A stretch of DNA of 33,048 bases from the NCBI GenBank assembly GCA_031082125.1, contig JAVHLM010000049.1, positions 1-33,048 on the forward strand, read 5' to 3'. Shown here piece after piece: positions 1-33,048 of the stretch. The notes below the pieces were generated by a model. The model saw only the letters and a program-made list of their open reading frames with translations, was not told the DNA's origin and made no database searches. This stretch comes from Candidatus Eremiobacterota bacterium (GTDB taxonomy: Bacteria; Vulcanimicrobiota; CADAWZ01; Ess09-12). Made by a program: the position numbers and the translations under genes. Position 1 is the stretch's first letter, and every line of letters begins with the position of its first letter.

Positions 1-2
1 AG

Positions 3-554
3 AGCCCCGAGGAGACCTTCCTGGTGGATATCCTCTCAAGCGGCAGTTTGTCAATATCAGGGAGAGGCACTATGACAATCAAGTTCTTCCTCCCCCGGGA
101 GCTTGAAGAAGTCTGGAACCTGGCGGCCCATGCCTTTCTCGGCCGTCTTGCCCCGGCGGAAGGCGCCGAAAGCCTCATCAACCCGGAAGAGAAATTTCTT
201 GCCGCCCTTCTTGCTGATTACCTGACCACCGAAGGGCATTTCCACAGAGCATCACATCACCATAAAATCCTGAAGCGCGACCGGTTCCGCTGCCAGGCCC
301 CCGGCTGCCGATGCCGCAGAAACCTCCACATCCATCATATCATCAGGCGCTCCCAGGGGGGCACCGATGACCCCTGGAACCTCATCACCCTCTGCGAGGC
401 CTGCCATCTCCACCTGCTCCACGGCCTGCGGACTCTCACCGTGAGGGGCAGGGCGCCCTTTGACCTCATCTTCACCTTCGGCTCTCTCTCGGAAGGCACC
501 CCTTTCCTGGTCTATGAAAAGGGTCTCCTGACGCGGGTTCCGGCGATTCCATGA
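3..554 (+). CDS. HNH endonuclease domain protein, 5' end outside window
   Basis: The reading frame is open to the left edge, so this may be the 3' part of a longer gene. A GTG at 24 and an ATG at 72 are possible internal starts, and the ATG at 72 has GGGAGAGG four bases upstream. The C-terminal half carries a classic HNH nuclease core with a zinc knuckle: CQAPGC, then HIHHI, then an Asn in DPWNLITLC, and the closing CEACH. HNH domains of this type bind a divalent metal and nick or cut DNA. They occur in homing, restriction and phage-related nucleases and in stand-alone proteins of unknown role. The segment before it (IKFFLPRELEEVW) resembles the linker preceding HNH in proteins with a large N-terminal domain, but that domain would lie outside the window. 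No mobile-element ends are visible nearby. The domain call is firm; the biological role is unknown. Confidence 0.8.
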   Translation, partial: SPEETFLVDILSSGSLSISGRGTMTIKFFLPRELEEVWNLAAHAFLGRLAPAEGAESLINPEEKFLAALLADYLTTEGHFHRASHHHKILKRDRFRCQAPGCRCRRNLHIHHIIRRSQGGTDDPWNLITLCEACHLHLLHGLRTLTVRGRAPFDLIFTFGSLSEGTPFLVYEKGLLTRVPAIP

Positions 555-607
555 GGTGCCGCCCGAGAGCGTGTGGAGGTAGATGGCAAGAGGTCTGTCC
601 CCGGTTT

Positions 608-976
608 TCAGCGAGCTTTTTCTTCGCCTGCGTATGCCATGGAGATGATACCCTTTGAGGCCTCTGACTCTGCGTAAAACCTGTCGCCATCCTGGCCGAT
701 TACCAGCAGACCTTCTCCCATGCCCATCAGGTCCAGGGCTTCGGCCCATTCCGCCTCCCTGAAGCCTTTGTCACCCGAAAGGACCAGGCAGCGCTCCGAA
801 GGTTCGAAGCTGCATCTGCCCCCTGCCAGAGACTTTTCGAAAAGCTCTTCAATGCCGTGGCAGATTCGGGAATGCAGTTTCTGCGGCTTCTTCACCGCTT
901 CATGAAGGAAACGATTGCGGAACTCCCGCTTTACAAAGCGGTCCGCAAATTTTTCAAAGGTCTCTCTGTGCTTCAT
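608..976 (-). CDS. Conserved hypothetical protein, third gene of the epimerase operon
   Basis: The protein is about 122 residues and starts at ATG 976. An AAAGGTGAG ribosome binding site lies just upstream, inside the last codons of the epimerase gene. The epimerase stop codon (982-984) is 5 bp before this start, so the two are almost certainly co-transcribed and translationally coupled. A longer frame reaching 1471 is open but overlaps the epimerase and is rejected. The protein is soluble and charged: a basic helical N-terminus (EKFADRFVKREFRNRF) is followed by a more beta-like half (SERCLVLSGDKGF, EGLLVIGQDGDRFYAES). It has no signal peptide, so it probably stays in the cytoplasm, unlike its two exported operon partners. 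I do not recognise the family. Confidence 0.7.
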   Translation of the reverse strand: MKHRETFEKFADRFVKREFRNRFLHEAVKKPQKLHSRICHGIEELFEKSLAGGRCSFEPSERCLVLSGDKGFREAEWAEALDLMGMGEGLLVIGQDGDRFYAESEASKGIISMAYAGEEKAR

Positions 977-981
977 CGGGC

Positions 982-2148
982 TCACCTTTTCAGTGCAGCT
1001 GCTCCCGTCTCTGTCACCCCTATTCCCGGGAGGTCCTGAAGCACTACCCTGCCGTCCTTGATTGCTGTTCCTTTGAAGGGGTCGTTGGAGATGAGAAGGG
1101 CCCCGTCGAGGTCGGCCCAGTCCACGGCCGGCGAAAGCTGCGAGGCTGCCGAGATGGCGCAGGAAGTCTCCGTCATGCATCCCAGCATGACCTTGAGGCC
1201 CATAGCCCTCGCCGCGTCGAGCATCTTGCGGGCCTCCCTCATGCCGGTGCTTTTCATCAGCTTGATGTTGATCCCTGAATAGACTCCTTTCGCCTTGTAG
1301 ACGTCGGGAAGCCTCTGCACGCCCTCGTCGCCGATTATGGGGAGGGGGCTCCGCTCCGTGAGCCAGGCGAGGTCCTCGACCTGCTCTTTGGGCATGGGCT
1401 GCTCCACGAAGACGCAGTTCTTTTCCTTGAGCCAGCGGCACATCTCCAGCGCCACATTTCTGTCCTTCCATCCCTGGTTCACATCGGCGCAGAGAGGCAC
1501 CGGCGTCACCGAGCGGATTGTCTCGATCATCTGCCTGTCGGTGTCTCTCCCGAGCTTGACTTTCAGTATTTTGAACTGAGAGGCCTCCCGCGTCTTCTGG
1601 CGCACCACCTCGGGAGTGTCAATCCCGATGGTGAAAGAGGTATACGGCGCATGGAGGGCGCTGTAGCCCCATATCCTGTAAAAGGGCTGTCCCATGAGCT
1701 TTCCCACCAGATCATGAAGGGCTATGTCCACGGAGGCTTTTGCCGCGGTATTCCTGGGCGCCAGCTCATCTACCCGGGAAAGGATGTCCTCGAGCTCAAA
1801 GGGATCTTTGAACTGCCTGAGATCCACTTTCCGGAGGAACTCCGCCACCGACTGGTGAGACTCCCCAAGGTAAGGCGGCATCGACGCCTCTCCGTATCCC
1901 ACATGGCCTTCATACTCTATCTCGGTGAGCATGACGGGTGTGGAGGTGCGGGCACTTGTGGAGAGCACGAAGGCATGCTTGAGCTCTATAGTGTAAGGGC
2001 GGAATGAGAGCTTCATGGCGCCTGCCGGCCCCGGCACAGTCACCTTGCTTCCCGCCCAGACAATTCTTGCCGGGCCCCCTCCTCCTGCGAGGCAGAGCCC
2101 CGCCGTGAATGCAGCGGTCCTGATAAAATCTCTCCGTGTTGATTTCAT
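982..2148 (-). CDS. Tat-exported dipeptide epimerase (L-Ala-D/L-Glu epimerase type, enolase superfamily)
   Basis: This 388-residue enolase-superfamily protein carries a twin-arginine signal (STRRDFIRTAAF, hydrophobic stretch to about residue 25), so the folded enzyme is probably exported. The catalytic set is visible: KVKLG (KxK base, about residue 195), CADVNQGW (first metal Asp), FVEQPM (Glu), IGDEGV (Asp) and INIKLMKS (second Lys base). WADLDGALL near the C-terminus matches the DxD motif that holds the dipeptide amine in L-Ala-D/L-Glu epimerases. That family racemises the alpha carbon of the second residue of murein-derived dipeptides so they can be used as nutrients. Known members are normally cytoplasmic, so the Tat signal is odd. 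The start ATG overlaps the upstream stop (ATGA, 2145-2148) and has a GAGGAGGGGG site inside the upstream gene. The family is firm, the exact dipeptide less so. Confidence 0.88.
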   Translation of the reverse strand: MKSTRRDFIRTAAFTAGLCLAGGGGPARIVWAGSKVTVPGPAGAMKLSFRPYTIELKHAFVLSTSARTSTPVMLTEIEYEGHVGYGEASMPPYLGESHQSVAEFLRKVDLRQFKDPFELEDILSRVDELAPRNTAAKASVDIALHDLVGKLMGQPFYRIWGYSALHAPYTSFTIGIDTPEVVRQKTREASQFKILKVKLGRDTDRQMIETIRSVTPVPLCADVNQGWKDRNVALEMCRWLKEKNCVFVEQPMPKEQVEDLAWLTERSPLPIIGDEGVQRLPDVYKAKGVYSGINIKLMKSTGMREARKMLDAARAMGLKVMLGCMTETSCAISAASQLSPAVDWADLDGALLISNDPFKGTAIKDGRVVLQDLPGIGVTETGAAALKR

Positions 2149-3152
2149 TGGTTTTCCCCCTCCTCAACCATCTTCCTCACAAGCTGCAGCATCGATCGCT
2201 GGTAAATCCTGCTGTCCTCGTTCTGCACCCGGCTCTTGTTCATGTGCTGGGCCTCCACGTTCACGTACCTTATCCCCTTGCTCCCGCAATACACTGAAAG
2301 AGAGCCGTCATCGCCCTCCCGGCCTTCTTCAGTGGCGGCCATGAGGAGCACGTTGAATCTCCCGTCTTTGCGGAGATACTGGAAATCCTCGAAGCGGTTC
2401 ACAAGGATGAGGTTGTCGCAGCGGGCGGGATCGCCTTCGTGGAGGCAGGGGCTCCCCTCTCTTCTCTCCACCTCTTTCTCGCAGGGGCCTCCTGCCTTAT
2501 ACCAGAGAAAGCTGAACGACTCCAGGTCCCCGGGAGCCGTCGGGCTGTTGTTATGGACGGCCACTATCGTCACAGGGGAGGGGCTTTTCTTCTCAATGCC
2601 AAGCGCGGCAATGATTTTCTCTGCGGCACTTTTTACCGCCCGTGTCACCTGGGCAGGAACAGCTTCCTTGTTTTTCCTCTCCCCCGCTTTCATCCACCGG
2701 TGGCTCTCATGGACCAGCAGCTCTCCTGCAACCCCTCTCGGTGTGTAGATCCTGTTGGGATCAATTGCATACCACCGGCCTTTCCAGGAAAAATAAAGGT
2801 ATCTCCCGGCGGGGCTGTTCTGGGGGATTTTATCCCGCGCCATGGCTTTCTCAATATCTGAGAGATTTGAGGGCCTGAGCACATAGAGGGCGGCACTGTC
2901 CCAGTCTTTCACCAGGTCCCCTGCCGCAGAGGCCCCGTTCTTCTCGTTGGGGTGGGGCACGAAAAAGATGCAGCGGGGCGACCTGGTGTTCCCCCGGGCT
3001 TCAAGGACAAAACGGCAGTCAAGAAGAGGGATTTCCCGGGTGATGCACCCCTGGGGATTCTGTGATTTCGATGAGTTCTGCAGCGGCAGGGAGGCCGCTG
3101 AACCCGCGAAGGCCATGCAGAGAAGGAGAAGAATCATCAGTGGAGTTCGCAT
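2145..3152 (-). CDS. Secreted M14-like zinc hydrolase, candidate murein-peptide amidase
   Basis: This 335-residue protein has a Sec signal peptide (MRTPLMILLLLCMAFAGSAA). I see the skeleton of an M14-type zinc carboxypeptidase. FVPHPNEKNG supplies an HxxE zinc pair at about residue 67. AIDPNRIYT gives a DPNR element where M14 enzymes hold a substrate-binding Arg. VAVHNNS supplies a third His, and YVNVEAQH supplies a candidate catalytic Glu. Several Cys may form disulfides outside the cytoplasm. It is the first gene of a leftward operon and overlaps the dipeptide epimerase by 4 bp. In E. coli an M14 enzyme, MpaA, lies next to the same epimerase (YcjG) and releases L-Ala-D-Glu from murein tripeptide. 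By analogy, this protein could supply the epimerase's substrate outside the cytoplasm. The fold assignment comes from motifs only, and the function is inference. Confidence 0.6.
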   Translation of the reverse strand: MRTPLMILLLLCMAFAGSAASLPLQNSSKSQNPQGCITREIPLLDCRFVLEARGNTRSPRCIFFVPHPNEKNGASAAGDLVKDWDSAALYVLRPSNLSDIEKAMARDKIPQNSPAGRYLYFSWKGRWYAIDPNRIYTPRGVAGELLVHESHRWMKAGERKNKEAVPAQVTRAVKSAAEKIIAALGIEKKSPSPVTIVAVHNNSPTAPGDLESFSFLWYKAGGPCEKEVERREGSPCLHEGDPARCDNLILVNRFEDFQYLRKDGRFNVLLMAATEEGREGDDGSLSVYCGSKGIRYVNVEAQHMNKSRVQNEDSRIYQRSMLQLVRKMVEEGENQ

Positions 3153-3291
3153 GGTAAGATCTTTTCCCCCTGAGCAGGTTTATCCTTTTGCCATGGAGGG
3201 GAGGGGAACCGGGAAGAGTATCCATCCTGAGAAGGAGGCTTTCTCCCGGGAGAGAACTTACCATGATGTGTAAAAAAGGGGGGAGCACGGA

Positions 3292-3318
3292 CTGACAGTT
3301 CCATCGACATTTTATAAA
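3292..3318 (+). promoter_or_regulatory. Candidate promoter of the C39-like protease gene
   Basis: CTGACA at 3292-3297 and TATAAA at 3313-3318 are separated by 15 bp, a short but usable spacer. A strong AAGGAGG site (3322-3328) and the ATG at 3340 follow. The divergent M14-like gene begins at 3152. Confidence 0.4.
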
Positions 3319-3339
3319 ATCAAGGAGGCTTGAAATCAT

Positions 3340-4491
3340 ATGAGACGATCTTTTCTGTGTTTCTTTATTCTTATGGCTCTCGCCACGACATTCGCGGCGG
3401 CTTCCGAGCACCCCGATCCTCTCTGGCGCCCATGGATGGGACCTGGTGACTCCCTGGTGCTTCTTCAGGGGCCATCGGCTTTCAAGGAAGGCACCTTTGA
3501 GGGGACCCGCCTGCTGGGGGCTGCGGTGAAGCTCACCGCTCCCTCATGGAAGGATAAGGGATACTATATGTCGCCGGTCATCAGACTGCCGCGGCAGGCG
3601 CTCTGGGTGATTCCCTCCTGGAATATCAAATGCTCGGGCAATGAGGGATGGCTTGTGGAAGTGAGAGTGAGGAGCGGTGAAGGGGAGCTTTCCCCGTGGC
3701 TCCTCATGGGAAGCGGGGGCTCCGCCGCGCCGGTGATCGCTGCATCGGAGAAGGGCTCGCAGGCAGGGCCGAAGGACAAGGCAGGGCCGAAAGGCCAGGA
3801 GGCACCATGCTCCTGGGCAAAAGCCGATATTGACAACATAAAGCTCACAAAGCCCGTCAAGGAGGTTCAATACAGGGTGACGCTCATGGGGAAGGAGAGC
3901 TCCCCTGCCCTGACGCTCTTTGCCCTTGCCTTCAGGATTAACCCTCCCGTCCCTGACAGCGAGCTTGCGCACTACCTGGAGGCTGACTTGAAGCCTCTCC
4001 AGGTGCCTTACCGCTCTCAGCATGATGAAGAAAAGGACCTTTCCTCGAGAGTATGCTGTCCCACCAGCACCGCCATGGTGCTCCAGTACCTGGGCGTCAA
4101 CCGCCCCACGTCAGAGATTGCCTCGCTGCTCTACAACAAGCAGCACGATATCTACGGCACCTGGTGGATGCCTCCCCAGGCCGCCTGCCAGCTCGGGCTC
4201 CGGGGATGGGTGCAGATCTTCTCCACATGGGAGGAAGTCCAGAAGGTCATTGCCCAGGGGCAGCCCATTATCGCGAGCATCTCTTACGGTGAGGGCGAAC
4301 TCAGGAATGCGCCGGCATCTTCATCGAAGGGGCACCTCACGGTAGTCACGGGGTTTGACGGGGAAGGCCGAGTGCTGGTGAACGACCCTGCCGGCAAGGA
4401 TGCCTCAGGCCAGCCCATGGCGTACGACAGGAAAGAATTCGGCAAGGCCTGGTTCCTCCATGGCGGCGTGGGGATCATACTGAAAAAGTAG
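3340..4491 (+). CDS. Secreted C39-like cysteine peptidase
   Basis: This 383-residue protein has a Sec signal (RRSFLCFFILMALATTFAAA). Residues about 25-210 form a beta-rich N-terminal region with a G/K-rich insert (SQAGPKDKAGPKGQE). The C-terminal 160 residues are a Peptidase_C39_2-type papain-fold domain. It has a Gln in VPYRSQHDE, the nucleophile in RVCCPTSTAMVLQYLG, a His in KGHLTVVTGF and an Asp in VLVNDPAG. Such exported proteases cut peptides or proteins outside the cytoplasm. Which of the adjacent Cys residues is the nucleophile needs alignment; the second, followed by PTS, fits the family best. It is divergent from the M14-like/epimerase operon and convergent with the small gene at 4501. 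A role in peptidoglycan peptide or secreted-protein turnover is plausible but not shown. Confidence 0.82.
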   Translation: MRRSFLCFFILMALATTFAAASEHPDPLWRPWMGPGDSLVLLQGPSAFKEGTFEGTRLLGAAVKLTAPSWKDKGYYMSPVIRLPRQALWVIPSWNIKCSGNEGWLVEVRVRSGEGELSPWLLMGSGGSAAPVIAASEKGSQAGPKDKAGPKGQEAPCSWAKADIDNIKLTKPVKEVQYRVTLMGKESSPALTLFALAFRINPPVPDSELAHYLEADLKPLQVPYRSQHDEEKDLSSRVCCPTSTAMVLQYLGVNRPTSEIASLLYNKQHDIYGTWWMPPQAACQLGLRGWVQIFSTWEEVQKVIAQGQPIIASISYGEGELRNAPASSSKGHLTVVTGFDGEGRVLVNDPAGKDASGQPMAYDRKEFGKAWFLHGGVGIILKK

Positions 4492-4500
4492 GGGGAGCCT

Positions 4501-4734
4501 CTAGCTGCTCTGCTCTTTTGCCCACTGGATGATCCTGGCTATCCTGTTTTTCATATGCTCCTGCATCTTCCGGATCTTCTCTTCTTTGAATTCAGCGCTT
4601 CTTGCGATTTTCATAAGCCTGTTCTTTTCCTGTTTCTCCCTGGCCAGGACTTTCTTCACACGCCTGTCCACCTCTTCCCGCAATGATTCGTCAATGCCTT
4701 CATATCCATCATCATGGTCACTGCCTTCAAGCAT
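4501..4734 (-). CDS. Small charged coiled-coil protein
   Basis: The product is 77 residues. It has an acidic N-terminus (EGSDHDDGYEGIDES) followed by a long Lys/Arg/Glu-rich helix (VDRRVKKVLAREKQEKNR and onward) with heptad-like spacing, typical of a coiled coil. It has no signal peptide or membrane segment. CAGGAGTG lies about 5 bases before the ATG at 4734, which supports it as a real gene despite its size. It is convergent with the C39-like gene (stop at 4491) and lies about 80 bp upstream of the next leftward reading direction's ktrA stop. I do not recognise the family and cannot assign a function. Confidence 0.6.
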   Translation of the reverse strand: MLEGSDHDDGYEGIDESLREEVDRRVKKVLAREKQEKNRLMKIARSAEFKEEKIRKMQEHMKNRIARIIQWAKEQSS

Positions 4735-4812
4735 AAATCACTCCTGAGGTTATTCTCCTTATTACTGTGTCATCTTTCCGGGCATGAGAGTCTGCCGGGC
4801 TGGTAATGAGCT

Positions 4813-5508
4813 TTACGGGGCGCCCTGGGGGGCCTCACCTCCACCGGCGCCGGCCTGCAGGAGGCCTATGTCCTTTTCATGGCCGATGATCGTGAGCATA
4901 TCGCCCTGTTCTATGATGTGCTCCGCTCCGGGGAGGAACTGGCAGCCCTGTTCCCCCTTTTTCTTCACCGCGATGACGAAGATCCTGAATTTTTTCCGGA
5001 CTTCAGCACCGGCGAGTGATTTCCCGTGAAAGGCCGGGGGAGCGGCAATTTCCGCCGCGAGGTACCCCTCAGAGAAGGGGATGAAGTCGATGCTGTGGGG
5101 GTTCAGTATCTTCACCGCCAGTCGCTCGGCCGTCTCCTTCTCCGGGAAAATGATGTGCGTTGCCCCCACGGAGCGGAGAATCTCGGCATGGTCCCTGCTG
5201 AGCGCCTTGGCCCTGATAGTCTTGATGCCGAGCTGCTTCAAATGAAGGGTGCACAGTATGCTCGACTCCATCCGCTCGCCGATGCACACCACCGCCTCGT
5301 CGAAGTCGCTTGATACCACTGACGCGAGGGCCTGGTGGTCCCTTGCATCGATACAGAGCGCCCTCTGCACCGTCTCTGACAGGGCGTTCACGCAGTCGAT
5401 GTCTTTGTCAATGGCCAGCACCTCGCAGTAAGGGGCCATCGAAACCGCGAGGCTCTCGCCGAATTTTCCCAGGCCTACAATGCATATTGCCTTGCGTTCC
5501 ACCTTCAT
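4813..5508 (-). CDS. ktrA: K+ uptake regulatory subunit KtrA/TrkA (RCK protein)
   Basis: This 231-residue cytosolic gating subunit belongs to a Ktr/Trk potassium transporter. The RCK_N Rossmann fold starts at once with CIVGLGKFGESLA (GxGxxG), followed by an acidic ribose-binding turn (VLAIDKDIDCV) and the CIGERMESS segment. It binds NAD(H) or ATP/ADP. An RCK_C domain fills about residues 135-215 (AAEIAAPPAFHGKSLAG, GDMLTIIGHEKDI). In KtrA proteins this domain is where c-di-AMP binds, but I cannot judge binding here. The length fits the family. The C-terminus has a short Gly/Ala tail (AGAGGGEAPQGAP). The start overlaps the stop of ktrB by 4 bp (ATGA), so the two are one operon and probably one complex. 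Confidence 0.93.
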   Translation of the reverse strand: MKVERKAICIVGLGKFGESLAVSMAPYCEVLAIDKDIDCVNALSETVQRALCIDARDHQALASVVSSDFDEAVVCIGERMESSILCTLHLKQLGIKTIRAKALSRDHAEILRSVGATHIIFPEKETAERLAVKILNPHSIDFIPFSEGYLAAEIAAPPAFHGKSLAGAEVRKKFRIFVIAVKKKGEQGCQFLPGAEHIIEQGDMLTIIGHEKDIGLLQAGAGGGEAPQGAP

Positions 5509-6878
5509 CCTATCATAACCCTCCCTTCAGGATACTGGATCTTGGGGGATTCCCTCGTGAACATCCACAGCACGATGGTGATGGGGCCCAGCCGCCCCAC
5601 AAGCATGGAAAGCATGATCCAGAGCTTGCCGGCCACGCTCAGCTTCGGCGTGAGACCCGTGGAGAGCCCCACAGTGGCATAGGCGGACACCTGCTCGAAA
5701 ATCACATGCTGCATCTGCCCGTCTATGACTCCCGATTCCGTGGTAAGGAGCAGCACCATGCCCGCAAGGTTCCATACAATGGCAATCCCTATCAGCATGG
5801 CCGCTCTGCGGGTGATATCGCCGGGGATGTGCCTGCCGAAGATGCGCGCCCAGTTTCTCCCGTGGAGAAGCGCCCATAACTGCGAGATCATGATGGTGAA
5901 TGTCGTGGTCTTGATGCCCCCGCAGCATGATCCCGGCGAGCCGCCGATGAACATGAGAATGAGCATGACCATCAGGGACGGAAGGGAGAGCTTTCCAAGG
6001 TCCACTGTGTTGAAGCCCGCCGTCCTGGCCGAGACTGACTGGAAGAGCGCCCCGCTCACGACATGGTCCCAGCTTTTTTCCGCGGGGGTGAGGCCGAAAA
6101 GCACCAGGAGGCCTGCGCCGCCTATCACAAGCACTGCGCTGGTGCTTACCACCACGCGGGTATGAAGGGTAAATGGGCTCGGGCCGGTCTGCTTTTTCCC
6201 TCTTTCGCGGCAGAAGACCTTCCAGAGGTCCAGGAGCACGGGGTCACCTATTCCCCCGAGGATGATGAGCACCATGAGGGTCGCCGTGAAAACGTGGTTG
6301 TCCCGGAGCCCCATGAGGTTGTCGCTGTAAATCGAGAACCCGGCATTGCAGAAGGCAGACACGGAATGGAAGATCGAAGAGTAGAGGGCATGGAGAGGCT
6401 CATGGGCGGGGAGCAGGCCCAGAAACAGGACTGCCGCTCCCAGCAGCTCTATGGCCACCATGATCCTGGCGAGCCTCCAGAATATCTCACTGAACTCGCT
6501 TGCAAAGTCATGCTGCAGCAGTGAGTCGTAAAGAGCGGCCTGGGCGTTGAGGGAGAGGCGCTTTTTTACGAGCTTGAAGGCTATGGCGGCATAGGACATG
6601 AGGCCGATGCCTCCGAGCTGGATCAGGGCCAGTATGATGAGCTGCCCGGCCAGGGTATAGTCCCTGGCCGTGTCCACCACTGCGAGGCCTGTGACGCAGA
6701 CGGCTGAAGTGGAGGTAAAGAGGGCGTCAAGCAGGCTCACCCGCCCGGGCTGGTGCGAGAAGGGAAGCCACAGCAGGAGCCCCCCGGCCACGAGGGTCAG
6801 GACGAAGCCGCCAATCACCTTGGCGCTGGCCGATTGCAGTATCAGCAGTTCCCTTATCTTCTTTGCGAGCGCCCTCAT
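5505..6878 (-). CDS. ktrB: K+ transporter membrane subunit KtrB/TrkH
   Basis: This 457-residue integral membrane protein is built from four M1-P-M2 repeats. The four pore loops are visible: TSAVCVTGLA, VSAFCNAGFS, VSARTAGFNT and VSAYATVGLSTG. Each carries the single conserved Gly that lines the K+ filter in Trk/Ktr/HKT channels. The length (about 450) fits KtrB better than the longer TrkH. FIGGSPGSCCGGIKTTT matches the intramembrane gating loop. The start at 6878 has AAGGGAGGG just upstream. The upstream gap (6879-7000) is A/T-rich with a TATACT on the leftward strand, a possible -10, but I see no convincing -35. With KtrA and the Kup protein at 11890 the cell has at least two K+ uptake systems in this window. 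Confidence 0.93.
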   Translation of the reverse strand: MRALAKKIRELLILQSASAKVIGGFVLTLVAGGLLLWLPFSHQPGRVSLLDALFTSTSAVCVTGLAVVDTARDYTLAGQLIILALIQLGGIGLMSYAAIAFKLVKKRLSLNAQAALYDSLLQHDFASEFSEIFWRLARIMVAIELLGAAVLFLGLLPAHEPLHALYSSIFHSVSAFCNAGFSIYSDNLMGLRDNHVFTATLMVLIILGGIGDPVLLDLWKVFCRERGKKQTGPSPFTLHTRVVVSTSAVLVIGGAGLLVLFGLTPAEKSWDHVVSGALFQSVSARTAGFNTVDLGKLSLPSLMVMLILMFIGGSPGSCCGGIKTTTFTIMISQLWALLHGRNWARIFGRHIPGDITRRAAMLIGIAIVWNLAGMVLLLTTESGVIDGQMQHVIFEQVSAYATVGLSTGLTPKLSVAGKLWIMLSMLVGRLGPITIVLWMFTRESPKIQYPEGRVMIG

Positions 6879-7000
6879 AGGCTCCCTCCCTTATCTACGC
6901 CTCCGCGCTTCCCGCCGCATGAAAATAATTATTAAGTATACATGAAAATGACCGCAAAATCCTCTGTTGAAAAAATATGCATAACTTTGCGCTTTGAGCG

Positions 7001-7147
7001 TTATTCATGGCATGGAAGAGGCGTAGTGGTGGTGCTCACCATCACCGTTTCTTCAGGGACTCTCAGGAAGTCCTCGATGAAGCTTCCGCCAATGCCACGG
7101 TATGCAGAAAAGAAACCGGGGAAAGAAAGAAGGGGTTTATCCCGCAT
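7001..7147 (-). CDS. Possible 48-residue ORF overlapping the end of spoVS
   Basis: An open frame starts at ATG 7147, 11 bp inside the 3' end of spoVS, and runs to TAA at 7001. The peptide has protein-like composition (SAYRGIGGSFIEDFLRVPE, then TVMVSTTTTPLPCHE) and would be translated by coupling to spoVS. There is no good ribosome binding site and I recognise no family. It could be a real small protein, a decayed gene, or chance. Confidence 0.3.
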   Translation of the reverse strand: MRDKPLLSFPGFFSAYRGIGGSFIEDFLRVPEETVMVSTTTTPLPCHE

Positions 7148-7418
7148 GCTCACGCTTATGCCGGGGCTCAACGATAAAGCGTATCGCTGTTCTCACTTCT
7201 CCATTGATGTCAATTTCTTTGAACGCCGGGATACATACGAGATCGATCCCGCTGGGCGCCACAAAGCCCCTGGCGATGGCAATGGCTTTTATCGCCTGGT
7301 TAATGGCGCCCGCGCCCACGGCCTGCATCTCGGCGCTGCCTTTCTCTCTTATCACGCCGGCCAGGGCTCCTGCCACAGAATTGGAGTTCGACATGGATGC
7401 TACTTTCAGAATCTCCAT
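7137..7418 (-). CDS. spoVS: Stage V sporulation protein S family
   Basis: This is a 93-residue SpoVS-family protein. The family's hallmark stretches are all present: SVAGALAGVIREKG, VGAGAINQAIKAIAIARGF and VAPSGIDLVCIPAF, ending in RFIVEPR. SpoVS proteins are small Alba-like (dimeric, probably nucleic-acid-binding) proteins. In Bacillus they affect sporulation and septation, and they also occur in many non-sporulating phyla, so presence here does not prove sporulation. The ATG at 7418 gives the usual MEILKVAS start; a TTG one codon upstream is possible. The C-terminal tail after VEPR is slightly extended (HKREHAG). The divergent strand upstream carries a kup remnant. Confidence 0.95.
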   Translation of the reverse strand: MEILKVASMSNSNSVAGALAGVIREKGSAEMQAVGAGAINQAIKAIAIARGFVAPSGIDLVCIPAFKEIDINGEVRTAIRFIVEPRHKREHAG

Positions 7419-7593
7419 CAATCACCGCTCTTTCCGGGAAAAGTAAAGTAGAAGGTTGGTGCAACAGTCTCTTCAGATTCTTAAAGAGAGGAAACCGGTG
7501 TTTTCCCCCACCTGCAAGAATTGTATCAGAAATCTCCCCGGATGTCCAGAAGACGCCTTGATTAATTGTTCTATGGAGACTCTATTCGCCGAG

Positions 7594-7730
7594 AACGAGC
7601 TCTATGAGAGCGGGTGCAGAATAAAGGGGGCTGCTCCGTCACGACCCGGAACACTCCCTGCGGGGTGAAAGGCCTTTACACGGAAACATTTGCCCCCAGC
7701 CTGAGAGGCTTTGAGATAAAAATGGGCTGA
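7594..7730 (+). pseudogene. Remnant of a kup-type K+ transporter gene (3' part, internally deleted)
   Basis: Two blocks match the intact kup gene. Bases from about 7594 to 7634 resemble kup 13273-13312 (encoding YESGCRIKG versus YQSGCRIKG) with about four differences. Bases 7662-7728 match kup 13434-13500 with a single mismatch (CCTTTACACGG versus CCATTACACGG). Between them about 120 bp of kup is missing and replaced by about 27 unrelated bases, which also breaks the frame. The frame ends at TGA 7728 where kup reads on. A chance frame from 7456 to 7668 runs into the first block; its upstream part (a Cys-rich stretch) does not resemble Kup. The call is a decayed duplicate, not a working gene. 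Confidence 0.8.
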
Positions 7731-7776
7731 CAGTCGAGCACGTCACGCACGCAGGAAAGCCTTTCTCGCATCTTCT

Positions 7777-8547
7777 TCAATGGGAATGCACCTTGGCATC
7801 CGGTTCATCGACCCAGTATCCCTGGCGATTATAATGCCGATGCAGCCTGGTCTCATAATCCCTCGTGGGCAGAGATTCCTCCGTGTATTCCGGTGACTGC
7901 CTGATAGTTTCGCGGGGAAGATTGATGAAGACTGCCGACTTGCTCCAGCTGATGCGCTCGATCCATTGCGGTGAGACCAGGACCTTTTTCCCCGGCCACC
8001 AGTCCTGTGTGGCGATCAGAAGATAACGAATCGCCCACGCCTCGTCATCGATGATAAAATCTTCGACGTGGCCAATCTCGCCGTCTGTAGCCTGAATATG
8101 ATGGCCGCTCACATCATGAGTGCTGCGCAGATGGGGATCCCACATTTCCTTAGCCTGCATGGATTCTTTCCATTGTTTACTGTCACGCACAATATAGGGA
8201 TATGTTCCCCACATGTAAGGGCCGCCAAAATACACCGGCCACCCATAATACCCGTAGTAGCTCTCTTCGAATTGTCGCGAGACGGGCTTGTCACTGTCCA
8301 GAGGCGGACTGTCCTCAATCTGCTTTTTAGTCAAATCGATGCCGATGTGGTGCTCTTCTTTAATCACGGAGAGCAGCGCATACGGGGAGATCAGCACCTG
8401 CCTGCCTGTAAGCCAGTTTCCTGTGTCGGCGATCAGATAACGAATCGCCCAGTACTGGTCATCGAAGTAGAATTCTTTGACCTTCCCTATTTCGCCATCG
8501 AGGCCGTCCAGCTTGTAACCCTTGAGTGTCTTGGCTTTGATAAGCAT
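7777..8547 (-). CDS. Two-domain PRC-barrel protein 1
   Basis: This 256-residue protein has two PRC-barrel domains. The first is at about residues 1-75 (GYKLDGLDGEIGKVKEFYFD, AIRYLIADTGNWLTGRQVL). The second is at about 140-215 (DGEIGHVEDFIIDDEAWAIR, WWPGKKVLVSPQWIER). A Tyr/Trp/Gly-rich linker lies between them (YYGYYGWPVYFGGPYMWG). The C-terminus ends in RQGYWVDEP. PRC barrels are small beta barrels found in photosynthetic reaction-centre H subunits, RimM and many stress-related proteins, where they bind proteins or RNA. There is no signal peptide. It is one of three close paralogues in the window; the one at 22616 is most similar. Its leader of about 136 nt starts at a regulon promoter (8690-8732) and contains a 14-codon ORF. 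The biochemical role is unknown. Confidence 0.88.
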   Translation of the reverse strand: MLIKAKTLKGYKLDGLDGEIGKVKEFYFDDQYWAIRYLIADTGNWLTGRQVLISPYALLSVIKEEHHIGIDLTKKQIEDSPPLDSDKPVSRQFEESYYGYYGWPVYFGGPYMWGTYPYIVRDSKQWKESMQAKEMWDPHLRSTHDVSGHHIQATDGEIGHVEDFIIDDEAWAIRYLLIATQDWWPGKKVLVSPQWIERISWSKSAVFINLPRETIRQSPEYTEESLPTRDYETRLHRHYNRQGYWVDEPDAKVHSH

Positions 8548-8598
8548 TGTTTTCGTCCTCTCATTCTTTGAGTTTCATTGATTTCGCTCAAGTCTGTT

Positions 8599-8643
8599 TT
8601 ATAAAGTCCACCCCGTGAGGCCCCTTCCAGATTCCTGTTTCAT
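8599..8643 (-). CDS. Possible 14-residue leader peptide upstream of PRC-barrel gene 1
   Basis: In the leader of PRC-barrel gene 1, GGGGAGGAGG lies 6 bases before an ATG at 8643. The frame reads MKQESGRGLTGWTL and stops at 8599, about 50 nt before the PRC-barrel start. The strong ribosome binding site is the only evidence; it could be a translated leader or an orphan Shine-Dalgarno as in related leaders. Confidence 0.3.
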   Translation of the reverse strand: MKQESGRGLTGWTL

Positions 8644-8689
8644 GGCTTGCCTCCTCCCCGGCGGCAATGGGGCATCTGCTCCTTACTTT

Positions 8690-8732
8690 ATTATATCTTT
8701 TCATTTCACAGATTTATATGAGAAATAGTCTA
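8690..8732 (-). promoter_or_regulatory. Regulon promoter P2 (PRC-barrel gene 1)
   Basis: Read leftward: TAGAC, then 9 bp (TATTTCTCA), then TATAAA, then 17 bp, then TATAAT at 8695-8690. The predicted transcript starts near 8683. It is divergent from promoter P1. Confidence 0.8.
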
Positions 8733-8793
8733 AATTTGCAGAAAGAGGCCCAATTAAGAAATCATGCCCAGGCTCCCGGGAAGCCCCGGGTCG

Positions 8794-8821
8794 ATGAAGT
8801 GGCTTCCTGCACTTCATTTTT
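8794..8821 (+). terminator. Intrinsic-terminator-like hairpin between divergent promoters
   Basis: ATGAAGTG (8794-8801) pairs perfectly with CACTTCAT (8810-8817) across an 8-nt loop, and a T run follows. It would stop rightward transcription just before promoter P1. No rightward gene precedes it, so it may end a small RNA or insulate the two divergent promoters. A CCCGGG-N4-CCCGGG element lies just upstream. Confidence 0.55.
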
Positions 8822-8825
8822 AAAT

Positions 8826-8868
8826 TAGACTTATTCCCATATGAACAAGGATAATAAAAAGGTATAAT
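8826..8868 (+). promoter_or_regulatory. Regulon promoter P1 (csbD)
   Basis: TAGAC (8826-8830), 9 bp (TTATTCCCA), TATGAA (8840-8845), 17 bp, TATAAT (8863-8868). This is the only rightward copy of the composite promoter. Predicted start is near 8875, about 100 nt before csbD. Confidence 0.82.
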
Positions 8869-8974
8869 CAAGACAGGAAGTATAGAATGTTGGAAGCCAT
8901 GAAGGCTTAAGACGCTGAGCTCACCGGGCGACTCACAAAGACGAGCAGCGCAAAGAAAGGGAAGGAGGAATACC

Positions 8975-9154
8975 ATGAAATCAAGCACAAAGGACAATGT
9001 AGAAGGAACTTATCACGAACTGAAGGGCAAGGTCAAAGAGGCCGCCGGAAGGATCACCGATAATCACAAGTTGGAAGCCGAAGGTGCTGGCGAAGAGCTG
9101 GCCGGCAAAGTTCAGAAAAAGATCGGTGAGGTCAAAAAGGTCCTGGGCAAGTAA
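8975..9154 (+). CDS. csbD: CsbD-family stress protein
   Basis: This is a 59-residue CsbD-like protein. It contains YHELKGKVKEAAGRIT and EELAGKVQKKIGEVKKVLGK, the two Lys/Glu-rich halves typical of the family, and it is very hydrophilic. CsbD was first described as a sigma-B-controlled general stress protein in Bacillus, and its relatives are widespread bacterial stress proteins of unknown biochemistry. GAAGGAGGAA lies 4-5 bases before the ATG. It is the first gene after promoter P1 and is followed 19 bp later by a mini membrane protein, so the two form a short stress operon. Confidence 0.92.
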   Translation: MKSSTKDNVEGTYHELKGKVKEAAGRITDNHKLEAEGAGEELAGKVQKKIGEVKKVLGK

Positions 9155-9173
9155 CAAGAAGGGAGAAAATCAC

Positions 9174-9260
9174 ATGGATACCACAACTATTCTTATCATC
9201 GTCGTGGTGATCTTATTGTTCGGCGGGGGCGGCGGTTACTATTGGTATGGCCGACGGTAA
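9174..9260 (+). CDS. 28-residue single-span membrane peptide
   Basis: The frame runs from ATG 9174 to TAA 9258-9260. It has one hydrophobic segment (TTILIIVVVILLF), then a run of five Gly, then YYWYGRR. AGGGAGAAAATCAC precedes the start. Small Gly-rich peptides of this layout are frequently found beside csbD genes in other bacteria, which supports it being real. It sits 19 bp after csbD and shares promoter P1. It probably inserts in the inner membrane with a positive C-terminus. The function is unknown. Confidence 0.7.
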   Translation: MDTTTILIIVVVILLFGGGGGYYWYGRR

Positions 9261-9320
9261 GGGACAAATTGGAAACACTCCTTTGATAAATTGAAGGAAT
9301 GGTTTCATATGGCTGCTGGA

Positions 9321-11654
9321 TCACGGGATGAGCTTCTGGAAGAATTTCCAGATGCCGCCGGGGTTGACAGTTAATCTCGGCCCCGTGGTCTGCGGCTTGA
9401 ATACAGGATCCTTCACCGTTCCCCCGATGAGGACATAGTACGTCATCTCCACGTTGGCCGGCGCAATGCCTGCCCTAAGTCCGGGGGGCCTGTCAAGGTC
9501 CAGGCGGCCGTTTATGGCCTGTGAGGTGCCGCTTACTTTCAGGGTGCCATCCCCCATATCCTTGCCCTTGTAGACAAGCTGAAGGACCCTTCCCTCGAAA
9601 TGGAATTCAGGCTTTTTCAGCTCCCCCATGATATCGAGCCCGCCGCTCAGCCTTCCCTGCAGATCCGGGGCCTTGCCACCGGCCATGTCGATGAGTGCCT
9701 GGAGCGAAGCCTCTTCAATCCTGCCATTGAGAGCACATGTCTGTTTTTCAATGTTGATGGCTCCTTCAAGAAGGATTGGACTGGTGCCGGTGAATATACT
9801 GAGGGCGGAAATGAGGAGAATGCCTTTTTTCTGCTCTCCATCGAGGCTGATTCGGGGAAGCTTCTTTTTCGCCCAGTAGAGGTTTTCGCTCTCCAGGCTG
9901 AAGAACAGGCTCTTCTCATTCCCCTGGATGATTGTGGCTTTCAGATAGCCCACGCCGGAGAGGTTATCTTCTCTTATTTTAAAGGTGCTCAGGTTTTTCA
10001 GATTGAAGGAAGGAATTTTTACCGTGTAATGCATTGATTCAGCGGAGCACTTTCCGCTTATCGTGGCATTGCTGTCGAATATAATGCAGTTCCCGGTGAA
10101 GGCCAGGCCATCATGCGCTTCGAAGGCGAAATGCGGAGCCACCAGCAGAAACTCCTCCATTTTTCCCGTCTTTGAAGAGAGGGAGCCTGTAAGGCTCTCC
10201 CCGTTTTCCTTGAGGCGGAGCTCCGGCTCCATCAAGGTAAGGGTGGCGAAGGATACCTGCCGCAGTGAGAAGGTCATCTCCCGGGATCTCTTTCCCATCT
10301 TTCCCGTGAAAAGAATCTTCCCCAGCAGGGTGTGAAGAGTCTTACCCCTGAACTCCAGAGGGGCACCTCCCTTCTGGGATAAGGTAATGCTCATCTCTTT
10401 CCATCCCCCCTTGAGGGCATCGGTGAGGCTCCCCTTTCTGTCGGCTCGCAGGAGGGAGGCGATCAGCTTTCCGGCCTTGACATTTCCCTTCACCCCTTCA
10501 GGCTCCGGGAGCTCCGCCTGAAAATCCGCTTTTCCCTTCTTTGACGATATGAAGCCCGTAAGGCTCTCCCCCTTTTTCCTGAGGTGAAGCTCCGGCTCCA
10601 TGAAGGTAAGGGAGGCGTAGGATATACGCTCCGCTGAAGATGCCATCTCCCAGGTGCCCTTTCCCATCCTTCCCTGGAAAAAAACCTTCCCCAGAAGGGT
10701 GTGGAGAGCCTCACCCCTGAGCTCCAGAGGGGCTTCTCCCTTCCGGGAGAAGGCAATGCTCATCTCATTCCATTCACCCATGAGGGCATCGGTGAGGCTC
10801 CATTTTTTGTCGGCGGGAAAGAGGGAGGCGATCAGCTTTCCGGCCTTGACATTTCCCTTCACCACTTGAGGCTCCAGGAACTCTGCCTGAAGATCCGCTT
10901 TTCCCTTGAAATGGGGAAGGTCTTTCAGAGCTTTATCACCGAAGACATCCGCAATCTCCACATTCTGCCCCCGGAGCTTCATGAGGGGCTTCCCCGATAC
11001 GGGTCCCTTTCCCTGGAGGCCCCATTTTTCCTGGAGGTCTGACGATGTTCCCTTGAGATCACATTCCCACTGGGGATATCTCAGCTTCAGGGTACCCCGG
11101 ATTTTCTTGAACTGGCGCGGCGATATGAGGGGAAATCCTGAGAGCTCAAGGGTTCCTGATTTGATGCTTGTTGATGGCAGTAATCTCATCAATTTGTCCA
11201 GTCGTTTCTGTAACCATTGAAGAGTATCGGGGGTAAGATGCAGCGTGGGGTCGCCAAGCTCGGCGGCGGTGAGGCTCTTCTCATACTTTCCCCTCATGAT
11301 TTTCCAGGGACTGAACGAGGCTATGATGAGCGGAGCAGTGAGCATCTCACGACGCCGCTTGAGTGCGTCGGGAGTATAGATGATGACATTTGTAAGGATC
11401 AGCCTTCCGCCCGGGCTTATGGAGACCTTTTCCACATTCACCGGACATTCAATGGCACGTGAGATTACCGCAGATACGAATTGAGGATCCTGCAGGGTCT
11501 TGAGCCACGATTTGACTATGAAGATCGTACAGGCAAATGCCAGGACTGCCAGAATAAGCAGAAAGACAATCACATGTCTTTTCCTGGGAGAAAATTTCTT
11601 TTTCATTCCTTCGCCATCCCATTCAACTGGCCTGCTGCTCCCGGGGCAGATCAT
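9321..11654 (-). CDS. AsmA/TamB-like membrane-anchored protein with internal duplication
   Basis: The product is about 777 residues. A positively charged N-terminus and one transmembrane helix (RHVIVFLLILAVLAF) anchor a long periplasmic repetitive beta region, as in the AsmA/TamB/YhdP superfamily. These proteins bridge inner and outer membranes and take part in phospholipid transport or outer-membrane assembly. Supporting features are the early PVNVEKVSISPGG motif and the C-terminal AsmA-like block (PDLQGRLSGGLDIMGELKKP through GGTVKDPVFKP). I chose ATG 11654 because GGGAGAG lies 8 bases upstream; an in-frame ATG at 11684 has no such site, and one at 11606 (MKKKFS) has its site too close. Two tandem copies of a segment of about 124 residues lie in the middle. 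It is convergent with the csbD operon and divergent from kup. The superfamily call is moderately firm; the specific role is unknown. Confidence 0.72.
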   Translation of the reverse strand: MICPGSSRPVEWDGEGMKKKFSPRKRHVIVFLLILAVLAFACTIFIVKSWLKTLQDPQFVSAVISRAIECPVNVEKVSISPGGRLILTNVIIYTPDALKRRREMLTAPLIIASFSPWKIMRGKYEKSLTAAELGDPTLHLTPDTLQWLQKRLDKLMRLLPSTSIKSGTLELSGFPLISPRQFKKIRGTLKLRYPQWECDLKGTSSDLQEKWGLQGKGPVSGKPLMKLRGQNVEIADVFGDKALKDLPHFKGKADLQAEFLEPQVVKGNVKAGKLIASLFPADKKWSLTDALMGEWNEMSIAFSRKGEAPLELRGEALHTLLGKVFFQGRMGKGTWEMASSAERISYASLTFMEPELHLRKKGESLTGFISSKKGKADFQAELPEPEGVKGNVKAGKLIASLLRADRKGSLTDALKGGWKEMSITLSQKGGAPLEFRGKTLHTLLGKILFTGKMGKRSREMTFSLRQVSFATLTLMEPELRLKENGESLTGSLSSKTGKMEEFLLVAPHFAFEAHDGLAFTGNCIIFDSNATISGKCSAESMHYTVKIPSFNLKNLSTFKIREDNLSGVGYLKATIIQGNEKSLFFSLESENLYWAKKKLPRISLDGEQKKGILLISALSIFTGTSPILLEGAINIEKQTCALNGRIEEASLQALIDMAGGKAPDLQGRLSGGLDIMGELKKPEFHFEGRVLQLVYKGKDMGDGTLKVSGTSQAINGRLDLDRPPGLRAGIAPANVEMTYYVLIGGTVKDPVFKPQTTGPRLTVNPGGIWKFFQKLIP
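10164..10907 (-). repeat. Tandem duplication inside the AsmA-like gene
   Basis: Two direct copies, each about 370 bp (124 codons), lie head to tail. Matching stretches include GNVKAGKLIASL, LTDAL and ESLTG in both copies, and AEFLEPQVVKGN versus AELPEPEGVKGN. Nucleotide identity is high over long runs (for example GGCGATCAGCTTTCCGGCC at both sites), so the duplication is fairly recent. Confidence 0.85.
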
Positions 11655-11874
11655 GATAATCTCTCCCTGGCTTCCTGATCCCATAATAGCAGACTTATCA
11701 GCAAATAAATATCAGTAAAACTCTTAATTCTTATAATCAAGATCTCTTACATGAATCAAAAGAGAGGCCCTCCTCTGCTTCCCTCACCCCCGGCCCGGCA
11801 CCCATGCGGGGCGTACAAAAGAAGCCGGCCCTGTCCCTGGCAGCCGCTGCCTGAATTATTCCGTGGGACCCTTA

Positions 11875-11889
11875 TGCTATAATATAATC
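11875..11889 (+). promoter_or_regulatory. Extended -10 promoter of kup, probably leaderless
   Basis: TGCTATAAT (11875-11883) is a perfect extended -10 element, and a second overlapping TATAAT lies at 11883-11888. The kup ATG is at 11890, which is where transcription from the first box should begin, and no Shine-Dalgarno is present. Confidence 0.6.
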
Positions 11890-13713
11890 ATGCGCACCAG
11901 GCTCTGGATAAATTTTTGTGAGATAACGAAGCCTCTCGGCATCGTCTTCGGCGATATCGGGACAAGCCCCATATATACCCTCACTGCCGTGTTTCTCGTG
12001 ATGAAGCCTACCGAGGAGAATATCATAGGGGTCATTTCGCTTATCATCTGGTCTCTCATCATCGTGGTGCATGGGCAGTATGCCTGGCTTGCAATGAATC
12101 TCAGCATACGGGGCGAAGGAGGAACCATCATTCTCCAGCAGCTGCTCACGCCCCTGGTGAAATCAAAGACGCAGATAAGCATTGTGCTCTTTCTCTCCTT
12201 CATAGCCCTTTCCTTTCTTATCGGCGATGGGGTGATCACCCCTGCCATCACCATATTGAGCGCGGTGGAGGGCCTCGTGCTCATCCCGGTACTGGCGGGT
12301 ATCTCCATATCACACCTCCTTGTCATTGCCGTCATCATCACGATACTGTTATTCACTTTTCAACGCAGGGGTATCGAGCGGTTATCGACGCTCTTCAGCC
12401 CTTTGATGCTTGTGTGGTTCATTGTGCTCGCGCTGTCGGGAATGGTCTCCCTCTTTCACTGCCCCCGGATCCTCAACGCATTAAACCCCTTCAGCGCCTT
12501 TCATTTCTTCATTGCTAACAAATTGCTCGGGTTCCTTGCCCTCTCGGAAGTGATACTCGCCCTCACCGGAGGCGAAGCCCTTTATGCCGATATGGGCCAC
12601 ATGGGAAAGAACAGCATTAAAAAGGCCTGGTATTTTGTCTTCGCCTGCCTTGTCCTGAATTATCTGGGCCAGGGTGCCCACTTGATGCTTCATCCCGGTA
12701 CAAAATTAGCGCTTTTTGAGATGGTCCTTCAAGAGTCCGGAATACTCTATATTCCCTTCCTCATCCTTACCGTATGTGCCACAATTATCGCATCGCAGTC
12801 GATGATCAGCGCCATATTTTCAATTGTCTATCAGGCGATAAACACTCATATCATACCCCGTCTCAAGGTAACCCATACCTCCCATAAGCTCCTCTCGCAG
12901 ATTTATATCGGCTTTGCAAACTGGTTTCTCTTTGCATGCGTCATCCTGATGCTTTTCACTTTCAAGCAGTCAAGCAGGATGGCGGTGGCTTACGGCCTTG
13001 CAGTGAATGTGACCATGACTATGACCGCGCTGATGCTCACCTGGATTTACCATCAGAGAAAGGATCGAATGCTGGAGTTCTTTTCTCTTCTCGCTGCCTG
13101 TGTCGATCTTTTATTCCTCTATACCACCATTCACAAAATTCCCTATGGCGGCTACTGGTCTATCATCATTGCCATGATGCCCCTCCTGGTGATTCTCATT
13201 TTCAGGGCGGGGCGGCATAAGCTCCATCAGGCATTACACCCCCTGGGGCTGAAAAAATTCCTCACCTTATATGAGGAGTTCTATCAGAGCGGGTGCAGGA
13301 TAAAGGGGACTGCGGTATTCCTGCTCATGGACAGCAGGAAGATATCACCCTATATGGCAAACGTGATGTTCCAGCACAAAATCATCTATGAGAACAACAT
13401 TATTCTCTCAGTAAAAACCCAAAGCATACCCTATGGGGTGAAAGGCCATTACACGGAAACATTTGCCCCCAGCCTGAGAGGCTTTGAGATAAAAATGGGC
13501 TATATGGAGATAGTTGATATTGAAGGGATGCTGCAGAGCCAGGGCATCGCTATCGGCGAGAATGTGATATTCTATGGCATTGAAGATATTGTGACCGATA
13601 ATCCCCTGTGGAAGGTCTTTGCCTTCATCAAGACCAACTCCCCCTCCTTCGTGCAGTTTTATGACTTCCCGTCGAAGAAGCTTCTTGGCGTCATCACCAG
13701 CGTGGAATTATAA
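11890..13713 (+). CDS. kup: KUP-family potassium transporter
   Basis: This 607-residue KUP/HAK/KT transporter is a K+/H+ symporter with about 12 membrane helices and a C-terminal cytosolic domain. The signature FGDIGTSPIYTL is near the N-terminus, followed by IRGEGGTIILQQLL, FLIGDGVITPAI and GGEALYADMGHMGK, all conserved in the family. The C-terminal domain begins at about residue 450 (ALHPLGLKKFLTLYEEF). I chose ATG 11890 over GTG 11863 because the only good promoter lies between them, which implies a leaderless mRNA. A broken 3' copy of this gene lies at 7594-7730. It ends 9 bp from the convergent ABC permease gene with no visible terminator. Confidence 0.93.
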   Translation: MRTRLWINFCEITKPLGIVFGDIGTSPIYTLTAVFLVMKPTEENIIGVISLIIWSLIIVVHGQYAWLAMNLSIRGEGGTIILQQLLTPLVKSKTQISIVLFLSFIALSFLIGDGVITPAITILSAVEGLVLIPVLAGISISHLLVIAVIITILLFTFQRRGIERLSTLFSPLMLVWFIVLALSGMVSLFHCPRILNALNPFSAFHFFIANKLLGFLALSEVILALTGGEALYADMGHMGKNSIKKAWYFVFACLVLNYLGQGAHLMLHPGTKLALFEMVLQESGILYIPFLILTVCATIIASQSMISAIFSIVYQAINTHIIPRLKVTHTSHKLLSQIYIGFANWFLFACVILMLFTFKQSSRMAVAYGLAVNVTMTMTALMLTWIYHQRKDRMLEFFSLLAACVDLLFLYTTIHKIPYGGYWSIIIAMMPLLVILIFRAGRHKLHQALHPLGLKKFLTLYEEFYQSGCRIKGTAVFLLMDSRKISPYMANVMFQHKIIYENNIILSVKTQSIPYGVKGHYTETFAPSLRGFEIKMGYMEIVDIEGMLQSQGIAIGENVIFYGIEDIVTDNPLWKVFAFIKTNSPSFVQFYDFPSKKLLGVITSVEL

Positions 13714-13722
13714 GAATCCCGC

Positions 13723-14943
13723 TCATTCATGGCGCAGCGCATCGATAGGATTGAGCTTGGAGGCGCTGAAGGCGGGATAGAAGCCGAAAAAGACTCCCAC
13801 TGCTGCCGAAAAGAGAAAGGACAGCATTACGGACTGCACCGTAATCAGCGTGTTCCAGTGGGCAAAGTACGCTATTCCTTTCGAAAGCCCCACTCCCAGA
13901 AGAATGCCTATCAATCCCCCCAGCAGTGAAAGGATGACGGACTCGGTGAGAAACTGCATGAGAATGTCCTTCCCCCTCGCGCCCATGGCCAGCCTGATGC
14001 CAATCTCCCTGATCCGCTCCGTCACCGACACGAGCATGATATTCATGATCCCGATGCCTCCCACAAGGAGGGAGACACAGGCGATGGCACTCAAAAAGAT
14101 GGTGAATATGGCAGTGGTCTTTGAGGCCGTTTCCGCAATGTCTGCCTGGGAGCGGATGGAAAAGTTGTTTTCCTCGTTGTTCAGCAGTTTATGCCGCTGC
14201 CGGAGAAGCCCCGTGATCTCTTCGACGGCCTGCGCCTGCTGGACCCTGTCTTCTGAAACTGCTGAGCACATAATCTGGTTAAGATAGGTGACGTTCGAGA
14301 TCCTTTCCATTGCAGTGGTATAGGGTATAAGCAGGCAGTCATCCTGATCGCCCCCCATGCCTGACCCTTTGGGGGAGAGTATTCCTATCACGCGGAAAGG
14401 CACATTCTTGATTCTCACCATCTCTCCCAGGGGGTCCCCGCTCCCGAAAAGGTTGTCGGCGACGGTCTTTCCCAGCAGGCAGACTTTGGCGCTTGAGGCC
14501 ACATCCTGGCTGGTGAAGAAGTTCCCGCTGGAGCAGGGCCAGTTCCGTATCATTTCGTAATCCTCGTTTATCCCGTAGCACGTGGTGCTCAGGTTCTGAT
14601 TGCCATAGACTGCCTGCACCATCTTTCGCACCAGGGGCGAGGTGTATGCAATGGAGGGGCACTCCCGTGCAATAGCTTTGAAGTCTTCAACAGTAAGGGT
14701 CTGGGAATCCATTCCGCCCTGGCGGACGCCTCCCACTGCCATCTGGCCCGGCATGATCATCAGCGCGTTGGTGCCAAGGGAGTTGATGCTGGATGACACC
14801 GAGGCCGATACTCCCTGCCCTATGCTCAGCATGGAGATGACTGAAGCCACACCGATGATGATTCCCAGCATGGTGAGGGCGGTGCGCATCTTGCTGCTGT
14901 TCAGGGCTTTCAGGGCTATCCTCAGGGTGGCCAGGAAGCTCAT
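13723..14943 (-). CDS. MacB-type ABC transporter permease (MacB_PCD plus FtsX domains)
   Basis: This 406-residue permease has the MacB topology: one N-terminal helix (MRTALTMLGIIIGVASVISM), a large periplasmic domain (about residues 50-270) and three C-terminal FtsX-type helices. LVGGIGIMNIMLVSVTERIREIGIR is the diagnostic junction of this family, and the protein ends in ASKLNPIDALRHE. Such permeases transmit ATP hydrolysis to the periplasm to push substrates through an adaptor and an outer-membrane channel (mechanotransmission). The ATPase is a separate protein here. The start overlaps the ATPase stop by 4 bp (ATGA). No TolC-type outer-membrane gene is present in the window. The substrate (peptide, lipid, antibiotic) cannot be predicted. 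Confidence 0.92.
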   Translation of the reverse strand: MSFLATLRIALKALNSSKMRTALTMLGIIIGVASVISMLSIGQGVSASVSSSINSLGTNALMIMPGQMAVGGVRQGGMDSQTLTVEDFKAIARECPSIAYTSPLVRKMVQAVYGNQNLSTTCYGINEDYEMIRNWPCSSGNFFTSQDVASSAKVCLLGKTVADNLFGSGDPLGEMVRIKNVPFRVIGILSPKGSGMGGDQDDCLLIPYTTAMERISNVTYLNQIMCSAVSEDRVQQAQAVEEITGLLRQRHKLLNNEENNFSIRSQADIAETASKTTAIFTIFLSAIACVSLLVGGIGIMNIMLVSVTERIREIGIRLAMGARGKDILMQFLTESVILSLLGGLIGILLGVGLSKGIAYFAHWNTLITVQSVMLSFLFSAAVGVFFGFYPAFSASKLNPIDALRHE

Positions 14944-15704
14944 GCAATCTCCTCCTCGTCGGGCATTTCTTTCAGCATGGCTCCGGCATCGAGGCGGTGC
15001 TCCACAAGATGATCCTCTTTGAGCCTCCCGTCGCGGAAGACGACAAGCCTTCCCGCATGAGAGGATATCTCGTCGCTGTGTGTCACCAGGACTACGGTGA
15101 TAGCTAAACTGGAATTAAGATCCTGGAATATCTTGATTATCTCGAGACTTGTGCGGGTGTCGAGATTCCCTGTGGGCTCATCGGCAAGGATAATGGAGGG
15201 CTTATTGACAAGGGATCTTGCGATGGCGACACGCTGCTGCTGGCCGCCGGAGAGCTGGTGAGTCATATGATGAGAGCGCCCATGGAGTCCCACGGAATCG
15301 AGAGCTTCCATCGCCATGGCATTCTTCTCTTTTGCTGAATAAGAGATATCCCTGTTGTAATAAAGGGGAAGCTCAACATTTTCAAGAGCCGTGGTATTAG
15401 AGAGAAGATTGAAGCCCTGGAAGACGAAGCCTATCTTCTTGTTGCGCATGCCTGCCTGCTGATCGCTCGAGAGGCCTGACACATCGGTCCCCTCAATGAG
15501 ATAGTGTCCCTTGGTGGGGGGATCAAGGCATCCCAGGATGTTCATGAAAGTGGATTTTCCTGAGCCCGAGGGGCCCATCACGGCAACGAACTCTCCCTCG
15601 AAGATCGACAGGGAAACGCCGCGAAGGGCTTGAACCGTGACCTCTCCAAGGAAATAGGTTTTCTCCAGGTCTCGCACTTCAATGACTTTTTTCAACGCCT
15701 GCAT
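14940..15704 (-). CDS. MacB/LolD-type ABC transporter ATPase
   Basis: This ATPase of about 254 residues contains all nucleotide-binding motifs in order: Walker [10 protein letters not shown] (about residue 46), Q-loop VFQGFNLL, signature [16 protein letters not shown], Walker [13 protein letters not shown] and H-loop VVLVTHSDE. The sequence is typical of the MacB/LolD/FtsE class that pairs with FtsX-fold permeases. I chose ATG 15704, with a GTG one codon upstream as an alternative. The ribosome binding site is weak, but the gene begins about 19 bp after the adaptor stop, so translational coupling is likely. It completes an adaptor-ATPase-permease operon. Confidence 0.94.
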
Positions 15705-15722
15705 CACATTATCGCTTTCATG

Positions 15723-17312
15723 CTATCTCCCGATGCGGGGCATACCCGGTATGCCGCCACTTCCACCGGCGGCTCCCGCGGCAGTCTTTGGCTTTCCTGA
15801 ATCAGTGCCTGTAATGACCATGTCTCCTTCCTTGAGGGAGCCCTTTTTCATCTCGGTGAACAGTCCGTCGGTTATCCCGGCAACCACTTTTTCAGGGCGC
15901 ACCTTCTCGTCGCTTCCATACACCCAGACAGTGAGGAAGGCATCAGCGCCGCCTTTTGAGCCCGCTCCCGCTTTGCCACTTCCCGCTCTGCTGCTTCCCG
16001 CTTTTGGGGCCTTCTTGTTTCCGTAATTGGCAGGAAAAGGGAAATCTGCCACTGCATCAGGACGAAAACGGATTACCCCGTTGGGCACTCTGATGCAGTC
16101 AACCCTCGTTTCAGAAATGATCATGACATTGGCAGTCATGCCGGGCATGAGCTTCAAGTCGGGATTGGGGGCCGAAATGATCACCTGGTATTTCACCACC
16201 CCCTGGTCCATGCTGGATGCTTTGCGGATCTGCCTGACGGTACCGCTGAATTTCACTGACTGGAAGGCATCGACGGTGAATGTGGACTTCATGCCCTGGC
16301 TCAGTTTCCCGATATCAGCCTCGTCAACGTTGGCATATACCTCCATCTCACGAAGATTCCTCGCAAGGGTAAAGAGCTTCGGCGCCGAAAAGGAAGCGGC
16401 CACCGTCTGCCCTATATCGACATTGCGTGAGACCACCACACCATCCATGGGAGAATAGATATTGGTATAACTGAGATTGATCATTGCTCCCTTGAGCCTG
16501 CTGGTGGCAGTCTGTATCTGCCCCGCGCTCTGCTTACCCTGGGCCTCCACTGCTCTGGCAAGCGCCTTCTGTGACTCCTGTGCGATTACGGACGATTCAT
16601 AGTTTGCCATTGCCCCGGCAACCTGCATCTGTCCTGCTCTTACCGCAGACGAGGCCTGCCCGAAAGCGGCCTTAGCCACATCAACACTTGCCAGGGAAAC
16701 CTTGTACTTTGTATCGGCCGCGTCCATATCGGTATGGGAGATAAAATCCTGCTTCATAAGCTCCTCGGAGCGCCTGAACTCAGCGAGGTCATTCGCAAGC
16801 TGCGCTTCTGCCTTGGTCAGGCCGGCTTTCGATGATGCTTCATTGCTCTGGGCGCCGACAAGATTTGCCCTGCTCACCTCTACCTGCGCCTCGGAGCTTT
16901 TCGACGAAGACTGGGCCTCTCTCACCTTGGACAAGGCGTTTTGATACTGCGCCAGGTAATTTATGCCTGTGGCACGGGCACTCTCGAGATTTGCAACGGC
17001 TTCATCAGCCTGGGCATTGTAGATCTGGGGATCAATCTGGGCAAGCAGCTGCCCTTTTTTCACCGGTGAATTGAAATCCACATAGAGCCTGGTCACCTTT
17101 CCCGAGACCTGGCAGCCTATATCCACGGAGATGACCGCATTTACCGTTCCCGTCGTGTTCACCACAGATTCAATGGTGCCCTTGTCAATTTTTGATGTCA
17201 CGAAGTGCAGCTTTTTTTTCGCCGTCAGCAGAGTGCCCGCGACAATCCCTGCCACTGCGAGCACTATAATGGTAAGTATGAGCCACTTGAATCGTATTAT
17301 TTTCTTCCCCAT
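15723..17312 (-). CDS. MacA-like periplasmic adaptor (HlyD/RND-type membrane fusion protein)
   Basis: The protein is about 529 residues, longer than the usual MacA (about 370). Order: inner-membrane anchor (FKWLILTIIVLAVAGIVAG); lipoyl half (VSGKVTRLYVDFNSPVKKGQ); a long Ala/Ser/Gln-rich helical hairpin (about residues 95-265); second lipoyl half (IYSPMDGVVVSRNVDIGQTV); beta-barrel and membrane-proximal domains. Two Gly/Ala/Lys/Ser-rich inserts are unusual: one near residue 450 (KKAPKAGSSRAGSGKAGAGS) and a C-terminal tail (GAAGGSGGIPGMP). ATG 17312 has AAGGTGAGA 5 bases upstream; the frame extends to 17348 without a site. It is the first gene of the exporter operon and should link the permease to an outer-membrane channel encoded elsewhere. 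Confidence 0.9.
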   Translation of the reverse strand: MGKKIIRFKWLILTIIVLAVAGIVAGTLLTAKKKLHFVTSKIDKGTIESVVNTTGTVNAVISVDIGCQVSGKVTRLYVDFNSPVKKGQLLAQIDPQIYNAQADEAVANLESARATGINYLAQYQNALSKVREAQSSSKSSEAQVEVSRANLVGAQSNEASSKAGLTKAEAQLANDLAEFRRSEELMKQDFISHTDMDAADTKYKVSLASVDVAKAAFGQASSAVRAGQMQVAGAMANYESSVIAQESQKALARAVEAQGKQSAGQIQTATSRLKGAMINLSYTNIYSPMDGVVVSRNVDIGQTVAASFSAPKLFTLARNLREMEVYANVDEADIGKLSQGMKSTFTVDAFQSVKFSGTVRQIRKASSMDQGVVKYQVIISAPNPDLKLMPGMTANVMIISETRVDCIRVPNGVIRFRPDAVADFPFPANYGNKKAPKAGSSRAGSGKAGAGSKGGADAFLTVWVYGSDEKVRPEKVVAGITDGLFTEMKKGSLKEGDMVITGTDSGKPKTAAGAAGGSGGIPGMPRIGR

Positions 17313-17428
17313 AGATCTCACCTTGCTTTGAGGGCAAGGAGGAAGCACCAGGCCTGTGACCTGGCGCTTCTCCCCTCATAACTGTTGACAGAAATTGACT
17401 CAGCTTATATGGCTGATATCACCGCCAG

Positions 17429-17902
17429 TTATTCCTTCGCGCCATAGCTGCGCAGATACTCGGCGACTTCATTCCCGGCACTGTCATTGCGCTTTTCAGC
17501 CCATGTGAGAGCTCTCGCGCCCTTGTTGTCCTTAATGTTGTAATTTGCGCCTTTGGAGACAAGAAACTTCACCATTTCCAGGTTGCCGTTCTTTGCCGCA
17601 AATATTATCGGCGTCTTGCCTTCAGGATTCTGCGCATCAAGATTGGCATCTTTGGAGACGATCATCTCGACTGTGGACATTTTCGCATAGTCAACCGCAC
17701 GCATCAGCTGTGTCCAGCCTATATCGTCTTTTACATCAACTAATTCCGGCTCACTCGTTAATAATGTGTCTACCTTCGCGGCATCCCCATGGTTCACCGC
17801 AATAATGTAAGCCCTTACATGCATATCGGCTACCGCATTCGCCACACCGGCCATAAAGAACATACACCCAACAATCGCCAGTACTACAATTAACGTCTTC
17901 AT
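17429..17902 (-). CDS. Exported ankyrin-repeat protein
   Basis: The product is about 157 residues. A signal peptide (KTLIVVLAIVGCMFFMAGVANA) is followed by three to four ankyrin repeats. The clearest are GWTQLMRAVDYAKMSTVEMI, GKTPIIFAAKNGNLEMVKFL and KGARALTWAEKRND. Ankyrin repeats form a helical stack that binds other proteins; exported bacterial versions often protect or chaperone periplasmic partners. ATG 17902 is preferred because GGAGG lies 8-9 bases upstream; an ATG two codons earlier is too close. It follows the YggT-like gene by about 118 bp on the same strand with no terminator seen, so it probably shares regulon promoter P3. Confidence 0.85.
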   Translation of the reverse strand: MKTLIVVLAIVGCMFFMAGVANAVADMHVRAYIIAVNHGDAAKVDTLLTSEPELVDVKDDIGWTQLMRAVDYAKMSTVEMIVSKDANLDAQNPEGKTPIIFAAKNGNLEMVKFLVSKGANYNIKDNKGARALTWAEKRNDSAGNEVAEYLRSYGAKE

Positions 17903-18020
17903 AATCATTACCTCCTGTTTTATTTCAAACCACGTTTCTCTCGGGACAGTTCCATCTGCCCTCTCAGTTCCATACTGCTCTGCTTCACCTCCTCATGGCT
18001 CTCCGTTGTTGTTTCGGTGG

Positions 18021-18377
18021 TTACCTCTCTGCTCTGCTTAATTTAGCCGCAGCTTCCGGCGTAGACACGGTCTTGCTCATCACAAGAAGCTTGATAACAG
18101 CCCAGGCAACAAGCCAGTAAACGAACATGGCCAGAAGCGTGGTCCATTCAAAAATACTTCCTTCCACCTGCATGATTTTAAACACGCTGTTGAACGGAGC
18201 GACAAAGAGATATGTTATACCATAAATAAATCGGGTAAACCCGGCCTCCGGGTTGGCGGCAAGCAGCTTTAAAGCGAACCGGAACACCAGGAGCGCTTCC
18301 ATGAGGCCAAGCACGTACCATACAATTTGAGTGCCGCGGAATAACGGTTTACTGGTAGGAGAGCTGTAAGAGTCCAT
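18021..18377 (-). CDS. YggT-like integral membrane protein
   Basis: This 118-residue protein has two to three membrane helices (IVWYVLGLMEALLVFRFALK, FIYGITYLFVAPF and a final LLAMFVYWLVAWAVIKLL). The arrangement, with APFNSVFKI after the second helix, resembles the YggT family of small membrane proteins, whose members are linked to osmotic tolerance, division or thylakoid biogenesis. ATG 18377 is chosen because AAGGAAG lies about 10 bases upstream; a GTG at 18386 abuts it. A leader of about 284 nt separates it from regulon promoter P3. Confidence 0.7.
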   Translation of the reverse strand: MDSYSSPTSKPLFRGTQIVWYVLGLMEALLVFRFALKLLAANPEAGFTRFIYGITYLFVAPFNSVFKIMQVEGSIFEWTTLLAMFVYWLVAWAVIKLLVMSKTVSTPEAAAKLSRAER

Positions 18378-18667
18378 TGGTATCACTTCCTTATCTTTAT
18401 TGATGACGATGCTTTGCCTACAGTACCTTACTGAAAACCTCCTTTCTTACTCTCCCGGACCGCAGGCGGAACTTTCACCAGACGATCCGGCGCGACATCT
18501 CCAAGCTCCTCCCGCACCCCCTTTAATAATCCGCAGCAAAAGTACATGCGGAACATGCCATTCCATACTGCTTAGTAACAGGCGAGACACTCGGGGGGCA
18601 AAATGGCGGGTCATCACGGAGCGATGACTGCATTTTGATTGGAGAGGGTTATCTGTCTCCTACCCTT

Positions 18668-18710
18668 ATTATACCTCTCCAGTGACGCGGTTCATATAAG
18701 AAGAAGTCTA
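18668..18710 (-). promoter_or_regulatory. Regulon promoter P3 (YggT-like and ankyrin genes)
   Basis: Read leftward: TAGAC (18710-18706), 9 bp (TTCTTCTTA), TATGAA, 17 bp, TATAAT (18673-18668). Predicted start is near 18661. The leader down to 18377 contains an AGGAGGT at 18443-18437 with no start codon after it. No other gene is visible in 18378-18800. Confidence 0.85.
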
Positions 18711-18800
18711 GTCTTTGTGAAGGTGCTTCCCGGGACCTCCGGGCCTGCGGGAACCACTCATGCTTTCTGGAAGACTCACCGCTCCTGGTTTTTTCCGCTC

Positions 18801-18829
18801 TTGACCTTCCGCTACGAAATAGCTATAAT
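18801..18829 (+). promoter_or_regulatory. Promoter of the antitoxin-toxin pair
   Basis: TTGACC (18801-18806), exactly 17 bp, then TATAAT (18824-18829): a near-consensus housekeeping promoter. The ribosome binding site AGGTGAG and the antitoxin ATG (18859) follow. It diverges from promoter P3. Confidence 0.8.
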
Positions 18830-18858
18830 GAGAACAGATAGGTACTTGAGGTGAGAAG

Positions 18859-19122
18859 ATGCGGAAAATGACGGCAAAAGAGCTCAAGAATAAAACGGGT
18901 GAAGCAATGAGAATCGTGCGGGATGGGGGGAAAGTATTGATCACGGTAAGGGGGAAGCCCCAGGCTATGATGATCCCTGCGTCATCAGAGGCATCTGAGG
19001 GTGAGAAGACAATAAGGGATTACAAGGAAGCCATGGAAGATATAGAAAACACTCTTTCTCAGACACACCCGCGTTTTGACAGCTGGCAGGAGGCGGTAGA
19101 GTGGTCGCGGCGAACCGTTTAG
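18859..19122 (+). CDS. Phd/YefM-type antitoxin
   Basis: This 87-residue antitoxin has an N-terminal DNA-binding/dimerisation part typical of the Phd/YefM fold: MTAKELKNKTGEAMRIV, then GGKVLITVRGKPQAMMIP. The C-terminal half is an acidic amphipathic tail (DYKEAMEDIENTLSQ and a Trp-containing end) that would neutralise the toxin. The pair is expected to repress its own promoter. The toxin start lies inside this gene, 22 bp before its stop, which is the usual coupled layout. Confidence 0.88.
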   Translation: MRKMTAKELKNKTGEAMRIVRDGGKVLITVRGKPQAMMIPASSEASEGEKTIRDYKEAMEDIENTLSQTHPRFDSWQEAVEWSRRTV

Positions 19123-19565
19123 TATTCATTGACAGTAATGTCTTTTTCATTGATCTACGCTATAGAAGGGACAGGCTCTTCCCTGTCAACAGGGCTTTTC
19201 TGGATCTTGTGCGGGATAATAGATGCGGCGTCACAAGCATAATAAATATTCTTGAAGTGTGCGGTGTCCTCTCATTCAACCTGAACCCGCAGCAGCTCAG
19301 GGAGCTCTTTCACTACCTGCCCGATAAATACCACCTTCAGATTATTCCTCAGGCGGCCAGTGAGCATATCCTCCCACGGCTCCCCTTGGAGAGAGTTCTG
19401 AAACATATAGAGAAGAAAATGAGTTTCGGAGATGCCCTTGCTGCATCTATTGCGGAAGACTTTTTCCCCGGTATTACAAGTTTTGTTACATGGGATGCAG
19501 AACATTTCAGGGACAAGATAGCCAACAGGGTGCTCACTCCGGAAGAGTACATTCAAGACCGCTGA
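19101..19565 (+). CDS. vapC: PIN-domain toxin (VapC-like ribonuclease)
   Basis: This 154-residue PIN-domain protein has the acidic metal-binding residues in the expected places: FIDSNVFF (first Asp), SIINILEV (Glu), SFGDALAA (Asp) and FVTWDAEHF (last Asp). PIN toxins cut RNA in a Mg2+/Mn2+-dependent way, often tRNA or rRNA. The start is GTG 19101 with AGGAGG 8 bases upstream, inside the antitoxin gene. The partner antitoxin is of the Phd class. The pair sits alone in rightward orientation inside a leftward island, as expected of a mobile module. Confidence 0.88.
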   Translation: MVAANRLVFIDSNVFFIDLRYRRDRLFPVNRAFLDLVRDNRCGVTSIINILEVCGVLSFNLNPQQLRELFHYLPDKYHLQIIPQAASEHILPRLPLERVLKHIEKKMSFGDALAASIAEDFFPGITSFVTWDAEHFRDKIANRVLTPEEYIQDR

Positions 19566-19590
19566 GATATTTTTCAATTATCTCTTATTT
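19564..19590 (+). terminator. Weak terminator after the toxin gene
   Basis: GAGATA (19564-19569) pairs with TATCTC (19579-19584) and is followed by TTATTT. The stem is only 6 bp and A/T-rich. It lies between the convergent toxin and M48 genes. Confidence 0.35.
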
Positions 19591-19608
19591 CATGGCATCG
19601 GCGTTCCA

Positions 19609-20346
19609 TCAGTAGCCCAGTTTTCTGCATTCTTCCTCTATTGCCTTGATGCGCTCCTCGTCGAGAGGATGAGAGCCCACAAGGGAATTGACAAAGCCGG
19701 GGAGCTCTCCGCCGCCCTGTTTCTTGAGCTTTCTCATAAAGGTGACGCCGGCATTGGGATCCCATTCCGGCCCATAAACCATATACACACAAGAGACCAG
19801 GTCGGCCTCAAATTCATCTTCCCTGCTGTATTTGCTGTTCACAATGAGACTGAGGATCTGCGCGGCAGTCTGATTCTGCTGAGACACCTGGCCCTTGCTG
19901 AGAAGAATCAGGATGGTTGAAATTCCCATATTGGTAGTCATCTGCCGGTCAACCTGCTGCAAGGCATGCTTTTTTGCCACGTGGGCCATCTCATGGCCTA
20001 AAACAAAGGCAAGCTCATGATCATCGACCACCGGAAGGAGCCCCCTGGTCACGTAGATAAACCCGCCGGGAAGGGAAATGGCGTTGAGTTCCTGGGTGTT
20101 CAGGATCTTGAAGGTAAACCTCAGGTTTCTCCGCTCGTTGACAGGGAGAAGGTAAGAGCCTATCCTGTTTATCCGCTCATACTGGGTCGGATCGCTCCAC
20201 ACGCCGTATTGAGCCTCCAGCTTGCTGGCGGCTGCCTGCCCTATGCTTATCTCCTGGCTTTCAGAGACGTCTGCCCTGCAGGGAGCTGCGGCCCCTGAAA
20301 GCAGCAGAATCATCACCAATACCAGGATTTTCAATGAATGCTTCAT
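19609..20346 (-). CDS. Secreted M48-family metalloprotease
   Basis: The product is about 245 residues. After a signal peptide (LKILVLVMILLLSGAAAPC RA region, with a Cys near the cleavage site), the zinc motif VLGHEMAHVAKKH (HExxH) and the third ligand in EDEFEADLVSC are clear. ISLPGGFIYVTRGLL is also family-typical, and the end SHPLDEERIKAIEE matches the BepA/LoiP/YcaL-like periplasmic class. Those proteases degrade or help fold outer-membrane proteins under stress. ATG 20346 has AAGGAGG 8 bases upstream; longer frames run to 20418 without support. It lies about 78 bp after the secreted gene at 20425 and probably shares regulon promoter P4. A lipoprotein form is possible but the lipobox is not clear. 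Confidence 0.9.
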   Translation of the reverse strand: MKHSLKILVLVMILLLSGAAAPCRADVSESQEISIGQAAASKLEAQYGVWSDPTQYERINRIGSYLLPVNERRNLRFTFKILNTQELNAISLPGGFIYVTRGLLPVVDDHELAFVLGHEMAHVAKKHALQQVDRQMTTNMGISTILILLSKGQVSQQNQTAAQILSLIVNSKYSREDEFEADLVSCVYMVYGPEWDPNAGVTFMRKLKKQGGGELPGFVNSLVGSHPLDEERIKAIEEECRKLGY

Positions 20347-20424
20347 TGTCATAACCTCCTTAACGCCTCTTTCAGCAAAGAGGAAAGAAGGGAGGAGCTG
20401 AACCCTCCCTTCTTTCATGCATGG

Positions 20425-20922
20425 TTAAGGGTTCTTGACTGAATCTACAGGGTAAGTGCCCTCAAGTTTAGCTTTTGCTATCTTTGTAGTGCCCGGTGTT
20501 TTCAAAACGATCTCTGCCTGAAGGGTAAATTCGTTTGACAGGACATCGATATTCTTGGAGTCGCCGGGGGTGCGATCCCGCGACACTGTCTCTCCCGGCT
20601 TTATCACATCGATGTTTGACCATTTCTGCAGCTCGTCCCAGGCGCCCGTTTTCGCATTTTTGACGCGAAGATAGATCACAAGGTTATCCTTCATTTTGGT
20701 TGCCGCCACGGTCCCGGTGTTCTTGACTCTGACTCTGAAATTGATATCCTTTCCTGTTGCATTCTTTCTGATCACGATATCCTGCAGCTCAAGCACGCCC
20801 CCTTTTGCCGCCGCCGATAAGAGCGCCCCGCTGTTATCCTGTGCAGCGGAAACCGTCTTTGTCGCCTGGAAGGCTACCGCGAGAATCAGGATAGCTAATG
20901 CGATAAGTAACACTTTTTTCAC
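20425..20922 (-). CDS. Secreted immunoglobulin-like (DUF4352/FxLYD-type) protein
   Basis: This 165-residue exported protein starts at GTG 20922 with AAGGAGG 9 bases upstream. The signal peptide (KKVLLIALAILILAVAFQA) closely resembles that of the two-repeat protein at 21295. The mature part is beta-rich: LELQDIVIRKNATGKDINF, RVRVKNTGTVAATKMKDN and VIKPGETVSRD. It looks like the small Ig-like domains found in many lipoproteins and periplasmic proteins that compare tissue or ion binding, but I assign no function. It is preceded by promoter P4 and followed by the M48 protease gene. Confidence 0.75.
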   Translation of the reverse strand: MKKVLLIALAILILAVAFQATKTVSAAQDNSGALLSAAAKGGVLELQDIVIRKNATGKDINFRVRVKNTGTVAATKMKDNLVIYLRVKNAKTGAWDELQKWSNIDVIKPGETVSRDRTPGDSKNIDVLSNEFTLQAEIVLKTPGTTKIAKAKLEGTYPVDSVKNP

Positions 20923-21116
20923 GTAAATAATCCTCCTTTTAATTCAGTCTTTCATGCCTGATATGAACCGTATCTCAGCCTTCGTTCCTCACCTCCTCTT
21001 TCTGCTCCTCTAGAATCTATATCTAGCAGAGAAAGCAATATAGTATCATTTGCTTCTCAAGCGGGCGCGACAGTCTTTTCAGCGCTCCGCATTGAAGCCA
21101 GAATGGTTCCCTTTCT

Positions 21117-21160
21117 ATAATACCAAATCAACCTCCCGATTCTCTATAAGAAAAAGTCTA
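21117..21160 (-). promoter_or_regulatory. Regulon promoter P4 (secreted protein and M48 protease)
   Basis: Read leftward: TAGAC (21160-21156), TTTTTCTTA, then TAGAGA and an 18-bp spacer to TATTAT (21122-21117). This copy is one base longer than the other six and has a weaker -10. The 190-nt leader carries AGGAGGT at 20997-20991 without a start codon. I see no gene in 20923-21294. Confidence 0.72.
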
Positions 21161-21188
21161 GTTTTTAAAGACCGGGGCGGAAATATTT

Positions 21189-21234
21189 TGAGGGCACAGG
21201 GGGGAGGAATCCATCCTCAACCCCCGTGCCCTCA
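21189..21234 (-). terminator. Large hairpin after the two-repeat secreted gene
   Basis: TGAGGGCAC (21189-21197) pairs perfectly with GTGCCCTCA (21226-21234), extended by a G run against a C run, with an inner GAGGA/TCCTC stem. It lies about 60 bp past the stop of the gene at 21295. The T run on the leftward strand is poor, so it may be a terminator or a 3' stabiliser. Confidence 0.55.
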
Positions 21235-21294
21235 CATGGACACCTTCATTTTTGCGCGGCACACCTATTGATTCTTCTGCCAGCGCTGCTGCTG

Positions 21295-22323
21295 CTATCG
21301 GCTCGATTGCTGATCACGCTTCTGTCCCCACCAGTCGCCATTCTGATAGCGGTTTGGCACGGTCATCTCCGTGGTAGTAGTTCCTGAGTCGATATTTCTC
21401 ATTGTCTGATTGAAAGAAGACCCGTCGGGGGCAACTTTCTTGGTGCCCATTCTCAAGCCGTTGTCAGTAATCCTTGCTTGAAACTGCGTGTTATAATCTC
21501 CGGTCTTCACTGACATGGTGAGATTCGATCCGTTCAGCCTGCCTGTCAGCCTTGACCTGACGACACTGCCCGCGTCATTGCGGTACCGGGTATGGCCGGT
21601 AAGCAAAGAGCCGTTCTGGTTGAGGAACCAGATCTCCCTGTTCACGCCGCCATTGTCATAAAAGAGCAGTATGTCCCAGGCTCCCGTGAGATCCAGGTCC
21701 TTATTGTAACTGTATGACTGCGGGTAATTCTCATAAGACTGAGACGCCTGAAAATTCGTCTGATAATTTGTTGGATACTGATACTGCGTTGAATTCGACT
21801 GATACTCATAAGGCTCGTCCATGGTTGCGGGATTCGTCTGCTTCTGACCCCACCACTGGCCATTCATATTGAGCCAGCGATCCTGCCTGTCACTATATTT
21901 GTAGGAACGATCTGCGTTGATATTTATCAGGGTCTGCTTGAAAGAAGTCCCGTTGGGGGAAGTGCTCTCGGTGCCCATCGTGGCGCCATTGTCTCCGATC
22001 CGGGCCTTGAACTCGGTGACGTAATCCTGTCCTGTTTTAATAGTCATGGTAAGGTATGATCCGTTTATAAGCCCTGTCATTCTGTTCCTTATAAAATCAC
22101 CCCGGTCCGTGAGGTACCGGCTGTGGCCGGTAATCGTGTTGCCTTCCTGGGTGAGGTACCAGATCTCCCTGTCCACTCCGCCGTCATTGTAAAAGAGAAG
22201 AATGTCCCAGGCCCCCGAGAGATTCATCGTTGCGGCGGCAGCAGGCGCTATCTTTGCCACCTGAAAGGCCGAAGCGAGAATCAGAATTGCGAATGCGATA
22301 ATTATCAGCTTTTTCATATTCAT
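21295..22323 (-). CDS. Secreted protein with two lipocalin-sized repeats (unrecognised family)
   Basis: The product is about 342 residues. A signal peptide (LIIIAFAILILASAFQV) is followed by two homologous domains of about 100 residues. Each begins (L)(S/T)GAWDILLFY, contains GGV(D/N)REIW and TGH(S/T)RY, continues with G...NGS.LTM..KTG and ends SF(K/N)QT. Each is followed by a WWGQK segment. A Gln/Tyr/Asn/Ser-rich low-complexity linker of about 40 residues separates them (QSNSTQYQYPTNYQTNFQ). Each repeat reads as a small beta barrel of the kind with alternating strands and Gly turns. ATG 22323 has AAAAGGAG about 10 bases upstream; an ATG two codons later is possible. It has its own regulon promoter (P5) with a leader of about 200 nt. 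I do not recognise the family. Confidence 0.75.
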   Translation of the reverse strand: MNMKKLIIIAFAILILASAFQVAKIAPAAAATMNLSGAWDILLFYNDGGVDREIWYLTQEGNTITGHSRYLTDRGDFIRNRMTGLINGSYLTMTIKTGQDYVTEFKARIGDNGATMGTESTSPNGTSFKQTLININADRSYKYSDRQDRWLNMNGQWWGQKQTNPATMDEPYEYQSNSTQYQYPTNYQTNFQASQSYENYPQSYSYNKDLDLTGAWDILLFYDNGGVNREIWFLNQNGSLLTGHTRYRNDAGSVVRSRLTGRLNGSNLTMSVKTGDYNTQFQARITDNGLRMGTKKVAPDGSSFNQTMRNIDSGTTTTEMTVPNRYQNGDWWGQKRDQQSSR

Positions 22324-22528
22324 TGTAATAGTACTCCTTTTCATATAGACCTTATTGCGTGCGTGAATCGAACCTCAGCCTTTGTCCTTATACCTCCTCT
22401 CTTACTTGTCTGGACTGCAGACTGATCCCTTGATTGGTTATCTTTGACATCATCTGGAAAGAGTATGATGGGCCCTCAAAAAACATTGCCGGCGCTTTGA
22501 TTGAGAGGGATGTCTGTCTCCTGCTCTT

Positions 22529-22571
22529 ATTATAGCGCTTTATTGCTGCGGTTCATATAAGAAAAAGTCCA
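22529..22571 (-). promoter_or_regulatory. Regulon promoter P5 (two-repeat secreted protein)
   Basis: Read leftward: TGGAC (22571-22567), TTTTTCTTA, TATGAA, 17 bp, TATAAT (22534-22529). The downstream leader shares long stretches with the P3 leader, including AGGAGGT at 22398-22392 with no start codon. Confidence 0.85.
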
Positions 22572-22615
22572 GTCTTTGGGGGAAGGAGCGGGGTGGCTTT
22601 TTCGATCATCGCGCT

Positions 22616-23386
22616 TCAAGGGGTATGCACCCTGGCAGCCGGTTCCTCGACCCAGTATCCCTGGCGATTGTAATATCCATGAAGCATTGTCTCATAATCT
22701 CGAGTGATCAGAGACTCCTCCGTATATTCCGGGGAGTGCTTGATGAACTCGCGGGGAAGATCGACAAATACTTTCGACTCGTTCCAACTGATGCTCTCGA
22801 TCCATCGTGGTGAAAGCAGGACTTTTTTCCCGGGCCACCAGTTCAGTGTATCGATGATGAGATAACGAATCGCCCATGTCTCGTCGTCGATGATAAAATC
22901 CTGGACATGGCCAATCTCGCCGTCTGCGGCCTGGATATGATGACCACTCACATCGTGAGTGCTGCGCAAATTGGGATCCCAGCTTTGCTCAGCCTGGTTG
23001 GATGCATTCCTTTTTTCACAGTCACGCATAATGTGGGGATAAGGTCCCCACATGTAGGGGCCGTCAAAATATGTCGGCCATTGATAATACCCATAGTAGG
23101 ACTCCTCGAATTGCCGTGAGACGGGCCTGTCACTGTTCAATGATGGACTGTCCTCAATCTGCTTCCTGGTCAAATCGATGCTGATATGTTGTTTTTCTTT
23201 ATTCACGGCGCCCAGGGCATACGGGGAGATCAACACCTGCCTGCCCGTAAGCCAGTTTCCTGTGTCGGCGACCAGATAGCGAATCGCCCAGTACTGATCA
23301 TCAAAGTAGAATTCCTTGACCTTGCCTATTTCCCCGTCGAGGCTTTCCAATTTGTAACCCTTCAGCGTTTTGGCTTTGTTGAGCAT
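22616..23386 (-). CDS. Two-domain PRC-barrel protein 2
   Basis: This 256-residue protein is the closest paralogue of PRC-barrel protein 1. It has the same order and length: first barrel GEIGKVKEFYFDDQYWAIRY, aromatic linker YYGYYQWPTYFDGPYMWGPY, second barrel DGEIGHVQDFIIDDETWAIR, C-terminus NRQGYWVEEP. Most differences between the copies are conservative or in the linker. AAAGGA lies 8 bases before ATG 23386. It is the last gene of a leftward group with the 27-residue lipoprotein (84 bp upstream), the collagen-like lipoprotein and PRC-barrel protein 3, all downstream of promoter P6. I found no copy of the composite promoter directly in front of it. Confidence 0.88.
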   Translation of the reverse strand: MLNKAKTLKGYKLESLDGEIGKVKEFYFDDQYWAIRYLVADTGNWLTGRQVLISPYALGAVNKEKQHISIDLTRKQIEDSPSLNSDRPVSRQFEESYYGYYQWPTYFDGPYMWGPYPHIMRDCEKRNASNQAEQSWDPNLRSTHDVSGHHIQAADGEIGHVQDFIIDDETWAIRYLIIDTLNWWPGKKVLLSPRWIESISWNESKVFVDLPREFIKHSPEYTEESLITRDYETMLHGYYNRQGYWVEEPAARVHTP

Positions 23387-23470
23387 ATGAGTAGTCCTTT
23401 CATCATGATGTTGATTGCCGATGTCCCAAGATGCGGCGGTGCATCCCTGTCCCAGGGATTATAGCGCCAT

Positions 23471-23554
23471 TCAACCCGAACAGACAGTGAGGACTATCGT
23501 AAAAAGAAGAAGAAGCACTCCTGTAATCTTGACCAGATGCGGCACTTTTGACAT
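23471..23554 (-). CDS. 27-residue entericidin-like lipoprotein peptide
   Basis: A frame with an excellent ribosome binding site (AAAGGAG, 5 bases before ATG 23554) encodes a basic N-terminus (SKVPHLVK), a hydrophobic stretch (GVLLLLFTIVL) and LTVCSG, then stops. LTVC is an imperfect lipobox (Val at -1). If processed, the mature product would be a lipid-modified Cys-Ser-Gly tripeptide. Entericidins are tiny lipoproteins of similar layout but somewhat longer. It lies between the collagen-like lipoprotein and PRC-barrel gene 2 in one apparent operon. A truncated remnant is the alternative. Confidence 0.6.
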   Translation of the reverse strand: MSKVPHLVKITGVLLLLFTIVLTVCSG

Positions 23555-23581
23555 TTTTATCTCCTTTGCAAGTAAGCCCTG

Positions 23582-23613
23582 CGGGGTATATCCTCCCGGG
23601 AGGATATACCCCG
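23582..23613 (-). repeat. 32-bp perfect palindrome in the lipoprotein operon
   Basis: CGGGGTATATCCTCCC is followed immediately by its exact reverse complement. It lies between the stop of the collagen-like gene (23627) and the start of the 27-residue lipoprotein. As RNA it folds into a very stable hairpin; there is no T run on either side, so it is more likely a processing or stability element than an intrinsic terminator. Confidence 0.85.
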
Positions 23614-23626
23614 ATATCACGCTCTG

Positions 23627-23926
23627 CTATTTTCCCGGTGTTCCCGGTGCTCCAGGCGCTCCGGGCGCTCCAGGCGCTCCAGGCGCTCCAGGCGCTCCGG
23701 GTGCTCCAGGCGCTCCTTTATGCGATGCTCCAGGCGCTCCTTGTGCTCCAGACGCTCCAGGTGCTCCAGGTGCTCCAGGTGCTCCTCTCTCCGATGCTCC
23801 GGGTGCTCCAGGTGCTCCAGGCGCTCCAGGCGCTCCAGGTGCTGGAGGTGATGACTGGTAGCAGCCATTCAACGTAAAAACCGCTAAAAATGCCAGAACT
23901 ATTAATAAAACCACTAATTTCTTCAT
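23627..23926 (-). CDS. Collagen-like (Gly-Ala-Pro)n lipoprotein
   Basis: This is a 99-residue lipoprotein. The signal peptide (KKLVVLLIVLAFLAVF) ends in lipobox LNGC, with Cys 22 the predicted lipidation site. From about residue 30 to the end the mature part is almost wholly Gly-X-Y triplets, mostly Gly-Ala-Pro, with three interruptions or variants (GASERG, GASGAQG, GASHKG). Such repeats can form collagen triple helices, which in bacteria need Pro-rich triplets since hydroxyproline is rare. A short lipid-anchored trimeric stalk is the natural inference. GAGGT lies 8 bases before ATG 23926. It starts 69 bp after PRC-barrel gene 3 and so belongs to the operon of promoter P6. Confidence 0.88.
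   Translation of the reverse strand: MKKLVVLLIVLAFLAVFTLNGCYQSSPPAPGAPGAPGAPGAPGASERGAPGAPGAPGASGAQGAPGASHKGAPGAPGAPGAPGAPGAPGAPGAPGTPGK
23633..23836 (-). repeat. GC-rich 9-bp-type repeat array encoding Gly-Ala-Pro triplets
   Basis: On the plus strand, GGCGCTCCA or GGTGCTCCA units recur in tandem, in phase with the codons. Uniform units are broken by a few variant triplets. Arrays like this can change length by slippage in steps of 9 bp without breaking the frame. Confidence 0.85.
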
Positions 23927-23995
23927 ATGCTCTTACCTCGTTCCTTTCAGATGAGACTTCGCGTGCACGTCAAAACAAGGTGAGACACGGGTGCT

Positions 23996-24766
23996 TTAAT
24001 GGGCAGTCACCTTGACAGGCTCCTCGACCCAGTATCCCTGGCGATTGTAATGCCCAAAAAGTTTTGTCTCATAATCCCGGGTCAGCAGAAACTCCTCTGT
24101 GTATTCCGGTGACTGCTTGACGGTATCGCGGGAAAGATTGACGAAGACTTTCTTGTCGTCCCAACCGACGCGCTCGATCCATTGCGGTGAAACCAGGACC
24201 TTTTTCAACGGCAGCCAGTTATGGGTATTGATGAGGAGATAACGAATCGCCCATGTCTCGTCGTCGATGATAAAATCCTCAACGTAGCCGATCTCGCCGT
24301 CTACGGCCTGGATGTGATAGCCTGTCACCTCGTGAGTGTTTCGCAGATGCGGATCCCATGCGGTCTCACCCTCGGTGTATTCCTTCAATTTTTCACGGTC
24401 ACGCACAATGCGGGGATAGGCTCCCCACATGTATTGGCCGCTCCAATATTTCGGCCATCCGAAATACCCGTAGTAGGACTCCTCGAATTGCCGCGAGAGT
24501 GGCTTGTCACTGGTCAATGATGGGCTGTCCTCCATCTGCTTTTTGGTCAAATCGATGGTGATGTGCTGCTTTTCTGCAATCACCGCGCCCAGTGCATAGG
24601 GGGATATCAACACCTTCCTTCCCGCAAGCCAGTCTGCGGTGTCGGCAATCAGATAGCGAATCGCCCAGTGATGGTCATCGAAGTAGAATTCTTTTATTCT
24701 CCCTATTTCTTCCCCCCCGATACAGTCCAATTTGAAACCCTTCAGTGTTTCTGCTCTGTGTAGCAT
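23996..24766 (-). CDS. Two-domain PRC-barrel protein 3
   Basis: This 256-residue paralogue is the most diverged of the three. The first barrel carries an extra Glu (GGEEIGRIKEFYFDDHHWAI) and WLAGRKVLISPYALGAV. The aromatic linker is YYGYFGWPKYWSGQYMWG. The second barrel (DGEIGYVEDFIIDDETWAIR) has WLPLKKVL where the others have WWPGKKVL. The end NRQGYWVEEP is conserved. AAAGGAG lies 8 bases before ATG 24766. It is the first gene after promoter P6, with a leader of about 45 nt, and heads the PRC-collagen-lipoprotein-PRC operon. Confidence 0.88.
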   Translation of the reverse strand: MLHRAETLKGFKLDCIGGEEIGRIKEFYFDDHHWAIRYLIADTADWLAGRKVLISPYALGAVIAEKQHITIDLTKKQMEDSPSLTSDKPLSRQFEESYYGYFGWPKYWSGQYMWGAYPRIVRDREKLKEYTEGETAWDPHLRNTHEVTGYHIQAVDGEIGYVEDFIIDDETWAIRYLLINTHNWLPLKKVLVSPQWIERVGWDDKKVFVNLSRDTVKQSPEYTEEFLLTRDYETKLFGHYNRQGYWVEEPVKVTAH

Positions 24767-24817
24767 AGTAATACTCCTTTCATTCTTTGAGAAATGGAAC
24801 AGATACCTCCTTTCCTT

Positions 24818-24860
24818 ATTATAGCCTCCTATTTTTCAGATTCATATAAGAAAAAGTCTG
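24818..24860 (-). promoter_or_regulatory. Regulon promoter P6 (PRC-barrel 3, collagen-like lipoprotein operon)
   Basis: Read leftward: CAGAC (24860-24856), TTTTTCTTA, TATGAA, 17 bp, TATAAT (24823-24818). The predicted start near 24811 falls on AGGAGGT (24811-24805), so the mRNA would begin with a Shine-Dalgarno-like stretch about 45 nt before the real start. Confidence 0.85.
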
Positions 24861-24898
24861 GAAGTATGAATCGCCAGGTATTCTGCCAGAAAATTTTA

Positions 24899-26563
24899 TC
24901 AGTCTTTAGAGCGAAAATGCCTGAGGGAAGACAAAATGAGAGATAAAATAAGAGACAATGCAATAGAATCGATAACCTGGGGTGCTTTCATTGAATACAG
25001 GATATCGTCAATTTTGGATAAACCTTTAATCCACAGGGGTTGATACTGGTCTATCACTTCAACCCTGTCGTCAATCGCTTTCGCCGCTCTTCTGCCGCTT
25101 TCCACGGCGCCTTCAATACTCCATACCTGAGCTTGAGTCCTGGTGTGGGCTCCGGCGAGAAACAGATTTGAAACCGGCGTTTTCTGGGCGGGTAAATATG
25201 CCTGGGTATCGGTGGAATTCACCCATTTCGGTTGAAGAGGTCTTATTCCTTCACTGGAAAATTTCCACTCATGCCACACTTCTATTTTGATAATTGAAAA
25301 TTCTCTCAACCCTTTTCCATTATTCGCTTCCTTCACTAATTCATCAAGCGCGCCGCAGCTGAAAATCTGGGCTTTCACTTCTTCGATGAATTCTTCTTTC
25401 GTGCACCTGCTTACCGGCTTATGGTAAATCTTTCCCGGAACGCTGCCAATACAGGAGGTGCCTGTCCAGAGAGATTTAATGTTTTTCCCTAAATCCACTT
25501 CTTTGTCCCACACCTGTTCTTCGGCAAAAAGGGTCAGATTGAATTCGGAATCACTCACCACTACGGCAGTCCTCTCACGAGGGAACTTAATTTCTTCGGA
25601 AAATGCCACTCTGAAAGAGACTTGAGTGTGAGGGCCACCCCGAATAAGGGGCTTGAACAGCTTTAATTCTTCCAGCCTCTCAAGCGCAGGGGTCTCACTT
25701 AAAATATCTGCCGTCATGAAAGGATTGAGAGCGAGAATATACCTGTCGGCCTGAATTTTTTCTTCTCCACAGAAAGCGGAGACAATGGCGGTTCCATCAA
25801 ACTCCAGTTTTGTGAGAGCTTTCCTCCAGAAGAATTTTACGCCTTTTTCCTTAAGGTATTTCACCCATGGGTCAAACCAGTATTCACTGCTGGGGCCTTT
25901 AAGTAACAGCCAGCCATCTCCGGCGCCCTGCTTCCACGCGGGGCCATCCTGATCAGCCTTGTGGCGGTGTGCAGGCTTTGTGATCAGCTGTTTTCTGAAA
26001 AATTCACCGGCAGTCTGCAGTGAGACTTTTGACCAATCCGAGCCAATCCACGGGCCGAAACAAGAACGCCAGGCTTTATAGGCTTTATCTTTCAGTAAAG
26101 GCTCCCAGGCTTCGGCGGCATTAAGCTTATCATATTCTATTTTACTTCGATTATTGGAAGTCCACGTTTTAAGCATCAGGTAAGACCATTTCATGAATTC
26201 CCACGTGTTCATCCTGAACATTTTAGGAATGCCTTTCAGTCCTTCATTATAAAACTCAGCTTTATCGGCATCGGGGAAAATTCCAAAATCAACGGGCCGT
26301 GAGAGGGCTGAATCATAGATGCTCCCTTTTTCATTAAAAGGAATATGCCGCATTAAATCAAAAGCATTATGATACCAAGGTCCCATGCCGTGCCAGGAAT
26401 ACTCCGAAGGCATATTGTCCTGACTGAGCCGGGAGCTTCTGAAGAATCCGCCCGGCTGATCGGTGGCTTCATACACTGAAACACCATATCCTGAGTGAAC
26501 TAATTCATGGGCAGCGGTCAATCCCGCTATACCGGCTCCAAAAATCACTACTTGACAAGACAT
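24899..26563 (-). CDS. FAD-dependent amine oxidase/phytoene desaturase-like oxidoreductase
   Basis: This flavoprotein is about 554 residues. The N-terminus has the dinucleotide-binding motif VVIFGAGIAGLTAAHEL, then an acidic ribose contact and GG motif (YEATDQPGGFFRS). The C-terminal FAD-binding block is NLFLAGAHTRTQAQVWSIEGAVESGRRAAKAI. The middle (WHGMGPWYHNAFDLM, DGWLLLKGPSSEYWFDPW) fits the amine oxidase/carotenoid desaturase superfamily, but I cannot name the substrate. A hydrophobic patch near the end (IDSIALSLILSLILSSL) could associate with membrane, as in hydrophobic-substrate enzymes. ATG 26563 has GGAGGTG 5 bases upstream; a GTG two codons earlier lies inside that site. It follows the hydrolase gene by about 60 bp. 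There are fewer GC-ending codons here than in neighbours, a hint of transfer. Confidence 0.85.
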   Translation of the reverse strand: MSCQVVIFGAGIAGLTAAHELVHSGYGVSVYEATDQPGGFFRSSRLSQDNMPSEYSWHGMGPWYHNAFDLMRHIPFNEKGSIYDSALSRPVDFGIFPDADKAEFYNEGLKGIPKMFRMNTWEFMKWSYLMLKTWTSNNRSKIEYDKLNAAEAWEPLLKDKAYKAWRSCFGPWIGSDWSKVSLQTAGEFFRKQLITKPAHRHKADQDGPAWKQGAGDGWLLLKGPSSEYWFDPWVKYLKEKGVKFFWRKALTKLEFDGTAIVSAFCGEEKIQADRYILALNPFMTADILSETPALERLEELKLFKPLIRGGPHTQVSFRVAFSEEIKFPRERTAVVVSDSEFNLTLFAEEQVWDKEVDLGKNIKSLWTGTSCIGSVPGKIYHKPVSRCTKEEFIEEVKAQIFSCGALDELVKEANNGKGLREFSIIKIEVWHEWKFSSEGIRPLQPKWVNSTDTQAYLPAQKTPVSNLFLAGAHTRTQAQVWSIEGAVESGRRAAKAIDDRVEVIDQYQPLWIKGLSKIDDILYSMKAPQVIDSIALSLILSLILSSLRHFRSKD

Positions 26564-26624
26564 TGGCACCTCCCATGCTCTCGGTCTCTATCGGGCAGGA
26601 ACAATCGGGTGAGGCAAATCGCCG

Positions 26625-27446
26625 TCAGGCCTTGAAAAATTCGAGCAGATCGGCGTTGATCTGGTCCTTATTGGTAGAGCACATGCCGTGCGGCATGCCC
26701 GGATAGACTTTCAGAGTGGCACCTTTGACGATCTTGGATGAGAGCAGGGCCGAGGCGCCGATAGGCACGATCTGGTCATCGTCACCGTGCATGATGAGCG
26801 TCGGAATGTCGAACTTCCTGAGATCTTCAGTGAAGTCTGTCTCGGAAAAGGCCTTGATGCAATCGATGACGGCTTTGAATCCGGCCTGCATCCCCTGCAG
26901 CCAGAACGAGTCCCGCAGCCCCTGGGAGACCTTGGAGTCTGGCCTGTTGGCGCCGTAGAAGGGCGTGCTGAGATCCTTGAAGAATTGCGAGCGGTCGGCG
27001 TGCACGCCTGCGCGGATTTTGTCGAACGCGTCGATGGGCAGCCCGGCGGGATTGGCGGCTGTTTTCAGCATCAGCGGCGTCACCGAGCTTATCAGCACGG
27101 CCCTGGCCGCACGTCTGGTTCCGTGGCGGCCGATATAGCGGGCGACCTCACCGCCGCCCGTAGAATGCCCGACATGGATCGCGTTCTTCAGATCGAGCTT
27201 TTCCATGAGCGCCGCGAGGTCATCGGCATAGGTGTCCATTTCATTGCCATTCCATGGTTGGCCCGATCGGCCATGGCCGCGGCGATCAGGGCTGATGCAG
27301 CGGTATCCGCGGCTGCCCAGAAACACCATCTGGTCTTCCCATGCGTCCGAGCAGAGCGGCCAGCCATGGCTGAAGACTACGGGCTGCCCGCTGCCCCAGT
27401 CCTTGTAATAGATCTGCGTGCCGTCTTTCGTCGTGATCGTGTTCAT
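26625..27446 (-). CDS. Alpha/beta hydrolase, non-heme chloroperoxidase/arylesterase type
   Basis: This 273-residue hydrolase of the size and sequence type usually annotated non-heme chloroperoxidase or arylesterase has a complete triad: nucleophile GHSTGGGE (Ser at about residue 95), acid HGDDDQIVP and His in YPGMPHGM. The oxyanion region [15 protein letters not shown] and DRRGHGRS are family-typical. The natural reaction is ester (or perhydrolase) hydrolysis; the substrate is unknown. No signal peptide, so it is cytoplasmic. GGAGGGAACC precedes the start at 27446. It lies 90 bp past korB on the same strand and may be co-transcribed with korAB. Confidence 0.93.
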
Positions 27447-27535
27447 CGGTTCCCTCCGTTATTTTATTTTCTTGATTTCTTCTTCTCCGTCTTCTGCCTT
27501 CGCATCGGCAGCTTTTTTGATGGACGATGCCGTCC

Positions 27536-28393
27536 TTATTTTTTGGAATCCAGTAATTCTTCCAATTTATTGAAATCAGCCTTTCGCCTGGAAAGCGGGG
27601 TCTTATCCTCCCGGTACGCCGAGAGGGTGGATTCAAAAGTCGGCCGGGATTCATGGCGGTAAAAAATTCCCAGGGGAATTTTTTCACTTTCCAGAGCCCG
27701 TTGGAAGGCTGCCTGGCGGTCGGCTGGATCGTATGATTCTTCCAGGTAATAAGTGTTTTCCTTGAACCACTGGTAAGTATTGACCTTATTGAAGGAAACG
27801 CAGGGCTGGAAGATGTCCACCAGGGCATATCCCTGGTGTTTAATGGCTTGTTTTATGATTTCCTTGCTCTGCTCTTTATCCCCCATGAAGATACGAGCTA
27901 CGAAAGGAGCATCGAGAGCAATTGCCACCGCCAGTGGGTTAAAAGGCTCCTCGCTTACTCCTTCCACCTGAACCGGGGTTTTAAAGCCGGGTTGGCTTGT
28001 AGGGGAAGCCTGCCCCTTGGTAAGCCCGTACACCATGTTGTTGTGGACTAAATTGGTGATATCGGGGTTGCGGCGGAGGGTATGAATGAAGTGGTTGCCC
28101 CCTTCCCCGTACATATCGCCGTCCCCGCTTTCCGCAATTACGGTAAGGCCGGGGTTGGCAGCCTTGATTCCAGTGGCGGCAGGCAAGGCGCGCCCGTGCA
28201 GGCCGTTAAAGAAATTGGTTTTCAGGTAATGGGGAATTTTGGCAGCCTGGCCGATGCCGGAAACCATTATCAGCTCTTCAGGCTTGATTTCCAGCTCGCT
28301 TAAAGAGCTCTTCACCATGTTCAGAATCCCGTAATTCCCGCACCCCGGGCACCAGGCTATATCAATGGCTCCCATATCATAAGGGTTGCTCAT
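27536..28393 (-). CDS. korB: 2-oxoacid:ferredoxin oxidoreductase, beta subunit
   Basis: This thiamine-diphosphate-binding subunit is about 285 residues. [13 protein letters not shown] near the N-terminus and [19 protein letters not shown] (GDG...N ThDP/Mg motif) are diagnostic of the KorB/PorB class, and [15 protein letters not shown] is a family signature. With KorA it oxidatively decarboxylates a 2-oxoacid (2-oxoglutarate type most likely) to acyl-CoA, reducing ferredoxin; the reaction is reversible in some anaerobes. The class lacks the extra ferredoxin subunit of PFOR here, and none is encoded nearby. ATG 28393 overlaps the korA stop (TAATG) and has GAAGGAGGA upstream, so the pair is tightly coupled. 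Confidence 0.95.
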
Positions 28394-30105
28394 TATTCGA
28401 GTCCTCCTTCCCACAGGATTTTTAAATGTTCAGTGATTTCTTCCACCGTAAAAGGCAGACCATTGTATTTCAAAATCCGGTTTTCAATTTTAATCCCGGT
28501 TTCCAGCTGGAGGAGCTTTCCGAACTGGCTGGTAGCGTTGTTCTCGATGATGACCAGTTGCCTGGCCTTTGCCAGCAGTCCCGCGGTTGTCGCGGGGAGG
28601 GGATGAAGCTGGCTGAAATGGAGAAAGGCAGTGTCTTTCAAACTCAGGATTTCCAGGGCTTCTTTCACCACCTGATAGGTAGAGCCCCAGGCGATGATAA
28701 GGTTTTGAGAGCCGGCTTTCCCAAGCAGGGTGGGCTGCAAAGCGGTCTCTTTGATCAGCTCCTGTTTTTTCAGCCGCTTTTCCACCATTCGGCTCCTGAT
28801 GTCCAGGTCCTCGGTGATGTGGGCAGCTTCATCGTGCTCGTCGCTGTCCACACAGACCAATCCTTCCCCGAATCCCGGAATCCCCCGGGGGGAGATACCG
28901 TTTTCAGTGAGCTGATAGCGCTGATAATCGGCCCGGGTCTTGATGAAATGGTTTTCGGGCTCCCCCGATGCGAGGTCGGGCTTCTCCGTGTTGTAATAGG
29001 CGTCCACCAGATACTGGTCAGAGAGAATGATGACCGGGGTCTGGAAGCGGTCTGCCATATCAAAGGCCCTGGCGGTTAAAAGAAAGGCTTCCTGCAGGTT
29101 TCCCGGAGCCAGGATGATACGTGGAAACTCCCCGTGACCGCCGTAGAGAGCGAATTCCAAATCGGCCTGCTCAGTGCGTGTGGGCAGGCCTGTAGCCGGG
29201 CCTGGACGCTGCCCCAGGCTGATGACCAGAGGAGTTTCCAGCATTCCCGCCAGACTGATTCCCTCCACCATAAGGGCGAACCCTCCGCCCGAAGTGGGCA
29301 CGAGGGCACGGGCCCCGGCATACCAGGCCCCCAGAGCCATATTGACGGCGGAAATCTCGTCTTCCGCCTGCTCCACCACCAGGCCGAATTTTTCCGCGTT
29401 CTGGGCTAAGGTGGTAAATACCCCGGTCGAGGGGGACATCGGGTACGCCGAAACAAAGTTGCATCCCCCGGCGACGGCTCCTAAAGCGATGGCTTCCGCT
29501 CCGTTCAGGAGAATCTGGTTTTTTACTTCCGGAGTGGGTTTTATCGCAATCTTAATCTGCTCCTGCCGGGCTATTTTGGCTCCCCATTCCAGCCCAAGGG
29601 CAGCGGCGGCAAGATTTTGACGGATTATTTCCGCTCCTTTGCCGGCAAAATAGCTGCTCAGGAACTGGTTCAACAGCCCGGCATCAAGCTCCATCAGGCC
29701 GCAGACAAGGGCAGCGGCCACCGTGTTGGCCATGATTCCCGACCCTGCCTGCCCGGCCAGTTTTTCCAGGGGAACATCGATGAGGGGAAAATCTTCCCCC
29801 AGCCGGGATTTATCCCCCAGAATCAGGGTTTTTGGGGAAATCCGGTTTTGCACATGAGTGATGGCAGCTTTATCCAGGGGGATCAGCAGGTCAATCCGGT
29901 CGCAGGGGGCAGCAATGCTTTTCTCCCCCACTCTCAGAGTGGTGGAGTTACTGCCTCCCCGGACCCGCGACATATATTCCTTGGTGGCGTAAATATGGTA
30001 GCCGGCGGTTTTCAAGAGATGGGACAGCAGGTATTCGATGGTTTGAATTCCCTGCCCGGCTTCTCCTCCCAGAGTGAGGGAAAGTTCTCGGTCAAAAGTG
30101 GGCAT
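28393..30105 (-). CDS. korA: 2-oxoacid:ferredoxin oxidoreductase, fused gamma-alpha subunit
   Basis: This 570-residue protein is a fusion. Residues about 1-190 are the gamma domain ([31 protein letters not shown]). Residues about 195-570 are the alpha domain ([63 protein letters not shown]). This layout is that of KorA proteins in many anaerobes and some aerobes. The Pro-Met-Ser-Pro-Ser-Thr loop is the substrate/CoA region. GGAGGTGC lies about 6 bases before ATG 30105. The gene starts the operon, and the 47 bp up to the hemerythrin stop show no terminator, so read-through from the hemerythrin side is possible. Confidence 0.95.
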
Positions 30106-30152
30106 AAGTGCACCTCCGGTTATTAATCAGGGATAAAGGTCATTTCTTCGCC

Positions 30153-30707
30153 TTACGCTCCGTATATTTCTTTGAGCTGATGCAGAAGCTCATGAAAAGC
30201 CTCATGCCTGCCCGCGCCGATTCTTTCTTGCTCAAGCTTCTCGAACTCCACCCAGAGGCCTTTCTGCCGTTCTTCGGAAAGAAGCTTATCGGCCATTTCA
30301 AAGACCACATTTTCTTCTTTGTGAATATGCTGTGTCAGAAGCTGAATATAGCTCCGGGCGTTCGTCACCAGGATAACTGCAGCAGTAGCATTGCCTGCTT
30401 GATATGATGCAAGGGATTGCTTCATCGCCTTCACAAAGCTTCGCCCCTGGTCATGCTCCGCCAGCATGACCTCTAAAGGACCGCCTTCTTTTGGGATTCC
30501 TGCCGATACCAGGGCAGGGAATAAGAATTCCTCTTCCTTCCCATGGTGGCATGTGTCCACGAAAACGGTGAAAAATTCCAGAATCTTTTCCATATGGTCT
30601 TTATCAATTGTTTTTTCTGCCTCATGGCTCACGCATATTTTTTCCAGGATGCGAAGCATCAGCATAACCCCTTTATGCTCATTCTTGAGGTCCTCTGTGG
30701 CTTTCAT
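30153..30707 (-). CDS. Hemerythrin HHE-domain protein
   Basis: This 184-residue four-helix hemerythrin-like protein has metal-binding His and Glu in the expected order: KNEHKGVM, TCHHGKEEEFLFP, LAEHDQGRS and TQHIHKEENVVF. These proteins bind a diiron site and sense or scavenge O2, NO or peroxide, or handle iron. ATG 30707 is supported by AAGGAGGG 8 bases upstream; the frame is open up to 30863 without a site. A gap of about 160 bp separates it from the ABM-like gene. I see no clear promoter in it. Its place after superoxide dismutase, a membrane protein and an ABM protein argues for a role in oxygen stress. Confidence 0.9.
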   Translation of the reverse strand: MKATEDLKNEHKGVMLMLRILEKICVSHEAEKTIDKDHMEKILEFFTVFVDTCHHGKEEEFLFPALVSAGIPKEGGPLEVMLAEHDQGRSFVKAMKQSLASYQAGNATAAVILVTNARSYIQLLTQHIHKEENVVFEMADKLLSEERQKGLWVEFEKLEQERIGAGRHEAFHELLHQLKEIYGA

Positions 30708-30868
30708 AATCTTTTCCCTCCTTATGCTCTGGAGTATGAATTCAAAATTGCTCATTAAATCCAGGTTTCTGAGCGCAGGGATCCTGTAATTCACAATGTG
30801 CGTCAGTTTATCATCTTGAGGTGATATTTTCTTACACCATGTCCTTCGATTGGAAGAGTTCACCCTTT

Positions 30869-31159
30869 TTAACTCTGGACTACTTCATAAAACCTGGGCG
30901 TGGGTTTGCCATCAAACATTGGCTGGACCTTCTCGCTTTCCTTGGCATGGAGAGCGCTGGTATGCATCGCCTGGAAGCTCGCCTGATTTTCAAATTCAAC
31001 TATGGCGGCATAGCTGCCTCCTTCCAGAGGCCTCAACAGCTTTCTGCTTATGAAACCCTCAAAACCGGCAAATGCCTGGTTTGACGAGGCAAACCATTGT
31101 TGAAATTCAGCATCCTTACCCTCTTGAATAGGCGGGAAAGAAATAATCACGATATACAT
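30869..31159 (-). CDS. Antibiotic biosynthesis monooxygenase (ABM)-fold protein
   Basis: This 96-residue protein of the dimeric alpha-beta barrel ABM type contains MYIVIISFPPIQEGKDAEFQ, then FEGFISRKLLRP, GGSYAAIVEFENQASFQAM and a C-terminal FYEVV strand, the order seen in ABM domains. Members include cofactor-free monooxygenases and heme-degrading (IsdG-like) proteins. A heme role would suit this oxygen-defence cluster but the residues cannot be judged by eye. ATG 31159 has GGGAGGTG a few bases upstream; longer frames overlap the upstream small gene. It is 25 bp after the mini membrane protein gene. Confidence 0.85.
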   Translation of the reverse strand: MYIVIISFPPIQEGKDAEFQQWFASSNQAFAGFEGFISRKLLRPLEGGSYAAIVEFENQASFQAMHTSALHAKESEKVQPMFDGKPTPRFYEVVQS

Positions 31160-31184
31160 GAGCCACCTCCCTCTGAACCTTTTT

Positions 31185-31289
31185 CTAAAACTTGATTCTC
31201 GCGCCCAGGTACAGCAGTAATATGATAATGATGGCATGCCATGCATAGAAGCCGGGTTTGCCGATTGCAAAATAACGGAGAATTCTCAT
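31185..31289 (-). CDS. 34-residue single-span membrane protein
   Basis: A frame from ATG 31289 with TAGGAGG about 5 bases upstream encodes a basic N-terminus (RILRYFAIGKPGFYAWH) and one membrane helix (AIIIILLLYLGA), ending in RIKF. It fits tightly between the membrane protein gene (10 bp upstream) and the ABM gene (25 bp downstream). That spacing and the strong site make it a likely real small protein. Function unknown. Confidence 0.65.
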   Translation of the reverse strand: MRILRYFAIGKPGFYAWHAIIIILLLYLGARIKF

Positions 31290-31299
31290 ATCCTGCCTC

Positions 31300-31797
31300 C
31301 TAATGTTTGAAAATGAGCACACCAATGATATATACCAGTGTGATCCCGGCGAAATGCACAAGCCACCATCCGTTATGGAGATACCGAAAGCCCTGGGGAT
31401 ATTTCCAATCGTCTCTGGTGCGCTCCGGGTAGTAGTGGTCAAAAATTTCTTTCCCCACGAAGAATTTCCCGAAAAGGATCAGGGAATCGCAGAATGTTGA
31501 GCTCAGAATGCTCTGAGTGAAGCCCTTTCCAGGGAGTGCATGGGCGATGGAAAAATGAGACATCAGTATGATTCCGATTATTACGGTGAGCCCGTTGATA
31601 ACATACGCAATGTCTGCCGTGCCTTTGCTCATGAAGAGCATCGTGACCACAAAGACAGTGGCCAGATCGCCTATCGCCGGAAAAAGGTTCTGCCACCTCA
31701 GATGCCCTTCGACCAGAGGGCTGTGGATTCTCAGGTGCAGAAGGAAGCCGCCTATTCCTATGAAGACAAGGGCAAAAATCAGATTCCGTCTCTGCAT
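31300..31797 (-). CDS. Four-helix membrane protein of unknown function
   Basis: This 165-residue protein has four predicted membrane helices (LIFALVFIGIGGFLLHL, LATVFVVTMLFMSKG, VINGLTVIIGIILM and LVHFAGITLVYIIGVLIF). A polar stretch between the third and fourth (FDHYYPERTRDDWKYPQGFR) is rich in Tyr, Asp and Arg. His residues occur near several helix ends (HLRIHSPLVEGH, MSHFSIAH), which could hold heme or metal, but this is speculation. The gene starts 44 bp after superoxide dismutase and its stop is 10 bp before the mini membrane protein, so it belongs to the operon of promoter P7. I do not recognise the family. Confidence 0.8.
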   Translation of the reverse strand: MQRRNLIFALVFIGIGGFLLHLRIHSPLVEGHLRWQNLFPAIGDLATVFVVTMLFMSKGTADIAYVINGLTVIIGIILMSHFSIAHALPGKGFTQSILSSTFCDSLILFGKFFVGKEIFDHYYPERTRDDWKYPQGFRYLHNGWWLVHFAGITLVYIIGVLIFKH

Positions 31798-31841
31798 GGA
31801 CTCTCTCTTCCTTCTTCAGGAGATGAAGAAACATTCAGCCT

Positions 31842-32462
31842 TCAGCTAAGGTTCTCTGCCGCGAAATCCCAGTTGATCAGTTTGTCCAGCACCGCGTTGA
31901 CATAATCAGCGCGGCGGTTCTGGTAATCCAGGTAGTAGGCGTGCTCCCACACGTCGATGGTCAATAACGCTTTCATGCCTGTGGTCATAGGCATGTCTGC
32001 ATTGCCGGTCTTGACCACCTTGAGCTTGCCGCCATCCAGCACGAGCCACACCCAGCCGCTGCCGAACTGGGCCATTGCCGCAGTCGCCAGCTCCTTCCTG
32101 CACGCATCCAGGGTGCCGAAGGAAACCTCGATCTTTTGCTTTAACGCCGCGGGTGGCTCACCACCGCCCTTCGGCTTCAGGCTGTGCCAGTAAAACGTGT
32201 GGTTCCATGTCTGCGCTGCATTATTGAAGATCGCGGTCTTGTCAGCTTTACCGGCTGTCAGGGTGATGATTTTCTCCAGCGCCAGGCCAGCCAGCTCCGT
32301 ACCTGCGGTAAGCTTGTTCAGGTTTTCGACATATCCCTTGTGATGCTTGCCGTAGTGGAAGCCGACAGTATTTGCGGAGATTGCGGGGTCCAGCGCATTC
32401 TCCGCGTAAGGCAGGGAAGGCAGGACATGCAGAGCTGCACTTTCAATCTTGACATTACTCAT
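31842..32462 (-). CDS. sod: Fe/Mn superoxide dismutase
   Basis: This 206-residue iron/manganese superoxide dismutase is full length. The four metal ligands sit in the family motifs: [11 protein letters not shown] (first His), [13 protein letters not shown] (second His) and [12 protein letters not shown] (Asp and last His). QTWNHTFYW and FGSGWVWLV resemble iron-type enzymes, but metal preference cannot be set by eye. It has no signal peptide, so it disproportionates superoxide in the cytoplasm. GGAGGA lies 9 bases before ATG 32462. Promoter P7, one of the regulon set, is about 50 bp upstream. It heads a cluster ending in hemerythrin. Confidence 0.96.
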
Positions 32463-32512
32463 TATTTTTCTTCCTCCATGATGAAATAAAAGCCTGAAAA
32501 CTGCTTTCTCTT

Positions 32513-32555
32513 ATTATATATCCCAGGTACCCCGGTTAATATTAGAAAAATTCTA
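32513..32555 (-). promoter_or_regulatory. Regulon promoter P7 (superoxide dismutase cluster)
   Basis: Read leftward: TAGAA (32555-32551), TTTTTCTAA, TATTAA, 17 bp, TATAAT (32518-32513). Here the box contains a perfect dyad, TAGAA-TTT-TTCTA. Predicted start is near 32506, about 44 nt before the sod ATG. I see no gene in 32556-32870 apart from a GACCC-TCCA-GGGTC hairpin with a T run at 32727-32746 on the plus strand. Confidence 0.8.
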
Positions 32556-32858
32556 GTTTTTGACGGAAGGAGTGACGCCCTGCAGAGGGAGCTTCCCGGG
32601 GCAGCTGGCCGGGAGAGCTTCCCCATCGAAAATTTTTTTCTGCAGCGACAAGAGGGGCGACCGTTGGCCCAGCCGGCATGGGAAATGGCCGGGAGAGGGC
32701 AGAAACATGCCCTGGCGATTCTTTGAGACCCTCCAGGGTCATTTTTGACCTTTTCACCCTTTAAGGGCCTCTGGCGGGGCATCCTGCAATGGCCAAAAAA
32801 CCCATTCAAAATGAGCTTTTCTGGGGGTAGTCCTTTTGCTTTTTCTCTCTCAATATGG

Positions 32859-32870
32859 TATCATTATTAC
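32859..32870 (+). promoter_or_regulatory. Candidate promoter of the right-edge ORF, possibly leaderless
   Basis: TATCAT (32859-32864) with TTTGCT 18 bp upstream puts the transcription start at about the ATG (32871). No Shine-Dalgarno is present. This resembles the kup arrangement. Confidence 0.35.
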
Positions 32871-33048
32871 ATGGATACGTTTGAGACCCACACCATTCAC
32901 TCATTGTTCCTGCCCGATGAAGAGGAGCTTCTTTACCTCGCGGATCCCTGCTGTCTTCAGGACCACGAGGACCTTCTGCTCCTCCCCGAGCCCTATGAGC
33001 TTCCCGCGGAGGGGCCCTGCAGGCCTGAGCACCTCGTCAAAATCACCA
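32871..33048 (+). CDS. Unidentified ORF, 3' end outside window
   Basis: An open frame of 59 codons runs off the right edge. The peptide is acidic and Leu-rich (HTIHSLFLPDEEELLYLAD, then DHEDLLLLPEPYEL). It has no signal peptide or membrane segment and I recognise no domain. The A/T-rich -10-like box just upstream supports a true start. The product cannot be named from this fragment. Confidence 0.5.
   Translation, partial: MDTFETHTIHSLFLPDEEELLYLADPCCLQDHEDLLLLPEPYELPAEGPCRPEHLVKIT

Follow-up and report, generated by a model that had tools for sequence, protein, structure and literature searches.

The window, that is, the whole 33,048-nucleotide stretch of Eremiobacterota DNA that was analysed, contains a set of four genes on the minus strand in which two paralogous genes for double PRC-barrel proteins enclose a collagen-like gene and a very short open reading frame. 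In the order PRC-A, collagen-like gene, mini-gene, and PRC-B the genes are separated by gaps of 69, 72, and 84 nt. Coordinates, strand, and short gaps given for this arrangement in a preliminary description hold, and so does its assignment of a single regulon promoter ahead of the four genes, represented by one motif at positions 24818–24858. The features of this locus and related ones elsewhere in the window are the following.

24818–24858, minus strand: regulon promoter element GACTTTTTCTTATATGAA-N17-TATAAT ahead of PRC-A; exact match, PWM score 51.9
23996–24766, minus strand: PRC-A, double PRC-barrel protein of 256 amino acids (Pfam PF05239, twice); homologues in many phyla, at most 73% identical
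23627–23926, minus strand: collagen-like gene, 99 amino acids (PF01391); signal peptide, LNGC lipobox, 21 GXY triplets
23582–23613, no strand assigned: perfect 14-bp inverted repeat with a 4-nt loop, the strongest inverted repeat in the window
23471–23554, minus strand: mini-gene, probably encoding a 27-amino-acid hydrophobic peptide; AAAGGAG ribosome site, assessed by simulation
22616–23386, minus strand: PRC-B, double PRC-barrel protein of 256 amino acids (PF05239, twice); genes of other phyla up to about 79% identical
22529–22569, minus strand: next copy of the regulon element, exact match, ahead of a secreted protein gene (21295–22344)
8828–9154, plus strand: divergent regulon element (element match) and CsbD gene (8975–9154; PF05532, E 2.2e-17)
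8690–8730: regulon element of PRC-C, found by genome pattern search
7777–8547, minus strand: PRC-C, third paralogue (PF05239) with its own regulon element

PRC-A and PRC-B each match PF05239 twice (E 8.6e-12 and 9.1e-13), and together with PRC-C, which the preliminary description did not mention, they reach 48.5, 45.3, and 43.9 bits as compared with the curated cut-off of 21.2. The AlphaFold2 model of PRC-B has the PRC-barrel fold with two barrels (pLDDT 78, pTM 0.78) and matches the solved structures 3htr and 8qzo. Both PRC stretches lie within about 256 amino acids, and 41 columns are invariant among 38 aligned sequences, AvaK not being one of them. As described in the literature, stress proteins of the AvaK type have a pair of barrels in some 256 amino acids and a linker with many conserved aromatic residues. 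PRC-A and PRC-B are 68% identical at a dS of 0.45. This value is no lower than those obtained with genes of other phyla (0.42–0.55), and a recent local tandem duplication was thus rejected as the origin of the pair. In a careful tree PRC-A falls outside a supported clade of 14 rows which holds PRC-B and PRC-C, but a single clade of all three was not rejected when an AU test was applied to a quick tree (p 0.945). The copies may have arrived separately or may go back to one old acquisition followed by duplication.

Scanning genome contigs revealed 253 relatives of the PRC genes, the best 80 being 65–78% identical, in over a dozen phyla besides that of the host: Armatimonadota, Myxococcota, Thermodesulfobacteriota, Verrucomicrobiota, Lentisphaerota, Bacteroidota, Chlorobiota, Ignavibacteriota, Bacillota, Pseudomonadota, Cyanobacteriota, Fibrobacterota, and others. 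The sources include isolates. All of the 148 other genomes searched in the phylum of the host lack the gene. Synonymous sites are unsaturated between the PRC genes of this genome and several of those from other phyla (dS 0.42–0.55), nucleotide identity to other-phyla genes reaches about 85%, and the PRC genes of two metagenome-assembled genomes (MAGs) assigned to Armatimonadota and Aminicenantes are separated by a dS of 0.29. Non-coding DNA upstream of PRC genes can be aligned between phyla over up to 250 nt, and the leader of PRC-C has about 35 nt in common with other phyla. Copies are also located on plasmids, of which one that was inspected is conjugative and one carries two copies in tandem. 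Low dS, alignable upstream DNA, and plasmid copies make recent transfer of PRC genes between phyla likely, and recent enough for the spread to be tracked at synonymous sites. Misbinned MAG contigs could inflate the apparent transfer; the same spread is found in isolate genomes and complete plasmids, at greater distance. Among PRC genes of MAGs that are assigned to different phyla (L026, L027, L029, L030, L046, and L049), the pairs measured show 87–88% nucleotide identity and have alignable upstream DNA, which may reflect either very recent inter-phylum transfer or misbinned contigs. Phages were considered as the vehicle and dismissed because no match was detected in phages or viral contigs.

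With up to three mismatches allowed, the 41-nt element GACTTTTTCTTATATGAA-N17-TATAAT occurs at 16 sites in the 7.43-Mb genome as compared with none for a reversed-pattern control, and it is a real regulon mark. Apart from the copies near the four-gene set, it precedes PRC-C, a gene for an Fe/Mn superoxide dismutase, the CsbD gene (divergent site at 8828), a YggT gene with an ankyrin gene, a Transgly_assoc-like/lmo0937 pair, two genes for P-type ATPases (one behind a baeRF gene), and genes for a sulfatase-modifying-factor-like protein, an ankyrin lipoprotein, and several secreted proteins. Family names, the company within the regulon, and the relatives of its members suggest that the regulon is induced by stress. 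The element also recurs on long contigs of the assembly to which the 33-kb contig belongs, a tie that speaks against misbinning. It was found in none of 21 genomes with PRC homologues, and 147 other genomes of the phylum yielded one weak match; its absence beside PRC homologues elsewhere indicates that the element was not transferred along with the PRC gene. Taken together, the PRC genes and the element would exemplify how stress genes of foreign origin become connected to a native regulator, and the 16 promoters of the regulon which the element marks are a handle toward finding that regulator.

Variants of the element in which TATAGAAA replaces TATATGAA are present at several further places in the genome. 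One variant (GACTTTTTCTTATAGAAAACCGG...) precedes a gene for a response-regulator/histidine-kinase hybrid (L105:1141–2253, on contig C20 of this genome, G000), and this variant is also found at 21141–21158 of the window and on contigs C46 and C8. Behind the element itself, a gene for a STAS anti-sigma-antagonist (TIGR00377) is located at L105:4434–4817 (G000:C20), hinting at control of the regulon by partner switching. The regulon protein encoded at 21295–22344 is a secreted protein of 349 amino acids with two similar halves (DILLFY..GG.REIW) and has no match in Pfam or NCBIfam. Two secreted paralogues of no known family (LELQDIVIRK...FRVRVKNTG) are encoded near regulon elements at 20425–20922 of the window and at L105:7846–8430.

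The collagen-like protein exceeds the cut-off of the Pfam family PF01391 (Collagen; 41.2 versus 27.2 bits, E 1.4e-10). Its signal peptide, MKKLVVLLIVLAFLAVFTLNGC, ends in an LNGC lipobox that fits the relaxed pattern and fails the strict PROSITE-type one. The GXY triplets form runs of five, seven, and nine which are broken by GASER and GASHK, and there is no globular domain for display. On the DNA level the gene is a tandem array with periods of 9 and 69 bp whose opposite strand also reads Gly-Ala-Pro; the coding strand was chosen because signal peptide and ribosome site are found there. Elsewhere in the genome a second collagen-like gene (L106:4758–5207, G000:C46) encodes a membrane-anchored protein with GPAGASGPAGES-type repeats and has no element directly ahead of it.

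The mini-gene is present in a single copy in the genome, and its peptide reads MSKVPHLVKITGVLLLLFTIVLTVCSG. In gaps of the same length, Markov simulations based on the dinucleotides of the gap generated a Shine-Dalgarno sequence combined with such a hydrophobic open reading frame twice in 20,000 runs, and simulations built from the whole window did so in none of 20,000. Given this probability of about 1e-4, the mini-gene is probably a gene. The proposal that its product is a lipoprotein did not stand, as LTVC, with valine at position −1, fails both the relaxed and the strict lipobox pattern. Cleavage at this site would leave only C-S-G, and a single-pass membrane peptide is probably the better description.

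Copies of the regulon element flank the four-gene set, one ahead of PRC-A and the other 46 nt past PRC-B, and a PWM scan detected none that belongs to PRC-B. This distribution fits one transcription unit. No classic intrinsic terminator was found after any of the genes (minus strand, 22300–25100). Judged by the promoter element, co-expression of the four genes within the stress regulon is well supported. A shared transcript is uncertain because of the hairpin between the collagen-like gene and the mini-gene, a structure on which the preliminary description was silent. With a z-score of −3.45 for its region, this perfect repeat could split the operon into two units, of which one, served by the promoter at 24818–24858, would comprise PRC-A and the collagen-like gene and end at the hairpin, while the mini-gene and PRC-B would be transcribed from a start in the gap. 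The TATAAT at about position 23457 (minus strand) in the gap between the mini-gene and PRC-B speaks for such a division and could mark a start which serves PRC-B alone. Against it, no T run adjoins the hairpin on either strand, so the hairpin is not a standard terminator; PRC-B lacks a regulon element, and a scan revealed no sigma-70-type site in the gap. We regard two separate units as rather unlikely and favour, with some confidence, a single stress-induced transcription unit that belongs to a lineage-specific regulon. Processing, message stabilisation, or partial termination are possible roles of the hairpin. A dispersed repeat was rejected as its nature, the sequence being found once in the genome.

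What the four products might do together was judged from their neighbourhoods in other genomes, for which up to 6 kb of flanking DNA (less at contig ends) was surveyed at 78 loci with PRC homologues. A collagen-like open reading frame, defined by a run of at least five GXY triplets, was found at none of them, the sole exception being a chance match in a long shadow reading frame. The conservation of gene order on which the preliminary description had made its proposal depend was thus absent for the four-gene set, though not for paired PRC genes, since two PRC copies in one stretch occur at 4 loci. The neighbours met frequently, named by sequence inspection rather than by family search, are phosphoketolase (19 loci), a HAD protein, aldolase, acetate kinase, and DUF1269-like, BON, and CsbD proteins. 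Across phyla and plasmids, PRC proteins are widely encountered without a collagen-like lipoprotein, and the literature collection searched contained no publication that treats PRC-barrel and collagen-like proteins together. A dedicated envelope device, in which a lipid-anchored collagen trimer forms a stalk and the PRC proteins serve as its cytoplasmic partners, is therefore very improbable. Co-localisation and co-regulation of the genes and the combination of a collagen-like repeat with an LNGC lipobox are in line with it; however, the gene order is absent from the 78 loci, PRC genes are widespread without the lipoprotein, the 99-residue collagen-like protein has a short, interrupted repeat part and no head domain, and nothing except the 27-residue peptide would link the two sides of the membrane. 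Beyond proximity, the stalk with PRC partners that had been suggested found no support. The collagen-like gene and the mini-gene may instead lie between the PRC genes by chance, the Gly-Ala-Pro repeat being the disordered product of a 9-bp minisatellite and the joint function being expression only. The tandem periods of 9 and 69 bp, the reading of Gly-Ala-Pro from both strands, and the occurrence of a different collagen-like gene elsewhere without an element directly ahead are compatible with this possibility, whereas the presence of a signal peptide, a ribosome site, and a lipobox suggests that a secreted protein is being maintained, and the interruptions by GASER and GASHK are regular. We consider a chance assembly unlikely, though less so than two transcription units; it overlaps with the single-unit explanation, and our confidence in the one does not exclude the other.

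The four-gene set is real and co-regulated; its components are of familiar types, and their arrangement was encountered in this genome only. It looks like a grouping of ordinary stress parts rather than a new machine, and its significance may lie chiefly in the regulon element and in the mobility of the PRC gene. Returning to the single transcription unit, we propose that a regulator, either an alternative sigma factor or an activator binding at the −35 region, operates through GACTTTTTCTTATATGAA-N17-TATAAT to switch on some 16 promoters. A change of TTATATGAA within the element is predicted to abolish activity. PRC-A and PRC-B would be horizontally acquired, cytosolic double-barrel stress proteins of the AvaK type. 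A short foreign leader may have arrived with PRC-C at least, the remaining upstream region being native. The collagen-like gene would provide a small lipid-anchored, proline-rich Gly-Ala-Pro coat protein of the envelope, and the peptide of the mini-gene would span the membrane once. All four products would be made simultaneously, and contact between them would not be required. The most likely effect of the hairpin is to stabilise the upstream message or to terminate part of it, which would result in different doses for the two halves. More tentatively, and with a little less than even confidence, we suggest that a recently mobile double PRC-barrel stress gene, which passed between bacterial phyla at little synonymous divergence and with some of its upstream DNA, was acquired in three copies by one large-genome lineage, that this upstream DNA was replaced there by a hitherto undescribed promoter class defining a general-stress and envelope regulon, and that the regulon recruited a new collagen-like lipoprotein.

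Several known systems share single traits with the locus. The best fold matches of the PRC model are CdpB1/CdpB2 (8qzo, E 1.9e-9) and H subunits of the reaction centre (E from 3.8e-6); sequence identity to these proteins is only 13–25%, no transmembrane helix was seen in the sequence of the PRC protein, and its puhA match in a profile search is far below the cut-off (54 of 200 bits). SigB partner switching likewise involves a STAS protein, but the sequence of the element is presumably unlike the SigB consensus. A PRC-barrel gene also belongs to the EcfG general stress regulon of Sphingomonas (PMC6599016), whose GGAAC-N-GTT promoter differs from the element described here; none of the GACTTTTTCTTATATGAA-N17-TATAAT elements has the EcfG-type GGAAC −35 and GTT −10 motifs. 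Like the Bucl collagen-like proteins of Burkholderia (PMC4565658), the present protein has GXY repeats in which one or two kinds of triplet prevail, together with a signal or lipid anchor; it differs from bacterial collagen-like proteins in being only 99 residues long, dominated by Gly-Ala-Pro, and devoid of a non-collagen domain. Plasmid pPg_02 of Pseudanabaena galeata (L143) encodes a PRC protein that is 72% identical to PRC-B, in a row of genes for PRC-barrel protein, phosphoketolase, and polyphosphate kinase 2 (PPK2) with no collagen gene. In Nostoc, three adjacent PRC-barrel genes (Npun_F5451–F5453), one of which encodes the akinete marker AvaK, are induced together under stress, as are genes for CsbD, BON, and hemerythrin-domain proteins (PMC7660261). 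This set, compared here by its published description, has a different promoter, and no collagen-like lipoprotein is described for it. With its adjacent PRC paralogues and the company of CsbD it appears to be the closest precedent, and going by that published description the PRC genes of this genome are best viewed as mobile genes for AvaK-type stress proteins.
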